A DNA stretch of 64,000 bases from assembly GCA_002707155.1 (NCBI GenBank), contig PAME01000001.1, forward strand, positions 666,029 through 730,028, read 5' to 3'. Positions 1-64,000 of the stretch are shown here, piece by piece; within the stretch, counting starts at the first letter, position 1; every line of letters begins with the position of its first letter. This DNA comes from Crocinitomicaceae bacterium (GTDB taxonomy: Bacteria; Bacteroidota; Bacteroidia; Flavobacteriales_G; Salibacteraceae). The notes beneath the pieces are model-generated. The model was not told where the DNA came from, did not search any database, and worked only from the letters and a program-made list of their open reading frames with translations. Position numbers and translations under genes: made by a program.

Positions 1-248
<248 letters not shown>

Positions 249-275
249 TCCATCGATTTAATCAAATAAGTTATT

Positions 276-2261
276 ATGAAGCAAGTAGTTAGTTTGTTGT
301 CCATTCTTTGTGTTGGATATACCGCTTTTGCGCAAACCTCAAAAGACCCCATTTTACTAAAGGTAGAAGGACAGGAAGTGCGACTTTCTGAATTCGAAGC
401 GGTATACAATAAGAACAATTCGAATGCTCAATCGATTGATCCAAAAAGCAAAAGCGAATATTTGGATTTGTACATTAACTTTAAACTAAAAGTTGCCGAA
501 GCTGAAGCATTGGGTATGGATACCAGTCGAAAGTTTATCAATGAACTTGCCGGTTATAGAAAACAATTGGCAGAACCTTATTTGACGGATCAGCAGGTAA
601 CAGATGACCTAATTAAAGAGGCATACGATAGAAGCAAATCTGATGTTAATGCCTTCCATATTCTTGTTCAAGTGGATGAAAATGCTAACCCAAAAGACAC
701 TTTGGCTGCGTTAAAGAAAATTCAAAACTTGCGCCGAAAAATCAATGATCCTGCAACAGATTTTGAGAAAATAGCAAAAACGGCTTCTGAAGACCCATCT
801 GCTGCAACAAATGGAGGAGACTTAGGCTATTTCAGTGCCTTTCAAATGGTCTACCCATTTGAGTCCGCAGCTTTTAATACAGGTCTAGGATCAGTTTCTG
901 ACCCTATTCGAACTCGATTTGGCTACCACATTATATACGTAAAAGATAAACGACCTGCTAGAGGAGAAATACGCGCAGCTCACATAATGGTGAAGGTTGA
1001 AAATGCGGATGATCAAGAAGAAGTTAACTTGGCTGAAAAGAAGACGAATGAATTATATCAGCAACTGAGCGAAGGGGCTGATTTTGAAAATTTAGCCAAG
1101 GAGTTTAGCGATGATAAGGGTTCAGCGCGTGATGGTGGCGAATTGCCTTGGTTTGGAACAGGTAGAATGGTGCCTGCTTTTGAAAATGCTGCCTTCAGCC
1201 TCGAAAATGATGGCGATTTTTCTAAGCCAATTCGAAGTCGCTTTGGGTGGCACATAATCAAAAGATTGGAAGTGAGAAAAACGCCAGAGTTTGACGCAAT
1301 AAAAGAAGAACTCAAGAAAAAAGTTACTCGTGATGGCAGAGGAAAGAAGAGTAAATCTTCGTTTTATGCTAAGGTCAAAAAAGAGTATAACTTTCAAATC
1401 AATCAAAAGAATTTAATGGCCGTAGCAAAAATCATAGACAAGGATTACTATGAGAGAAAATGGACGGCAAGAGAAAAAGCAAAAGGAATGCGCAAGCCAA
1501 TCTTTACCTTGGAAGACACAAAATATCTACCAGAAAAGAAAACGATTACGCAAGCAGACTTTGCTGTTTATGTTGAGCAAAACCGAAAATTTCAACGCAT
1601 TCCTGAAACTGATCCAATGATAATTGTAGATCAATTGTTTGATGGTTATGTGAAACAAATTCTAACCACATTCGAGGATAAAAGGCTGGAGAAAAAGTAT
1701 CCAAAATTTGGAGCGTTAATGAAGGAGTACCACGACGGAATATTATTGTTTGATTTAATGGATCAAAAAGTATGGTCCAAAGCGGTAAAAGATACCACCG
1801 GTCTTAAAGCATATTACGAAGCCAATAAAACACAGCACGTTTGGCCAGATAGACTTGACGCTATTGTTTTTAACTGTGGTGATAAAAAATTGGCTAAAAA
1901 GACCTATAAAAAGGCAAAGAAAATGATGAAGACGAACACCTATAACGAGGATTCACTTTTGGCGTTCATCAATTCAGAAAGTCAATTGAATTTGAAAATT
2001 GAAGAAGAAAAATTTGAGAAAGGTCTAAACGGATATGTAGACGGATTAGATTGGAACTCAACGGGGTTCACAAAGATTAAATCGGACAATGATAAATTCA
2101 GATTTGCTTATGTAAGGGGCTTTTTGCCTACTCAGCCTAAAAAACTATCCGAAGCTAAAGGGCTTTATATATCTGCTTATCAAGATTATTTGGAAGAAGA
2201 GTGGTTGCAAAGTTTGAACGGTAAATACAAGGTTGAAGTCTTTAGAGAGGTGCTTCAGTAA
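276..2261 (+). CDS. Periplasmic peptidyl-prolyl isomerase with two parvulin domains
   Basis: A 661-residue secreted foldase. Residues 1-20 form a signal peptide ending AFAQ. Two consecutive PpiC/parvulin domains follow, at about 125-225 and 233-330. Each carries the family hallmarks: HILV or HIMV at the start, a GGDLG or GGELPWF turn, and a closing RFGYHII or RFGWHII strand. The remaining 330 residues are charged and unassigned, and probably form a SurA-like chaperone region. Parvulins isomerise Xaa-Pro bonds; in the periplasm they help outer-membrane proteins fold. It is the first of three consecutive SurA-like genes, with 3 bases to the next. The ATG at 276 is the only start that gives a signal peptide. 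The long C-terminal half is not found in classical SurA, so the exact clients cannot be inferred. Confidence 0.85.
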
Positions 2262-2264
2262 ACG

Positions 2265-3125
2265 TTGATACGCTCCTTAAATATTTTATTACTCACTGCG
2301 CTGTTTTTCAACAGTGCCTGTACCTATTTTTCTGAACATGCCCAGCCAGATAAGGACTTACTTGCTGTAGTTGGAGACAAAAGTCTATACCTGCAAGATG
2401 TAACGGGAGCAATTCCAACTGGTTTAGATTCGGCGTCTTACAATTTGTTTTTAAAAGATGTAGTTCGGAAATGGGTGGAGGATCAAGCGCTGCTCAATCG
2501 AGCTGAACTAAATTTGAGTGAAGAACAAAAAGATTTTCAAAAGGAAATAGAAAAGTTTAGGGCGTCTTTAATTACCTATGAGTATGAGCAAGAATATATT
2601 CGACAAAAATTAGACACGGTGGTATCTGAAAGTGAAATTGAGGCATTCTATAATGAACGACCAGAAAATTTTCAATTAAAAGATTACGTGCTGAAAGCGC
2701 GATTTTTGAAAATTGATGAAAACGCACCAAAGCTGAAAAAAATTGAAAAATGGATAACATCTTCAGATGTTGAAGATCTATTGGAATTAGAGGAGTATTG
2801 CATTCAATATACCACCACATTTTTAGTAGAAGATAAATGGATTCAATTGTCAAACCTGCTTAATGTCATTCCCTTGGATGTAATTGATCCAAAAGCATTT
2901 TTAGTAAACACCAAATACAAGGAAATTTATAGTCCACCCTTTAAATATTTTTTGTTCATTTACGATTATCGATTAATAAATACACTTTCTCCACTTCAAG
3001 TAGAACGTGAAAAAATAATTAATGCTATAATTAACGAAAGAAGAATGACCTTGCTGAAAAATATGCGCGGTGGAATTCTTTCTGAAGCTATGAATAGAAA
3101 TGAAGTTCAGATCCTGATAAAATGA
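2265..3125 (+). CDS. SurA-N-like lipoprotein without a recognisable parvulin domain
   Basis: A 286-residue protein between two parvulin foldases, starting with TTG 3 bases after the previous stop and overlapping the next start (ATGA). A hydrophobic N-terminus followed by Cys19 (FNSAC) suggests a lipoprotein, although Asn at -3 is not ideal for a lipobox. The body is helical and charged, with a segment VVSESEIEAFYNERPENF (about 121-138) typical of the linker before a parvulin domain. The parvulin signatures HILV, GGxLG and FGxHI are absent. I infer a non-catalytic chaperone partner of its neighbours. Only the lipoprotein and SurA-neighbour statements rest on sequence. A later start is possible but would remove the signal peptide. 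Confidence 0.65.
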   Translation: MIRSLNILLLTALFFNSACTYFSEHAQPDKDLLAVVGDKSLYLQDVTGAIPTGLDSASYNLFLKDVVRKWVEDQALLNRAELNLSEEQKDFQKEIEKFRASLITYEYEQEYIRQKLDTVVSESEIEAFYNERPENFQLKDYVLKARFLKIDENAPKLKKIEKWITSSDVEDLLELEEYCIQYTTTFLVEDKWIQLSNLLNVIPLDVIDPKAFLVNTKYKEIYSPPFKYFLFIYDYRLINTLSPLQVEREKIINAIINERRMTLLKNMRGGILSEAMNRNEVQILIK

Positions 3126-4501
3126 AAAAATTAAGTCTATATGTACTTCTTTTAATCGGCTATTCCTCTTTTGCTCAGGGAGATGAGAACCTGGTCGACG
3201 GCGTTGTCGCAGTTATCGGAGAAAATATGATTCTCAAAAGTGAAATTGAGGAGCAGTATGCAAGTTTTCTTCAATCCGGAAAGCCAGTAAACGACAATAC
3301 GCGCTGTGAACTTTTCGAGGAGCTTTTGTTTTCTAAGCTATTGCTTGGGCAGGCTGAAGAAGACAGTTTGTTTGTGGGTGAGGATCAGATCAATAGTGAA
3401 ATAGATAGGAGATTGCGTTATTTTATTTCTCAATTTGGAAGCAAAGAAAAGCTAGAAGAATTTTACGAGAAGTCAGTAGAAGAGATACGAATTGAGTTCC
3501 ATGATCCAATTCAAGAACAGTTGATGACTCAGCGAATGCAAGAACAAATTTCTGGAAATGCTTCTGTGTCACCTGGAGAAGTTAGGGCATTTTACGATGA
3601 AATACCCAAGGACAGTTTACCAGAAATTAGTGCTCAAATTGAATTGAACCAACTTGTTAGAAAACCACCGATTAATGAAGGAGAGCGCGACAAAGCACGA
3701 AATAAATTGCTTGAATTCAGAAAACGTATTGTCGAAGGAGAAGATTTTGGAACACTTGCGTATTTATACTCCGAAGATCCTGGAAGTGCGCGTGAAAATG
3801 GTCAATTGGGCTTTATGAGCCGTTCAGAGTTAGTCTCTGAGTTTGCAGCTGTTGCCTTTAATTTGGAGAAAGAGGAAGTATCGGGAGTCGTAGAAACAGA
3901 ATTTGGTTTTCACCTTATTAAAATGAATGAAAGAAGTGGGCAAAAGGTAAGTGTGAGTCATATTCTTATTTCACCAAAAGTAGTTTCTGGTGACTTATTA
4001 GCGGCAAAGTCTTTTCTGGACTCTATGAAGAACAGCATTCAAACCATAGACACACTCACCTTCGAGCTTGCTGCAACATTGTTTTCTGAGGATAAAGAAA
4101 CGCGTTTCAGTGGTGGGATTATAGTCAATCCTTTATCGGGCTCAGCAAAATTTGAAATGGAGCAAGTCTCCCAAATTGATCCTTCGCTTTATTTGATGAT
4201 AGACAAACTAAAAGTTGGTGACATTGCTGGACCCGAATTGGCTCAAATGCGCGATGGCTCTAGAGTTTATAGAATTGTTATGTTAAAGGATGTTACAGAT
4301 GCACATACAGCAAACCTCAAACAAGATTATCAGTTCATTCAAACTTTAGCTTTGAACAAGAAACAATCTGAGGTAATGAACGAGTGGATTTCAAGTCATG
4401 TAAATCGATTTTATTTAAAAGTTGATGAGCGTTACAATACTTGTAAATTTAAGTACAACTGGATTTCTACCACAGCAAAAGCAGATAAAAAAGATGAGTG
4501 A
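3122..4501 (+). CDS. SurA-like periplasmic peptidyl-prolyl isomerase
   Basis: A 459-residue foldase with a signal peptide ending SSFAQ (residues 1-19). A SurA N-terminal chaperone segment opens with [19 protein letters not shown] (about 25-43), followed by a first parvulin domain at about 175-275 (GQLGFMSR, then FGFHLIKM). A second, more degenerate parvulin unit starts at SHILIS (about 279) and lacks a clear closing FGxHI strand. This order of SurA N-domain followed by two parvulin units is that of E. coli SurA. The expected role is to escort unfolded beta-barrel proteins to the BAM complex. The start overlaps the previous stop by 4 bases and the end overlaps the MoxR start by 8, so the cluster is probably translationally coupled. 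Of the three PPIase-like genes this one is closest to classical SurA. Confidence 0.85.
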
Positions 4502-5459
4502 AGTAACGAGTGAAGATGTAAAGGCAGTTGAGGAATTTGGAGTTAAGTACAAAACGCTTCAAAAGGAAATAGCCAAAGTTATCGTTGGACAAGATGAGGT
4601 AATCAAATTTGTACTCATTTCAATTTTTTCCAAAGGACACTGCTTGCTAGTTGGTGTGCCTGGTTTGGCTAAAACCTTATTGGTAAATACCATTTCAGAA
4701 GCACTGGGATTAAATTTTAGTAGAATTCAATTTACACCAGATTTAATGCCCTCGGATATTATTGGATCTGAAATTCTAGATGAAAACCGAAACTTTAAGT
4801 TTATTAAAGGACCCATTTTTTCAAATATTATTCTTGCTGATGAAATAAACAGAACTCCGCCTAAAACACAAGCTGCATTGCTTGAAGCGATGCAAGAAAA
4901 ATCGGTTACTGCAAATGGGCACCATTACAAATTAGATGCACCATTTTTTGTCTTAGCCACTCAAAACCCTATTGAACAAGAGGGAACTTATCCCTTGCCG
5001 GAAGCTCAATTGGATCGTTTTATGTTCAATGTATGGGTCGATTATCCCTCGTTTGAGGAGGAACTAGCGGTTGTAAAAGCAACGACAGCAAATATTTCTA
5101 GTAATGCAGAAAGAGTATTGAGTGCAGAAGAAATATTAAAGTATCAGGATTTGGTTCGAAAAATTCCTATTGCAGATAATGTAATGGAATATGCTGTTCG
5201 ATTAGCGGGCAAAACAAGGCCGAATGAAAATGCACCGGAGCTTGTTTCAAAGTATTTAAGTTGGGGAGCAGGACCAAGAGCCTCGCAGTATCTTGTTGTC
5301 GGTGCTAAATGTCATGCATTGATAAATGGTAAATTTTCTCCAGATATCGAGGACGTGCAGGCAGTTGCAGCTTCAGTATTGCGTCACAGAATAGTGCGCA
5401 ACTACAGAGCCGAGGCAGATGGTTACTCGGTTGAGAAAATTATTTCAGAAATTCTATAA
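4494..5459 (+). CDS. MoxR-family AAA+ ATPase
   Basis: A 321-residue cytosolic AAA+ ATPase. Walker A is GVPGLAKT (54-61). Walker B is [21 protein letters not shown] (about 113 onwards), followed by sensor segment [22 protein letters not shown], all diagnostic of MoxR. MoxR ATPases act as chaperones that insert cofactors or activate VWA-domain partners. Usual neighbours are DUF58 and Bat/VWA genes, but none is present here: upstream lie SurA-like foldases and downstream is elbB. The open frame extends upstream to 4422, but I start at ATG 4494 because it gives the typical MoxR N-terminus and overlaps the upstream stop by only 8 bases. The family is certain; the client is unknown. Confidence 0.93.
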
Positions 5460-5468
5460 ACTTATTTT

Positions 5469-6149
5469 ATGAAGGCTCTTGTTGCACTTTCTGGTAATGG
5501 AGTATACGACGGCTCCGAAATTCATGAATCAGTATTAACTCTGCTGCACCTCAATATGCAGGGCATTGAATACCAGTGCGTTGCTCCAAACATAAAACAG
5601 TACCATGTCATAAATCACACAAATGGTGAGGAGATGAAGGAATCGCGTAACGTCTTGGTAGAAGCGGCCAGAATTGCGCGCGGAGATATAAAAGATTTAA
5701 GTGAAGTTTCCATAGCAGACTATGATGCTTTAATCCTTCCAGGCGGTTTTGGTGCTGCTAAAAATTTTACAACTTGGGCTTTTGATGGCCCAAAAGGAAG
5801 CGTTTTGAAGGAAATCAAAACCATTATTCTTGAGACAGTGAAATTGAAAAAGCCAATTTTAGCTATGTGTATGGCTCCCGTAGTAATTGCAAAGTCGCTA
5901 GAGGGAAGCACGATTTCTGCTAAGCTTACCGTTGGAAGCGATAAAGAAGCCACACCATACGAAATTGAAGCAATTAGTGCTGGAATGGAATCAATTGGAG
6001 CTAGGGCAGAAAAAGTATCGGTACGCGAACTTACTGTTGATACAGAACATAAGATTATTACCACACCTTGTTACATGATGGAGGCATCTATAAGTGAAAT
6101 TAGTGAAGGTATTGCTAAAGCTGTATCTGCTCTTAAATTAATGTTGTAG
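5469..6149 (+). CDS. elbB: ElbB-type DJ-1/PfpI family protein
   Basis: A 226-residue cytosolic protein of the DJ-1/PfpI superfamily. It opens with VALSGNGVYDGSEIHE, the ElbB signature. ALILPGGFGAAKNF lies in the middle, and the nucleophile elbow AMCMAPVVIA carries the reactive Cys, near residue 137. ElbB proteins are annotated as isoprenoid-biosynthesis glyoxalases; E. coli ElbB has weak glyoxalase activity, and its physiological role is not settled. Length matches the family (about 217). It starts 9 bases after moxR and ends 1 base before the next gene, so it is probably in the same transcript. Confidence 0.92.
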   Translation: MKALVALSGNGVYDGSEIHESVLTLLHLNMQGIEYQCVAPNIKQYHVINHTNGEEMKESRNVLVEAARIARGDIKDLSEVSIADYDALILPGGFGAAKNFTTWAFDGPKGSVLKEIKTIILETVKLKKPILAMCMAPVVIAKSLEGSTISAKLTVGSDKEATPYEIEAISAGMESIGARAEKVSVRELTVDTEHKIITTPCYMMEASISEISEGIAKAVSALKLML

Positions 6150-6150
6150 C

Positions 6151-6801
6151 TTGGAAAAACGCTTTTTTACTACTCCAAGAACAGCTCGATTTTACTTACT
6201 TGGAAATACGCTAAACCCAACTAAAATATGGGTGGCAATTCATGGATACGGGCAGCAGGGAAAATATTTTTCAAAAAAAGTTGAAGCATTGCTGGATGAG
6301 GAAACCTTGGTCGTTATTCCCGAAGCGCTAAATAGATATTACCTCAAAGGGTTTAATGGTAGAGTTGGAGCTACTTGGATGACTTCAGACGATAGGCAAG
6401 CAGATATTCAAGATAATACGAATTACCTCGAAGAACTCATCACATCTATTCATACGCAATATCCGTCAATAAATGAACTCAATGTGTTCGCTTTTTCGCA
6501 GGGTATAGCTACCGCTTGCAGATGGTACGCTGAGTCAAGGTTTTCCGCCAAGAAGTTGGTTTTTTGGGCAGGCTCATTGGCAAACGATCTAAACTTTAAT
6601 CAGTATAAGAATAAGTTTAACTCAAGCGAAATAGCCTACGTATTTGGTAATAGTGACGAGTTTTTTGAAGCATCAAAAATTTTAATGAACGAGAGTTTAT
6701 TTTTGAATGCGAATATTGATTATCAATTGGTTACCTTTGAAGGCAAGCACGTAATAGATTCCAAATTATTAAAGGAATTGGCACATGATAAGAGAAAGTA
6801 A
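6151..6801 (+). CDS. Small alpha/beta hydrolase (phospholipase/carboxylesterase-like)
   Basis: A 216-residue soluble protein without signal peptide. WVAIHGYGQQGKYF (about 26-39) is the oxyanion-loop strand of alpha/beta hydrolases. FAFSQGIA (about 115) is the nucleophile elbow, with Ala in place of the first Gly of GxSxG. A late GKHVID supplies the catalytic His. This arrangement resembles the short carboxylesterase/lysophospholipase family. The substrate is unknown. The start is TTG, 1 base after the elbB stop; the end overlaps the transporter start by 17 bases. No ATG upstream gives a better N-terminus. Confidence 0.7.
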   Translation: MEKRFFTTPRTARFYLLGNTLNPTKIWVAIHGYGQQGKYFSKKVEALLDEETLVVIPEALNRYYLKGFNGRVGATWMTSDDRQADIQDNTNYLEELITSIHTQYPSINELNVFAFSQGIATACRWYAESRFSAKKLVFWAGSLANDLNFNQYKNKFNSSEIAYVFGNSDEFFEASKILMNESLFLNANIDYQLVTFEGKHVIDSKLLKELAHDKRK

Positions 6802-7891
6802 TTGGTTAAAAAGAATATTATTAATTCTACTTGCAGTAGTTTTAATCTACTTGGTTTGGAACCTTCAAACGCTTATAGTTTATGTGTTAATTTCTGGAAT
6901 CATCTCTATTGTAGCCAATCCTTTAGTCGCGTTTTGTGACCGATTAAAGTATAAGAAAATAAGAATCCCACGCGGCATATCTGCTATACTATCGCTGATA
7001 TTAATTTGGGGAATAGTCATCGGAGTAATGAGTATTATAATACCTATATTCTCATCACAAATATCCGTGCTTTCTAATTTAGATTACGATAATATTTGGC
7101 ACAAATTGAAAGGCCCAATATCTAATTTTGATGCTCAATTACGCCAGTTTGGTGTGTTGGCAGGCGATGGTGAGCAAAGTGTTGACATACTCAAAGAGCG
7201 GGTAAAGGAGATGCTAAATGTTTCTGATTTGGCCTTGGTGTTTTCTTCAGTATTAAATGGTTTAGGTAATGTATTCGTTGCATTTTTCTCAATATCCTTC
7301 ATTTCGTTTTTTTTCATTAAAGAAAAAGGAATGTTTATGAGCATCTTGTTTGCACTCATACCAGCAAGGTATAAAGCGGAAGCTGATGTTGTAATGTCTA
7401 AAAGTAAGAACTTGTTATCGCGTTACTTTTTGGGCGTTCTTTTACAAATTACTGTCATATTTATTTTTCTTTTCTCAACCTTAGCACTGCTTGATGTTAA
7501 AAGCGCATTTCTTATCGCACTTTTTGCTGCCATTATTAATATTATCCCTTATATCGGGCCGTTTATTGGCGCCTTTGTAGGAATAATAATCGTTGTTACT
7601 ACTGGCCTAGATACAATTCCCATGAATGGACTTTTGCCATTAGCAGGAACTGTTGCTCTGGTATTTCTGGTAGTTCAACTGTTGGACAATATTATTTTCC
7701 AGCCTTATATTTTCTCGAATAGTGTGCATGCCCATCCATTGGAAATCTTTTTGGTTATTTCTATAGCTGGCACTTTGGGAGGAATTACTTCCATGATATT
7801 GGCCATTCCACTTTATACCGTAATTAGAATTATAGCAAAAGAGTTTCTTTCACAATTTAAGATTGTTCAAGACCTCACCGATAACTTATAG
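6785..7891 (+). CDS. AI-2E family transporter (TqsA/PerM-like membrane protein)
   Basis: A 368-residue inner-membrane protein with about eight hydrophobic segments. Two or three lie at the N-terminus, followed by a soluble loop (about 75-155), then a cluster to the C-terminus containing the family's PYIGPFIGA (about 255-263) and a late QLLDNIIFQPYIFS segment. Members of the AI-2E/UPF0118 family export small molecules or sodium; TqsA exports autoinducer-2 in E. coli, but most homologues have no known substrate. It overlaps the hydrolase end and lies 3 bases before the nitroreductase gene, within one apparent operon. The family assignment is confident; the transported molecule is unknown. Confidence 0.88.
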   Translation: MIRESNWLKRILLILLAVVLIYLVWNLQTLIVYVLISGIISIVANPLVAFCDRLKYKKIRIPRGISAILSLILIWGIVIGVMSIIIPIFSSQISVLSNLDYDNIWHKLKGPISNFDAQLRQFGVLAGDGEQSVDILKERVKEMLNVSDLALVFSSVLNGLGNVFVAFFSISFISFFFIKEKGMFMSILFALIPARYKAEADVVMSKSKNLLSRYFLGVLLQITVIFIFLFSTLALLDVKSAFLIALFAAIINIIPYIGPFIGAFVGIIIVVTTGLDTIPMNGLLPLAGTVALVFLVVQLLDNIIFQPYIFSNSVHAHPLEIFLVISIAGTLGGITSMILAIPLYTVIRIIAKEFLSQFKIVQDLTDNL

Positions 7892-7894
7892 AGT

Positions 7895-8485
7895 ATGAAG
7901 TATAGCCTTAGTGAGTTAAATGAAATTATTGAAAATCGACGAACGATTTTTCCAGAGCAGTTTTCAGATCGGAAAGTGCAAAAAGAGCAGGTTGAAAAAT
8001 TAATAAATGCTGCTAAATGGGCTCCAACGCATAGGCTGACTCAACCCTGGCGCTTTACGGTTTTTATGGAACAAGGCTTAAGAGATTTTGGTCAGTTTCA
8101 CGCAGAACTTTATAAAGCTAATGCACCAACCGATGCATTTAGTCAAATGAAATACGACAAGATATTGAACCGCGCAAAGCTTTCTTCTGCGATTATTGTA
8201 GTCGGAGTTAAAAAAGACCCTTTCAATAAAGTCCCTTTCTTGGAAGAAATTGCGGCGACTTCTGCTGCGGTTCAAAACATGGCTTTAATGGCAACAGCAT
8301 ATGGCTTGGCTTTTTATTGGGGAACAGGAGGGATGACCTTTTCCGAAGAAATGAAGTTGCATGTGGGTTTAGAAGCAGAAGATCAGGTTTTAGGCCAATT
8401 ATTTTTAGGGTATCCAGCTGGCGAATGGCCAAGAAAAACGCCCAGAAAACCAATGGAATACTTTACCGATTGGCGCATCGATTAA
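7895..8485 (+). CDS. Nitroreductase family FMN-dependent oxidoreductase
   Basis: A 196-residue cytosolic flavoprotein. The N-terminus IIENRRTIFPEQFSDR resembles the RRSxR FMN-phosphate contact region of nitroreductases. KWAPTHRLTQPWRFTVF (about 47-63) is the conserved AxxAPSxxNxQPWRF motif, and FYWGTGG (about 142-148) is the C-terminal FMN loop. The family reduces nitro compounds, quinones or other acceptors with NAD(P)H; the substrate here is unknown. It is the last gene of the rightward cluster and converges on the DUF3817 gene with a 9-base gap bridged by a hairpin. Confidence 0.88.
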   Translation: MKYSLSELNEIIENRRTIFPEQFSDRKVQKEQVEKLINAAKWAPTHRLTQPWRFTVFMEQGLRDFGQFHAELYKANAPTDAFSQMKYDKILNRAKLSSAIIVVGVKKDPFNKVPFLEEIAATSAAVQNMALMATAYGLAFYWGTGGMTFSEEMKLHVGLEAEDQVLGQLFLGYPAGEWPRKTPRKPMEYFTDWRID

Positions 8486-8500
8486 AAGTCAGTTTTAATC
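8480..8500. terminator. Hairpin between convergent genes
   Basis: GATTAAAA (8480-8487), a five-base loop and TTTTAATC (8493-8500) form a perfect 8-bp, AT-rich stem. It spans the stop codons of the nitroreductase (+) and DUF3817 (-) genes. A bidirectional terminator is the simplest reading, but the stem is weak and no long T-tract follows on the + strand. Confidence 0.45.
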
Positions 8501-8770
8501 TTTCCCAATCAATCGTTTTTCGAATAACCAAGGTCCTAAGGGTATGAAGCTTGCTATTCCTGCAAGAAGCAGTTTTGTAAACTTCCAATTGTATTTAAAA
8601 AAGACATAAAGTGCTGCGACAAGGTAGCCCATGAAAAAAACGCCATGCGCCCAGCCGGCATATTTAACCATTAGTGGCTCGTCCCAGATATATTTTAAGG
8701 GCATAGCAATCAACAGAAGAAATAAAAACGAAAAGCCTTCAATTCGGCCAATCCACTTAAATGCATTCAT
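8495..8770 (-). CDS. DUF3817 family membrane protein
   Basis: A 91-residue integral membrane protein with three hydrophobic segments (about 10-30, 41-60, 66-85). The pattern RIEGFSFLFLLLIAMPLKY near the N-terminus and a central WAHGVFFMGYL are the DUF3817 hallmarks (His in the second helix, GxxxxL after it). No biochemical function is established for this family. It is encoded alone, convergent with the nitroreductase gene and 51 bases upstream of the end of the T9SS protein gene on its other side. Length is normal for the family. Confidence 0.85.
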   Translation of the reverse strand: MNAFKWIGRIEGFSFLFLLLIAMPLKYIWDEPLMVKYAGWAHGVFFMGYLVAALYVFFKYNWKFTKLLLAGIASFIPLGPWLFEKRLIGKD

Positions 8771-8821
8771 AGATAGAATTTTGTTGAACTTAACTTATAA
8801 CAAGAGCTTTTGGCTCAAAAG

Positions 8822-10810
8822 TTATTTTGAAATCACAAGGGCTTTATTTAAAGTCTGTGCTCCCACTTTTATTGCCAGATGGTAAACACCATTTTGAAGT
8901 CCAGAAACAACAATGTCCGAAGTGGTTTCAGCATTTATTTGCTGACTCAAGATTATTTTTCCAGAGATGTCCAACAAGTTGGCATAGGCCGTTTGGTCTT
9001 TTGAAATCACTAATTTTAAATGAACAACATCGCTTGCTGGATTAGGATACACCATAACATTATCTTTATTTAGATCTGTTATTCCAACCGTATTTTCATA
9101 CTTAAACTCAACAGCGGTATTAATTCCTGGGCTCAATAATTCGTAGCTGCCCGAATTCGTTGTGTCGTATTTTACTGCCCGAATTATATAAGAATAGCTG
9201 CCATCTGATCGGTTTGTAGAATCTACAAAGCTAAGTTCAGTAATAGGTGTCTTCGAAAGTTGAGTGGTAGTGCCTTGATAATCAAATACCCTGTAGACAT
9301 GGTAGCCGTCAACTTGACCAGGTGCAGCGTTCCAACTCAGTGTTATTTTGTTATCAGCACTTGTTCCAGATGCATTGGTTGGCGGCTGAATATAGTTCAG
9401 CTTCAATGTTGGGTCACCCATTAATGCCATGTGCGCGCCGTTATGACTGCTATTAAAATTTCCAGTGAAGTAGTCACCTCGATTATTCATAGATTCCTTT
9501 GCTCCAAAACCTATATTTTTTCCCAAAGCCATAGTATGGATATACCATTTTGGAATTCCTCCCCAAAAAGAAACTAATGCTGAATTAGCTAAAGGGGCTT
9601 TTAGCAAGTTGTTCCGTATATCCCAGTCTCCAAAATAACTTCCCGCTAATATGGTAAAAATACTTTGCAAAGAATCTGCTGCAAAGTCACTTGTTCTTCC
9701 TACACCACTGCATGAAGTGTAGCTCCCTGCGCCACAACCGTAACTCCATTGATAAGGAGCAGTCTTCATTTCTGTAAAATAGTCTTTACTCGTCACGCTG
9801 TCAGGGGTGTAAAAGGAGGTGAAATTGTTCCAGCCTGTTGATGAAAGATTTAAACTTCCAAAATTATCGTCAACCAACGCTCGTTTTATTGTTTGTGCTT
9901 TTCCCGTTCGGTAACTGTGGTTGCGATTCAAATAATCCCGCACCAGTTCGGTGTCACTTTTACTAAATGCCGGCATATCGAATAAATCTACTCTCCCTAA
10001 TTCATAATTTACATTCCCTGGCAAGCGAGATTGATCCAATTTTCCATCACCAACAATGTTGTAATTTCTACTTCTTGATCCTGTTGTATTATTTACTCTA
10101 GTATCTGTCCAATTGCCATCGAAACAAGCGTAATACGTATCGGCACTCCAGGCTCCTGTATGGCCTCCACTGCCAACAACGTGACCGTCGGGTGGTGGAA
10201 GATCTCCACCATAATCCCCAGAGTAAGGAACAGGAACATGGCCAATAATGAAAATAGTTTTTAATCGATTATCCAAGTTCTTGGCTTCAATATCAATGCT
10301 GGATTTCACATCTTGTACACTCATAGTGCGCGGAATGAATAGCGAAGTTACGTTCCAACCTTCGTTTAATAAATCTTCTTCCAATCTAGAAATCTCGCTG
10401 GACAATGCATTTTTATAGGCTTCATCAATTAACAATAAAGTATTTCCCATATAAAAATCGGCTTGTTTTTTTATCCCACTATAGGCGTAGCCATGAAAAC
10501 TCGAATTGCCACTGCCAGCTGTTACGTAATATTCGTAGCCTTCCCCAACTAGCACGTCGGAATCGGTGAAAGTAGTATCATTAACCATGTTTACTTTCAC
10601 AGGACTTCCCCATTGGGCAGTATCTAAATCATTTCGTTTATATATCCTGTAATTAGATACGGTAGAGATTTTAGCCCAAGAAAGGGTAACTGATTCAGGC
10701 GATTCGTTAATGGTTGCACTAATTTTAATGGTTTCTCGTTCTCCTTTTTTTTGTGCCGAAATACTGCCTAGGCAAAAAATGGTAAGGGTAATAATCAATA
10801 ATTTTCTCAT
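8822..10810 (-). CDS. T9SS-secreted protein with C25-peptidase-like fold, catalytic residues substituted
   Basis: A 662-residue secreted protein. The signal peptide is residues 1-20 (ends SISAQ). A fibronectin-III-like domain covers about 27-99. The core at about 122-472 follows the gingipain (peptidase C25) plan: IFIIGHVPVP, then ELGRVDL, then LMGDPTLKL (463-471). A second Fn3-like domain covers about 476-555. The C-terminal T9SS type A sorting domain begins at VMVYPNPASD (585-594). At the C25 His position, GHG is replaced by GCG (358-360). At the Cys position of the motif ACxTGDFD, Ser391 stands before YFGDWD. I therefore expect no gingipain-like proteolysis; a binding or structural role on the cell surface is possible. 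It starts 3 bases after the fdhD stop. The secretion route is firm; the fold assignment is by eye. Confidence 0.75.
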   Translation of the reverse strand: MRKLLIITLTIFCLGSISAQKKGERETIKISATINESPESVTLSWAKISTVSNYRIYKRNDLDTAQWGSPVKVNMVNDTTFTDSDVLVGEGYEYYVTAGSGNSSFHGYAYSGIKKQADFYMGNTLLLIDEAYKNALSSEISRLEEDLLNEGWNVTSLFIPRTMSVQDVKSSIDIEAKNLDNRLKTIFIIGHVPVPYSGDYGGDLPPPDGHVVGSGGHTGAWSADTYYACFDGNWTDTRVNNTTGSRSRNYNIVGDGKLDQSRLPGNVNYELGRVDLFDMPAFSKSDTELVRDYLNRNHSYRTGKAQTIKRALVDDNFGSLNLSSTGWNNFTSFYTPDSVTSKDYFTEMKTAPYQWSYGCGAGSYTSCSGVGRTSDFAADSLQSIFTILAGSYFGDWDIRNNLLKAPLANSALVSFWGGIPKWYIHTMALGKNIGFGAKESMNNRGDYFTGNFNSSHNGAHMALMGDPTLKLNYIQPPTNASGTSADNKITLSWNAAPGQVDGYHVYRVFDYQGTTTQLSKTPITELSFVDSTNRSDGSYSYIIRAVKYDTTNSGSYELLSPGINTAVEFKYENTVGITDLNKDNVMVYPNPASDVVHLKLVISKDQTAYANLLDISGKIILSQQINAETTSDIVVSGLQNGVYHLAIKVGAQTLNKALVISK

Positions 10811-10813
10811 GTC

Positions 10814-11656
10814 TTAATTGCTTATTCTTTTGGGGTGTGAATATACATTAAACGATAAGGATTTTAAAAATCCGATTAATGTAATTCCTTGTTTTTCTGC
10901 TAATTCAACTGCAAGAGAGGATGGAGCTCCCACGGCGCACATTATACTTACTCCAGCGCGAGCAGCTTTTTGAACGAGTTCAAAACTAGCGCGGCCACTG
11001 ACCAATAAAATTTCGTTTTCTAGTGGAAGACTTTCTGCGAATAACCGTGCACCAACAACTTTATCCAATGCATTATGTCTGCCCACATCCTCGCGCAAAA
11101 TTTTAATATTTCCATCAGTATCAAACAAGGCTGAGGCATGCAAGCCACCGGTAAATTCAAATACCGTCTGAGCTTGTCTAAGTTTTTGCGGTAAATCGGT
11201 AATTACTGAAGCATTAACGGAATGGGAGGATAGATTTATGGGACATTCTACTTCAATGGCTGCTATACTGGATTTTCCGCAAACTCCGCAACTCGAAGTA
11301 GTATAAAAATTTCGCTGAAAGGTGTCTTGATCCAACTCATGGTTATCCTGAATCAGCACTTTTACCACATTTTCTTTTTCCTCTTCTTTCTCAACCGTTT
11401 CGCAGTGGCGAATTGATTTGATGTCTGCATAATTATTTATTATTCCTTCAGAATATAAAAAACCAAGGGTAAGCTCTAAGTCGTGACCAGGTGTTCGCAT
11501 AGTTACTGAAAGCGGGCGCTCAATCCGTTCAGTTTGTTGTAGATAATTTAGGCGTATTTCTAATGGTTCTTCCACCGCCAGCACATCTGGAGTTAAGGTG
11601 GACTTCTTATTCAGCCATTTATTTACTTCATGAGCTTTTACACTGCTTTTAGTCAT
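10814..11656 (-). CDS. fdhD: FdhD, sulfurtransferase for formate dehydrogenase maturation
   Basis: A 280-residue cytosolic protein. The motif CGVCGKSS places Cys123 and Cys126 close to the essential Cys121/Cys124 pair of E. coli FdhD. GGLHASALFD, REDVGRHNALDKV and LLVSGRASFELVQKA are further family blocks. FdhD passes sulfur from the cysteine desulfurase IscS to the molybdenum cofactor of formate dehydrogenase. No formate dehydrogenase gene is in this window. The frame extends 10 codons upstream to a TTG at 11686; I prefer ATG 11656, which gives the usual length. The gene is divergent from the nucleotidase gene, with both starts within 50 bases. Confidence 0.93.
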   Translation of the reverse strand: MTKSSVKAHEVNKWLNKKSTLTPDVLAVEEPLEIRLNYLQQTERIERPLSVTMRTPGHDLELTLGFLYSEGIINNYADIKSIRHCETVEKEEEKENVVKVLIQDNHELDQDTFQRNFYTTSSCGVCGKSSIAAIEVECPINLSSHSVNASVITDLPQKLRQAQTVFEFTGGLHASALFDTDGNIKILREDVGRHNALDKVVGARLFAESLPLENEILLVSGRASFELVQKAARAGVSIMCAVGAPSSLAVELAEKQGITLIGFLKSLSFNVYSHPKRISN

Positions 11657-11673
11657 ATTAGAGGAATGCGATA

Positions 11674-11681
11674 TACTTTTG
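11674..11681 (+). promoter_or_regulatory. Putative -7 element of the nucleotidase gene
   Basis: TACTTTTG matches the Bacteroidota -7 consensus TAnnTTTG exactly and lies 22 bases before the ATG at 11704. No clear TTG -33 element is seen at the usual 19-21 base spacing. Confidence 0.5.
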
Positions 11682-11703
11682 CTCAAATTTCGCTTTTTTC
11701 ATT

Positions 11704-13197
11704 ATGAAACGCTTCAATATTTTCTTTTATCTCGTTCTCTTCGCACTTATTTCTGGATGCGAATCAACTGTGCCAAAAGTACCAACAGCAGATGTGGTTA
11801 TTGTTCAAGTCAATGACATTTATGAAATCGCTGGAGTAAATCGAGGAAAAGAAGGAAATCTATCTAGAGTGCAAGGCTTGGTAGACAGTTTAAAAAAAAT
11901 ATACCCGCAAGTTTTATTGGTTCATGCAGGTGATTTCTTGAATCCATCCTTGATTGGAAATTTAAAAGATGAGGATGGTGAAAAAATTCAAGGAAAGCAA
12001 ATGGTTGAGGTTATGAACGCTATGAGTTTTGATGCAGTGGCATTTGGAAATCATGAAATAGACTTAAACTATCCTACCCTGCAAAAACGTTTGAATGAAA
12101 TGGAATTCGATATGATTTCCGCAAATTTATTGTTTAAAGACTCAATAGGTATGCGTCCTTTTCGTCAGCGGGAAAGAAGCATTTCAGGCTACAAGAATTT
12201 TTCAGTCAAAACCGAATCTGGAATTAAAACCTTATCCCTGCTGTCGGTCATTTTGCCCTATAATTTGAAAAATTATGTGCATTATGAAAAAGTAAGTGCT
12301 GCCATTCAAACTAATATGGTTGGTCTAGAAGAAAAAGCCGATGGCGTTTTTTTATTATCCCATTTAAATAGAGAAGAGGACAATATCATGGGTGAAAAAT
12401 TTCAGAACATTAATTTGATAATGGGAGGGCACGATCACTATAATTTTTGTGATACTGTAGGAGGTGAGCGCTATGTAACTAAAGCGGACGCTAACGCTCG
12501 AACAGCTTGGATACACTACGTCTCGTGGAATGATGCCTCAAAAGAGTTTTTGAGTAAACCCGTTTTGATTCCTATTAACAGCGCAATTAAGAAAAATGCT
12601 GAAGTTGAACAAGTGATAGAGCGTTGGAATCAATTTGCAAGTCAGAAAACGTCGGTGCAAGGCTACGAAATGACAAATGTCCTTGTGAATATTGATCGAC
12701 CACTCGACGCTCGAGAAGAATCCATTCGAAGTCAGCAAACTGATTTTGGTAAATTAATTTGCGAAGCCATGGCCTCTAAATATGACACCGCGGATGCAGT
12801 GGTATTGAATTCTGGCTCTATTCGCTATGACGATTTGATCTTGAACGCGCTTACTGAAGGTGATGTTCTTAAAGCATTGCCTTTTGGCGGAGGAATTAAA
12901 GGAGCGTATTTAAGCGGTGCCGATTTATTGAGGGTTTATGCAGCTAGTGAGCAAAATTCGGGTTCTGGTGGATATTTACAAGTTCTGCAATTTCCAAAAG
13001 ACATTTCTGAATACGGAATGTATTTCGTAGTTACAACAGATTATGTAAGTTTTGGTCGAGAAAAGAATTTAGAGTTTATGAAAGGATTTGAATGGGAGCA
13101 GCCAGAGGACTTAGCGGAAAATGAAAATGATATTCGAAAAATATTGATTCAATATTTAGGGCATTCAGCTAGTCGACAAGCCAACACTTTCGATTGA
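11704..13197 (+). CDS. Lipoprotein 5'-nucleotidase/metallophosphatase (UshA-like)
   Basis: A 497-residue envelope lipoprotein: signal sequence with lipobox LISGC, Cys19 as lipid anchor. The N-terminal metallophosphoesterase domain carries HAGDFLNPS, AFGNHEIDL and GGHDHYN, the dimetal ligands of the UshA/5'-nucleotidase family. The C-terminal nucleotide-binding domain includes LNSGSIRYDD and LPFGGGIKGAYLSGADL. Family members dephosphorylate extracellular nucleotides or related phosphoesters. The first metal motif, normally DxH, reads DIY (38-40), so one ligand may differ. It stands alone, divergent from fdhD and convergent with the EEP gene 100 bases away. The family is clear; substrate preference is not. 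Confidence 0.85.
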   Translation: MKRFNIFFYLVLFALISGCESTVPKVPTADVVIVQVNDIYEIAGVNRGKEGNLSRVQGLVDSLKKIYPQVLLVHAGDFLNPSLIGNLKDEDGEKIQGKQMVEVMNAMSFDAVAFGNHEIDLNYPTLQKRLNEMEFDMISANLLFKDSIGMRPFRQRERSISGYKNFSVKTESGIKTLSLLSVILPYNLKNYVHYEKVSAAIQTNMVGLEEKADGVFLLSHLNREEDNIMGEKFQNINLIMGGHDHYNFCDTVGGERYVTKADANARTAWIHYVSWNDASKEFLSKPVLIPINSAIKKNAEVEQVIERWNQFASQKTSVQGYEMTNVLVNIDRPLDAREESIRSQQTDFGKLICEAMASKYDTADAVVLNSGSIRYDDLILNALTEGDVLKALPFGGGIKGAYLSGADLLRVYAASEQNSGSGGYLQVLQFPKDISEYGMYFVVTTDYVSFGREKNLEFMKGFEWEQPEDLAENENDIRKILIQYLGHSASRQANTFD

Positions 13198-13297
13198 TTT
13201 TAGATTTTATTCCCTTTTAGCTGTTCAGTTTTGATTGGCCCAGTTAGACAGAATTGCTTGACTACTTCAAAATAACCAAGTTCTGTGAATTTGAAAT

Positions 13298-14392
13298 TTA
13301 GTCCACCGTAAAATAACCCACCAAGGGATAATGATCCGAGAGATCCTTTTTAACGACTTCGAAATGATGGTTTTTGATGCTGTTGCTGTACATCATATAA
13401 TCGATTCTTAAAAGTGGAAAGGCACCGTTATAAGTATGCCCAAACCCAGTTCCAGATTCGACAAAAGCATCGTTAAGGTCTCCCTTAATTTGTTGATAAG
13501 CAAAGGATAATGGAGTGTCATTAAAGTCGCCACAGACAATTACTGGATACTGACAATCGTATATGTGTTGTCTTATGTTTTCTGCTTGTTCTTGTCTTTT
13601 CGAGTAGGCAGATTTTAGTTTACCCAAAACCGATTTGGCGTCATTGAGTTTTTCTTGTTGAGACTCGCCGTTGTATTGGAACACATTCATGTCTTTTTTA
13701 CCCAATCCCAGACTTTGTAAATGCATATTGTAGATTCGAATAATGGTTCCGTCAAAATCAATATCCGTATAAATACACATATTGGTGCCTTCTCGCTCAA
13801 AATCAACGATGCCTTTTTCTACGATGGGGTATTGAGATAAAGTTGCGATGCCGAAAGAATTTCCTCGAAATTCAACCAATACCTCAACATGTCTGTACTT
13901 GGCATGTGTTATCCTTTTAATAGAATCGTAAGGAGCAAATCCCTTTCGTTTTGTGTCGAAAAATTCCTGAAAGCAATAGACATCGTAAATCCCTTCATCT
14001 AAAAACTCAAATACTTTTCTACTATCCTCCGTTTGGAATTCAGGACCGTTGAGTCCAAGTGCTCTTAGATTGTGTGATAAAATACGAATGCTGTTTACAG
14101 GCGGATATTCGCTGACCTCATGCGACTGGTAAAATTTCGAAAAGTGAAAGTAACCCAGTGCTATTGCCACTGTGCTTAGAAATACGTGCTTTCTTAACCG
14201 GATGATCCAGTACAAGATAAATACTCCATTAGAAATAATGAGCAGTGGATATGCCAATCCGAAAATGGATATGTACCAGTAGTCTGCAGGGTTAACATAG
14301 GGAGCTGCATAAGAAATAAGCAAGGCTAATGCCGCTATTATGTTAAAGACATAAATTGTCTTGTCAACTATAGATAAAGCTGTTTTTCGCAT
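13298..14392 (-). CDS. Membrane-anchored endonuclease/exonuclease/phosphatase family protein
   Basis: A 364-residue protein: two or three N-terminal membrane segments (about 12-80), then an EEP domain (about 105-364). Its blocks are YCFQEFF (metal-binding Glu), YNMHLQS, VCGDFNDTP and a final SDHYPLVGYF with the catalytic Asp-His. EEP enzymes cleave phosphodiester or phosphomonoester bonds in DNA, inositol phosphates or sphingolipids; the membrane anchor argues against a DNA-repair nuclease. It is the last gene on the minus strand after mutL and two rhomboid genes, 86 bases from the second rhomboid. The substrate is unknown. Confidence 0.82.
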   Translation of the reverse strand: MRKTALSIVDKTIYVFNIIAALALLISYAAPYVNPADYWYISIFGLAYPLLIISNGVFILYWIIRLRKHVFLSTVAIALGYFHFSKFYQSHEVSEYPPVNSIRILSHNLRALGLNGPEFQTEDSRKVFEFLDEGIYDVYCFQEFFDTKRKGFAPYDSIKRITHAKYRHVEVLVEFRGNSFGIATLSQYPIVEKGIVDFEREGTNMCIYTDIDFDGTIIRIYNMHLQSLGLGKKDMNVFQYNGESQQEKLNDAKSVLGKLKSAYSKRQEQAENIRQHIYDCQYPVIVCGDFNDTPLSFAYQQIKGDLNDAFVESGTGFGHTYNGAFPLLRIDYMMYSNSIKNHHFEVVKKDLSDHYPLVGYFTVD

Positions 14393-14478
14393 GACTTATT
14401 GTAAAGTCAAAGATGAATAAATGAGCCTGAAATTGTTCCTGAATGCAGAGCAGGTTTTGAACAACTTTTAAAGCCTTC

Positions 14479-15369
14479 TTACCTTCGTCCGCTAGCTTTA
14501 AACAAAATTTCCTTCTCGCTTTCGGTAAGTGAATCGTAACCCGACTTTCCAATTTTGTCTAATATGGTATCAATTAGTTGCTGTTGCTGTTCTTCTGACA
14601 TATTGCTTGATCCTGAGCTGGGAGGAGGAGTACTTTTTTCACTTTTAGCTTTTGAGGTATTATTCGATACAACGCGCATTTTCTTCTTCATAAAAGGATT
14701 GCGAAGCGCAAACAGAAAACTGTAGAATGGCACGGACCAATCTTTTCCTTGCTGTAAATTTCTCACAAAGAAAAAACCCAATGCAGCACCGCCAATGTGC
14801 GCGAGTTTACCGCCCATGTTTACCGAAAAATCCAATACAGAGGTTAGAATTAAAGCACCAATTGCAAGGTACTTTAGCGGAACAGGTCCGATGAGGAAAA
14901 GGCTAATTCGGTAATCAGGCAACAATGTGCCTGAAGCAGCAACAATAGCCATTACACCCGCTGATGCGCCCAAAAGTAAACCTCCCATTGGGAATGAACC
15001 AGACATTGCTAATAGGTTGAAACTTAAAGAATACAGCAGTCCACCCGCAATTCCACCTAAAAAATAAATAGCAGCAAACCGCCTAGGTCCCAGGTATTCG
15101 AGCAAAATCTTTCCAATCCAATACAACCAGAGCATATTGAATAAAATGTGCATTAGATTGGCGTGTAAAAACATATAGGTAATAATCGACCAGAAATGCA
15201 GTAGAAAAGAAGCAGCATCGCCAGGCAATGCAAACCAGTTTACGATAGGAATAAATCGGCCAAATAATTCCGTGATTAGAAAAACAACAACATTTACCAC
15301 AATGATTTTGGAGAGTGGATTGTCTCCCGTAATAATTCGTTTAAAGTCGTCGAGAATGAAGTTTGCCAT
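14479..15369 (-). CDS. Rhomboid family intramembrane serine protease
   Basis: A 296-residue membrane protein with about six hydrophobic helices. LLGASAGVMAIV contains the GxS nucleophile motif, AHIGGAALGF gives the catalytic His, and HANLMHILFNMLWLYW is the conserved HxxxHxxxN helix of rhomboids. The C-terminal tail is cytosolic and helical. Rhomboids cleave membrane proteins within the bilayer. The frame is open to 15405, but I start at ATG 15369, just 2 bases after the stop of the upstream rhomboid gene. This is the second of two adjacent rhomboids, probably cotranscribed with mutL. Confidence 0.9.
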   Translation of the reverse strand: MANFILDDFKRIITGDNPLSKIIVVNVVVFLITELFGRFIPIVNWFALPGDAASFLLHFWSIITYMFLHANLMHILFNMLWLYWIGKILLEYLGPRRFAAIYFLGGIAGGLLYSLSFNLLAMSGSFPMGGLLLGASAGVMAIVAASGTLLPDYRISLFLIGPVPLKYLAIGALILTSVLDFSVNMGGKLAHIGGAALGFFFVRNLQQGKDWSVPFYSFLFALRNPFMKKKMRVVSNNTSKAKSEKSTPPPSSGSSNMSEEQQQQLIDTILDKIGKSGYDSLTESEKEILFKASGRR

Positions 15370-15371
15370 TT

Positions 15372-16124
15372 CTAAAAATATTTTCTTTTGGCATTTCTCT
15401 GCCAATATTTAATGAGCAAAAAGCCAAACAACATTCCGCCCAAATGCGCAAAATGCGCCACATTGTCACCGGGTCGTTGCTGAATTCCATTTATAAGTTC
15501 CAATGCTCCATAACCAGCCACAAAATATTTTGCTTTAATTGGTATAGGAATAAATATCATGTACAATGCGGTATTTGGATACAACATACCAAAGGCCAGT
15601 AAAACACCAAATAAACTTCCCGAAGCTCCAACAAGTCCCGTATTGTAAAGCGCGTTTAAGTTACCCATATTAGGATCGATATAATTGCGGCCAGTAACAA
15701 TTAAATCTGCTCCTCCTTGCTTTACGTAGGCTATGGCTTCTGGGGTCATTAGGCCCTCTAAATGCACTATTTCGAAGTACACTATGCCGTAGTGTAATAA
15801 AGAGGCTCCGATTCCTGTGATTAAGTAATAAATCAAAAATCGCTTCTGCCCCCAAGCATTTTCAATTTGACTGCCAAACATCCAAACTGCAAACATGTTG
15901 AAGAAAAGGTGGGAAATACCACCGTGCATAAACATGTAAGTGATTAATTGGTAGGGCGCAAAGAGTTCCGATTCAAAATAGTGTAAGCCTAAGGTATTTG
16001 AAAGATCAATGTTTAGTGAAACATTAAATGAAAGTGTTGCTAAAAACATTAACCCATTGATAATGAGTAAGTTTTTTACAACCGGAGGTAACATTGAAAA
16101 CCCTTGACCACCTAGCCCTTGCAT
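15372..16124 (-). CDS. Rhomboid family intramembrane serine protease
   Basis: A 250-residue rhomboid with about six membrane helices. MHGGISHLFFNMFAVWMFG is the HxxxHxxxN helix, VGASGSLFGVLLAF has the nucleophile Ser in GASGS, and FAHLGGMLFGF the partner His. The first ATG overlaps the mutL stop codon (TAATG), so translation is probably coupled. The paralogue downstream has a longer tail; the two may form a pair with different substrates, which the sequence cannot tell. Confidence 0.92.
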   Translation of the reverse strand: MQGLGGQGFSMLPPVVKNLLIINGLMFLATLSFNVSLNIDLSNTLGLHYFESELFAPYQLITYMFMHGGISHLFFNMFAVWMFGSQIENAWGQKRFLIYYLITGIGASLLHYGIVYFEIVHLEGLMTPEAIAYVKQGGADLIVTGRNYIDPNMGNLNALYNTGLVGASGSLFGVLLAFGMLYPNTALYMIFIPIPIKAKYFVAGYGALELINGIQQRPGDNVAHFAHLGGMLFGFLLIKYWQRNAKRKYF

Positions 16125-17995
16125 TATTCGAAAGAGCTTAAGAGTTGTTCAATACTGTGATTCACGATGATTTTTTTTCCAGCAGGATTGTAATTGGGGT
16201 TTTCGCAGGCAAATAACTCATCAATCAACATTTGCATTTCGAGTTTATCCATTTTTCTACCGGGTTTCACCGCACTTTTTTGTGCCAATGAATAGGCTAG
16301 GTTTACGCGTCCATCTAATTTTAATTCCGTGTCATTCAGTTTGTAATTCCCAATTATTCCGTCAATTACATCCAGGGCATTGCCGTTTTTTATTTCGCTA
16401 GGCATACCTCTAACAATGAAAGCATTTTTTCCAAAAACATCAATATCAAAACCCATGCATCTTAATTGAGGTAACAACTCTTTTAACAAATCTGAGTCAT
16501 TAGGGTTTAAATCTATATTCTCGGGAAAGATGAGTTGTTGCGCAATGCCGATGCCTTGAGCCAATTGGCCTAAGTATCGCTCAAACAGAACGCGCTCGTG
16601 CGCACGCTGCTGGTCAATAAGCATCATTCCGGTTTTTATTTGAATGATGATAAAACGATTGTGCAATTGAATGATTTTGTCTTCTGCAGCTGAATTTGAG
16701 TCCGTTTCACTCGAACTTACCAAATTGGCACCTTGCTCAAATTCATTTTCCATAGATTCGAAATCCACGCTAGATTGCAGTTCAGAGTCTGTATTTTGTA
16801 ATAGACTTTCCCAATGATCTACTGGAGTTGAATAAGCTGGGTTTACCGCACTGTAATCCATTTTACGGCTAATTCCACTGGCATTTTTACGCGCATTGAA
16901 TGGATTGTAATCTGGATCCACAGAAATTCCGGGAATGGAAACATCTTTATTTTTTTTAAGCTGGTCAAAGGAGGTTTCGCGATTAAAATCGAGGGAAGGA
17001 GTTATGTTGTGTTCGCCGAGTGCTTTTTTTACCGAAGAGCGAATGATGGCGTAAACCGATTTTTCATCCTTGAATTTTATTTCCGTTTTAGTCGGATGAA
17101 TATTTATGTCCATTGAGCTAGGATCCAAATCCATTTTTAAAAAATAGGAGGGATGGTAACCTTTTGGAATAAGCTCTTCAAATGCTTGCTGAACTGCATG
17201 ATGCAGGTAGTGGTTTTTTATAAATCGATTGTTTGCAAAAAAGTACTGCTCTCCCCGAGTTTTTCTAGCAAATTCAGGTTTGCAAATAAACCCTTTGATA
17301 GATACAATGTCTGTGGTTTCTTGAACTGGAACCAACCTATCGTTAAAATTTTTTCCGAAAACGGCAACTAAACGCTGTCTGAATGTTCCTTGTTCTAAAT
17401 GGAAAAGCTCATCACCATCTTGGTAAAATTGAAATTTTACGTCGGGATAAACCAAGGCAATACGTTCAAATTGATCGATAATGTGCCTGCCTTCCACCGC
17501 GTTTTTCTTCAGAAACTTTCGTCTTGCAGGAATATTAAAAAACAAATTTTTAATCGAAATAGAAGTTCCATTGGGACTGCTGCAAGGTTCTTGTTTGGTG
17601 ACTTTACTCGCCGAAACTTTTATCAAATTTGCCAGTTCGTCATCACTTCGTTTAGATTTTATTTCAGCTTCGGAAACCGCTACAATACTCGCAAGCGCCT
17701 CGCCTCTAAAACCCATCGTAGTAATGTAAAACAGGTCTTCTGCATTTTTAATTTTTGATGTTGCATGTCTTTCTACACTCATTCGAATATCGGTAGGAGA
17801 CATTCCTTTTCCGTTGTCTATAACCTGTATAAGTGCTTTACCGGCGTCTTCGACAATTAATTTCACTTCAGTTGCCCCAGCATCAATGCTATTTTCCAGC
17901 AATTCTTTGACGACAGATGCCGGACGTTGAACGACTTCACCAGCGGCAATTTGATTGGCCACATTGTCGGGCAATAAATTAATAACGTTTTCCAT
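16124..17995 (-). CDS. mutL: DNA mismatch repair protein MutL
   Basis: A 623-residue GHKL ATPase of mismatch repair. N-terminal motifs are complete: AAGEVVQRPASVVKELLENSIDAG with the catalytic Glu, DNGKGM, and GFRGEALASI. The C-terminal dimerisation domain begins near 435. In it, the endonuclease motif DQHA(x2)E(x4)E reads DQQRAHERVLFE (461-472), keeping both Glu but losing His and Ala. The late Cys-His-Gly-Arg-Pro motif is replaced by CENPNYNPAGKK (597-608). MutL links MutS recognition to strand incision. Start and stop overlap neighbours by 1 base each (TAATG on both sides). Confidence 0.96.
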   Translation of the reverse strand: MENVINLLPDNVANQIAAGEVVQRPASVVKELLENSIDAGATEVKLIVEDAGKALIQVIDNGKGMSPTDIRMSVERHATSKIKNAEDLFYITTMGFRGEALASIVAVSEAEIKSKRSDDELANLIKVSASKVTKQEPCSSPNGTSISIKNLFFNIPARRKFLKKNAVEGRHIIDQFERIALVYPDVKFQFYQDGDELFHLEQGTFRQRLVAVFGKNFNDRLVPVQETTDIVSIKGFICKPEFARKTRGEQYFFANNRFIKNHYLHHAVQQAFEELIPKGYHPSYFLKMDLDPSSMDINIHPTKTEIKFKDEKSVYAIIRSSVKKALGEHNITPSLDFNRETSFDQLKKNKDVSIPGISVDPDYNPFNARKNASGISRKMDYSAVNPAYSTPVDHWESLLQNTDSELQSSVDFESMENEFEQGANLVSSSETDSNSAAEDKIIQLHNRFIIIQIKTGMMLIDQQRAHERVLFERYLGQLAQGIGIAQQLIFPENIDLNPNDSDLLKELLPQLRCMGFDIDVFGKNAFIVRGMPSEIKNGNALDVIDGIIGNYKLNDTELKLDGRVNLAYSLAQKSAVKPGRKMDKLEMQMLIDELFACENPNYNPAGKKIIVNHSIEQLLSSFE

Positions 17996-18285
17996 TAGCT
18001 ATTGAGGTAAAGGTAGATTACTGCAAATAGGAAGGCAGCGATTAGCGCCACTCTAATATTTGACTTTTGTATAATTCCCTGGCGACTGCCTCTTTCCCAG
18101 ACCGATCGAAGGCGCTTTCTCAACAATTCACTATCGAGTTCACCTCTTTTTTCTGTAGCTACTTCTTTTTCAATACGAGCTATGCGTTGTGCTAACTCTT
18201 CCTTTTCGGCATCGTAATAAACAGGCTTGTAATTAAACCTTTTGTACCTCGGAAGTTTAATGAATGATGGAAGTTTGTTTCTCAT
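17995..18285 (-). CDS. Small single-TM protein upstream of mutL
   Basis: A 96-residue protein I do not recognise. The first 30 residues are basic and aromatic (KLPRYKRFNYKPVYYD), followed by a charged helix (about 25-65) and a C-terminal membrane segment VALIAAFLFAVIYLYL. This predicts a tail-anchored protein with its bulk in the cytosol. The frame is open to 18393, but ATG 18285 is chosen because an exact TAnnTTTG element lies 12-19 bases before it. The stop overlaps the mutL start. It is the promoter-proximal gene of the mutL-rhomboid operon. Confidence 0.7.
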   Translation of the reverse strand: MRNKLPSFIKLPRYKRFNYKPVYYDAEKEELAQRIARIEKEVATEKRGELDSELLRKRLRSVWERGSRQGIIQKSNIRVALIAAFLFAVIYLYLNS

Positions 18286-18296
18286 AAAATACAAAT

Positions 18297-18304
18297 CAAA
18301 GATA
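18297..18304 (-). promoter_or_regulatory. Putative -7 element of the mutL operon
   Basis: On the minus strand these bases read TATCTTTG, an exact TAnnTTTG match, placed to start transcription just before the ATG at 18285. A TTG -33 element is not evident. Confidence 0.5.
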
Positions 18305-18473
18305 TATACTTTAGCTGGGTTGTCTTGCGATTTCAGAGGCTCAATTTGCCTAAAAATTGGTAAGAAAAGAAGATTACGTAATCCAATATCCAATGTTGAA
18401 AAGCTATCGTGTATGCCCCGAACTTGGCAAGGGCAAATGGTACTTTTATTGCAACGTCAATTCTCTTTTAATT

Positions 18474-21400
18474 ATGCGCTTCACAACACTTTTTTATATC
18501 GTTTTTTTATTCTTCAGCACTACTGCAATTGCTCAGTTTAGTGAAATAGCTGAAAGTGATGCAGCTCAACCTTACCTCAAAACCTTTAAAACACCGCCAT
18601 TTTTACTGGACTCTTCAAATACTTGGGTGAATCGTCAATTGAAATCCATGAGTTTGAATGAGAAAATTGGTCAACTTTTTATGGTTGCGGCTTATTCAAA
18701 TAGAGGAGAAAGTCATGCGAATGAAATTGAAAAATTGGTGTCAAAGCAGGGCATCGGAGGTTTAATTTTCTTTCAAGGAGGTCCAATTCGTCAAGCGCGA
18801 TTAACCAATCGCTATCAATCAAAAGCTAAAGTTCCGCTTATGATTGCTATGGATGCTGAATGGGGCTTAGACATGCGCTTGGATAGCACAATTGGATACC
18901 CAAGACAAATGGCATTGGGAGCGATAAAAAACAACGATGCCATTTACGAAATGGGCGCTGCCTTGGCCAAGCAGTGCAGGCGCATTGGAGTGCATGTAAA
19001 TTTTGCACCAGTAATTGACGTTAATAACAATCCGAATAACCCTGTAATAAATAGCCGATCTTTTGGTGAGAATAAAGTCCTAGTTGCGAAAAAGGGTATT
19101 GCGTATATGAAAGGGATGCAAGACAACTTAGTACTGGCGTGCGGTAAACATTTTCCAGGACACGGAGATACTGACTCTGATTCACATAAATCTTTACCAA
19201 CTATAAATCATAATTTGGAAAGGTTGCAAGACTTAGAATTGTATCCTTTTCGTGAATTGATCGATGCAGGGTTGGGTAGTATGATGGTCGCTCACCTTTT
19301 TGTTCCCGCGCTGGACAATACGCCGAATGTAGCAACCACGCTTTCATCAAAAGTAGTGACCGATTTGTTGAAAAACGATTTGCAGTTTAAAGGCTTGGTT
19401 TTTACCGATGCGCTTAATATGAAAGGAGTGAGTAGTTATTTTGAGCCGGGTGAAGTGGATGTTCGCGCTTTACTTGCTGGAAACGATGTCCTTTTGTTTG
19501 CTGAAGATGTACCCAAGGCAATATCAAAAATAAAAGAGGCCATTGCTAAAGGAGAAATCTCAGAAGAGGAAATTTCTAAGCGATGCGCGAAAATTCTAAA
19601 AACAAAACATTGGCTACAACTGAATAAAATTGAGCCCATAGCATTAGGTGGTCTTTACGAGGATTTGAATTCGAAAACCATGCAAATGACTAACCGGAAA
19701 GTAGTGGAGAAAAGCCTGACCTTGATTCAGAACCAAAATGACATGCTGCCTTTTAATAAACTAGACAGCATTAAGCTGGCAACGATTGCCATTGGAGGAT
19801 TGGCCAGTATAGCAGAAAAAAATACCTTTCAAAAAACAATTGATTTGTATGCTCCAGCAACGCATTTTGGTATTTTAAGCACACCCACATTTGATGAAAT
19901 AATAGCACTGAACAATAGCTTAGAAGCTTTTGATCACATTGTGGTAAGTCTGCATGGACTCAGACAATACCCTGGTCGAAATTTTGGAATCACCAAGGAA
20001 ATGGTCGATGTTATTAAGCTATTGGAAGCTAAAGGAAAAGTTGCACTTGTTTATTTTGGAAACCCCTATGGTTTAAAGCATTTGGAAAAACTGGATGAAA
20101 TTGAAAGTATACTTGTGGCCTATCACGATGGCGAATTTCAACAGGAATATGCTGCGCAAGCGTTGTTTGGAGCTATTGATGTTACAGGTAAACTTCCAGT
20201 ATCGGTATCGGATATTTATCCAGCCGGAACGGGAATTTCTACCGAATCGTTGGGGACCTATAAATACACTCAGCCCGAAGAAATTGATATTCCAAGCGCT
20301 GATTTTGATCAAATTGATTCGATTGCATTAGAGGGGATTCAAAACGGTGCATACCCAGGTTGCCAAGTGCTTGTTGCTATAAAGGGAAAAGTAATTTACA
20401 AGAAAAACTTTGGCTATTATACTTACGAGAATAAAAAACCAGTTACCGATGCTTCGATTTACGATTTAGCCAGCATAACTAAAATTGCTTCAACAACCCT
20501 TAGCGTAATGAAGTTGTACGATGAAAAGAAGTTTGATTTAGACAAACACCTTTGCGATTACCTGCCTGAATTAGTCGACTCAGCATTTCATCCCTACAGT
20601 GAAATAGTGCTTAGAGATATGTTAAGTCATAAGGCTGGATTAACGCCTTGGATTCCTTTTTACAAAAACACCTTGGCAAACGGTTACCCGAAGTATAACT
20701 ACTATTCATTGGTTCAGTCAGAAACTTATCCGTTTAGAGTTGCCGAAAACTTGTTTATGCACAAAGATTATCCAAATCAAATTTTGAGTGAGTTATTAAA
20801 TACTCCTTTGCGTGAATCGAAGAAATACAAATACAGTGATTTAGGTTATTATTTTTTGACACAAATCATTCAAAAGCAATCGAATATTCAACAAGATGAA
20901 TATGTGGCAAAAAACTTTTACCATCCAATGGGCTTGTCAACTACTACCTACAAACCCATGAACATACATCCAAAGGAAATTATAGTTCCAACCGAAAACG
21001 ATAAGACGTTTAGAAGGCAATTGGTGCATGGAGATGTTCATGACCCTGGAGCAGCTATGCTGGGTGGCGTTGCTGGGCACGCCGGCTTATTTTCTAACGC
21101 CAACGATTTGGCTAAAATCATGCAGTGCTTTATGAATTTTGGTCAGTATGGTGGAAAGCGTTACATATCGGAGGAAACGGTAAAAGAATTTGTGCGCTGC
21201 CAATTTTGCGAAGAGGACAACCGAAGAGGTGCAGGTTTTGATAAACCCGTTCGGAATGGCGCTGGTGGACCTACTTGCAATTGCGTTTCTCTAGAGAGTT
21301 TTGGCCATACTGGGTTTACAGGAACTATGGCTTGGGCTGATCCAGATGAAGAAATCGTTTATATCTTTCTTTCAAATCGCGTCTACCCCGATGCTTCCAA

Positions 21401-21491
21401 TACCAAGTTACTGAACTTGGATATTCGAACAAGAATTCAGGAAGTAATTTATGATGCTGTAGCAAATAACAAAGTAGTAGCTGAAGGTTAA
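18474..21491 (+). CDS. Fused GH3 beta-N-acetylglucosaminidase (NagZ-like) and serine beta-lactamase-like protein
   Basis: A 1005-residue secreted protein with signal peptide ending TTAIAQ. The first part (about 40-560) is a GH3 enzyme with the NagZ hallmark KHFPGHGDTDSDSH (about 224-237), whose His-Asp pair replaces the usual acid/base, plus the GH3 C-terminal domain. From about 600 a class-C beta-lactamase/penicillin-binding-like domain follows, with the SxxK motif SITK (near 667), YSDLGYYF (near 786) and a late GHTGFTG. The first domain should remove GlcNAc from muropeptides; the second may be a peptidase or esterase. The combination suggests cell-wall turnover in the periplasm. The frame begins at 18357, but ATG 18474 gives a clean signal peptide. 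Confidence 0.88.
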   Translation: MRFTTLFYIVFLFFSTTAIAQFSEIAESDAAQPYLKTFKTPPFLLDSSNTWVNRQLKSMSLNEKIGQLFMVAAYSNRGESHANEIEKLVSKQGIGGLIFFQGGPIRQARLTNRYQSKAKVPLMIAMDAEWGLDMRLDSTIGYPRQMALGAIKNNDAIYEMGAALAKQCRRIGVHVNFAPVIDVNNNPNNPVINSRSFGENKVLVAKKGIAYMKGMQDNLVLACGKHFPGHGDTDSDSHKSLPTINHNLERLQDLELYPFRELIDAGLGSMMVAHLFVPALDNTPNVATTLSSKVVTDLLKNDLQFKGLVFTDALNMKGVSSYFEPGEVDVRALLAGNDVLLFAEDVPKAISKIKEAIAKGEISEEEISKRCAKILKTKHWLQLNKIEPIALGGLYEDLNSKTMQMTNRKVVEKSLTLIQNQNDMLPFNKLDSIKLATIAIGGLASIAEKNTFQKTIDLYAPATHFGILSTPTFDEIIALNNSLEAFDHIVVSLHGLRQYPGRNFGITKEMVDVIKLLEAKGKVALVYFGNPYGLKHLEKLDEIESILVAYHDGEFQQEYAAQALFGAIDVTGKLPVSVSDIYPAGTGISTESLGTYKYTQPEEIDIPSADFDQIDSIALEGIQNGAYPGCQVLVAIKGKVIYKKNFGYYTYENKKPVTDASIYDLASITKIASTTLSVMKLYDEKKFDLDKHLCDYLPELVDSAFHPYSEIVLRDMLSHKAGLTPWIPFYKNTLANGYPKYNYYSLVQSETYPFRVAENLFMHKDYPNQILSELLNTPLRESKKYKYSDLGYYFLTQIIQKQSNIQQDEYVAKNFYHPMGLSTTTYKPMNIHPKEIIVPTENDKTFRRQLVHGDVHDPGAAMLGGVAGHAGLFSNANDLAKIMQCFMNFGQYGGKRYISEETVKEFVRCQFCEEDNRRGAGFDKPVRNGAGGPTCNCVSLESFGHTGFTGTMAWADPDEEIVYIFLSNRVYPDASNTKLLNLDIRTRIQEVIYDAVANNKVVAEG

Positions 21492-21553
21492 ATCCTTTTA
21501 ATTCTGACTACACAAAATACGCACGCCTGCTTTATGGTGTAATTTCGTTCGAT

Positions 21554-22678
21554 ATGCGAATAGGAATAGTATGTTATCCAACAATTGGAGGAAGTGGCGT
21601 TGTAGCGACAGAATTAGGAAAAGCATTAGCAGATAAAGGGCACCAGGTTCACTTTATTACTTACGATCAGCCGGTGAGGCTAAGTGAATTGGGAAAGAAT
21701 ATTTTTTACCATGAAGTCATGGTATCGCAGTACCCTCTTTTTCAATATACTCCATATGAATTGGTGCTAACGAGCAAATTGGTGGATGTGGTAAAGCACG
21801 AGAAATTAGACTTGCTGCACGTGCATTATGCAATTCCACATGCTTCTGCTGCCTACATGGCTCAACAAATTTTAAAACAACAAGGAATCAATATTCCTTT
21901 TATAACCACCTTGCATGGAACCGACATTACTTTAGTTGGAAAAGACCCATCTTTTGAGCCCGTGATTACCTTCTCCATCAACAACAGCAATGCCGTAACT
22001 GCAGTATCTGAATCCTTAAAAGGAGATACCTTAAAGAACTTTGATGTTGAGCCTGAAATTCAAGTTATTCCAAATTTTATATGTCCAGAGTGGCATCAAG
22101 TAATTGACAACTCGGAATTAAAGGAAACTTATGCGCCTAATGGTGAGCGGGTTATAATGCACATGAGTAATTTCCGACCAGTGAAAAGAGTACATGATGT
22201 ACTTAAGACCTTCGCCTTAATCAGAGAAAAAATTCCAGCTAAAATGATTTTGGTTGGTGATGGACCCGATCGGTTTTCTGCCGAGAAAATGTGCCGGGAA
22301 TTAGGAACCTGCCAAGACACTTTTTTCCTTGGAAAAGTAAAAGACGTAGAAGAGGTAATTGACATTGCAGATTTATTTGTTCTGCCTTCTCAGACGGAGA
22401 GTTTTGGTCTTGCAGCTTTAGAAGCTATGATTAGTAGAGTTCCTGTTATTGCTACAAATGCGGGAGGATTACCAGAGGTTATGGAGCAAGGTGTTTCTGG
22501 TTTCATGAGTGAGGTTGGCGATGTAAACGATATGGCTAAAAATGCCTTGAAGATTTTAAAAGATGATGAAAGCTTAGAACAGTTTCGAGCGGGAGCTTTT
22601 AAACAGGCCAACAAGTTTGATATTAAAAATATATTACCGCATTATGAAAATTTGTACAATAATGTACTTTCGCAATAG
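21554..22678 (+). CDS. bshA: N-acetyl-alpha-D-glucosaminyl L-malate synthase
   Basis: A 374-residue cytosolic GT4 glycosyltransferase. The N-terminus [20 protein letters not shown], followed by [12 protein letters not shown] and HVHYAIPHA, is the BshA signature. The donor site is [10 protein letters not shown]-like (ILVGDGPDR) and [16 protein letters not shown]. BshA couples UDP-GlcNAc with L-malate, the first step of bacillithiol synthesis, the thiol buffer many Bacteroidota use instead of glutathione. bshB and bshC are not in this window. It starts 62 bases after the NagZ-like fusion and is followed by a Cys-rich lipoprotein. Confidence 0.95.
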
Positions 22679-22719
22679 CTTTGGTATGGTCATTGAAATG
22701 AATTCGTAAATTTACAATT

Positions 22720-22926
22720 ATGAAAAAGTCAATTTTATTAGCTGCGGTTTTAGTTTTAGGATTAGGAATGAGCTCTTGCTCAAAATGTTACACTTGTGAA
22801 GCACCAGTGGAAATTAGAACGTCTGGCGGCACAACTACAGAATATCAGGAAGAAGATTTTTGTACTGCAAGTCCGCAAGAACTAGAATCTAAAGAAGCTG
22901 ATGGATACCAATGTACCAATGCGTAA
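22720..22926 (+). CDS. Small Cys-rich lipoprotein
   Basis: A 68-residue envelope lipoprotein that I do not recognise. The signal sequence ends GMSSC, giving Cys20 as lipid anchor. Two further Cys follow at CSKCYTC (20, 23, 26), then Cys48 and Cys65. The four non-anchor Cys could form two disulfides or bind a metal. It is followed by a strong terminator and lies 41 bases after bshA; no separate promoter is clear. Confidence 0.75.
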   Translation: MKKSILLAAVLVLGLGMSSCSKCYTCEAPVEIRTSGGTTTEYQEEDFCTASPQELESKEADGYQCTNA

Positions 22927-22944
22927 ATAGAAAGAATTAGCAGT

Positions 22945-22974
22945 AAAAAGCTGGATTAACCTCCGGCTTTTTTT
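22945..22974 (+). terminator. Rho-independent terminator reaching into the SUI1 gene
   Basis: Arms AAAAAGCTGG (22945-22954) and CCGGCTTTTT (22963-22972) pair with one G-T wobble, around an 8-base loop, followed by more T. It ends the bshA/lipoprotein transcript. Its right arm and T-tract overlap the last codons of the minus-strand SUI1 gene. On the minus strand the A-rich left arm would give U-residues, so it may act both ways. Confidence 0.8.
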
Positions 22975-23306
22975 ATGCCGTAATTTTTAGCAGAAAGCAG
23001 TTTCACGATTTTATCGCGCTGATCTCCTTGAATAATTATTTCGCCATCTTTTACTGTTCCACCAACTCCGCAACTCGCTTTTATCATTTTAGATAAGTCG
23101 TTTCTATCCTCATCGCTTCCAATGAATCCTTTTAAAACGCTAGCTGTTTTTCCACCTCTGCCTTTTTTTTCGATATAAACGCGCAGTACCTGTTCGTTTG
23201 GTGGCAGCGTTTCTTGTTCGTTGTCATTCTCCGATTCGTAGCTATAGTCGCTGTTCGTTGAATAAACTACGTTAACTCGTTCTTTACTTTTTTTGTTTTT
23301 TCCCAT
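22956..23306 (-). CDS. SUI1/eIF1-like translation factor (YciH-type)
   Basis: A 116-residue cytosolic protein. After a charged, acidic N-terminal region (1-40), the SUI1 domain runs from VLRVYIEKKGRGGKTASVL to the end, with GVGGTVKDGEIIIQGD as the diagnostic strand-loop. Bacterial SUI1 homologues such as YciH may inhibit or tune translation initiation; their role is not well defined. The gene starts 1 base after the lipid kinase stop. Its C-terminus (KKAGG) is encoded by the terminator arm of the opposing gene. Confidence 0.9.
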   Translation of the reverse strand: MGKNKKSKERVNVVYSTNSDYSYESENDNEQETLPPNEQVLRVYIEKKGRGGKTASVLKGFIGSDEDRNDLSKMIKASCGVGGTVKDGEIIIQGDQRDKIVKLLSAKNYGIKKAGG

Positions 23307-23307
23307 G

Positions 23308-24198
23308 TTACATCCAGTTTTTTGGTACTAAAATATGCAGTGCTTTTGGTAAGCATTCTACTCTTGCAGGAAGTTGCAGGTCAAGTGCTTCACCATCTAT
23401 TTGCGCATGTATTAATTCGGTGTTGTTTTCCAATTCAATTTTCACTGAAGCAACGGTTTTGGCTCTGTAGAAGCTTGAGTTGTGCAAGTTGTTCAGGAAG
23501 AGGCTAAGTCCCAAGTGGGGGCCAAATAATTTTGGGTAGTTTTTAATCACACACAAATCCAGTAAGCCATCCTGAACGGAGGCGTCTTTGGCAATAAAAG
23601 CATCATTACCGTACTGCGAAGCATTTGCAACTGTAACATTAAAAGCAGTTCTAGATTTTAGGATTCCATCGTATTCTAGCCGGTATTGCTTTGCGGTGTA
23701 ATATGGAAACAGTTTTATTACCTCCTTTACATAACCAATTAATCCGCGAGAATTGCGCTGATTAAAGTTATGCGCTACTTCTGCATCAAAACCAAATCCG
23801 CAGGTAACAAAAAACACCTTTTCATTGAGTTTTCCAGCGTCGATTTTAGCTGAATTCCCCTCCAGTATCACTGCTAAGGCTTTCATTGGATGTAAGGGTA
23901 ATTTTAAATGCCGAGCTAATCCATTTCCCGATCCTAATGGAATTAACCCCAGAGTGGTATTACTATTAATCAGTTGACTACCAATTTCGTTTACCGTGCC
24001 GTCGCCGCCAATGGCAACTACAGTTGTGTTGGCATTATCCCTCAATTTTTTGGCTAACTCTATGGAGTGTCCTTTAAACTCTGAGTAGTGAAATTCAAAT
24101 TCTAGGTTCCGATGTTGTAACTCCGCTTTGATTTCTTCAACGAGCGAATTTTTATTTATCGACCCGGCTATTGGATTTATGATAAACGCGTATTTCAT
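23308..24198 (-). CDS. Diacylglycerol kinase family lipid kinase (YegS/BmrU-like)
   Basis: A 296-residue soluble lipid kinase. IINPIAGS opens the DAGK catalytic domain; VVAIGGDGTVNEIGS carries the nucleotide-binding GGDGT; and LGLIPLGSGNGLARHL is the following conserved loop. C-terminal beta-sandwich residues include IDGEALDL. The family phosphorylates diacylglycerol, sphingoid bases or related lipids. Sphingolipids occur in some Bacteroidota, so a sphingosine-like substrate is possible but not shown. The start overlaps the sulfatase stop by 4 bases. Confidence 0.88.
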   Translation of the reverse strand: MKYAFIINPIAGSINKNSLVEEIKAELQHRNLEFEFHYSEFKGHSIELAKKLRDNANTTVVAIGGDGTVNEIGSQLINSNTTLGLIPLGSGNGLARHLKLPLHPMKALAVILEGNSAKIDAGKLNEKVFFVTCGFGFDAEVAHNFNQRNSRGLIGYVKEVIKLFPYYTAKQYRLEYDGILKSRTAFNVTVANASQYGNDAFIAKDASVQDGLLDLCVIKNYPKLFGPHLGLSLFLNNLHNSSFYRAKTVASVKIELENNTELIHAQIDGEALDLQLPARVECLPKALHILVPKNWM

Positions 24199-26075
24199 TC
24201 GCTTAGCTCATTATTGATTACTCGGTTATTGTACTGCTGAATCACTCCTTTTAATTTCCGCTCTAGCTTTTTTACAATAGCAGGATTTTTCAGTTTTAAG
24301 TCGTTTTTAAATGCTTTGTCATTTTTTAAATCGTAGAGAGCAATGGTCTTTTCTGAACTAAACTGTAGGATATAATCATCCGCAATCAGCTGATAAACAC
24401 CGTTCAAATACTGAATACTAAACCCAGCATTGTTATCCATAAGCCGAGATGATCCATACCCAAAATAAGCATGCTGATAGTTGAGGTATTCTAAAACGAA
24501 GGGAAGAATATCCGTTTGTTGTGTATAGCTATAATTTACTCCAGATAGCAAAGTATCACCAGGATAGTGCATTAAAAGTGGTATGCTATATTGTCCAACA
24601 TTTAAGGCGTATTCCTTATCTTTTGTATTTGGGGTATGGTCTGCTGTAATTATAAATAAGGTGTTTTTATACCAAGATGTTGTTTTTGCTTTTTCAAAAA
24701 ATGTTTTGAGGGAATAATCTGCATAGGCAATTGCATTTTCCATTGGGCGCTTCCCTTTATTAAATTTAGATTGATGTTTTGCTGGAATAGAATAAGGGTG
24801 GTGTGAAGACAAGGTGAAGATTCCACTAAAAAAGGGTTCTTTAAACGCATTTAATTCCGCATTAAAAAAGGAAAAGAATTCCTCATCATAAACTCCCCAA
24901 GTACCATCAAAATCTTCTTGATTTGGATATTCGTCCAAACCATAATAAGCGTCAAAATCGGTTGCGTTTGCATAGGAGTCAAAACTCATCGTTCCATTTC
25001 TTCCACCGTGAAAAAAACTACTGGCGTAGTCTTCTTTTTTTAAGTAAGTAGCTAGACTGTTGAGTTTGTTGCCTCCGTAGGTTCCCGTTATAAGTGGGTG
25101 GTCACTCAAAGTTGGAATTCCAGAAAATATACTCGGAATACCTTCAATGGATTTTTTTCCATTGGCAAAACAATTTTCAAAACTCAACGATTGTTGTTTT
25201 AAGCTATTAAAAAACGGGGTGAGGTATGCACTCCTTTCCGAGTGGACAAACTCATTGGAAAAGCTCTCCAAAACAATTATGACAACGTTTAGCTTCTTGA
25301 ATGGGAGCGTATCATTTACTTCTGGCTGATGTACGGGATTAAAAATTGTGGGTAGCTCCTGCTCTGAAAAGTAGTTAACGGGAGTCATAACAGACTTTCC
25401 TAGGGTTTTGATTAACGTAAACGGGGTATTTAAAACAAAAGGTACATTTTGCGGTTTGGTGTAGAGCGCCGCGTCGATACTTTTAAGAGGAACAAGCTGG
25501 ACGCCACCTCTGCCCATTAGAATAAAGCCTCCCACTATAAAAATGGAGAAGAAAATATTCAACGGCCACTTTCCTAAATTGAAGTTTTCCGAATTTAAAC
25601 TGAAGGTACTTTTAAAGAATTTCACACAAGCATAGATTAGAAAGGCAGCCAGAAAAAATAAGTACCAAAAATCAACTAAGAATTGTGGAATTAACGGCCA
25701 AATATCCCCACCATCTCCAAAAAAAACAAGCACATCGCTGGTAGTTCTCTTCAAGGTAAATTCAAAATATTTAAAATCAACGGCGGTTAAAAGAATGGAT
25801 AGAATCGCTCCAAACAGCAAAAAGAACTCAGTAACTCTATGAAGAAATGCCTTATTCCACCAAATTCCGATGAGGCTCAAAACGTGAAAGGGAAAGAACC
25901 ACAAGGCAATAGAAACTGCATCGTAACGCAAGCCCACAAGAAAATCCCCAATTCCTATATCCTCAAAGAAGCTCCAGTTAAATAAAAGAAATAACACGCG
26001 GAGCATGCTGTATAGCCCAAACAATAGGAATACGCGTGTAAAGTATTGGATTACTCTTATGTCTATAGAAAACAT
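24195..26075 (-). CDS. LTA synthase family sulfatase-domain membrane protein
   Basis: A 626-residue inner-membrane enzyme with five N-terminal helices (to about 195) and an extracytoplasmic sulfatase/phosphoglycerol-transferase-like domain (about 260-600). NVVIIVLESFSNEF supplies metal-binding Glu, NGKKSIEGIPSIFSGIP holds the likely Ser nucleophile, and FIITADHTPN the Asp-His ligands. Gram-negative members move phosphoglycerol or phosphoethanolamine groups onto glycans or lipids; here the product is unknown. The frame extends 6 codons further to 26093; ATG 26075 is chosen because an exact -7 promoter element ends only 6 bases before it. If that element is used, the message would be nearly leaderless. 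Confidence 0.88.
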   Translation of the reverse strand: MFSIDIRVIQYFTRVFLLFGLYSMLRVLFLLFNWSFFEDIGIGDFLVGLRYDAVSIALWFFPFHVLSLIGIWWNKAFLHRVTEFFLLFGAILSILLTAVDFKYFEFTLKRTTSDVLVFFGDGGDIWPLIPQFLVDFWYLFFLAAFLIYACVKFFKSTFSLNSENFNLGKWPLNIFFSIFIVGGFILMGRGGVQLVPLKSIDAALYTKPQNVPFVLNTPFTLIKTLGKSVMTPVNYFSEQELPTIFNPVHQPEVNDTLPFKKLNVVIIVLESFSNEFVHSERSAYLTPFFNSLKQQSLSFENCFANGKKSIEGIPSIFSGIPTLSDHPLITGTYGGNKLNSLATYLKKEDYASSFFHGGRNGTMSFDSYANATDFDAYYGLDEYPNQEDFDGTWGVYDEEFFSFFNAELNAFKEPFFSGIFTLSSHHPYSIPAKHQSKFNKGKRPMENAIAYADYSLKTFFEKAKTTSWYKNTLFIITADHTPNTKDKEYALNVGQYSIPLLMHYPGDTLLSGVNYSYTQQTDILPFVLEYLNYQHAYFGYGSSRLMDNNAGFSIQYLNGVYQLIADDYILQFSSEKTIALYDLKNDKAFKNDLKLKNPAIVKKLERKLKGVIQQYNNRVINNELSE

Positions 26076-26081
26076 CTTGGA

Positions 26082-26089
26082 CAAAATTA
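26082..26089 (-). promoter_or_regulatory. Putative -7 element of the sulfatase-lipid kinase-SUI1 operon
   Basis: The minus strand reads TAATTTTG, an exact TAnnTTTG match, 7-14 bases upstream of ATG 26075. The match may be chance; no well-placed TTG is seen upstream. Confidence 0.4.
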
Positions 26090-26167
26090 GCACAATGACT
26101 TTCCTAGCGTTCGTTCGTCAAAGATTGTCTTCAATAATTTGGTTAAAAAAAATAGCTGCTTAAGGAG

Positions 26168-26195
26168 TTGCCAAAAAGCCGAAAGGTTACATTTG
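26168..26195 (+). promoter_or_regulatory. Putative promoter of the E1 dehydrogenase gene
   Basis: TACATTTG (26188-26195) is an exact -7 match, 16 bases before the ATG. A TTG at 26168-26170 could be the -33 element, but the 17-base spacing is shorter than the usual 19-21. Confidence 0.5.
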
Positions 26196-26211
26196 AAGTA
26201 AACAGTGTTAC

Positions 26212-28188
26212 ATGAATTTTGACCCCAAAAAGCTCACGAATGATCAGTTAAAGTCATTTTACAATGCGCTTTTGTTGCCCCGAACCATTGAAGAAAAAAT
26301 GATGCTTTTGTTGCGTCAAGGAAAAATTTCGAAATGGTTTAGCGGTTGGGGGCAAGAGGCGATTTCGGTTGGCGCCACGTTGGCGATGAAGGAAGACGAG
26401 ATAATACTGCCCATGCACCGAAACCTCGGAATCTTCACTGCACGTAATGTTCCTTTAAAAAGATTATTTGCTCAGTTTCAGGGCAAGGAGGATGGTTTCA
26501 CCAAAGGAAGAGACCGTTCTTTTCATTTTGGAACTATGGAACACAATTTAGTGGGAATGATTTCGCACTTAGGTCCTCAATTGGGGATTGCTGATGGGAT
26601 TGGTTTATCCAACAAAATTGACGGAAAGCCAAAAGCAACGTTAGTAATTTCGGGCGACGGCGGTGCTAGTGAAGGAGATTTTCACGAAGCGCTCAATGTT
26701 GCTGCTGTTTGGGGACTTCCAGTTATTTTCTTGATTGAAAGTAACCATTGGGGACTAAGTACCCCGAGCAAAGAGCAATTTAATTTTGAAAGTTTTGTGA
26801 GCAAAGGACCAGCGTACGGTATGGAGGCCATTTCTTGCAATGGAAATAATTTGTTGGAAGTTTACCACACGGTAAAAACCGCTGCAGATAAGATTCGGAA
26901 AAATCCGCAGCCAATTCTTATTGAGTGTAAAACCTTTAGAATTAGAGGGCATGAAGAGGCGAGTGGCACCAAATATTACCCAGAAGGTTTGGTGGCCGAT
27001 TGGGAAAAAGAAGATCCCTTGGTCAATTATGAAAAGTGGCTCATTGATAAAGGAATAATTGATGCTGGTTACAATGAGAAGGTGAAATTAGATTATACCT
27101 TGAAGGTTAAAAAAGCGGTTGAAGCAGCAGATGCATTGCCGGCAATTACATTTGATGAAGATAAAGAAGTAGCAGATTTGTTTGCTCAGCACAAGCATGT
27201 AGATGTTCCGTGCAGCGCAAATAAAACTGAAATGCGCTTAATTGATGCGATTCACAACGGATTAAAGTTAGCCATGAAGAAGCACGAAAACTTGATTCTA
27301 ATGGGTCAAGATATTGCCGAATACGGTGGCGTTTTTAAAGCAACCGAAGGGTTTGTAGAAGCATTTGGAAAAGATAGGGTTCGAAATACACCGCTTTGCG
27401 AATCTGCCATTGTTGGAGCTGCTTTAGGGCTTTCTATTTCAGGTAAAAAGGCGATGGTAGAAATGCAATTCGCCGATTTTGTAACTTGTGGGTTTAACCA
27501 AATTGTAAATAATTTGGCTAAGATTCACTGGCGATGGGGGCAAAACGCCGATGTCGTAGTTCGTATGCCAACCGGCGCTGGAGTTGCTGCGGGTCCTTTT
27601 CATTCTCAGAGCAACGAGGCTTGGTTTTTTCATACTCCAGGTCTTAAAATCGTTTACCCTGCATACCCAGAGGAAGCGAAAGGTTTGCTGCTTGCTTCGT
27701 TTGAAGACCCAAATCCAGTATTATTCTTCGAACACAAAGCCTTGTATAGAAGCATAAAGGAAGACGTTTCAACCGATTACTACAACCTTGAATTGGGGAA
27801 AGCTAAAGTCCAGAAGTCGGGTAAAAAAATCAGCGTGATTACCTACGGAATGGGCGTGCATTGGGCAATGGAGATTGCTTCGACTTTTGAGCAGGAAGAA
27901 ATAGAAGTTATAAACCTAAGAACCTTGAGTCCATTAGATTGGGAGACGATAGAAACATCGATTACTAAAACGGGCAGAGTATTGGTGTTTCACGAAGACT
28001 GCCAAACAGGTGGTATAGGGGCAGAAATAGCTGCACAAATTGCTGAGCGTTGTTTTGAATTACTGGATGCTCCAGTGGCGAGGTTAGGCAGTTTAGATAC
28101 TCCCGTTCCGTTTGCTCCTGTTTTGGAAGAAGGGTTTTTGGCTAAGAAAAAGTTGAAGGAAAAAATTCAATCTTTAGCAGATTATTAA
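26212..28188 (+). CDS. 2-oxoacid dehydrogenase E1, fused alpha and beta subunits
   Basis: A 658-residue thiamine-diphosphate enzyme combining both E1 subunits in one chain. The alpha half (about 1-325) has SGDGGASEGDFHEALNVAA (from 148), the GDG...N TPP-Mg site, and HRNLGIF. The beta half (about 335-658) opens with MRLIDAIHNGLKLAM and has MGQDIAEYGG, RNTPLCESAIVGAALG and HEDCQTGGIGAEIA. It decarboxylates a branched-chain 2-oxoacid or pyruvate and passes the acyl group to E2 lipoyl domains. Fused E1 of this kind is common in Bacteroidota and is usually annotated as branched-chain. E2 and E3 are not in the window. It ends 2 bases from the convergent hemN. Confidence 0.9.
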   Translation: MNFDPKKLTNDQLKSFYNALLLPRTIEEKMMLLLRQGKISKWFSGWGQEAISVGATLAMKEDEIILPMHRNLGIFTARNVPLKRLFAQFQGKEDGFTKGRDRSFHFGTMEHNLVGMISHLGPQLGIADGIGLSNKIDGKPKATLVISGDGGASEGDFHEALNVAAVWGLPVIFLIESNHWGLSTPSKEQFNFESFVSKGPAYGMEAISCNGNNLLEVYHTVKTAADKIRKNPQPILIECKTFRIRGHEEASGTKYYPEGLVADWEKEDPLVNYEKWLIDKGIIDAGYNEKVKLDYTLKVKKAVEAADALPAITFDEDKEVADLFAQHKHVDVPCSANKTEMRLIDAIHNGLKLAMKKHENLILMGQDIAEYGGVFKATEGFVEAFGKDRVRNTPLCESAIVGAALGLSISGKKAMVEMQFADFVTCGFNQIVNNLAKIHWRWGQNADVVVRMPTGAGVAAGPFHSQSNEAWFFHTPGLKIVYPAYPEEAKGLLLASFEDPNPVLFFEHKALYRSIKEDVSTDYYNLELGKAKVQKSGKKISVITYGMGVHWAMEIASTFEQEEIEVINLRTLSPLDWETIETSITKTGRVLVFHEDCQTGGIGAEIAAQIAERCFELLDAPVARLGSLDTPVPFAPVLEEGFLAKKKLKEKIQSLADY

Positions 28189-28190
28189 TG

Positions 28191-29555
28191 CTAAATGGTA
28201 CTTGAAAACAACTGCTGGTCGGGTTGTTTTCTTTGCAGCCTGAGGTCAAAGGCCATGCAAATGTTTCGAACGAATTTCTGGCCTTTTTCAGTGACAACTA
28301 ATTTATTGTGTTCAATATAACACAAACCGTCGTTCTCCATTTCATGCAATTTCTCAAGTATTGCGTCAAAGTGAAGTAAATTGCTTTCAGTATCGCACCA
28401 TTCGGTTTCAAAATGACACATAAGGTTAAGTATGTGTTTCCGAATAACCTGATCTTCTTTCGTTAAAAAATGGCCCTTAAAAACAGGAAGTTCGTTTGCA
28501 TCGATAAGTCGCTCGTATTCTTTTATGGTTTTTACATTTTGAGCAAATGCAGTCCAGCTATCGCTGATAGACGATACCCCCAAGCCAATCATCAACTGGG
28601 TATGAGCTGTTGTATAACCCATAAAGTTTCTGTGCAGACTTTTATCTTGCACAGACTTGGTCAAATCATCAGACGGCAATGCAAAATGATCCATTCCAAT
28701 TTCAATAAAATTGGCGTCTTCTAGCATGGCCTTGCCCAATTCATACAAATTACGCTTTTCATCATTACTCGGCAGGTCTTTTTCCGAATACAAACGCTGT
28801 GCTTTGCTCACCCATGGCACATGCGCGTAACTGTAGTAAGCAATTCGGTCGGGTCTGAGTTCAATTGTTTTTTCAATTGTATCTTCAATAGAAGCCTTAG
28901 TTTGTTTGGGCAATCCAAAAATCAGGTCAAAATTTATGCTTTTGTATCCAATATTTCGAGCATTTTCGACCACCTCTTGCACTTCATCAACAGTTTGGTA
29001 GCGATTGATAACACGCTGCACTTCGGGGCTAAAATCTTGAACACCCAAACTCAGCCGTTTAAAGCCAAGGTTAAAAAGCGTTTCTAATTTCTCTTTGTTT
29101 GTACTGGTTGGGTGCGCTTTGAAACTAAACTCCGATCGATTGTTTATTCCTGCTCTTTTTAGGATGCCACAAATCAATAACTCAAGATTCTCCGCACTAA
29201 AAAATGTTGGAGTTCCACCACCAAAGTGCAATTCTCGGATGATAGGTTTAGCGGGCAAAAAGTCGCAATACAAATCCCATTCTTTGAGCACTCTTTTTAC
29301 ATACGGTGCTTCGACGGAATGTTGGGTCGTAATCTTTTTGTTGCAGCCGCAATAATGACACAAATGTTCGCAATACGGGAGCTGAATGTAAAGGCTAATT
29401 CCCTCGCTACTATTTGTAGCTTCAAACGTTTTTAGGACGTTTTGTTTCCACAAATCGACATTAAAATCCTCCAAACTTCCCCAATATGGTACGGTAGGAT
29501 AGGAGGTGTACCTAGGGCCAGGAACGTTGTATTTAGTTACAAGTGAATTATTCAT
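28191..29555 (-). CDS. hemN: Oxygen-independent coproporphyrinogen III oxidase
   Basis: A 454-residue radical SAM enzyme of heme synthesis. The N-terminus PGPRYTSYPTVPYW is specific for HemN, and Cys62, Cys66 and Cys69 (CEHLCHYC) bind the 4Fe-4S cluster, with Cys71 in the family's extra position. Further blocks are LHFGGGTPTF and SLGVQDFSPEVQRVINR. It decarboxylates two propionates of coproporphyrinogen III to vinyl groups without oxygen. Length agrees with true HemN (about 457), not the shorter HemW. The gene stands alone between convergent and codirectional neighbours. Confidence 0.96.
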   Translation of the reverse strand: MNNSLVTKYNVPGPRYTSYPTVPYWGSLEDFNVDLWKQNVLKTFEATNSSEGISLYIQLPYCEHLCHYCGCNKKITTQHSVEAPYVKRVLKEWDLYCDFLPAKPIIRELHFGGGTPTFFSAENLELLICGILKRAGINNRSEFSFKAHPTSTNKEKLETLFNLGFKRLSLGVQDFSPEVQRVINRYQTVDEVQEVVENARNIGYKSINFDLIFGLPKQTKASIEDTIEKTIELRPDRIAYYSYAHVPWVSKAQRLYSEKDLPSNDEKRNLYELGKAMLEDANFIEIGMDHFALPSDDLTKSVQDKSLHRNFMGYTTAHTQLMIGLGVSSISDSWTAFAQNVKTIKEYERLIDANELPVFKGHFLTKEDQVIRKHILNLMCHFETEWCDTESNLLHFDAILEKLHEMENDGLCYIEHNKLVVTEKGQKFVRNICMAFDLRLQRKQPDQQLFSSTI

Positions 29556-29631
29556 TACTTCTGCAAAGAAGCATATTGAACCTTTAAAAAGAGATGATAA
29601 TTATCATCAAAATCGAATAAATTTCGACGTT

Positions 29632-31788
29632 TTACTCCACCAAGTTCATTTCTTTAACCAAATGCCCAGCTCCGGCGTACTTGTCTACAATGAAGAGCAC
29701 GTAGCGAATATCAACCATAATGTTTCGGCAGATAGTTGGATCGAACATGATATCGCTCATCGTACTTTCCCAAGTTCGGTCAAAATTTAATCCAATCAGC
29801 TCGCCTGACCCATTTAAAGCTGGACTTCCAGAATTACCACCCGTAGTGTGGTTTGATGCAATAAAACATACGTGCATTGTTCCGTCATCATCTGCATACT
29901 TGCCGTAGTCTTTATCATTGATCAATTGAGCCAAGCGCTCTGGTACAGTAAATTCTTTAGTGGTATCCCGTTTAGCCATAATTCCTTCAGTAGTTGTGTA
30001 TGGATAATACACCACACCGTCCTTAGGCTTGTAGCTGTCGACTTTTCCGTAGGCAATACGCAGCGTGCTATTGGCATCGGGATAATATTTTTTATCCTTT
30101 GGTAATAAGGCTTGCAACCCTTCCATGTAGGTTCGGTTCAATAAATTCAGATCGTTGTTTAAGCGCACCAATTCCGGGCGCACTTTTGTTTGATAGTTAT
30201 TGTATAAACTCATGGTGAGTTGATAAGCAGGGTCTTTTTGAATTTTCTTAAAAGACTTAGCACCTTTATAACTATCCAAAAACGCGTTTACTTTTTCTAA
30301 AGAAGTAAAATTTGATTTCTTGAATAGGCTTGCGGCATAATCTTCATAATTTCCTCCAAAATCTTTTTGAATCGCAGTGTACACATCAGCCCTTAAACTA
30401 TCATCCAAGACCAAAAAGTATTGTTGGAGCATAGCGCTCAATAGTTTTTTGTCGGTTTCTACGTCGTAATTTTTGAAGTAGCGTTCCGCTGAGCCTTTAA
30501 GAGCCGCTTTCATTTTTTCTACATCTTCTTCTTTCAACTTATCGGGATTCAATTTTTCCATATTCATTCCGAAACGGATAAGCTCGGGGCCGTAATAATA
30601 GATTTCGATGAACATATCCCAAGAGAAAGCATAAGGCTCCAGTTCAGCGTAAAGCGTTTTGTATTTATCCAGAATTTTGGTGTATTTCAATCCGTATTTA
30701 GGAATACTCATATTGGCATTCGCCAAAAAACGTTTTTCCAGCTCTTGTTTTTTAATTACCGCATCATTGGCTATTAATCCTTTGTTCTGACCAATCCATT
30801 TCTTCCAAGCATTTGAAATTCTAGATTGTTTTGCAGCGTATTGGATTCTAGTTTTATCGCTACTAGACATTGCGTCTCCAATAATTTCTAATGATATATC
30901 GCGCATTTTAATGCGGTTCGGGTTCTGTTTATTGATGGTATAGTCAACAGCATAAGAAGTCAAGTACTCGCTAGTGCGTCCAGGAAATCCATAAATCATG
31001 GTGAAATCGCCGGGTTTTGTTCCATTCATATTAATGGGAAGCGAATATTTTGGACGGTAAGGCACATTATCATCTGAAACTTCAGCAGGTTTGTTGTCTT
31101 TATTGGCATAAATCCGAAACATTGAAAAATCGCCTGTGTGACGCGGCCAAACCCAATTATCAGTATCAAAACCAAATTTTCCTATTGATGAAGGTGGAGC
31201 ACCTACCAATCGAACGTCGTTAAAAGTTTCAGTAATGAACATGTAATACTGATTGCCATAATAAAATGGACGAATAATGTACTCGTAATGCGAACCTTCG
31301 ATAGCCGCCTTTCCTATAACCTTAATGTTTGAATCTACAATGGCTTGTCTTTCTGCCTCTGGCATTCCGTCGGTAACTCCCTTAAGCACTGATTTAGTTA
31401 CATCGTCAATTCTAACTATGAATCGAGCATATAGATTTTGATTTTTCAGTTCTTGGTCTTTGGTCATTGCCCAAAAGCCATCCGTTAGGTAATCGTTTTC
31501 TACAGAACTATGCGATTGTATGAGCGAGTAGCCACAGTGGTGGTTGGTAAGCAATAATCCCTCATCGCTGATCATTTCGGCAGTACAGCCACCATTAAAA
31601 TGTACGATGGCATCTTTTAAACTTGATTTATTAAAACTATACAGGTCTTCGGCCGAAAGTTTCATGCCCATACTTTGCATATCCGATTCTACCAGATTCT
31701 TAATAAGAGAAGGAATCCACATTCCCTCTTTTGCAAATGAGGAAAGACTGCAGGCAAGAATAATTAGTGCTAAACTGAATCGTTTCAT
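29632..31788 (-). CDS. S46 family dipeptidyl-peptidase, DPP11 type
   Basis: A 718-residue secreted or periplasmic peptidase with signal peptide ending SSFA. The trypsin-like triad is visible: His in LLLTNHHCGYS, and nucleophile Ser653 in TGGNSGSPAL. Arg671 in NFDRTWES sits 47 residues from the C-terminus, as Arg673 does in the 720-residue P. gingivalis DPP11, where it sets Asp/Glu preference; DPP7 has Gly there. I therefore infer release of N-terminal dipeptides with acidic P1 residues. Such enzymes feed peptide uptake in proteolytic Bacteroidota. The frame extends 10 codons further, but ATG 31788 gives a proper signal peptide. It is monocistronic. Confidence 0.92.
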   Translation of the reverse strand: MKRFSLALIILACSLSSFAKEGMWIPSLIKNLVESDMQSMGMKLSAEDLYSFNKSSLKDAIVHFNGGCTAEMISDEGLLLTNHHCGYSLIQSHSSVENDYLTDGFWAMTKDQELKNQNLYARFIVRIDDVTKSVLKGVTDGMPEAERQAIVDSNIKVIGKAAIEGSHYEYIIRPFYYGNQYYMFITETFNDVRLVGAPPSSIGKFGFDTDNWVWPRHTGDFSMFRIYANKDNKPAEVSDDNVPYRPKYSLPINMNGTKPGDFTMIYGFPGRTSEYLTSYAVDYTINKQNPNRIKMRDISLEIIGDAMSSSDKTRIQYAAKQSRISNAWKKWIGQNKGLIANDAVIKKQELEKRFLANANMSIPKYGLKYTKILDKYKTLYAELEPYAFSWDMFIEIYYYGPELIRFGMNMEKLNPDKLKEEDVEKMKAALKGSAERYFKNYDVETDKKLLSAMLQQYFLVLDDSLRADVYTAIQKDFGGNYEDYAASLFKKSNFTSLEKVNAFLDSYKGAKSFKKIQKDPAYQLTMSLYNNYQTKVRPELVRLNNDLNLLNRTYMEGLQALLPKDKKYYPDANSTLRIAYGKVDSYKPKDGVVYYPYTTTEGIMAKRDTTKEFTVPERLAQLINDKDYGKYADDDGTMHVCFIASNHTTGGNSGSPALNGSGELIGLNFDRTWESTMSDIMFDPTICRNIMVDIRYVLFIVDKYAGAGHLVKEMNLVE

Positions 31789-31949
31789 AGTTTCAAAATT
31801 TTTTGCGAAGCTAAGCAATTCACTTTTTAATAGGAATTGATGCAGTTGCCTTTCATCATTTTGTGTGAAATTATCGTGTAAAGGACATTAATACTTTTGC
31901 AATGAACAACAAAAGAGTCGGTTTTGAAGCAAGGAATGCCTTGATTGGC

Positions 31950-32022
31950 CTTGTTTTGTCGGAAAAACAGGCATGTTTATTAACAAAACCCTATACTTAT
32001 TAACAAAAAGGCTTGTTTTGTC
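31950..32022 (+). promoter_or_regulatory. Paired direct repeats upstream of the HU promoter
   Basis: TTATTAACAAAA occurs at 31977-31988 and 31997-32008, exactly 20 bases apart, about two helical turns. CTTGTTTTGTC occurs at 31950-31960 and 32012-32022, flanking them. ACAAAA and TTTTGT at the inner and outer repeats also form inverted pairs. The block ends 9 bases before the putative -33 element of HU. A regulator binding cooperatively on one DNA face is a plausible reading. The 316-base gap holds no gene. Confidence 0.5.
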
Positions 32023-32031
32023 CGCAATCCC

Positions 32032-32061
32032 TTTGGCCGTGTACTATTTCCTATATTTTTG
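32032..32061 (+). promoter_or_regulatory. Putative promoter of the HU gene
   Basis: TTTG (32032-32035) and TATTTTTG (32054-32061) match the Bacteroidota -33/-7 elements with 18 bases between them. Transcription would begin near 32068, leaving a leader of about 37 bases before ATG 32105. Confidence 0.65.
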
Positions 32062-32104
32062 GTCATGAATTAAATAAATTATTAACTACAAAAACATTAT
32101 TAAG

Positions 32105-32377
32105 ATGAACAAGTCTGAATTAATCGAAGCAATGGCTGATAGCGCAGGAATTTCTAAAGCTGATGCAAAAAGAGCACTAGACGGATTTATTGGAGCAACT
32201 ACTACAACTTTAAAGAGTGGTGGAAGAGTAGCACTAGTAGGTTTTGGATCTTTCTCTGTATCTAATCGTTCTGCAAGAACAGGTCGTAATCCTCAAACAG
32301 GAAAAGAAATTCAAATTGCAGCTAAAAACGTTGTAAAATTCAAAGCAGGTGCTGAGCTTTCTGGCTCTGTAAACTAA
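32105..32377 (+). CDS. HU family DNA-binding protein
   Basis: A 90-residue nucleoid protein. [28 protein letters not shown] is the helical dimerisation part, [14 protein letters not shown] the conserved beta turn, and [15 protein letters not shown] the DNA-binding arm with the Pro that intercalates. HU dimers bend and compact DNA. The gene is monocistronic with its own promoter and a strong terminator, in keeping with high expression. Confidence 0.96.
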
Positions 32378-32396
32378 GCTAAGGTCTTTTTTTACT

Positions 32397-32432
32397 AAAA
32401 CCTTTACTAGCTCGCTAGTAAAGGTTTTTTTT
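32397..32432 (+). terminator. Rho-independent terminator of HU
   Basis: A perfect 14-bp stem (AAAACCTTTACTAG and its complement, 32397-32410 and 32415-32428) with a 4-base loop, followed by T to 32432. Confidence 0.92.
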
Positions 32433-32593
32433 ATGGAAATTTTTACGGAAATTTCTTCAATTTAATTGCCAAGAGCAGTAAACTTAGGAACTAGTTAATA
32501 AAACTAGATTGGAAATATTGCTCCGTTGTGAATAGCACATTGGTTTGCTCTACTTTTGGCAATCGTAAAATTTACAGTTTCATAGTACTTCAT

Positions 32594-32624
32594 TTTGACA
32601 CAATAACTAAAATGACTACTTTGG
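32594..32624 (+). promoter_or_regulatory. Putative promoter of the THX gene
   Basis: TTTG (32594-32597), 19 bases, then TACTTTGG (32617-32624), which differs from TAnnTTTG at one position. The spacing is ideal, and the ATG follows 27 bases later. Confidence 0.55.
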
Positions 32625-32651
32625 TTGTTGTCAAAAAAAAAGAAATAAATC

Positions 32652-32927
32652 ATGGGTAAAGGAGATAAAAAATCGGGTAAAGGAAAAAGAACTATTGGGT
32701 CTTATGGCAATACGCGTAAAAGAAGAAGAGATATAACTACCGAGGCAGAAAGAAAGAACTTAGCAAAAAAGGAAGCAGCTGATAAAAAAGCAAAAACTGC
32801 AGCTAAAAAAGCGGCTGAAAAGCCAGCTGAAGCTGAAGAGGTAAAAAAGCCAGAAGCTAAGAAAGCGCCAGCTAAGAAGCCAGCGGCTAAAAAAACCGCG
32901 GCTAAAAAAACTGCTGCTAAAAAGTAA
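32652..32927 (+). CDS. 30S ribosomal protein THX with a long Lys/Ala-rich tail
   Basis: A 91-residue basic protein. Residues 1-25 (MGKGDKKSGKGKRTIGSYGN...) match the THX peptide of the small ribosomal subunit, which in Thermus is only 26 residues long. The rest is a Lys/Ala/Glu tail ending in three AAKK-type repeats (TAAKK), similar to histone H1-like bacterial proteins. The tail is a low-complexity extension that may bind rRNA or DNA. The gene has its own promoter and terminator and follows HU. Confidence 0.85.
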   Translation: MGKGDKKSGKGKRTIGSYGNTRKRRRDITTEAERKNLAKKEAADKKAKTAAKKAAEKPAEAEEVKKPEAKKAPAKKPAAKKTAAKKTAAKK

Positions 32928-32954
32928 GCTGATTAGATTAGAATAGAAGGTTTG

Positions 32955-32991
32955 AAAGCCCTTTTTCAATTTTTGGAAAAGGGCTTTTTTT
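32955..32991 (+). terminator. Rho-independent terminator of THX
   Basis: AAAGCCCTTTT (32955-32965) and AAAAGGGCTTT (32977-32987) form a perfect 11-bp stem with an 11-base loop, followed by T residues. Confidence 0.9.
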
Positions 32992-33044
32992 ATGCGTTTT
33001 GTTGCAGAATTGTGTGGGAAATGTGAGTAATACACTCGCTAGCC

Positions 33045-33071
33045 GTCATGCTGAAATAAATTCAGCATGAC
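33045..33071. repeat. Perfect palindromic stem-loop GTCATGCTGAA
   Basis: GTCATGCTGAA (33045-33055), loop ATAAA, TTCAGCATGAC (33061-33071). The 11-bp stem has no T-tract, so it is not a typical terminator. It resembles REP-like intergenic palindromes; I see only this copy in the window. Confidence 0.65.
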
Positions 33072-33331
33072 CCCATATTATTCTACAACCCTGCGTTTTT
33101 TTATGCAGTGATGCAGCACAAGGTGTGAAAATTCTTAGACGCACATTGCACACCCGCTAGTTCTAATTCTGAACTCGTTTTAGAACCGACGAAGGAGCTC
33201 ATCGAAACTGAACTCGCTATTCCTGACTATTATTGAGAAGCTGAAACCTGCCCGAAAGTTCAAGCGGTTAAATCTCCAGCGCATTTTGCAATTCCAGTCC
33301 ATAGAATAAATGTTCGCCTAAGCTTTTATTC
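33072..33331. other. Gene-free spacer
   Basis: No credible coding frame. It contains imperfect repeats of CTGAACTCG (twice: in the stretches near 33165 and 33210) and a short inverted pair GTTCTAA/TTAGAAC around the first. These may be remnants of REP-like elements related to the palindrome just before. Confidence 0.5.
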
Positions 33332-33339
33332 TACATTTG
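33332..33339 (+). promoter_or_regulatory. Putative -7 element of the DUF4199 gene
   Basis: TACATTTG is an exact TAnnTTTG match and lies 24 bases before ATG 33364. It overlaps the first codons of the longer open frame, which supports the shorter start. Confidence 0.5.
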
Positions 33340-33363
33340 CGGACACTTCTAAAAGTTAAAGCT

Positions 33364-33894
33364 ATGAGTGCGAAAATAAATACGAATGCAATTATGAATT
33401 ATGGTACCATATACGGTATCGTTATAATTGCTATGTCGCTGATATTATATATTTTAGGAATTGAAAATGATGGTAATTTTGTATTCCTCATTAATCTGGC
33501 TGTCACTATCGGAGCTTTGTATTTTTTTATGAATAAGTATAAGATGGAAGTTGGAGCTGGTTTCATTTCATTTATAACATCTTTTAGATTAGGAATATTA
33601 CTTACATTTTTTGGTGGAGTAATTACTGCTTTTTACAACTGGGTTTTCTTGTCATTTATTGACCCAAGTTCTATTGATAAGGCTAAGGAAAAGGCCTATG
33701 AAAGTGCAATCTCAAATGGAAAAAGTGCTGAACAGGCAATCACCGAATTAGAAATGGTAGAACCTTTTATGACTCCTATCGGAATGACTCTTATAGCTTT
33801 ATTGGTCTTTTTAGTAATGGGCTTAATTATCTCTGCGATTGTTTCTGCTTTTATAAAGAATGAAAATCCAAATCCATTTTCTGAAGAAGTATAA
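33364..33894 (+). CDS. DUF4199 family membrane protein
   Basis: A 176-residue integral membrane protein with four hydrophobic segments (about 12-32, 40-58, 71-93, 140-165) and a charged loop between the third and fourth. The pattern, length and the position directly before a polyprenyl-phosphate glycosyltransferase gene fit the DUF4199 family, widespread in Bacteroidota. Function is not established. Its stop codon abuts the next ATG, so the two are likely cotranslated and may act together in the membrane. Confidence 0.8.
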   Translation: MSAKINTNAIMNYGTIYGIVIIAMSLILYILGIENDGNFVFLINLAVTIGALYFFMNKYKMEVGAGFISFITSFRLGILLTFFGGVITAFYNWVFLSFIDPSSIDKAKEKAYESAISNGKSAEQAITELEMVEPFMTPIGMTLIALLVFLVMGLIISAIVSAFIKNENPNPFSEEV

Positions 33895-34845
33895 ATGCTG
33901 AACCTATCAATTGTAATACCTGCTTTTAACGAAGAGGAGTCGCTTCCAGAGCTTTGCGCGTGGATAGATAAAGTGCTCAATGAGCACAAGCTTACTTATG
34001 AAGTTATCTTAATTGATGACGGTAGCTCAGATACTACTTGGAAGGTTTATCAAGACTTAGCTTCAAAAAATGCGAATCTAAAAGGAATTCGTTTTAACCG
34101 CAACTACGGTAAAAGTGCAGCCTTAAATCGTGGATTTGAAAAAGCCATTGGCGATGTGGTGGTTACTATGGACGCCGATTTACAAGATAGCCCTGAAGAA
34201 TTACCAGAGCTGTATAAAATGATTGTAGAAGGTGGTTTTGATTTGGTGAGCGGCTGGAAAAAGAAACGCTACGATCCACTTTCTAAAACCATACCTACCA
34301 AACTCTACAATTGGGCTACTCGAAAGATGACGGGCATTTATTTGCACGACTTTAACTGTGGTTTAAAGGCCTACAAAAATGAAGTCGTAAAAGCCGTTGA
34401 AGTCTATGGCGAAATGCATCGCTACATTCCAATTTTGGCAAAGAGAGCAGGTTATGCTGTTATTGGGGAAAAAGTTGTGCTCCACCAGTCACGCAAATAT
34501 GGAACCACCAAATTTGGTTTAGAGCGCTTTATTAATGGTCCTTTGGATTTGCTGAGCATTACTTTTGTGTCTAAGTTTGGGCAGAGGCCAATGCATTTAT
34601 TTGGCTCTTTTGGTATGCTAATGTTCATATTTGGATTCATGACTGCCTTATTCCTTGGTTTGGAAAAACTCTATCATTTGAGTCAGGGAGTTCTTCCTGG
34701 ATTGGTAACAGATAATCCTTGGTTCTATATTTCTTTGGTTTCTATGATATTAGGTACGCAATTATTCCTAGCTGGCTTCTTAGGTGAATTGGTTTCAAGA
34801 AACAACCCTGTGCGCAACGAATACAAGATTAGAGAGGAGATTTAG
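33895..34845 (+). CDS. Family 2 glycosyltransferase, dolichol/polyprenyl-phosphate hexosyltransferase type
   Basis: A 316-residue enzyme. The GT-A domain (1-220) starts LSIVIPAFNEEESLPEL and has LIDDGSSDTTW, TMDADLQDSPEEL (the DxD region) and the DPM-like DFNCGLKAY. Two C-terminal membrane helices follow (about 235-258 and 278-303). The DPM1/GtrB type transfers glucose, mannose or another sugar from a nucleotide donor to undecaprenyl phosphate at the cytoplasmic face. It follows DUF4199 without a gap and precedes the decayed T9SS gene. Confidence 0.9.
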   Translation: MLNLSIVIPAFNEEESLPELCAWIDKVLNEHKLTYEVILIDDGSSDTTWKVYQDLASKNANLKGIRFNRNYGKSAALNRGFEKAIGDVVVTMDADLQDSPEELPELYKMIVEGGFDLVSGWKKKRYDPLSKTIPTKLYNWATRKMTGIYLHDFNCGLKAYKNEVVKAVEVYGEMHRYIPILAKRAGYAVIGEKVVLHQSRKYGTTKFGLERFINGPLDLLSITFVSKFGQRPMHLFGSFGMLMFIFGFMTALFLGLEKLYHLSQGVLPGLVTDNPWFYISLVSMILGTQLFLAGFLGELVSRNNPVRNEYKIREEI

Positions 34846-34932
34846 TTACCTCAAAACCAAATAAGCTTCCCGATTTTAAAGTTGCTTCAATAGGTAAGCC
34901 TTGATTTGAATATCAATTGGTTATCTTTGGGT

Positions 34933-37900
34933 ATGCGCCAACTGATTTTTCTTCTTTTTTTGTTTTTTACAGTTACGGGGTCTGCCCAATATGAATCCAA
35001 CTGGTGGTATTTTGGAGATTCACTTTCTATAGATTTAAAAAGGGTAAAGCAGCTCCTTCAATGCAAACTAGTGCAGCTTTCACAAATTACAATACTGCTT
35101 CTTCGGCATGTATTAGCGATAAAAATGGTAAATTTTTATTCGCAGTTGACAGTGGGTTTATTCGTAATTCCAATTTCCAAATTATGGCCAATAGCCTTGG
35201 AATATTGAATAAGCAAGTAGGTCTCTCTTTTCATTTTATTAATTCATCCAATATCATAAAAAAACCTGAAAATAACGAAGAGTATTATATTTTTCATCAG
35301 GATTCATGTTCTAAAAACGTATTTCCAGGATCCAATGCAATTCGCAACGTTTATTACAGCATTGTAGATATGTCATTAAATGGGGGGCTAGGAGCAGTTA
35401 CGATTAAGAATAGAATTTTATTTCAGTCGAATGCATTTAAGGTAGATGCTACGTATCACAGCAACGACAAAGACATTTGGATGGTTTTTCAAAAGACTGG
35501 GAGGTATGTGGGTAGTGGAGTCCAAAGATCTAATCGTATAGTTGCTTTTTTAGTAACATCCGCAGGTATACAATCAACAATTCATAGCTCTCTAAATAAT
35601 TTTATTGATGAAAGTCCAGGCGAAATTAAAGTTTCGCCTAAAGGTGATGTAATTGCAATTTCTGAAGGCTATGAATATCAGGGCTTTGTTAGTGGTCGTT
35701 ACCAAAGTCAACATTATTTTCTATTGGCAAGATTTGATAATAAAACAGGCAAGTGTTACTCGGATCTTAAGATTGAATCTAGACCTCTAAGGTACTTTCA
35801 AAATAATGGTAGAATTGGTGGTGGTAATTTATGTCTTTCTCCAGATGGTAAAATGCTGTATTATGGGGTGTTTGACGCAACACAGCCCCAAACAAGAAAA
35901 TCACTTAATACTCATCACTTAACGCAATTAGATATATCTGTATACCATAAAGATAGTATTGAGGCTAAAAAGCACCAATTTAAAAGTCCCGATTCCTCAC
36001 GCATATGGAGATACAATGGCAATATACATTACGGAAAAATAGGTGCTTCAGATATTCAATTGGGTTTAGACGGAAAAATCTATTGGAAGACTAGTGAAAA
36101 ATCGATAGGTAGAATTAACCGACCTAATATTGCTAGGGCAGGAAGTAATTTTACCGATTCCGTTTTCGTTTTTCCACACGATACCTTTCATTTTTTTGAA
36201 AGTTTTCCCAATTTTTTTAGCGGTTATTTTAAGTTTTCTAATATTCACGTAGAAAATAAATGTTTCTCAGATTCAACCCGCTTTTCTTTGCTAGACACTG
36301 GTAGTGTCGCAAATGTAATTTGGGATTTTGGAGATGCTTCACCACTTAAATCTGCAAATCCAACCGATACCGTTAAACATTCCTACCAGCGTACTGGAGT
36401 GTTCACAGCAAAAGGCTATTTAACCCACTACAGAGGTACAAGAGATACCGTTACCGAGGTCATTACAATTGATACTATTCAAATTCCAGTATTGAGCGAT
36501 TCTACCTACACTCTATGCAATGGTGATACACTGAGTTTGTGGAATACAAGGGCTGCTAAACATTTTTTCTGGAACGATTCTACGTTCAACAATACCTTAC
36601 AAGTGCGTAACTCAGGAACATATTGGTATACGAGTTACAATCACTGTGGAGAATGGTACGATAGTTTGGTGGTAGATTCAGCGGTAGTTCCAAAAGTCAA
36701 TTTAGGTCGAGATACAGTTTTTTGTGCGGATAGCTTACGGTTGAACGCTTTTTTGGAAAAACTCAACTTACTTGTGGCAAGATCAATCGAGAGACTCCAC
36801 TTTTACAGTTTCAAAAACGGGTTTGTATAAAGTCACCGTAACCAATAAATGTGGAGTAGACTGCGATAAAATTAATATAACGGTTCAGGATACAATATTT
36901 CCAGATTTGGGTAAAGACACCGCAACGTGTATTGGAGACAGATTGGTATTTATACTCAACTACAGCGGAGTAAGCTATAAATGGTTTAACGGATGGTCTT
37001 CAAACACCAACTTAGTTACTCAACCCGGAAAATATTGGGTAGAAGTGTCTAATCGCTGTGGAACACAAAGTGATACAATAGTTGTTGATACCCTTCGCCC
37101 AGCCCAAGTAAATCTAGGAAACGACACTGCCACCTGCGCCCATTTGCCTCTAATCCTAAATGCTGGAGCAAACGACAAAAATCTGATTTGGCGTTGGCTG
37201 CATAACGGCAGTACAGACAGCAGTGTAGTGGTAAATGCCAGCGGAACCTACACCGTAGAAGTTACCGATAGATGCGGCATACAGACACATTCCATAAAAG
37301 TATACCAGCTCAACGCCCCCAATTTACAGATGAACGATACTACTATTTGCAAGGGCGATTCGATACAAATAACCGCCCGAGCAGATTCCGCCCAAATACG
37401 TTGGAGTACCGGCGCAACCGATCCAAGCATTTCCATAAAAGATTACGGCACTTATGGAGTAGGAGCACAAAACCGCTGTGGTTCAGATACCGTATTATTT
37501 AAGGTAGGCGAACTACCGCCACCAAAATTTACCCTAGCTGCTGATACGATATTGTGTAATCAAACCATTTGGGAGCCAGACGCTTCTCAACCCCGATCTA
37601 GTTACCAATGGAACGACGGATCTACCCAGCCTAAAAACCGCATAGAAAAAGAAGGCACTTACGCAGTAACGATAACCAACCCATGTGGTACAAACAGCGG
37701 AAGCATAAACGTGGCTTATTAGAACACCCCAAAAGCCTCAGCCACCATAAACTTAAAAGGAAAATATTGCCCCGGAACATTGCTCACATTGAGCGGCAAC
37801 TCTACAAATGAAAACGATAAATATTTATGGAGTACAGGCGATAGCAGTCAAAGTATCAGTTTAAAAGTAGCAGGAGTTTACACGTTAATCGTAAGTAACT

Positions 37901-38460
37901 TTTGTGGAGCAGACACCCTAAACATTACTCCAAATTACTACCCTATCCAAGCTGCATTTGCCTTGAATGAGAAAGAAGGAATTTCTCCGTTTGAAGTAGC
38001 CGCAATCAATTTATCAGAAGGAGCAGTGGAATATCTATGGTGGATCGATTCCGATAAGAAAAGAACTACTACAAACCTGAGGGAAAGAGTTATCGGCTAT
38101 GGTGAACACACGATAATGTTGATTGCCAAAAACCCATTTGGTTGTGCAGACACATTACGAGATACCATAGAAGTATTGAGAAACCCGAACATTCCACCCT
38201 TGCTGTGCGATTTTAGAATAGACCCAAATCCAGCCAGCGACTACTTTGTTATCTCGGCATCAAACAACGACAAACAAGTAAAGCAGGTAAAAATCTTTAA
38301 CGAAATAGGGCAAGCGATAATAACAAGCGACGTGAGCCATTGGAAAGAAAATCCATTTAACCTCGAATACCGATTAAACGATTTACCTTCAGGCACCTAT
38401 CTAGTAGGTTTATACTGCGAGGATGAAACCCAATACAAACGTTTAGTGATTGTACGTTAG
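34933..38460 (+). pseudogene. T9SS-sorted PKD/repeat surface protein, disrupted by two frameshifts and a stop
   Basis: Three frames join into one coherent protein of about 1170 residues. It starts at ATG 34933 with a signal peptide ending TGSAQ. The frame breaks at 35034-35043 (one base missing) and returns at 36749-36754, where a T6 run has one base too many. TAG at 37720-37722 then interrupts the restored frame. Content in order: a WD/beta-propeller-like region containing LCLSPDGKMLYYG; a PKD domain (VIWDFGD); seven units of about 70 residues with a Cys near the start, a GTYxVxVxNxCG end and a D/L-rich middle; a second PKD-like domain; and a T9SS type A sorting domain (IDPNPASDYF). Frame conservation between lesions points to recent decay or to sequencing error. 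It abuts a minus-strand glycosyltransferase gene. Confidence 0.8.
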
Positions 38461-38463
38461 GGG

Positions 38464-39465
38464 TTACTTGAAGAAAAACTCGGGCAAAGCCTTGCGTTCA
38501 TCTTTCTTGAGCACATTGATGATCCATTGCGCTTTCAAAAATCCCCAACCGTAACTGTAAAACTGGATAAATGCCGCCATTACAGCGCCTAAAGCGATAC
38601 TCAAGCTTTTGGTTTTAATAAGGCAATCGGCAAAAAGTAAAAGCACATAAGCACAAGCCAAAAAACCAAAAATGGGAATGCTCATTCCATTAATAATTAA
38701 AACAATAAACCCGAGACTAAACAGAGTTGGAAACCAATAGGTGATTTTTGAAGTTCCCGGGTGCCATTTGTTTAGAATTACTCGAACAACTCCAAATTTG
38801 TAGACCTGTTTCGAAAACTTTCGCAAATCGATTCGGCGTTTGTGGTAAACAAAAGCATCTTTTATAAGCTTGGTCTTATAACCCGCGATCCAAATCCTAA
38901 AACTCAAGTCTGGATCTTCTCCGGGGTGTATTTTCCCATATCCGCCAACGGTCTCAAAAACTGCTTTAGAAATACCCATGTTAAAACTTCTCGGCTGAAA
39001 CTTTCCCAGTGCTTCATTTCCGCCTCTAATTCCGCCCGTTGTAAAAAAGGACGTCATTACGTAGTTGATAGATTTTTGCGTATTCGAAAAGGATGCATGA
39101 GCAGCGTCAGGTCCTCCAAAACAATCTACATAATCCGTTGTCAATGCTTTGCGAACATTTGCAATGTAATGAGGCGGAATCAAACAGTCGGAGTCGAAGA
39201 TGATAAAATAGTTTCCATTGGCTTTTTCCATGCCAAAATTACGACTGGGTCCGGGGCCAGAGTTTGCCTTGAAGTGGTAAATGATATTGATTTTATCGCT
39301 GAATTTTTCGCAAACCGATTTACAGGGTATACTTGAACCGTCTTCAATAATCAAAACTTCAAATGCTTTGTCTGTTTGTTGACTCAAACTTTCTAAAAGT
39401 TCTTGAACTTCATCGGGCCGATTGTAAACCGGAACAATGAGCGAAAAAGAAAGTGTTTTGTTCAT
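38464..39465 (-). CDS. Family 2 glycosyltransferase with C-terminal membrane segments
   Basis: A 333-residue enzyme. The GT-A domain starts FSLIVPVYNRPDEVQELL, with IIEDGSS and IIFDSDCLIPP (the DxD-like metal site) and later GGNEALGKFQPRSFNMG and GEDPDLSFRI, which fit inverting GT2 enzymes. Two hydrophobic segments lie at about 240-300. It probably adds sugars to a cell-surface glycan; donor and acceptor are unknown. It converges on the T9SS pseudogene with 3 bases between. Its start lies 86 bases from the cinA start, which is divergent. Confidence 0.87.
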   Translation of the reverse strand: MNKTLSFSLIVPVYNRPDEVQELLESLSQQTDKAFEVLIIEDGSSIPCKSVCEKFSDKINIIYHFKANSGPGPSRNFGMEKANGNYFIIFDSDCLIPPHYIANVRKALTTDYVDCFGGPDAAHASFSNTQKSINYVMTSFFTTGGIRGGNEALGKFQPRSFNMGISKAVFETVGGYGKIHPGEDPDLSFRIWIAGYKTKLIKDAFVYHKRRIDLRKFSKQVYKFGVVRVILNKWHPGTSKITYWFPTLFSLGFIVLIINGMSIPIFGFLACAYVLLLFADCLIKTKSLSIALGAVMAAFIQFYSYGWGFLKAQWIINVLKKDERKALPEFFFK

Positions 39466-39550
39466 GTTACAAATGTATGTTCAAATATTGTTTTTAAACG
39501 ATAGAGTTGTAGATTGGTCAAGTACTTTTATCCAGTCATTTTTAAATGAA

Positions 39551-40792
39551 ATGAAAGCAGAAATAATAACTATAGGAGATGAGATTTTAATCGGTCAGAT
39601 TGTTGACACCAATTCGGCTTGGATGGCTAATTTGCTATATAATCATGGAATAGAGGTAGCGCAGATCACTTCTATAACCGACGAAAAAAACCACATTGTA
39701 AATGCCCTTGACGACGTTCAAACTAGAGCCGATTTAATTTTGATAACAGGTGGTCTTGGTCCAACGAAAGACGATATCACTAAAGATACCTTGTGTGCCT
39801 ACTTCAATGATCACTTGGAATTTCGTCAAGACGTTTTTAATCAAGTCAAGTCGCTTTTTGATTCTTATGGAGTAAAAATGCCAGCAATTAATCGACATCA
39901 GGCCGAAGTTCCGAGTACTTGCATAACCCTAATGAATAAAAAGGGAACAGCGCCGGGGATGTGGTTTCGTCGAAATAATAAAGTAATTGTTTCCATGCCT
40001 GGGGTTCCGTATGAAATGAAATATTTGATGGAGCAGGAAGTACTTCCAAGAGTAAAAACTGAATTTGAAACTCCCGAATTGGTGTACAAAACCATTTTGA
40101 CTCAAGGCATAGGAGAATCCTCTCTAATGGAGATTTTAGGAGGCTGGGAAAACACAGTTCTTAATGATGACTTACGATTGGCATGGTTGCCAGCTGCAGG
40201 TAAAGTTCGGCTTAGAGTGAGCGGAAAAGGCAGCAGTCGTATTGCTTTAGAAGCTAAAATAGCCACCTACGTAAAACAATTACCAGCACTAATACCCGAT
40301 CATTATGTAGGACATGAAACGGATGCTCTGGAAGTTGAGGTTGGTAATTTATTAAAGAAAAAGGGTTGGACAGTTTCCACTGCAGAATCGTGCACGGGAG
40401 GTAATATTGCTCATATGCTCACAGCCATCGCTGGTAGTTCGGCTTACTTTGAGGGAAGCATAGTTTCTTATTCTAATAAAGTAAAAGAAACGGTTTTGGG
40501 AGTGAGTTGGGAGAGCATAAAAAAGCACGGCGCAGTGTCAAAACAGGTGGTTGAAGAAATGGTTTCTGGGGTTCGGCAAAAATTGGGCACTGATTGTGCC
40601 ATTGCAACTTCAGGTATTGCAGGTCCCGATGGAGGAAGTGCTAACAAGCCAGTCGGAACCATTTGGATAGCAGTAGCAACACCTGCAGGCGTTTTAAGCG
40701 AGCGTTTTCAGTTTGGAAACGATAGAGAGAAAAACATACTTAGGGCTTCTCAAACAGCCTTACATTTATTGCAAAAAGAATTATTGAAATAG
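39551..40792 (+). CDS. cinA: CinA family protein (molybdopterin-binding and NMN amidase domains)
   Basis: A 413-residue cytosolic protein. Residues 1-165 form the MoCF-like domain: AEIITIGDEILIGQIVDTNSAWMA, then ITGGLGPTKDD. From about 255 the CinA C-terminal amidase domain follows, with STAESCTGGNIAHMLTAIAGSSAYF and IATSGIAGPDGGS. The C-terminal domain deamidates nicotinamide mononucleotide in characterised members, and the N-terminal domain can act as an ADP-ribose pyrophosphatase. The open frame goes up to 39437 but ATG 39551 starts at the conserved MKAEIITIG. rpmB follows after 58 bases. Confidence 0.95.
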   Translation: MKAEIITIGDEILIGQIVDTNSAWMANLLYNHGIEVAQITSITDEKNHIVNALDDVQTRADLILITGGLGPTKDDITKDTLCAYFNDHLEFRQDVFNQVKSLFDSYGVKMPAINRHQAEVPSTCITLMNKKGTAPGMWFRRNNKVIVSMPGVPYEMKYLMEQEVLPRVKTEFETPELVYKTILTQGIGESSLMEILGGWENTVLNDDLRLAWLPAAGKVRLRVSGKGSSRIALEAKIATYVKQLPALIPDHYVGHETDALEVEVGNLLKKKGWTVSTAESCTGGNIAHMLTAIAGSSAYFEGSIVSYSNKVKETVLGVSWESIKKHGAVSKQVVEEMVSGVRQKLGTDCAIATSGIAGPDGGSANKPVGTIWIAVATPAGVLSERFQFGNDREKNILRASQTALHLLQKELLK

Positions 40793-40818
40793 GCGCTGAT
40801 ATTTTGAACAAAAAGCAA

Positions 40819-40826
40819 TATATTTG
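40819..40826 (+). promoter_or_regulatory. Putative -7 element of rpmB
   Basis: TATATTTG matches TAnnTTTG exactly, 24 bases before ATG 40851. A TTTG at 40803-40806 is too near (12 bases) to be a standard -33. Confidence 0.5.
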
Positions 40827-40850
40827 CCGCCTCAAAAAATCAGACGAAAA

Positions 40851-41090
40851 ATGGCGAATATCTGTCAGATCACAGGAAAGAAAGCAATGACGGGAAACAA
40901 CGTTTCTCACTCAATGAATAAAACTAAACGTAAATTCAAACCGAATTTACAGGTTAAGAAATTTTATATTCCTGAAGAGGATAAGTGGGTAACACTTAAG
41001 ATTTCGGCTTCGGGCATTCGTAACATCGATAAGTTAGGAATTTCTGTAGCGATCAAAAAAGCAAAAGAAAAAGGATATTACACTGCTTAA
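40851..41090 (+). CDS. rpmB: 50S ribosomal protein L28
   Basis: A 79-residue ribosomal protein starting [21 protein letters not shown], the L28 signature, followed by a basic segment and [14 protein letters not shown]. The frame extends upstream to 40824, but the -7 element overlaps that region, so ATG 40851 is taken. In many Bacteroidota rpmB is followed by rpmG and a DUF4295 gene; here it is followed by a terminator and an unrelated lipoprotein gene. Confidence 0.96.
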
Positions 41091-41116
41091 TTAGTAGTTA
41101 GTATTAAAGATATAGG

Positions 41117-41148
41117 ACCTCGATTCGGTAACGTTTCGGGGTTTTTTT
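41117..41148 (+). terminator. Rho-independent terminator of rpmB
   Basis: ACCTCGA (41117-41123) pairs with TCGGGGT (41136-41142) with one T-G wobble, followed by a run of seven T. Confidence 0.8.
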
Positions 41149-41187
41149 ATTTATGAGTATGTGATATATTGTGCCTTAAAGAGTGAG

Positions 41188-42327
41188 ATGAAAAATTTCC
41201 AATACATATGCCTTGTAGTATTGTCGCTTTTGGCTGCTGGCTGCGCGTCAAAGCAAGGTAAAAAGGAGTTTTCTGACCATTATTCTGCTACAAAAAATGG
41301 GAATTTTGATAATAGCAAGAAGCGCAATCATCAGGTATTTTCAGCGGATTTTAAAATCGACACGATTTATCGCTCAATGAAAGGACCCATTGATGAAAGT
41401 ACTTTTTATTTAGCAGATTCTGGAGACATTGTTTGGCTAACGGGCTATAAAGTTGAGGTGATTAACTCAAAAGGAGAGGTTATTGAACCTGGTTTTATAT
41501 GTCACAATAATTTGAATTTGGATAGCATTCGCCGATTTCCATGGCAATCTCAAAATTTTGATTATCAGAATAGAGTTTTTACGCTAACCCAAGGTGCAAC
41601 GGAGCTATCGCTTCCAGAAGGATACGGTGTGCCGATACCGGGAGAACAAGGTTTTAAAAGTATTTTCCAAGCTTTGAACCACAACTATCCGGAGGTAGAT
41701 ACCACCATAAAACACAGAGTTACTATAGCCTATTTTTTAGACTCTGAAATTGACTTTAAATTAAAGCCATTGTACATGCAAACGCTTTATGTAGTAAAAC
41801 AATACCAAGGTCCCTTAGGAAGTATGGGTGAAAAACCCAAAGAAGATGCTTTGCAAGTAGAGTCAATAGGTAAGGATAATTACCATCCGGCACAACAGCC
41901 CACGTGCGGTGTAGACATGTTGGCCAACAACAAATCGCTAAATGGCGTGGATATGTATTACGATAACTACGGCAGAAAGTACACGGGGCATTGGAAGATA
42001 AATCCTGGAAAAGAAGTATTAGCAATGAACGTGGATAGGATGCTGAATCTAAATCAAAAACGAAAATTAGTAATGGCGGTGGCTCACGTTCATCCATTTT
42101 GCACAGAGATTGCTTTGATGAATGAAACAACACAGGAAAAAATAGTATCTCTAACAATGAAGCAGGCAGAAGAAGGGATAGGTTTAAATGAAATTCAAGT
42201 ATATATTCCTACTGAGGATATTTGGCTGGATCCCTCAAATAAATATGCACTAGCTTCTTTTTATCACAATACAAGTTCAGATACTCTTTCAGCCATGTCT
42301 GTAATGTATTTATATTTTGAGGAATAA
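41188..42327 (+). CDS. Lipoprotein with possible PHM-like copper-binding site
   Basis: A 379-residue lipoprotein with lipobox LAAGC (Cys19). It is not a family I can name with confidence. Visible points: FICHNNLNLD with His106; repeated beta-strand-like segments; HWKINPGKEV with His268; the pair AHVHPF with His300 and His302; YHNTS with His360; and a final AMSVMYLYF. HxH followed some 70 residues later by a Met-containing VMYLYF strand recalls the CuM site of peptidylglycine alpha-hydroxylating monooxygenase and the plant SURNod19 group. A copper-dependent envelope protein is therefore a hypothesis. The frame opens 9 codons earlier; ATG 41188 gives the signal sequence. It has the rpmB terminator upstream and a photolyase 38 bases downstream. 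Confidence 0.55.
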   Translation: MKNFQYICLVVLSLLAAGCASKQGKKEFSDHYSATKNGNFDNSKKRNHQVFSADFKIDTIYRSMKGPIDESTFYLADSGDIVWLTGYKVEVINSKGEVIEPGFICHNNLNLDSIRRFPWQSQNFDYQNRVFTLTQGATELSLPEGYGVPIPGEQGFKSIFQALNHNYPEVDTTIKHRVTIAYFLDSEIDFKLKPLYMQTLYVVKQYQGPLGSMGEKPKEDALQVESIGKDNYHPAQQPTCGVDMLANNKSLNGVDMYYDNYGRKYTGHWKINPGKEVLAMNVDRMLNLNQKRKLVMAVAHVHPFCTEIALMNETTQEKIVSLTMKQAEEGIGLNEIQVYIPTEDIWLDPSNKYALASFYHNTSSDTLSAMSVMYLYFEE

Positions 42328-42365
42328 GCTCAAACTTTCAGGGCTTAGTATTGTCTGAAGTTTAT

Positions 42366-43664
42366 ATGGAAAAATTGACTTTATTTTGGCACCGGCGTGA
42401 TTTAAGAGCCTACGACAATGCTGGGTTACATGCTGCGTTGCGAAATCATAAGAATGTACAGCCAGTTTTTATTTTTGACACGGATATCTTAGACCATTTA
42501 CCGAAGCAGGATGCACGCATCGATTTTATTGATGAGGCATTACAACAACTAAACGAAGCCTACCAAAAATTCGGGGCCCGTCTCTGGGTGTTTTATGGAA
42601 ATCCGCAGGATATCTTTAAAGAATTGACGAGTAAATACAACGTAGAAGCATTGTATTCCAATAGAGATTATGAGTCCTATGCTAAGAATAGAGATTCCAA
42701 TATTTATGAATTTCTTAAGTCAAAAAATATTCCGTTTATTGGAAAAAAAGACCATGTAGTTTTTGAAAAGAACGAGGTAGTAAAAGGCGACGGCTTACCT
42801 TATACCGTTTTTACTCCGTATAGTAAAATTTGGAAGAACAACCTTAGCGATTATTATTTCAAAGCATATCCGATTGAGCAATATGCTGATAATTTTAATG
42901 CTACCGATGCTATTCAATGGGACAGTGTTTATGATCATGGTTTTATAAAAACGAATCACTCTTTTACTGCTCCAAATTTTGACGATAAGACAATCACTAA
43001 TTACAAAGAACAAAGAGATTTCCCTGCTAAAGAAGGAACAACGAAACTAAGTGTCCATTTACGATTTGGAACAGTTTCCATACGGGAATGTGTTCGCAGA
43101 GCAATGGATTTAGAGAGTGAAACATGGCTGAATGAGCTGATTTGGAGGGATTTTTACCAATCCATATTGTTCCATTTTCCACATGTAGAAACATCTTGTT
43201 TTCGGTCGAAATACGAAAAAGTAGAGTGGGAGAAGAATGAAGAGCACTTTGAAGCGTGGTGTAAGGGTAAAACTGGCTATCCACTAGTTGATGCCGGAAT
43301 GAGGGAGTTAAACGAAACGGGCTTTATGCACAATCGAGTGCGAATGGTGGTAGCCTCTTTTCTTACAAAACATTTGTTGCTCGATTGGCGTTGGGGCGAA
43401 GCTTATTTTGCTGAAAAGTTGCTGGATTTTGATTTAGCCTCAAATAACGGAGGTTGGCAATGGGCTGCAGGTTGCGGAACGGATGCAGCACCGTATTTCA
43501 GAGTGTTTAATCCTACATCGCAATTAGAACGATTTGATAAAAAAAAGGAATACGTTAAAAAATGGGTTCCTGAGTTTGGTACAACTAACTACCCTGAACC
43601 AATTGTTGAGCACAAGTTTGCTCGGCAAAGGGCTTTGGATAGGTATAAGGAAGGACTAGGTTAA
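42366..43664 (+). CDS. Cryptochrome/deoxyribodipyrimidine photolyase family protein
   Basis: A 432-residue flavoprotein. The N-terminal antenna domain starts LTLFWHRRDLRAYDNAGL. The FAD domain contains TKLSVHLRFGTVSIRE, ELIWRDFYQSILFHFP, MHNRVRMVVASFLTKHLLLDW and WQWAAGCGTDAAPYFRVFNP, the conserved FAD and lesion contacts of CPD photolyases and related cryptochromes. It repairs UV-induced pyrimidine dimers with blue light or senses light; the length and WQW motif favour repair. A TTG at 42351 would add five residues. It ends 282 bases before the convergent methyltransferase gene; that gap has one weak 6-bp hairpin (AACCTT/AAGGTT) and no gene. Confidence 0.93.
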   Translation: MEKLTLFWHRRDLRAYDNAGLHAALRNHKNVQPVFIFDTDILDHLPKQDARIDFIDEALQQLNEAYQKFGARLWVFYGNPQDIFKELTSKYNVEALYSNRDYESYAKNRDSNIYEFLKSKNIPFIGKKDHVVFEKNEVVKGDGLPYTVFTPYSKIWKNNLSDYYFKAYPIEQYADNFNATDAIQWDSVYDHGFIKTNHSFTAPNFDDKTITNYKEQRDFPAKEGTTKLSVHLRFGTVSIRECVRRAMDLESETWLNELIWRDFYQSILFHFPHVETSCFRSKYEKVEWEKNEEHFEAWCKGKTGYPLVDAGMRELNETGFMHNRVRMVVASFLTKHLLLDWRWGEAYFAEKLLDFDLASNNGGWQWAAGCGTDAAPYFRVFNPTSQLERFDKKKEYVKKWVPEFGTTNYPEPIVEHKFARQRALDRYKEGLG

Positions 43665-43946
43665 CGGTTATAATTGTTATTGGTGGCGCCAATCCAATAC
43701 CTGTTGGCAGAAAATGCGCAAAAGGAGAATTGAAAAATTCCTATAAGAAGGATAATATTTTTAAGTTTCATTAATGATTTTTGAACTACAAATTCATTCG
43801 ACTAACAACCTTACGAAAAGGTTTCGAAAAAATGATTTTTATTAGTTGTAAATAAAGCTAAGAAGCTGATTAACAATCTAGAAAGTCAAATTATCAAACG
43901 AAAAAAAGGAATAGTCGTTTTAACTAAACAAATTTACAAAAATCAA

Positions 43947-45077
43947 CTAGTACAATTCATAGATATTTAACCTTCCTTCTAATGGTCCATTCCAAAGCGG
44001 AATTCTTCGTTTTGGTTTTAATCCTAATGCTTTAATAGCGGGAATATTCGCACTAAAAATAGCTGCTGTCCAACCTTTATAATCGGTTTTTAATTTATCC
44101 CCAATTTCCGAATAGAACTGCTTGGCATCGGCTAGTGTTATTCGCTTATCGTAAGGAGGATTCATAATAAGAAAACCAGACGCTGCAGGAGCTGGAGAAT
44201 TGAAGAAGTCTCGTTGAAAAACATCAATATCTTGGTCCATACTAGCTGCTGCAATATTCATTTTTGCATCTTCAATAGCATAAGGGTGGCTGTCTCCGCC
44301 ACTAATACGAGCTACATTATCAGATTCTATTCTTTTTGATTCATCTTTTATTTCTTTCCACTTATCACCATCAAAATTGCGCCACTGCTGAAAACAAAAT
44401 TTTTGACGGTATTTTCCACAAGGTGTATTTTTAGAAAGCAGGAAAGCTTCGGTCAATAAAGTACCACTGCCACACATTCCATCATATAATTCTGATTTAC
44501 CATCCCATCCACTCAGTTTAAGAATACCCGATGCTAAAACTTCACTTAATGGCGCAACGCCGCTTACGGTTTTGTAACCTCTTTTATGCAAAGAATCTCC
44601 TGAACTGTCCATAGAAATAGTGCAACTAGCTCCAGCGATCAATAGATTTATCCTCACATTGGCTAGTTTCAAATCTACATTTGGTCGTTCAGATCCGTTT
44701 TCGACAAAGCGATCGCAAATGGCATCCTTTAAAAGTTGAGCCGCATAAACACTGTTTTTAAAATGTTCGTTTCTAACTATGGCATCAATTGCAATCGATT
44801 TTTGCGGAAAAAACCATTTATCCCATTCCACCTTTTTGCCAAAATCATATAAATCATTGGCTTCGTTTAATTCGAATGAGACCAGATTAATTAATACCCT
44901 TAGAGCCGAACGAACTAAATAATTTGCTCGATAAACATCCTCAATGTTTCCTGCGAAAGCAACACCTCTCTTTCGGATTTCATGTTTGGAGCCAATTTTG
45001 CTTTTTACAAGTTCTTCAAGTAAAATCTCTTCGAGACCTTGATAAGTTGTAACATATATATTGAATTCAGATTTCAT
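43947..45077 (-). CDS. THUMP-domain class I rRNA methyltransferase (RlmL/RlmKL N-type)
   Basis: A 376-residue cytosolic RNA methyltransferase. The THUMP domain (about 45-155) binds RNA. The SAM domain has LYDGMCGSGTLLTEAFLLSKN as motif I and MNPPYDKR as the catalytic NPPY, typical of N2-guanine methylation. These features match the N-terminal half of E. coli RlmKL, which makes m2G2445 in 23S rRNA. The second half (RlmK) is absent, as usual in Bacteroidota. The frame opens 6 codons earlier; ATG 45077 starts the conserved KSEFNIYVTTYQGLEE. It is divergent from the TPR protein gene. Confidence 0.9.
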   Translation of the reverse strand: MKSEFNIYVTTYQGLEEILLEELVKSKIGSKHEIRKRGVAFAGNIEDVYRANYLVRSALRVLINLVSFELNEANDLYDFGKKVEWDKWFFPQKSIAIDAIVRNEHFKNSVYAAQLLKDAICDRFVENGSERPNVDLKLANVRINLLIAGASCTISMDSSGDSLHKRGYKTVSGVAPLSEVLASGILKLSGWDGKSELYDGMCGSGTLLTEAFLLSKNTPCGKYRQKFCFQQWRNFDGDKWKEIKDESKRIESDNVARISGGDSHPYAIEDAKMNIAAASMDQDIDVFQRDFFNSPAPAASGFLIMNPPYDKRITLADAKQFYSEIGDKLKTDYKGWTAAIFSANIPAIKALGLKPKRRIPLWNGPLEGRLNIYELY

Positions 45078-45257
45078 GCTTTTCGATTTTTGCAAATATG
45101 ACTCATATGGATAGAAAAAGAATGCAAGAACCTAATGTGTCCGAACATTTTTTTGATAAACAGTTAAAACTATAAAAATCGATATAACTGTGCTAGTAAT
45201 GAGCAATTTTAAACTGAGTATTTCTGTTAATTTTATTGCCCGAATGTGAAGCAAATA

Positions 45258-47000
45258 ATGACAAGAATTTTTACCATACTATTTTTATTAATGGGCCTAA
45301 ACTCGGCCTTCGCTCAAATGGACAAATACCACATTGACGGAGACATGAAAGATGGTTTTACCGACATGTCAAGTGCATTTGTTATTGTTTATGTCAATGG
45401 TCAAAAGCTAAAACGCGTTTCTGCCGATGGTAACGGAACTTTCGATTTTGATTTGGATTTCGGTAAAAATTACGAGTTGCATTTTGTAAAGCAAGGATAC
45501 GCAACTAAAAAAGTGGACATTCTGTTGCAAAATGTTACAGCGGAAATGGTTGGAATTGGCTGCCGACCAAGGGAAGTTCAAGTGAGTATGATTCAAAAAG
45601 TTGAAGGGATTGATTACTCGGTCTTAGACAAATCGGTTGGTCAAATTTTTTATGATCCAGAGATAGAATGCTTTGATTGGGATGCCGACTACACGCTTAG
45701 GGCAATGGAAAAAATTGAGCAGCTAGTTGATGAACTCGAAGAGAAGAAAAAAGAATATGCTAAGAATACTGCAGCTGGAGATAAGGCATTGGCGAAAGGT
45801 GATTTTGAAACAGCAAAAAAGAGTTACGAAGCAGCTTTAGCGGCAATGCCTAAGGATGAAACTGCAATTAATAATTTAAAGAAAGTTGCTGAGAAAGAAG
45901 AGGAGTCAAAAAATGCTGAAGCCGCCGCAAAAGCTGCAGAAGAAGCTAAGGTCGCTGCGGAAGCTGAAAAAGCGAAAAAAGATGAATTTGATAAATTAGT
46001 AGCTGATGGTGATAAAGCGTTAAAATCTGAAGATTTTGATGAGGCAGCAAAACAATATGAAGAAGCGGCAAAACTTATGCCTGATCAAACATCTGTTAAA
46101 ACTAAGCTTTCAATTGTAGCTGAAACAAAAAAGAAAAGAGAAGCTGCTGCTTTAGTAGAGGAAGAAGCTAAGAAGAAAGCAGAAGAGGCTAAGAAAGAAG
46201 CTGCGGATATAGAAAAGGCTTCAAAAGCAAATGAAAAAGAGCAAGCGAAAGCTGAAAAGGAAAAAGCTCTAGAAGAAGAAAAAGCTGCTAAAGAAGCTGC
46301 AGATAAAAAGGAAGCTGATGAATTAGCAGCAAAAGATGATGCCAAGAGAAAAGCGGAAGAAGCTAAAAAGGTAGAGGAAACTAAAGCTGCCGAAAAGAAA
46401 GAAAAAATAAAAGAGGAGCCCAAAAAAGAAGAAAAGAAACCTGAACCAAAGAAAGAAGTAGTTAAAAAGTCCGTTCCTAAGCCACCGGTAAAGAAACCTG
46501 CAGTTGCAGTTTCAAAACCTAAAGCAACTGCGGGTACTGCCGCAGCAATTGCTAAGAAGGAAGAACACGCAGAAAAAAAGAAAGAGTTACATGCTACTGC
46601 TAAAAAGGTAACAAAGCCTAAAGATAAGCATAATGATATTCATGCTAAATTAGATCAGGCTGCTGCTGCTCAAAACCCCAAAACAACTAGTATCCATGAG
46701 CATCATGATTGGAACATGAATCAACCTGGTGTGCACGAAGAAATTGCGAAAGAGTATCCTATTGGAGTTACAGAAGAAGTTTATATGAAGGGCAATAAAG
46801 AAATCTTGGAAAGAGTAGTTGTAAAGGATGGAATGGGCAGTATTTATTGGAGAGTAAAACACCCTTGGGGTGGAGTTTACTATTTTAAAAATGCCAATGT
46901 TTCAATCTCTTCGGTTGAGTTTGATTTGTTTACAACCATTAAAGATGATGAAGGAAACGTTATAGAACCTTATCACATTGACAGAGTAAACGATCATTGA
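45258..47000 (+). CDS. Secreted TPR protein with a long Lys/Glu/Ala-rich region
   Basis: A 580-residue periplasmic or surface protein with signal peptide ending NSAFAQ. Residues about 25-95 form a beta-rich domain (a carboxypeptidase-regulatory-like fold: [21 protein letters not shown]). Two TPR-like units follow near 165-200 and 245-280 ([20 protein letters not shown], and [19 protein letters not shown]). Residues about 210-420 are TolA-like KEA-rich helix, then a basic Pro/Lys stretch. The C-terminal 110 residues are globular and unassigned ([18 protein letters not shown]). A bridge from membrane to wall or outer membrane is plausible. A GTG at 45246 would add four residues; ATG 45258 is preferred. 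The end overlaps yidD by 7 bases on the opposite strand. Confidence 0.75.
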
Positions 47001-47236
47001 TCTTTTGGAGGAACAGGATCATATCCACTTGTTCCCCAAGGATGGCATTTAGAAATTCTTTTCAATCCCAACCAAACACCTTTTAATATTCCATGTGTTT
47101 CAATTGCTTCGTAGGTATACCTGCTGCAAGTAGGGGAGTGTCTGCAATTTTGACCCAGCAGCGGAGAAATAGTCCATTGGTAGATTCTAATCAGAGCTAG
47201 AAATGGAAACGATATTATTTTACGAGGAAGTTTCAT
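46994..47236 (-). CDS. yidD: Membrane protein insertion efficiency factor YidD
   Basis: An 80-residue protein with the YidD signature: [30 protein letters not shown], and later [15 protein letters not shown]. YidD assists YidC in inserting membrane proteins; it attaches to the inner membrane through its N-terminal helix. It lies downstream of dcd on the minus strand, separated by an 82-base spacer filled by the ACGT repeat. It converges with and overlaps the TPR gene. Confidence 0.95.
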
Positions 47237-47253
47237 TGTTTAGTACGGGTACA

Positions 47254-47309
47254 ACGTATAACGTCTCACGTATCACGTCTGACGTAATACGTTGTACGTT
47301 AGACGTAAT
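47254..47309. repeat. Eight-unit ACGTNNN heptamer repeat
   Basis: ACGT begins at 47254, 47261, 47268, 47275, 47282, 47289, 47296 and 47303, an unbroken 7-base period, while the three spacer bases vary. The outer part also forms an inverted repeat: GTACAACGTAT (47249-47259) and ATACGTTGTAC (47287-47297). It fills the dcd-yidD spacer. Function is unknown. Confidence 0.85.
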
Positions 47310-47318
47310 ACAATCAAT

Positions 47319-47837
47319 TTACTCAAAATCCTTGTACAACATACTTGCCTGAACCTCATTATTATCCTGGTATTTACCAGATACGTACTTATCGTAATCT
47401 CCTTCAATAGAGTGATAGTAAATCTGACAGATTTCAACTCCAGCGTAAATTCGAATCGGCTCCACGCAATGAATTTCTAAAGTCCAAAAACCAGAAAAAC
47501 CTACATCTCCAAAACCAGCGGTTACATGAATGTATAATCCCAAACGACCAATGCTACTTCGTCCTTCTAACATAGGAACGTAACTCTCCGTTCTAGTATG
47601 TTCAGTAGTTCTGCCTAGGTACAATTTACCGGGCTCTAGCACCAAACCTTCTTCAGGAATAAACAATTCCTTAGTTGCATTTGGCTTTTTCATTTCCAAG
47701 ATAGGAGTATCGTAAACCAAAAGCCTATCGTGTAAACTCAAATTGTACGAATTTGGATTTAAACGTTTCTCATCGTATGGGTTGATAAAAATACTTTTAC
47801 CAAGTTGCTTTTTTATTTCGTTTCCAGAAAGAATCAT
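47319..47837 (-). CDS. dcd: dCTP deaminase
   Basis: A 172-residue enzyme with N-terminal MILSGNEIKKQL, NPNSYNLSLHD, and the active-site block MLEGRSSIGRLGLYIHVTAG, followed by GFSGFWTLEI. It deaminates dCTP to dUTP for thymidylate synthesis and works as a trimer. The length is that of monofunctional Dcd. It starts 3 bases after the cysS stop, suggesting a folE-cysS-dcd operon. Confidence 0.95.
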   Translation of the reverse strand: MILSGNEIKKQLGKSIFINPYDEKRLNPNSYNLSLHDRLLVYDTPILEMKKPNATKELFIPEEGLVLEPGKLYLGRTTEHTRTESYVPMLEGRSSIGRLGLYIHVTAGFGDVGFSGFWTLEIHCVEPIRIYAGVEICQIYYHSIEGDYDKYVSGKYQDNNEVQASMLYKDFE

Positions 47838-47840
47838 GGG

Positions 47841-49346
47841 TTATTTTATTTGATATTCACTTCCGTCTTTTCCGTCGTTCAACACGATGCCAACGGCATT
47901 TAATTTATCACGGATTTCATCCGATAAATCCCAGTTTTTATTGGCTCGTGCTTCTGCCCGCATTTCAATAAGCATTTGCATCACGTCATCCAGTTTATCT
48001 GAACCATCTTCAGCCTCATCTAACAGCCCAAGAACCTCAGTCATAAAAGTGATAAAGGTTTTCTTCATTCTGTTGAATGTTTCAACTCCAATTGAGGATA
48101 ATGGAAAATGATTATCTGCAAATGAATTGATTTTATTGGCCAAATCAAATAACACTGCTATCGTCTTTGGGGTATTGAAATCGTCACTCATTTCAATGTA
48201 AAGCTGATCGCACAATTGGTTTATTTCTTTTTCCAATTCCGCATTCATGGTTCCTGCTTCAACAGCTTCCATTTTGGAAACCAAGCGCAGAGCATTGGTC
48301 AATCTTTTATATCCTTTTTCTGCTGCTTTAAGTGCGTCATTAGAGAAGTCAACCGTACTTCTGTATTGAGCTTGCAACAAAAAGAAACGAATGGTCATCG
48401 GAGAATATCCTCTGTCCAACAATTTGTGATCTCCAGCAATTAATTCTCTGGGTAAAAAAGCATTCCCCAAAGATTTGCTCATTTTTGTTCCATTAACCGT
48501 CAACATGTTGCCATGCATCCAATATCGAACAGGGTCTTCACCACCTGCGCCAATGTTTTGCGCTATCTCACATTCGTGATGTGGGAATTTCAAATCCATT
48601 CCACCGCCGTGAATATCAAATTGTTCGCCTAGGTATTTTGTACTCATTACCGAACATTCTAAGTGCCATCCCGGAACTCCCATTCCCCAAGGCGATTTCC
48701 ATTTCATTAAGGTATTCTCAGAAGCAGCTTTCCAAATTGCAAAATCTGCAAAGAATTTTTTCTCAGATCCACCTGCTAGGTTATCTCGGGTTTGTTCAAG
48801 TAAATCTTCAACTTTTCTTCCAGAGAGTTTTCCGTAATCGTATTTTTCTTGAAATTTTTGAACGTCAAAATAAACCGAGCCGTTTACTTCGTATCCATAT
48901 CCGTTGTCAATGATTTTTTGAACCATCTCTATTTGCTCCATGATATGGCCGGTGGCAGTGGGTTCAATACTAGGTTCTTTTAGATTAAAAACTTTGTTCA
49001 CCGCATGAAACCCATTGGTGTACTTCTGTACTATTTCCATGGGTTCGATTTGCTCTAGTCGCGCGCGTTTTTCAATTTTATCTTCCCCCTCGTCTGCGTC
49101 ATTTACCAAATGTCCCACATCGGTAATGTTCCTTACATAACGAACATTGTAACCCAAGTGTTCCAGGTAGCGCCAAACAATATCAAAGGTTAAAAATGAT
49201 CGCAGGTTGCCTAAATGGGCTTCGTTATAAACGGTAGGTCCACAAACATATAAACCCACGCGAGGTGGGTTTAAAGGTTCAAACTTTTCTTTCTTTTTTC
49301 CTAGTGAATTAAATACCTCAACAGGGTATTGATCATATAGGGCCAT
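47841..49346 (-). CDS. cysS: Cysteine--tRNA ligase
   Basis: A 501-residue class I synthetase. VCGPTVYNEAHLGNLRS includes the zinc ligand Cys35 and the HIGH-type HLGN (44-47). GWHLECSVM and FPHHECEIAQ supply further zinc ligands, and TKMSKSLGNA is the KMSKS loop. The C-terminal DALR-type domain with EDGSDKLDDVMQMLIEMR closes the protein. It charges tRNA-Cys. It lies between folE (12 bases) and dcd (3 bases). Confidence 0.97.
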   Translation of the reverse strand: MALYDQYPVEVFNSLGKKKEKFEPLNPPRVGLYVCGPTVYNEAHLGNLRSFLTFDIVWRYLEHLGYNVRYVRNITDVGHLVNDADEGEDKIEKRARLEQIEPMEIVQKYTNGFHAVNKVFNLKEPSIEPTATGHIMEQIEMVQKIIDNGYGYEVNGSVYFDVQKFQEKYDYGKLSGRKVEDLLEQTRDNLAGGSEKKFFADFAIWKAASENTLMKWKSPWGMGVPGWHLECSVMSTKYLGEQFDIHGGGMDLKFPHHECEIAQNIGAGGEDPVRYWMHGNMLTVNGTKMSKSLGNAFLPRELIAGDHKLLDRGYSPMTIRFFLLQAQYRSTVDFSNDALKAAEKGYKRLTNALRLVSKMEAVEAGTMNAELEKEINQLCDQLYIEMSDDFNTPKTIAVLFDLANKINSFADNHFPLSSIGVETFNRMKKTFITFMTEVLGLLDEAEDGSDKLDDVMQMLIEMRAEARANKNWDLSDEIRDKLNAVGIVLNDGKDGSEYQIK

Positions 49347-49358
49347 TAAGTTTAGGGT

Positions 49359-50042
49359 TTATTGTTGAATTTCCATCTGAATATAGTTCAGGAACTCACG
49401 TTTTACATCTTTATTTTTAAACTGTCCACCGTATTCAGCAGTTACAGTGCTCGAATTTATATCTTTTATTCCTCTTGAGTTTACACAAAGGTGTTTTGCA
49501 TCGATTATGCAGGCAACATCTTCAGTTCCCATCGCTTTTTGCATATGACGAACTATTTGCATGGTTAGTCTTTCTTGAACCTGAGGGCGTTTAGCATAAT
49601 ACTCAACAATTCGGTTGATTTTAGAAAGACCTACAACCTTTCCGTTAGACATGTAGGCAACATGTGCTTTACCAACAATTGGCAAAAAATGGTGCTCACA
49701 AGTAGAGTAAACCACTATGTTTTTCTCAACAAGCATTTCATTGTATTGGTATTTATTCTCAAAGGTTGAGGCTTTTGGTTCGTTATCTGGGTGTAAACCA
49801 CTAAAAATTTCGTTTACAAACATTTTCGCTACACGTTTTGGAGTTCCTTTGAGGCTATCATCGGTCATGTCTAAGCCAAGTGTATACATGATATTAGCAA
49901 AATCAGCTTGAATTTTTTCAATTTTATCAGCATTCGATAGTTCGAATGCATCTGACCTTAGCGGAGTTTCTGTGTTCGCGGATAAGTGATTGTCGCCGAT
50001 TACATCGACATCCAGTCCGTTCAATTTTTCTTCGTGTGCCAT
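49359..50042 (-). CDS. folE: GTP cyclohydrolase I
   Basis: A 227-residue enzyme. STCEHHFLPIVGKAHVAYM carries the zinc ligands (Cys and His), SKINRIVEYYAKRPQVQERLT the conserved active-site helix, and CVNSRGIKD the second zinc Cys. It converts GTP to 7,8-dihydroneopterin triphosphate, the start of folate and queuosine-type pathways. The first 45 residues are an acidic N-terminal extension. The frame opens 10 codons earlier; ATG 50042 gives the usual start. It leads the folE-cysS-dcd group. Confidence 0.95.
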   Translation of the reverse strand: MAHEEKLNGLDVDVIGDNHLSANTETPLRSDAFELSNADKIEKIQADFANIMYTLGLDMTDDSLKGTPKRVAKMFVNEIFSGLHPDNEPKASTFENKYQYNEMLVEKNIVVYSTCEHHFLPIVGKAHVAYMSNGKVVGLSKINRIVEYYAKRPQVQERLTMQIVRHMQKAMGTEDVACIIDAKHLCVNSRGIKDINSSTVTAEYGGQFKNKDVKREFLNYIQMEIQQ

Positions 50043-50148
50043 TTCTTTTTGTTTTCTCTTATAACAAGTCAAGAGAACTTTTGTGCAAATATAATTGCAT
50101 TAAAAACAATGAAGCCAGCTAGCTTGCCAATTAGTGTTATTGAAATTA

Positions 50149-52479
50149 CTAAAAAGTAAGACTTACACTTGCATTCGGCATAAAGGGCAATTGGTTTACA
50201 CGGGTGTTTGACAAACGATCGTAGTAGAAAATATTTGCCCTATTCAAAACATTGGTAATTCCAGCTGCTGCTACAAATTCACTAAAAGCACCTAGCGTCC
50301 AGGTACGCTTTATGTTGGCATCAAGTCTTGCATAAGCAGGCAACCGTCCCTGATTTAAATCAGAGTATAAAGCATTCAAATTGCCGTTTGCGCTGCTGTA
50401 ATCTTGATCGTATCCTTCGGCAAAATTAATTTCTTCATATAACCCTTGGGTTTGAGTAAAAGGGAATCCGCTGCCAAAATTATAACGCACATTTGCTTCC
50501 CAATTCAAGTCTTTTCCAAACGTATAAGCTCCAACTAAATTAACATTGTGACGCCTGTCAAAAACAGGACTATACTCTTGTATGCCATCCCAACGCGTAA
50601 TTTTTGTCAAAGAATAAACCGACCATAAATAAAACTGTTTGTAGCTCCATTTTACGCTCAAATCGGCTCCATATGCATCTCCGGTTTCAACTATAAAATC
50701 CTTTTTAAGAATATCTGGCTTGTCAGCATTGTAATCCGCATCTTCGTACAACTTGTTGCGGTTTATGTTTAATAGTTGATTGAATTGTTTGTAGTAACCT
50801 TCCAAGTTAATGGTTATGCCTTTCCATAAATCGTATTCAAAACCAAGGATGTAGTGATTTGCTTTTTGCAAACGGTTATTGAGTGGTTTTGTCTCCCCAT
50901 TTTTAGTTACGTATTCTTCTTGTAAGCTTTCAGGCCCACTTAAAAACCCATAAAAAAGATTTACAATATCTCTGTCTGAATTTGCTGCAATTAAGTTCTG
51001 AGAATAAATTCCAACTGCGCCTTTTACCCTAAAATCATCAGTGATGTTATATTTGGCTCCAAACCGAGGTTCTGGAGATATGGTCGAAAGAGAGGCGTAA
51101 TATTGTATGCGAATACTGGGATCTATAATAAGATCACCGAAGGTTAATTTATATTTAGCAAACATCCCCAATTCAGTATTATTTTCTTGTTGTTTAAATT
51201 CTCTTCCAAATTTATTGGTGTATTCAAAATCGGTTGTAAATCCAACAATATCAATTCCAAACTTAAACTCATTGTCCCCAGTGAAATAAGTAGATCCTAT
51301 TCCAAAGTTAAAGCCATTAACACCGCTTTTTCGAGTTCTTGCAGAAGGCTCATCCATTTGAATAAGATACCTTGAAACCGCTAAGTTTCCTTCAACAATT
51401 GCGCTACTTCCTTTTGGCAGCAAAAGAAACCTTCCGCCTCCTCCAAAATTTCTCCAACCTATGGAAGTTCCATTCCGGTATGATGCGTCATCCGTAAAAT
51501 TAAACCCAAATAAATCGGCTTTCGAACCTGATGGTGCTGCAAAGCTTATTTTGCCGTATAAATCATTGAATTTGTAAGGTAATCCGTTTGAGTCAGCATA
51601 ACTGTAAAGTGTTTTGCTCGATTGATCTAAATAGGATGTTTTTGCAGATAGAATGTAACTTATGGTTCCATCATTTTTGGTTTTAGCTTTTTTTAGTGGG
51701 CCTTCTAACAATGCTTTTGCTCCGAAAGTGCTCAACGAAACTTTCCCTGACAATCTTTTATTATTTCCAGCACGAGTAGTAATATCCATTATAGACGAAA
51801 CTCGTCCTCCATATTCTCCGCTAAAACCACCAGTGTAAACATCGGCACTTTGCATTATATCTGCGTCGAATACGGAGAATAAACCGATAGAGTGGAAGGC
51901 ATTATAAACTACCATTCCGTCTAATAATATTTTGTTTTGTACAGGAGATCCTCCTCGGATATATAATTGTCCACCTTGGTCACCAGTGAAAATTACTCCC
52001 GGAACAACTTGCATGTATTGAGCAAAATCTGCTTCACCACCAATAGTCGGTAGTTGATTTATTTCTTGAGGTGTAATTTTAGTAACAGACATTTTTACTT
52101 GCGTCTGCGACTCTTGTTTTTCTCCGTTAACATCAAATATGTTCAAGTCAACAGAAGACTCCTTAACGCCAATATTCATGGTTGCTGTTTTATTAGCTTC
52201 AATAGTTACTGCTTTTTCGAAAGTCGCAAATCCCATTGCGCTTATGGTAATTGTGTAGTCGCCTGCAGGTACTTTGCTAATAGAGTAAAACCCATTTCCA
52301 TCGGTAGCAATTCCATAGGTGGTGCCTTTTAAAATTACGTTAGAGTATAAAACTGCAGAACCGTCTTTTTCGTTAGTAACGAATCCTTTTATTCCGCCCG
52401 TTTGAGACAAAATTGTAGTCGAACACCCAAGAAAAAGTAGGGTAACAAGAAGTAATCTTTGTAGCATTTGAATTTTCAT
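50149..52479 (-). CDS. TonB-dependent outer-membrane receptor with regulatory-like N-terminal domain
   Basis: A 776-residue outer-membrane protein. Signal peptide about 1-25; a carboxypeptidase-regulatory-like domain (GIKGFVTNEKDGSAVLYSNVILKG, to about 110); a plug domain with LYIRGGSPVQNKILLDGMVVYN; and a beta-barrel to the C-terminus, which ends in Phe as usual (NASVSLTF). Such receptors import siderophores, glycans or other large nutrients by TonB energy. No SusD-like gene is next to it, so polysaccharide uptake is less likely. A perfect -7 element lies just upstream. Substrate unknown. Confidence 0.92.
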   Translation of the reverse strand: MKIQMLQRLLLVTLLFLGCSTTILSQTGGIKGFVTNEKDGSAVLYSNVILKGTTYGIATDGNGFYSISKVPAGDYTITISAMGFATFEKAVTIEANKTATMNIGVKESSVDLNIFDVNGEKQESQTQVKMSVTKITPQEINQLPTIGGEADFAQYMQVVPGVIFTGDQGGQLYIRGGSPVQNKILLDGMVVYNAFHSIGLFSVFDADIMQSADVYTGGFSGEYGGRVSSIMDITTRAGNNKRLSGKVSLSTFGAKALLEGPLKKAKTKNDGTISYILSAKTSYLDQSSKTLYSYADSNGLPYKFNDLYGKISFAAPSGSKADLFGFNFTDDASYRNGTSIGWRNFGGGGRFLLLPKGSSAIVEGNLAVSRYLIQMDEPSARTRKSGVNGFNFGIGSTYFTGDNEFKFGIDIVGFTTDFEYTNKFGREFKQQENNTELGMFAKYKLTFGDLIIDPSIRIQYYASLSTISPEPRFGAKYNITDDFRVKGAVGIYSQNLIAANSDRDIVNLFYGFLSGPESLQEEYVTKNGETKPLNNRLQKANHYILGFEYDLWKGITINLEGYYKQFNQLLNINRNKLYEDADYNADKPDILKKDFIVETGDAYGADLSVKWSYKQFYLWSVYSLTKITRWDGIQEYSPVFDRRHNVNLVGAYTFGKDLNWEANVRYNFGSGFPFTQTQGLYEEINFAEGYDQDYSSANGNLNALYSDLNQGRLPAYARLDANIKRTWTLGAFSEFVAAAGITNVLNRANIFYYDRLSNTRVNQLPFMPNASVSLTF

Positions 52480-52493
52480 TTTTCAGAAGCTTG

Positions 52494-52501
52494 CAAAAGT
52501 A
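52494..52501 (-). promoter_or_regulatory. Putative -7 element of the TonB-dependent receptor
   Basis: The minus strand reads TACTTTTG, an exact TAnnTTTG match, 15-22 bases before the ATG at 52479. Confidence 0.5.
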
Positions 52502-52589
52502 TGAATATAGCTATGCTATTATTTTTAATTATTGCCAATTGCTTATAAACTGACTTAGAGGTTTATTTAATGGATAAATGGTGACTTGT

Positions 52590-53597
52590 TTAGTGAAGTA
52601 GTTTAAACGCAAGTTCTTTAAGCAGAGAACCGTCTGAAGTGCTGGTGTTGTTAATGCCTTTAGATTTTTGATCGTATTCTCTTAAAAGTTTTAATGCTTT
52701 ATAACAGCGTCCTGGGCCAATTTGCTGTGCATGTTTAACCAGCTTGGTTGCAGGATATGGAGCCATGCCAATAGAGCGCATAGCTTCATCTTTTGATTTA
52801 TGTGGTAAATAATGAAAACTCATTAACCGCCCATAAAAACCGTATAAACTGCTTACAGTAACAATCATTGGATGATTTTTAGGGTTATCTCCGTAATAGT
52901 TCACTATTCGGTTAACCTTGAGAACATCATTCTTGGCTAAGGCATCTTGAAATTCAAAAATGTTATAATCTTTACTAATCCCAACGTTTTCTTCAATATG
53001 CTGAGTATTTATTTCAGTCCCCTTATCAATTGCAATGGTTAACTTGTGCAACTCATTGGCTACTGTGCTTAAGTTACTTCCCAAATATTCAGTTAGCAAT
53101 AAGCTGGCTTTTTGAGTGATTTTAAACCCTTTACGAGCGAGGTAATTGTGTATCCAATCAGGAATTTGATTTTCGTATAAGGGCTTACTTTCAAAATAAA
53201 CACCTTTCGATTTTGCCTTGGCAATAAATTTTTTTGCAGCAGTAGTCTTGTATTTGTAGCATACAACAAAAACTGTAGTGTCTACAATGTGATCTAAGTA
53301 TGGCATTAGCTTATCAGTGATCTTTTGTATTGACTGTGCTTCCTTTAAAATTACAACTTGGCGCTCAGCCATCATTGGAAAGCGTTTTAGACTTTCTATG
53401 AGCTGATCCCACTGTACATCCTTTCCGTAAACTATGGTCTGGTTAAAAGCTTTCTCAGATTCATCTAAAACTGAATCTTCTATATAGTTTGAAATTAAAT
53501 CAATAAAGTAAGGCTCTCCACCTGATAAAAAGTAAAAAGGCTTGATATCCTTTTCTTTTATGGACTTTAATATTTGTTGATAGTCTATTGTTGCCAA
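52590..53597 (-). CDS. holA: DNA polymerase III subunit delta
   Basis: A 335-residue clamp-loader subunit. IKPFYFLSGGEPYFIDLISNYI is the N-terminal delta motif; KRFPMMAERQVVILKEAQ the next conserved block. The middle domain (ITQKASLLLTEYLGSNLSTVANELHKL) and C-terminal collar domain follow. Delta opens the beta clamp. The start is TTG (53597), 25 bases from the divergent HsdR-N-like gene; the sequence beyond offers no ATG. Confidence 0.92.
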   Translation of the reverse strand: MATIDYQQILKSIKEKDIKPFYFLSGGEPYFIDLISNYIEDSVLDESEKAFNQTIVYGKDVQWDQLIESLKRFPMMAERQVVILKEAQSIQKITDKLMPYLDHIVDTTVFVVCYKYKTTAAKKFIAKAKSKGVYFESKPLYENQIPDWIHNYLARKGFKITQKASLLLTEYLGSNLSTVANELHKLTIAIDKGTEINTQHIEENVGISKDYNIFEFQDALAKNDVLKVNRIVNYYGDNPKNHPMIVTVSSLYGFYGRLMSFHYLPHKSKDEAMRSIGMAPYPATKLVKHAQQIGPGRCYKALKLLREYDQKSKGINNTSTSDGSLLKELAFKLLH

Positions 53598-53622
53598 AAC
53601 TCAATTTTCAGTGGGCTAAATT

Positions 53623-54108
53623 ATGCTTTTGAATCATTTACTTTGCAGGGTGCAAAGTTTAAATTTACCGGAATATAATTTTAAGTTCTCTAAAAGTGGC
53701 GATCAAGTTTTGGTATGGGATCAAGTGCGAAAGAAAAACATTGTGTTAACTCCTGAAGAATGGGTAAGGCAGAATTTTATGTGTTACTTATCTTCAGAGT
53801 TTGGCTATCCTCAGTCACTTATGCAACTTGAAGGAGGATTGAAATACAATACCATGAATATGCGCAGTGATATTCTATGTTATAACCAGGCGGGGAACCC
53901 CGTTCTTTTGGTCGAGTGCAAACGACCAACGGTTTCTATCACTCAAAAAACCTTTGACCAAATTGCGCGATACAATATGTCATTAAAAGTTCCTTTTTTG
54001 GCGGTAACCAATGGTTTGGAACACTTTTATTGTAAAATTGACTTTGAAAAGAAAGATTTTCATTTTTTGCCCAACTTACCCCAGTTCGATTTAGTTAAAA
54101 CTATATAA
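53623..54108 (+). CDS. Standalone HsdR N-terminal-like (PD-(D/E)xK) protein
   Basis: A 161-residue soluble protein. The nuclease-like core reads MRSDILCYNQAGNPVLLVECKRP (about 80-103): an Asp, then ExK, the PD-(D/E)xK catalytic set, followed by the QxxxY-like motif QIARYN. This is the N-terminal nuclease domain of type I restriction R subunits, here alone, without helicase or HsdM/HsdS neighbours. It may be a housekeeping nuclease linked to replication by its place next to holA. It overlaps the subtilase start by 1 base (TAATG). Confidence 0.82.
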   Translation: MLLNHLLCRVQSLNLPEYNFKFSKSGDQVLVWDQVRKKNIVLTPEEWVRQNFMCYLSSEFGYPQSLMQLEGGLKYNTMNMRSDILCYNQAGNPVLLVECKRPTVSITQKTFDQIARYNMSLKVPFLAVTNGLEHFYCKIDFEKKDFHFLPNLPQFDLVKTI

Positions 54109-56687
54109 TGAAGTATCTATTAATTACCATTTTTCTTTTGACGCTGGGAACATCAAACTCGGAGCAAGAATTTGGAAATTCTAATCTTCGACTTGGCCTT
54201 TTCCAAAATCAGAATGTTCGGTGTTATGTCAAAGCGGATACAGAGCAACTCAGTGGTTTTTTGAATAGAAATGGTGGAATTTATTTTTCAACTTTTAGGG
54301 GGTGGTCGAAAATTGAGTTGAAAGGCCAACAACTAATCCACTTATCTCAGTTGGAATGGTGCTCATCTATAAGAATAGAAGGGGGGAAAGGGCAAATTTT
54401 AAGCGATACGAGTTTAATAAACACCAAAACAGATAGGGTGCATCAAGGTGCAGTTCAAAGGCATCCTTCCTATACCGGGAGTGGGGTTGTAATGGGCTTT
54501 GTAGATACTGGGATAGATTTTACACACCCCGATTTTAAAAATAAAGATGGATCGACACGAATTGTAAAAATTTGGGATCAAACTAAAAATGCGGATTCAA
54601 CAGTGCGCCCAAGTTTTGGTTACGGAGAAGTTTACGACTCAGCAATGATAAATGCTGGAAATTGCCCTCATGTTGATAACAATGGCCACGGAACTCAGGT
54701 TTGTGGCATGGGTGCGGGAAATGGAAATTCGGTTCCAGATTCGATTGCAGACTATACTGGACACGCTCCAAATTCTACGATTATCTGTGTAAATACAGAT
54801 TTTAATCGTGCAAATTGGACACTTTCAATTGCTGAATCTATTGAATGGATTTTTTCTGAAGCTGATAAGTTAGGTTTGCCTTGTGTTGTAAATTTGAGTG
54901 TTGGAACGTACTCAGGAAGCCACGATGGAAAAGACTTGGCTGCACAAGTTATTGATTCCATGGTAGCTGCAAAACCTGGAAGATTTGTAGTTGGTGCAGC
55001 TGGAAATGCAGGTTCTATTGGCCCTTTTCATCTTAGAACTGAGGTGGTGTCTGATACGGCTTTTACTTATTTTAAATCGAACACAAATTCAAATTTTGGC
55101 AATGCAATATTTATTGAAGCTTGGGGAGATACCGCAGCTATGAAAAACCTGAAAATTGGTTTTGGGTATACCGATACAACATTGTGGAGTGATTCTATTT
55201 TCTATCTAGAACCAACTGCAAACCGACTTGATACTCTAATGACAACTTCTTTGGGTGGAAATAGTCAATTATTGACTTTTTCAGAAGTTCAAGGAGGGGT
55301 GGTCTTGTATCAAGTACTTTGTACAAACCCTCAACCGCAGCACTTTTATGGTTTGTTTACAGTAGGCTCTGGTACGCATGATATATGGAGCACAAGCTTG
55401 TTAGGCTGGTCTGATATTGTTCGGACTGGTTCACCAACAATTGGTCAGTATCCTAATATTTCCAAATACATTTATCCGGATACTAATCAAAGTATTGTAA
55501 GTAGTTGGAATTGTTCTCCAAATATTATCAGTGTTGGAAATTACGAAAACAGAAAAAGTTATGTAAACCAGTTTGATAGTCTTGTGATTTATGCAGCAGC
55601 TGTTGTCGGTCAAAAAGGTGGAACAAGTAGCAGAGGGCCCAATCGTTTAAACTACACCAAACCAGATTTGATGGCTCCTGGGAATTATACCATGGGAGCA
55701 GGACGTTTTCAGGATTTGAATTATCTAAAAACTAATGCGACCAACGGATACAAATTAGCTAAAGGTGGTTACCATTTTGGTAATGGAGGAACCTCAATGG
55801 CCTCTCCAGCAGTAGCGGGAATTGCAGCGTTGTATTTTGAGAAATGTCCAACTACAACAAGCGAAGAAGTAAGAAAAGCGCTTATAAACAACACCTTTTC
55901 AGACTCGTATACGGGAGTTGTTCCGAACAATGTATTTGGATCGGGCAAGGTAGATGCATTTGCCACGTTGAGTAGTAGTAATTTGAATGATAGCTTATTA
56001 GTTTCGGGTAAAACGGTTATTTGTAAAGGAGATTCAATAAAAGTACTGTTGTCCTCAGTTTATCCAACCTATAAATGGAACGATGGGATTTCAAGTTTGG
56101 ATCGATATGTAAATAACTCCGACACCTTGTATATGACCTTTTCCAATAATTCGGGATGTATTGGTAAATCTGACACTTTAGTTACTGTAGGTGTTGAAAT
56201 TCCAGTTGTTTCAGTAATTTCAGAAACAGATTCATTTTGTGTTGGAGGAGAATTAGTGGTAAAAGGCTCTGGTGCTGCAACATATTTGTGGAGTAACAAA
56301 GAAAATGGAGATTCAATTATAGTGGATGAGGCAGGTGTCTTTTATCTCACGGGAAAAGATTCAAATAACTGCGTAGGTTACGATAGTATTGCTTTGACGC
56401 AATACCGCTGTAATATTGGAATTGATGATAACGAAAACTTGCCGTTTACCATTTTTCCAAATCCGGTAAATAACTATTTAACGATTGAAGGATTCAATAA
56501 AGAGTCAGTTGGAGTAGATTTAACAATTATGAATGCTGTTGGGAAAATTGTGCTAAAACGAAAACTAGAAAGTGGGGTGAGTTTGGAGATAATCCAAGTT
56601 GATGTTTCTCACTTTCAATCCGGATGGTACATTCTTGAATTGAATTATAAGACAGCCTCAAATAAATATCGATTTGTTAAGTATTAG
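54108..56687 (+). CDS. S8 family subtilisin-like serine peptidase, T9SS-secreted
   Basis: An 859-residue secreted protease. N-terminal hydrophobic segment (about 1-17), then a prodomain-like part. Catalytic Asp133 in FVDTGIDFTH, His194 in NGHGTQV, and Ser near 563 in GGTSMASPAVAG. Residues about 620-780 contain two Ig-like segments (CKGDSIKV and later YLWSN) like those of the T9SS repeat pseudogene. The C-terminus is a T9SS type A sorting domain (FTIFPNPVNNYL). It degrades proteins at or outside the cell surface. It follows the HsdR-N-like gene with a 1-base overlap and overlaps the next subtilase by 14 bases. Confidence 0.9.
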   Translation: MKYLLITIFLLTLGTSNSEQEFGNSNLRLGLFQNQNVRCYVKADTEQLSGFLNRNGGIYFSTFRGWSKIELKGQQLIHLSQLEWCSSIRIEGGKGQILSDTSLINTKTDRVHQGAVQRHPSYTGSGVVMGFVDTGIDFTHPDFKNKDGSTRIVKIWDQTKNADSTVRPSFGYGEVYDSAMINAGNCPHVDNNGHGTQVCGMGAGNGNSVPDSIADYTGHAPNSTIICVNTDFNRANWTLSIAESIEWIFSEADKLGLPCVVNLSVGTYSGSHDGKDLAAQVIDSMVAAKPGRFVVGAAGNAGSIGPFHLRTEVVSDTAFTYFKSNTNSNFGNAIFIEAWGDTAAMKNLKIGFGYTDTTLWSDSIFYLEPTANRLDTLMTTSLGGNSQLLTFSEVQGGVVLYQVLCTNPQPQHFYGLFTVGSGTHDIWSTSLLGWSDIVRTGSPTIGQYPNISKYIYPDTNQSIVSSWNCSPNIISVGNYENRKSYVNQFDSLVIYAAAVVGQKGGTSSRGPNRLNYTKPDLMAPGNYTMGAGRFQDLNYLKTNATNGYKLAKGGYHFGNGGTSMASPAVAGIAALYFEKCPTTTSEEVRKALINNTFSDSYTGVVPNNVFGSGKVDAFATLSSSNLNDSLLVSGKTVICKGDSIKVLLSSVYPTYKWNDGISSLDRYVNNSDTLYMTFSNNSGCIGKSDTLVTVGVEIPVVSVISETDSFCVGGELVVKGSGAATYLWSNKENGDSIIVDEAGVFYLTGKDSNNCVGYDSIALTQYRCNIGIDDNENLPFTIFPNPVNNYLTIEGFNKESVGVDLTIMNAVGKIVLKRKLESGVSLEIIQVDVSHFQSGWYILELNYKTASNKYRFVKY

Positions 56688-59400
56688 ATTAGTCTTTCTT
56701 CTTCCTTTTCTGCTGGTTTTCAGTGATATTTCTGCGCAAAATAACTACGTCGATAACGAACTAATAGGCAAACTGAAACCCAATACCACTATTTCTGAAA
56801 TCCCTAAATCAACTCAACGTTCTATTGGGATTATTGAGGTGGCTTCAATTTTTCAGAATACGGACCCACACGGTATTAGAAACATAGAAGAAACTGATTT
56901 TGCATCCTTTCATTCGATTTTCTTGAATGGAGAAGTTTCCGTTCCAAAAGCAGCTAATATTCTTTTGAAAACAGGATTATTTGAATACGTTGAACCACGA
57001 TATATTGGTGAATTGGCCTACTCGACTAATGACCCCGGCTATGCTAACCAATATGCACTGCAACTTATTCAGGCGGAAAAAGCTTGGGATTTAAGCAAAG
57101 GAAATTCATCAGTTTTAATTGGAGTAGTTGATGCTGGAATTGACACAAGTCATTATGATTTAAGAGGAAAATATTTTGAAAATGTGGCGGACCCAATCAA
57201 TGGTCTAGACGATGACAACGATGGTTTTATAGATAATTATTGGGGATGGGATTTTAAATCGAAAACTGGAAACGTTCAACTTTCTGGAGGAATAGATCAC
57301 GGTGCTCAAATGTCGGGTCTTATAGCTCCGAATACTGATAATGCTGCTGGAATAGCGGGTATTGGGTTCAATTGTAAAATGCTGGGTGTAAAAGTTACCA
57401 ATGGTTCAGCAGTCGTATATGGATATGAGGGAATAAAATACGCAGCTGATAAAGGTTGTAAAGTGATTAATTGCTCTTGGAACATAAAAGCGTTCTCTAA
57501 GTTTGGTGAAGAAATGGTTGATTATGCTTTTTCAAAAGGTGCATTGGTTATTGCTGCCGCAGGAAACCAAGGAAAGGAAGACAATAATTACCCAGCCCAG
57601 TACAAAAATGCATTGGGAGTTACAAATACCGACTTAAATGACAATCGCGTAAGCAATTCAAACATTGGTTATTACACAGATATTTCTGCACCTGGTTTAA
57701 ATGTAATTACTACAACTCCAATAAATGGATTAAACAGAAACTCAGGTACATCCTACAGCACCGCATTGACCTCCGGCGCAGCTGCTTTATTGGCAAGTTA
57801 CAAACCAGCTTTGGGGCCAAATGATTTAAAAAATATCTTGAAAGCCAGTGCTGCAGATGTATACAAAAACGGACAGAACTCTTTTTATAAGAATAAATTA
57901 GGAGCTGGAAGATTAGATGTTTTTGCCGCAATGAACTATTCAGGAAATTGGATAGAAATTGATGAGGTAATGGCTTCCGATGTTGAGGGTGGTGCTATTG
58001 AACAGGCTGATACTGTTCAGGTTTGGTTGAAAGCTACGAATTACTTACAAGCTGGAAATATTATTAAAATCATTCTGCGCGACCTGTCGAACTATGCTAG
58101 CGTTTTGGATTCTGTGTGGGAGATTAATTCTATACTAAAAGATGAGCAGCAGAACAATGAGAGCAACCCATTTAAATTAAGGTTAGATGCACTTATTCCG
58201 CAAAATGAGGCACTGGATTTTGAATTGATTGTTCAGTCCTCGAGTGATACGTTTACCCACGGTTTTTCATTTATTGTAAATCCAACCTATAGAGCTATAA
58301 CCGTTAATAAATTGCATCTTACAATTGGTAGTCGTGGCACTTTTGGATATTACGAATATCCCGAAAAGAAAGGGATTGGAGTAACTTATGACGGAGGTGA
58401 TCAATTGCTATACGAAGGAGGGTTAATTATCGGGCAGGGAGTTGAAGGAAACTCTAAAGTAGTGGATAGAATACGCGGAGTAAGAGATGTGGAGCAAACT
58501 GACTTTAGAACAACAGCTGGACTTCAAGAAATAACTCCTCCAAGCTCAGATTTAGGATTCTATTCTCAATTTGATGATCAGGGAGCTAAAAACCCAATAA
58601 ATATTGTGGTTGACCAATCTACAAGAGCTTGGAATAAATTAGGTCATGAGAGTTATGTAATTATCGATTACGTTATAAAATCGAAGGCGAGTCAAAAATT
58701 AGAGAATATCTATGTCGGACTTTTTGCCGATTGGGATATAGATGATGCTGAAAAAAATAAAGCTAAATACAACGGTCAGCGTTATGTTGCTTACACCTAT
58801 TCAGAAGCACCTAATGCTCCAGTTGCCGGTCTTCAATTATTGAGTGAATATGCTGATTGGCGTTGTTATTCTTTCGATCATTTAATTGGAGGGGAAGGAG
58901 GAATAGACCTTACCGATAACGATGTATTTAGTAAAGAAGAGAAGTTTAAAGCCCTTTCTAATTTCAGAGAAAATGCTGGTGAAAGTGGAGAAGGAGCAGA
59001 TGTACTTCAGTTGTTGAGCACGGGACCGCATACCATTGAAGCTGGAGATTCGCTCAGCGTTTCTTTTGCGATTCACGCTGCCGATAATATTACTCAATTA
59101 CTAGAAAATGCCGATAGTGCATTTTATCAAGAAAATGGAGAATTGCCCATGAGTTTGAAAGAAATATTAACGAAAGAATTCACTTTATACCCAAATCCAA
59201 GTTCTGGCAAAGTAAGCTTGCAGTCCGCCGATAAAATTGACCTAAAATCTATTCAACTATTTAATTCCTTTGGCAGCGAAGTTCCTTTTACGTTTGAAAA
59301 AAACGAAACGAATGTTCAAATAGAGCTTAAGGAGCCACAAGCAGGTTTTTATTTTTTAAGAGTTAATCAGAAGACTCTTAAATGGTCTGTAACTCAATAA
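56674..59400 (+). CDS. Second S8 family subtilisin-like peptidase, T9SS-secreted
   Basis: A 908-residue secreted protease starting with TTG inside the end of the preceding gene. Signal peptide ends SDISAQ (22). Asp153 (VVDAGIDTSH), His209 (GIDHGAQMSG) and Ser near 360 (SGTSYSTALTSG) form the triad. The Ser motif lacks the usual Pro of GTSMAxP, and HGAQ replaces HGTx. The oxyanion Asn is in AAAGNQG. From about 425 a long unassigned beta region follows, and the end carries a T9SS sorting domain (FTLYPNPSSGKV). It is only distantly similar to its neighbour, so this is not a recent duplication. Confidence 0.88.
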   Translation: MLSIRLVFLLPFLLVFSDISAQNNYVDNELIGKLKPNTTISEIPKSTQRSIGIIEVASIFQNTDPHGIRNIEETDFASFHSIFLNGEVSVPKAANILLKTGLFEYVEPRYIGELAYSTNDPGYANQYALQLIQAEKAWDLSKGNSSVLIGVVDAGIDTSHYDLRGKYFENVADPINGLDDDNDGFIDNYWGWDFKSKTGNVQLSGGIDHGAQMSGLIAPNTDNAAGIAGIGFNCKMLGVKVTNGSAVVYGYEGIKYAADKGCKVINCSWNIKAFSKFGEEMVDYAFSKGALVIAAAGNQGKEDNNYPAQYKNALGVTNTDLNDNRVSNSNIGYYTDISAPGLNVITTTPINGLNRNSGTSYSTALTSGAAALLASYKPALGPNDLKNILKASAADVYKNGQNSFYKNKLGAGRLDVFAAMNYSGNWIEIDEVMASDVEGGAIEQADTVQVWLKATNYLQAGNIIKIILRDLSNYASVLDSVWEINSILKDEQQNNESNPFKLRLDALIPQNEALDFELIVQSSSDTFTHGFSFIVNPTYRAITVNKLHLTIGSRGTFGYYEYPEKKGIGVTYDGGDQLLYEGGLIIGQGVEGNSKVVDRIRGVRDVEQTDFRTTAGLQEITPPSSDLGFYSQFDDQGAKNPINIVVDQSTRAWNKLGHESYVIIDYVIKSKASQKLENIYVGLFADWDIDDAEKNKAKYNGQRYVAYTYSEAPNAPVAGLQLLSEYADWRCYSFDHLIGGEGGIDLTDNDVFSKEEKFKALSNFRENAGESGEGADVLQLLSTGPHTIEAGDSLSVSFAIHAADNITQLLENADSAFYQENGELPMSLKEILTKEFTLYPNPSSGKVSLQSADKIDLKSIQLFNSFGSEVPFTFEKNETNVQIELKEPQAGFYFLRVNQKTLKWSVTQ

Positions 59401-59442
59401 TCAACTTCTTTTTGTAATTATTGGTCGAGTTGTTTGCTGCTC

Positions 59443-59473
59443 TTGACTAATTGAAACTTATGCTTTAATTTAG
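59443..59473 (+). promoter_or_regulatory. Putative promoter of the SPFH protein gene
   Basis: TTG (59443-59445), 20 bases, then TAATTTAG (59466-59473), one mismatch from TAnnTTTG. The ATG follows 30 bases later. Confidence 0.45.
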
Positions 59474-59503
59474 AGGGCGTAAAATCATAAAAATAATAAC
59501 AAC

Positions 59504-60439
59504 ATGATTCCCATAATAGTCTTAGTAATTGTCGTTTTCGCACTGTTTGATTCTGTAGTAATTGTGCCAGAAAAATCTTCTAGAGTTATTCAACGTTTAG
59601 GTAAATTCCAGCGTATCGCAGGTCCAGGGTTAACCTTTAAGTTGCCAGTATTAGACCGTGTAGCCGGAACTATTTCATTGAAGATTCAGCAATTGGACGT
59701 AGATATTGAAACCAAAACCATGGATAATGTATTTGTGGATATGAAAGTTTCGGTGCAATATGTAATTCAACCGCTAAAAATTTGGGATGCTTTTTACAAA
59801 TTGGAAGATCCGGTACAACAAATTGCGTCCTATGTGTTTGATGACGTTAGAGCAGAGGTGCCAAAGTTAGAGTTGGATGACGTTTTTTCTAGAAAAGAAG
59901 ATATTGCAATCGCAGTAAAACGAAATTTGTCAGAAGCTATGGATACCTATGGTTTTGAGATTGTTAAAACTTTGGTAACCGATATAAATCCGGATGGACG
60001 CGTAAAGGATTCTATGAATCGAATAAATGCTGCTAAAAGAGATAAGGAAGCAGCAAGAGAAGAGGCAGAAGGTGAGAAAATAACGATTGTAAAACGGGCA
60101 GAAGCTGATGCTGAGAGCAAACGACTGCAAGGTGAAGGTATCGCACAACAACGACTTGAAATTATTAGAGGATTTAAAGAATCGGTAGAGGATTTTCAAA
60201 AGGCATTAAATTCAATTGATGCGCAAGAGATTATGCAGTTTGTATTAATGACACAGTACTTCGATACGTTAAATAACATTGGGAGTAGTTCCAAAAGCAA
60301 TACACTGATGATTCCACATTCTCCGGCAGCAATGAATGATTTCTTTCAGCAAATAGTTGCTGGAACTGTAATGGCCAAAAAGGCTGAAGAAGGAGATGAA
60401 GCTCGAGAGGAAGAAATTAAATCGGAGGAAAAAAAATAG
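59504..60439 (+). CDS. SPFH/Band 7 domain membrane protein
   Basis: A 311-residue protein with one N-terminal membrane helix (2-20), then an SPFH domain (VPEKSSRVIQRLGKFQRIAGPGLTF, to about 175), a coiled coil rich in Ala/Glu (about 175-215: AAKRDKEAAREEAEGEKI) and a charged tail. It resembles paraslipin/stomatin proteins that oligomerise on the inner membrane and organise lipids or proteases. No NfeD-like partner is adjacent. It converges with mltF, 1 base between stop codons. Confidence 0.9.
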   Translation: MIPIIVLVIVVFALFDSVVIVPEKSSRVIQRLGKFQRIAGPGLTFKLPVLDRVAGTISLKIQQLDVDIETKTMDNVFVDMKVSVQYVIQPLKIWDAFYKLEDPVQQIASYVFDDVRAEVPKLELDDVFSRKEDIAIAVKRNLSEAMDTYGFEIVKTLVTDINPDGRVKDSMNRINAAKRDKEAAREEAEGEKITIVKRAEADAESKRLQGEGIAQQRLEIIRGFKESVEDFQKALNSIDAQEIMQFVLMTQYFDTLNNIGSSSKSNTLMIPHSPAAMNDFFQQIVAGTVMAKKAEEGDEAREEEIKSEEKK

Positions 60440-60440
60440 T

Positions 60441-61856
60441 TTATTCCGCCGGGATTAAGTTCTTGTAATGCTCAAAACCTTCCATTATGTTTTTTACATA
60501 ATTATAAGGTTCTTTTCCACGACAGTAACCGTGCTTGCACACTTTATCAGTATAGAACTCAGCTTCTGATTTTTTAAGTACATAGTTTTCTACGTTTTCA
60601 TCCCAAATGGTAGGATCAGCACCATATTTATCTGCTAAATTTTTAGCATCAATGATATGCCCAAGCCCAACGTTATAAGAAGCAAGTACAAGCTTTTGTC
60701 GTTCTACTTTATTATCGATACTTTTTTCCCAAAATTCATTTATCCATTTTAAATATTGCACTCCCGCCTTAATATTTGCCTGTGGGCTTTCAATGTTAGA
60801 GCTATCTAAACCATAAGCTGCAGCGGTGTGGGGAACCAATTGCATTAAACCGTATGCTCCCAACCAAGACTCGGCTTTAAGGTTAAATTTTGATTCCTGA
60901 TACACTTGGGCAGCTAGTAACCTCCAGTCCCAATTAATGACAGAAGCTTCTTCTTTAAGTATACCGTCATAAGGTGAGATCTGGCCTCCAGAAACCGAAG
61001 AATAATCGCTCTGTAATTTCTGCTTAAGGTTGGTTCGGGCCCTAAAGTATTTTGCATAAATGGTATAAAAGTCTGTTTCTTCTTTTTCTACCTTAAGCCA
61101 TTTGTTAGCAGCTAAAAGTAGCGCCGTATCACTTTTTCGGAATACCCAAGCTATGTTTTGTTTTAAACTGATGTCTAGGTCGATATTTAAATTTCCGTGC
61201 ATCTTTTTTTGAACCTTGGCCACGTTTTCATCAGCTACGGTATACTTAATTTTTCCTTCTGAAACAGCTTCTATCAATTGCAGAGTCATATTAAAAGCAA
61301 CAGCTGTATCGTTACTACTCACCGGTACAATATTTATGGGTTCACCTAGCTCACCACTCAAATTTTCTAACCGTTCCAAAAACGAAGACCCAGACCAAAC
61401 ATGAATGGATTTATTTGAGAGCTGTTCAAGTCCAGTGAGCAGTGAGTCTCGAATATTTCGTTGAATAAGTACCTGATGTGTTTTATGAATGGGGTCAGTA
61501 AAAGCAACATGCTTTTTACGGTTTATGGTTGAAGTAATATTAGCAGCAACCACATCACCCACGCCTTGATTTAAATAGTACATCATGCTATCCAAGTTGT
61601 AAACTACTTTAACTTCAAGTTCTACACCGAGTTCTCTAGAAAAACGTTCTAATAATTCATATTCAAACCCCATGGGCTGGCCCTTGTAAATGAAATAGCT
61701 GGTAGTAGAGTTGTCGACCAATGCCACCAATTTATTGCCACTTTTAATAGAATCGAGATCAAAAGAATAGCTTTTAGGTTCCGAAATACGCTCCTGCTTT
61801 GGTAAACACGAACTAATAAATAATGGAATTAAGAAAATTGATAGCAGTAACCTCAT
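60441..61856 (-). CDS. mltF: Membrane-bound lytic murein transglycosylase F-like protein
   Basis: A 471-residue lipoprotein (lipobox FISSC, Cys17). Residues about 40-270 form a SBP_bac_3 regulatory domain (FEYELLERFSRELGVELEV). The transglycosylase domain follows from about 305, with catalytic Glu321 in QVYQESKF, and LGAYGLMQLVPHTAAAYG and SYNVGLGH. MltF cleaves peptidoglycan glycan chains and forms 1,6-anhydromuropeptides, which NagZ-like enzymes then process. Last gene of the minus-strand group, 34 bases after the two-TM protein. Confidence 0.93.
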   Translation of the reverse strand: MRLLLSIFLIPLFISSCLPKQERISEPKSYSFDLDSIKSGNKLVALVDNSTTSYFIYKGQPMGFEYELLERFSRELGVELEVKVVYNLDSMMYYLNQGVGDVVAANITSTINRKKHVAFTDPIHKTHQVLIQRNIRDSLLTGLEQLSNKSIHVWSGSSFLERLENLSGELGEPINIVPVSSNDTAVAFNMTLQLIEAVSEGKIKYTVADENVAKVQKKMHGNLNIDLDISLKQNIAWVFRKSDTALLLAANKWLKVEKEETDFYTIYAKYFRARTNLKQKLQSDYSSVSGGQISPYDGILKEEASVINWDWRLLAAQVYQESKFNLKAESWLGAYGLMQLVPHTAAAYGLDSSNIESPQANIKAGVQYLKWINEFWEKSIDNKVERQKLVLASYNVGLGHIIDAKNLADKYGADPTIWDENVENYVLKKSEAEFYTDKVCKHGYCRGKEPYNYVKNIMEGFEHYKNLIPAE

Positions 61857-61890
61857 GAGCCTAATTTAACTCAAATTGAGTGAACAGCAG

Positions 61891-62076
61891 TTATAACACT
61901 TTTACTATCACCCAATAAAAAGCCACCACGAGAAAAATGACCACAAAGAGTTTGGAAATTCCTTTATAATGAGTTTTGATCATTTTGCGGTCTTTCCAAT
62001 AGGCAAAAATCATTACTAACGCGAAAACGATCAGGAAAAAACCTGCAAACTGAAGTTGTCCTCTACTAAAATCCAT
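61891..62076 (-). CDS. Small two-TM membrane protein
   Basis: A 61-residue protein that I do not recognise, with two hydrophobic segments (about 9-26 and 43-60) joined by a basic loop (KDRKMIKTHYKG). Its start overlaps the thioredoxin-like gene stop by 1 base (TAATG), which supports it as real and coupled. It probably sits in the inner membrane with both ends outside or both inside. Confidence 0.7.
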   Translation of the reverse strand: MDFSRGQLQFAGFFLIVFALVMIFAYWKDRKMIKTHYKGISKLFVVIFLVVAFYWVIVKVL

Positions 62077-62654
62077 TACTGTTTATTAGGTGTATTATTA
62101 TTTTGTGGACTTGTTGGTTGGCCTTGACTCTTCTGCATTTCTTGCTGAATTTGTTTCACTAAGTAGTTGTGATATTGTTGGTACTGGTTTGTTCCAAAGA
62201 ACAATAATACACTTGCAAGAGGAGCAGTTTCTTTATAGCCCGCAATAACGTGAATTCTGCTCATATTTTCATCCAGTAGGGCATAGGAAGGATAAGACAT
62301 TTGACCATCAAGTAGTGAATACGCAAATAAGTGAGTTCCTTTTTTACCACCTGGGTTCAAATTATAAAAATCAAAGTTGTTGAAGTTTACCGTGTCTTTT
62401 TGCTCAGCATTAAACTTAACGGCGTAATAGTATTGATTCATAAACTGCACCACATTCGGGTCTTTAAACGTTGTTGCATCCATTTTTTTGCACCAACCAC
62501 ACCAATCGGTATAAAGATCAATAAAGATCTTCTTTGGTTGAGTTTTCATAGCTTCTTGAGCTTCTTCTATGGTCACCCAATTAATACTAGCTGCCACTTG
62601 GGCATTTAGCTGAATTGAAACAGCGAATATGAAAAGGAATAGGATTTTTTTCAT
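62076..62654 (-). CDS. Secreted thioredoxin-like protein (DUF255/thioredoxin_7 type)
   Basis: A 192-residue protein with signal peptide ending QLNAQ. The thioredoxin fold begins IFIDLYTDWCGWCKKMDATTF with the redox pair Cys52/Cys55 (WCGWC). The end is Gln/Asn-rich and disordered (from about 165). It acts in the periplasm, probably reducing or shuffling disulfides. It is the first gene of the trio with the two-TM protein and mltF. Confidence 0.9.
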   Translation of the reverse strand: MKKILFLFIFAVSIQLNAQVAASINWVTIEEAQEAMKTQPKKIFIDLYTDWCGWCKKMDATTFKDPNVVQFMNQYYYAVKFNAEQKDTVNFNNFDFYNLNPGGKKGTHLFAYSLLDGQMSYPSYALLDENMSRIHVIAGYKETAPLASVLLFFGTNQYQQYHNYLVKQIQQEMQKSQGQPTSPQNNNTPNKQ

Positions 62655-62756
62655 TTCTTATGTTTGAATTGCAAATATATTAGTATATCAATTTTAAACT
62701 AGCCTTGATTTGGAGCCGTATCAAAACATGACTTTTTTTAGCAGAATTTAAGGCAT

Positions 62757-62786
62757 AAAAAAAGCGGTACAAGTCCGCTTTTTTTT
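62757..62786. terminator. Rho-independent terminator, possibly bidirectional
   Basis: AAAAAAAGCGG (62757-62767), loop of seven, CCGCTTTTTTTT. Both strands end in a U-tract, so it can end the POT transporter transcript (-); no plus-strand gene runs into it. Confidence 0.85.
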
Positions 62787-62800
62787 CAAGTTTATAAGAT

Positions 62801-64000
62801 TTAGTCAACTCCATGCATGAGCCGTTGAATGGGTTTATTTAATAGGAAAATTAGTAACCCAATCCCTAATAATGCATAAGCAAGTGTAGCAAAGACATCA
62901 GTATATTTTGCTAAAGCTTCAGCACCTTCCAAAGAAACTCCTCCTTCGCCTCCAGTCATTGAAGCAATAATTCCAGCAGTGAAGTTTGCCATTGCAAAAC
63001 TTAAGAACCAAGCACCCATAGCAGTACCTGCGATGTTTTTAGGAGCCATTTTGGTTACCATTGAAAGCCCGATTGGAGAAATAAATAGTTCCCCGGTAGT
63101 ATGAAATAAGTATAGGAAAACCACCGTTAAAATAGGAACTTGAAAAGCTTCGTTCGCAAATGGAAGCGCCGCTTTTGTTACCAAGAAACCAATTGCAATT
63201 TGCAAGAACGCCAATGAGAATTTTACTGGAATACTTGGGTTTTTTCCAATTTTGGAAAGCTTTAACCACATTACTGAGAAAATTGAGCCAAAGATTACAA
63301 TGAAAAGCGGGTTAAAGAATTGTGTCATTGAAGCGGGCATTTCCCAGCCAAAAATTAAACGATCAACGTTTCTATCGGCAAATAATGTAAGGGAGGTTCC
63401 AGCTTGTTCAAAGCATGCCCAGAATACTATATTCACTAACATCAATATAATCAGAGCAAACATTCGGTCTTTCCAAACTGGCTTAGGCTGAGTTTCTCCA
63501 TTCTCTTTTAACAAAGAATCGAGTTCACCTTTTGCCATCATTTCCTTATCTGCTTTGATTCCAGCCATAATTAACTGAACACAAATAATAATGAACAAAA
63601 TCACTAAAATAACGCCTAATGCAGAACTCATTTTTATTAAAAAGTAACTAGCTGGAACAAGAAGTAAAGAACCAAGAGTAACCGCCTGTACCCAATTTAG
63701 AGGGCCAAACGCCTTCGCCAAACCCGCTTCAGGTATATTTACACCCGGAGCTCGTTCAAAGTTTTTGCGACCAGACCAGAAAATAAAGAACCCAGCAAGC
63801 ATACCTACCCCAGCCAATCCAAAACCATATTTAAAGCCGTAAGTTTCTCCAATGTAAGCAACTACAGTAGTTGCGAGAAAAGCACCAATATTAATCCCTA
63901 TGTAAAATATTGTAAAACCTGAATCCCTTCTAGGGTCTCCGTCTTTATAAAGCTTACCAACAATTGTCGAAATATTGGCTTTAAAGTATCCGTTACCAAC
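62801..64000 (-). CDS. POT family proton-dependent peptide transporter (5' end missing)
   Basis: The C-terminal 399 residues of an MFS transporter; the frame runs off the right edge. At the edge it reads VGNGYFKANISTIVGKLYKDG, then GFTIFYIGINIGAF, the PTR2/POT signature (GNGFFKPN and FYxxINxG). About nine to ten hydrophobic helices follow. POT proteins import di- and tripeptides with protons. It fits an organism that also secretes subtilases and an S46 dipeptidyl-peptidase. A terminator follows 15 bases after the stop. Confidence 0.92.
   Translation of the reverse strand, partial: VGNGYFKANISTIVGKLYKDGDPRRDSGFTIFYIGINIGAFLATTVVAYIGETYGFKYGFGLAGVGMLAGFFIFWSGRKNFERAPGVNIPEAGLAKAFGPLNWVQAVTLGSLLLVPASYFLIKMSSALGVILVILFIIICVQLIMAGIKADKEMMAKGELDSLLKENGETQPKPVWKDRMFALIILMLVNIVFWACFEQAGTSLTLFADRNVDRLIFGWEMPASMTQFFNPLFIVIFGSIFSVMWLKLSKIGKNPSIPVKFSLAFLQIAIGFLVTKAALPFANEAFQVPILTVVFLYLFHTTGELFISPIGLSMVTKMAPKNIAGTAMGAWFLSFAMANFTAGIIASMTGGEGGVSLEGAEALAKYTDVFATLAYALLGIGLLIFLLNKPIQRLMHGVD

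Follow-up and report, generated by a model that had tools for sequence, protein, structure and literature searches.

Cargo of the T9SS requires a Sec signal together with a C-terminal domain (PMC12618676). T9SS type A cargo with PKD and Ig-like repeats (TIGR04183/PF18962) combines a signal peptide, a PKD domain, a repeat array and a sorting domain, and the gene described here has the same parts. At least two long intact relatives of this kind lie side by side on contig C24 of the same genome (G000). In contrast to such cargo, the present G000 copy is broken in three places and has no full-length product. A second comparison is offered by frameshifted bacterial pseudogenes (Antonov et al. 2013, PMC3711429), which resemble the gene in their recent indels and in a nonsense codon within an otherwise conserved frame. 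As in the pseudogene clusters of that study, neither the site nor the direction of the shift is conserved among relatives; the parallel decay and absence in congeners goes beyond those cases as added detail only. A third comparison is with decaying adhesin and autotransporter genes, for example in Campylobacter. In the available part of that account (PMC7168839), a large surface protein is present, broken or missing according to lineage, as here; the G000 gene differs from the case as presented there in its secretion system and phylum, and its tracts are too short for switching.

The gene lies in a window of 64,000 nucleotides, the whole stretch of DNA analysed (contig C7, positions 666029-730028), of a 3.04 Mb genome in 26 contigs. 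We conclude that it is quite probably a pseudogene of recent origin, derived from a gene for a large repeat protein secreted by the T9SS (a putative surface or adhesin-like cargo), and that its condition most likely reflects an ordinary loss of the gene, as opposed to a genetic on/off switch.

A reading frame broken in three places

Reading of all frames across positions 34933-38460 (forward strand) joined three of them into one 1,176-residue protein, along a path from frame 1 (34933-35040) to frame 0 (35040-36752) and back to frame 1 (36754-38460). The features are listed below, together with the alignments to congeneric genomes (G001, G002) on which several of them rest.

33895-34845, forward: upstream flank and synteny marker, a DPM1-like member of glycosyltransferase family 2 (named from sequence), intact
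34933-35040, forward: segment 1, a Sec-type signal peptide followed by the first residues of the mature protein, aligning in frame with the G002 orthologue
35034-35042, forward: lesion 1, loss of 1 bp in a T/A/G run (A5), from the frames and the G002 alignment
35040-36752, forward: segment 2, N-terminal domain, PKD domain, repeat unit 1 and the start of unit 2, from the G002 alignment and the PKD profile
35041-35208, forward: out-of-frame tail translated past lesion 1, from frame reading
36749-36754, forward: lesion 2, gain of 1 bp in a T6 run, from the frames and the G002 alignment
36754-37719, forward: segment 3, remainder of repeat unit 2 and units 3-6, from the G002 alignment and CG landmarks
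37720-37722, forward: lesion 3, TAG where G002 and G001 have CTA (Leu), from the congener alignment
37723-38460, forward: segment 4, repeat unit 7, a weak PKD-like stretch, the T9SS type A domain and the natural stop, from PF18962/TIGR04183
38464-39465, reverse: downstream flank, a family 2 glycosyltransferase gene (named from sequence) that is intact and convergent to the broken gene

From the ATG at 34933, frame 1 encodes an N-terminal Sec-type signal peptide, judged by eye (MRQLIFLLFLFFTVTGSAQ), and then WWYFGDSLSIDLK. Sense is kept on entering frame 0 at 35040 (KGKAAPSMQTS...) and on the return to frame 1 at 36754, within the T6 run (WKNSTYLWQDQS...), as far as the natural stop at 38458-38460. 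Profile searches placed a PKD domain (PF00801, 24.8 bits against a cut-off of 23.5) and a C-terminal T9SS type A sorting domain (TIGR04183, 39.8 bits against 23; PF18962, 40.3 bits against 27), the latter at residues 168-243 of segment 4. There are exactly seven repeat units, 68-73 residues apart, with CG landmarks at residues 572, 640, 709, 781, 849, 918 and 991. A preliminary description had read a signal peptide, a PKD domain, seven units of about 70 residues and a T9SS domain over three joined frames; frame reading and profiles bear this out, and its coordinates and lesions were correct. Tandem Repeats Finder detected no DNA-level repeat in the gene because the units have diverged. Scans for sigma-70 promoters and terminators gave scores no better than shuffles. 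Pfam matches in segment 3 such as ToxB_N and TPD1_C, in which no stretch passes alone, were rejected as repeat-bias artefacts.

Signal peptide and T9SS tail do not share one translatable frame, being separated by two frameshifts and the TAG. Past lesion 1 the shifted frame meets a TAA at 35206-35208, which limits the product to 91 residues, and another 1.5 kb or so separates this end from the second shift. The two shifts had been described as compensating. Their arithmetic does cancel, but since the shifted frame has already terminated the second is no suppressor; opposite signs are expected about half the time for two random single-base shifts. The sole expected product would be a 91-residue stub that has a signal peptide but lacks a T9SS tail.

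Could the remaining pieces, for instance segment 2 (571 codons) or the C-terminal segment, still be made and used separately as smaller proteins? Segments 2 and 3 are long, open and retain codon structure, although a recent loss would account for this as well. Segment 2 has no signal peptide of its own in its frame, and segments 3-4, which carry the T9SS tail, have none either. Therefore these pieces could not reach the T9SS and would not be exported even if translated. Moreover, a split gene of this arrangement was found in no congener (G001, G002, G003). We regard separate use as extremely improbable.

Open, truncated and missing copies in congeners

A scan for related loci with the broken protein as query returned no relative, and the flanking glycosyltransferase was used instead to locate syntenic loci. 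G002, of the same genus (record CAJVZZ010000021.1, uncultured Flavobacteriales bacterium ERR599121_bin.89), comes from a sample run which we take to be an ocean metagenome, and it is on this basis that the source genome is called marine. Its orthologue sits behind the same glycosyltransferase (89% amino acid identity) and is open across all three lesion sites, up to the contig end that cuts the copy. One frame reads WWYFGDSLSIDFKKGKVAP over site 1, LLNAAWKSSTYLWQDQS over site 2 and VKYLNTP over site 3, so that the disrupted G000 frame is matched by an open orthologue, as expected of a pseudogene. Between the two, amino acid identity rises from 64% in segment 2 to 73% in segment 3. An extra gene of 193 residues precedes the open copy. 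Contig C37 of G002 holds the last 23 codons followed by a 61-bp duplicate of the glycosyltransferase end. On this contig (L154, 110-170 and 230-366), the duplicated 3′ end and two direct repeat copies of 58 bp sit between the end of the T9SS gene and the next gene.

In G001 a C-terminal relic with about 88% amino acid identity to G000 starts within about 25 bases of the glycosyltransferase. Around 2.5 kb has been lost, comprising the N-terminal two thirds including the start, and a 2-bp insertion breaks the rest. This genome (6 contigs, 83% completeness) looks like an indel-prone long-read assembly. The 2-bp insertion may be an error because other G001 genes show frameshifts: 2 of 11 are frame-split in G001 and open in both G000 and G002 (L152, G001:C1:26001-46000, 14480-17246). 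The 2.5-kb deletion is harder to explain as an assembly error. In G003 the two flanking glycosyltransferase genes adjoin directly, without a gene between them. Across the four genomes of the genus that were compared, the gene is open (G002), broken (G000), truncated (G001) and absent (G003). In G014, which is more distantly related, an open homologue of 1,164 residues lies at a different genomic place.

Timing of the probable loss

Several dS values approach saturation, which makes the dN/dS ratios rough; with that limit, comparison with G002 (971 codons) gave a ratio of 0.17, and comparison with the C-terminal part retained in the G001 relic (344 codons) one of 0.13. For reference, the ratio was 0.05-0.10 for the two intact T9SS homologues with an end-to-end alignment and 0.03-0.18 for neighbouring genes. 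The values of 0.13-0.17 for the broken gene indicate that constraint probably held through most of the divergence and that the gene probably died recently.

The comparison with G001 had a second aspect. The dS between G000 and the relic is 0.49, against approximately 1.0-1.4 for the flanking genes, and G001 and G002 are sisters (about 93% nucleotide identity); therefore an exchange of alleles between lineages is suggested. The spot between the glycosyltransferases might be an exchange hot spot, where variable surface-protein alleles would recombine between species and broken copies would donate repeats or tails. The low C-terminal dS, the glycosyltransferase duplicate downstream in G002 and a solitary tail beside a probable tRNA gene hint at such a process, which we judge to be quite unlikely. 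The solitary T9SS tail lies in G002 (L153, G002:C9:25000-38000, 5908-6353) in a frame of 103 residues, has about 81% amino acid identity to the tail studied here and directly follows a stretch whose translation resembles a tRNA gene (GELAQLARASDWQSEGRRFDSC).

Switching, recoding and sequencing error as explanations

A phase-variable adhesin gene, turned off at homopolymer tracts and able to switch back on, would suit a surface-type protein whose two indels lie in or beside homopolymers. However, the tracts are A5 and T6, and A and T runs within the gene reach 7 at most. Such tracts are common: the 754 kb of the genome that were sampled contain 1,955 A5 runs and 849 T6 runs, with a longest run of 9, whereas the switch of a contingency gene contains a simple repeat that is long or hypermutable. 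Nor would one switch restore the full product. At least two sites would have to flip jointly, and the TAG is no tract change. Moreover, G002 has no matching tract at either shift site and has neither shift, and the large G001 deletion is irreversible. Phase variation at the homopolymers, as put forward in the preliminary description, is therefore unsupported, since the tracts are short and common and a single switch cannot restore the protein; we consider it very improbable.

Programmed recoding would begin with a -1 slip at the in-frame U UUA AAA (35034-35040) and continue with a second shift at the T run. Lesion 1 indeed overlaps the in-frame TTTAAAA heptamer at 35034-35040, whose form, phase and direction all fit -1 slippage. 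However, an in-frame TTTAAAA occurs in 104 of 393 long genes of this genome. In a folding test that covered structures free of pseudoknots, the 81 nt downstream did not outperform shuffled sequences (z +0.99), so that the stimulatory structure of a programmed -1 frameshift was not detected there. Frame transitions have been grouped as recoding by conserved position, direction and site motifs (Antonov et al., PMC3711429); G002 lacks the heptamer and needs no shift, and the slippery site is accordingly not conserved. Recoding would also demand a second shift of opposite sign and read-through of the TAG, and the chance that it operates here is close to nil.

The main rival to the pseudogene reading is error in sequencing or assembly. 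The true gene would then be intact, and the three lesions would have come from faulty base calling or polishing where the sequence is locally poor. Each shift changes a single base in a short A/T run, and the assembly has one other 1-bp frameshift. A tblastn survey of G000 stretches (754 kb) against G002 stretches (approximately 580 kb) gave the background: among 170 other orthologues (198 kb) that are open in G002, G000 has 1 frame-split and no internal stops. The sole other frameshift is in a thioredoxin-like gene at G000:C24 ~78901-80120 (L163 ~8901-10120), which has lost 1 bp at ~78970 and is intact in G002. At this rate, a 3.5-kb stretch would carry at least two indels with a Poisson probability of 1.6e-4, rising to 3.4e-3 if the upper 95% rate is taken. 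This clustering statistic is weakened by the gene having been selected for looking broken and is indicative only. Moreover, genes remain open despite 849 T6 runs and 326 longer T runs in 754 kb; therefore such runs are not generally miscalled.

The third lesion also speaks against error. None of the three bases of the in-frame TAG at 37720 matches the CTA codon of both congeners, and the TAG is therefore not one recent point change from CTA; it could have arisen by several substitutions or by a closely spaced loss and gain. Sequencing error, which had been offered as a possible cause, is unlikely on this background, though possible locally.

Some points count against the pseudogene reading. 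With the other 1-bp frameshift on contig C24, the indel error rate is maybe nonzero, and the reported contamination of the G000 assembly is 6.58%. Of the three options that had been left open (newly dead, phase-variable or sequencing error), the switch fails, error is unlikely and recent death of a gene fits, at a locus that varies between lineages. The first option, 'newly dead', has the best support because a congener has an open copy, both comparisons show purifying selection, the gene is decaying or absent in two other congeners and the rest of the assembly is nearly free of such lesions.

Under the pseudogene reading, the lesions would be present in the real chromosome, the first would have killed the gene and the others would have accrued later without selection. 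GldM (TIGR03517), the one T9SS component searched, scored above cut-off in G000, consistent with a T9SS encoded by the host. The genome carries about 132 T9SS type A tails, and one cargo gene is therefore plausibly dispensable. The event would be a recent loss of one of roughly 130 dispensable cargo genes, at an insertion site that is a turnover spot within the genus. The locus offers a clean, small example of such a loss in a marine Flavobacteriales genus.

Other variable genes in the window

Another lineage-variable gene of the window, at 8822-10810 (reverse strand), encodes 662 residues, and only 62 of them have a match at the corresponding syntenic position of G002. A small gene for a lysine/alanine-rich basic protein at 32652-32927 (forward strand) contains a 15-bp tandem repeat; the N-terminal 37 residues of its product are kept in congeners and the remainder is variable.
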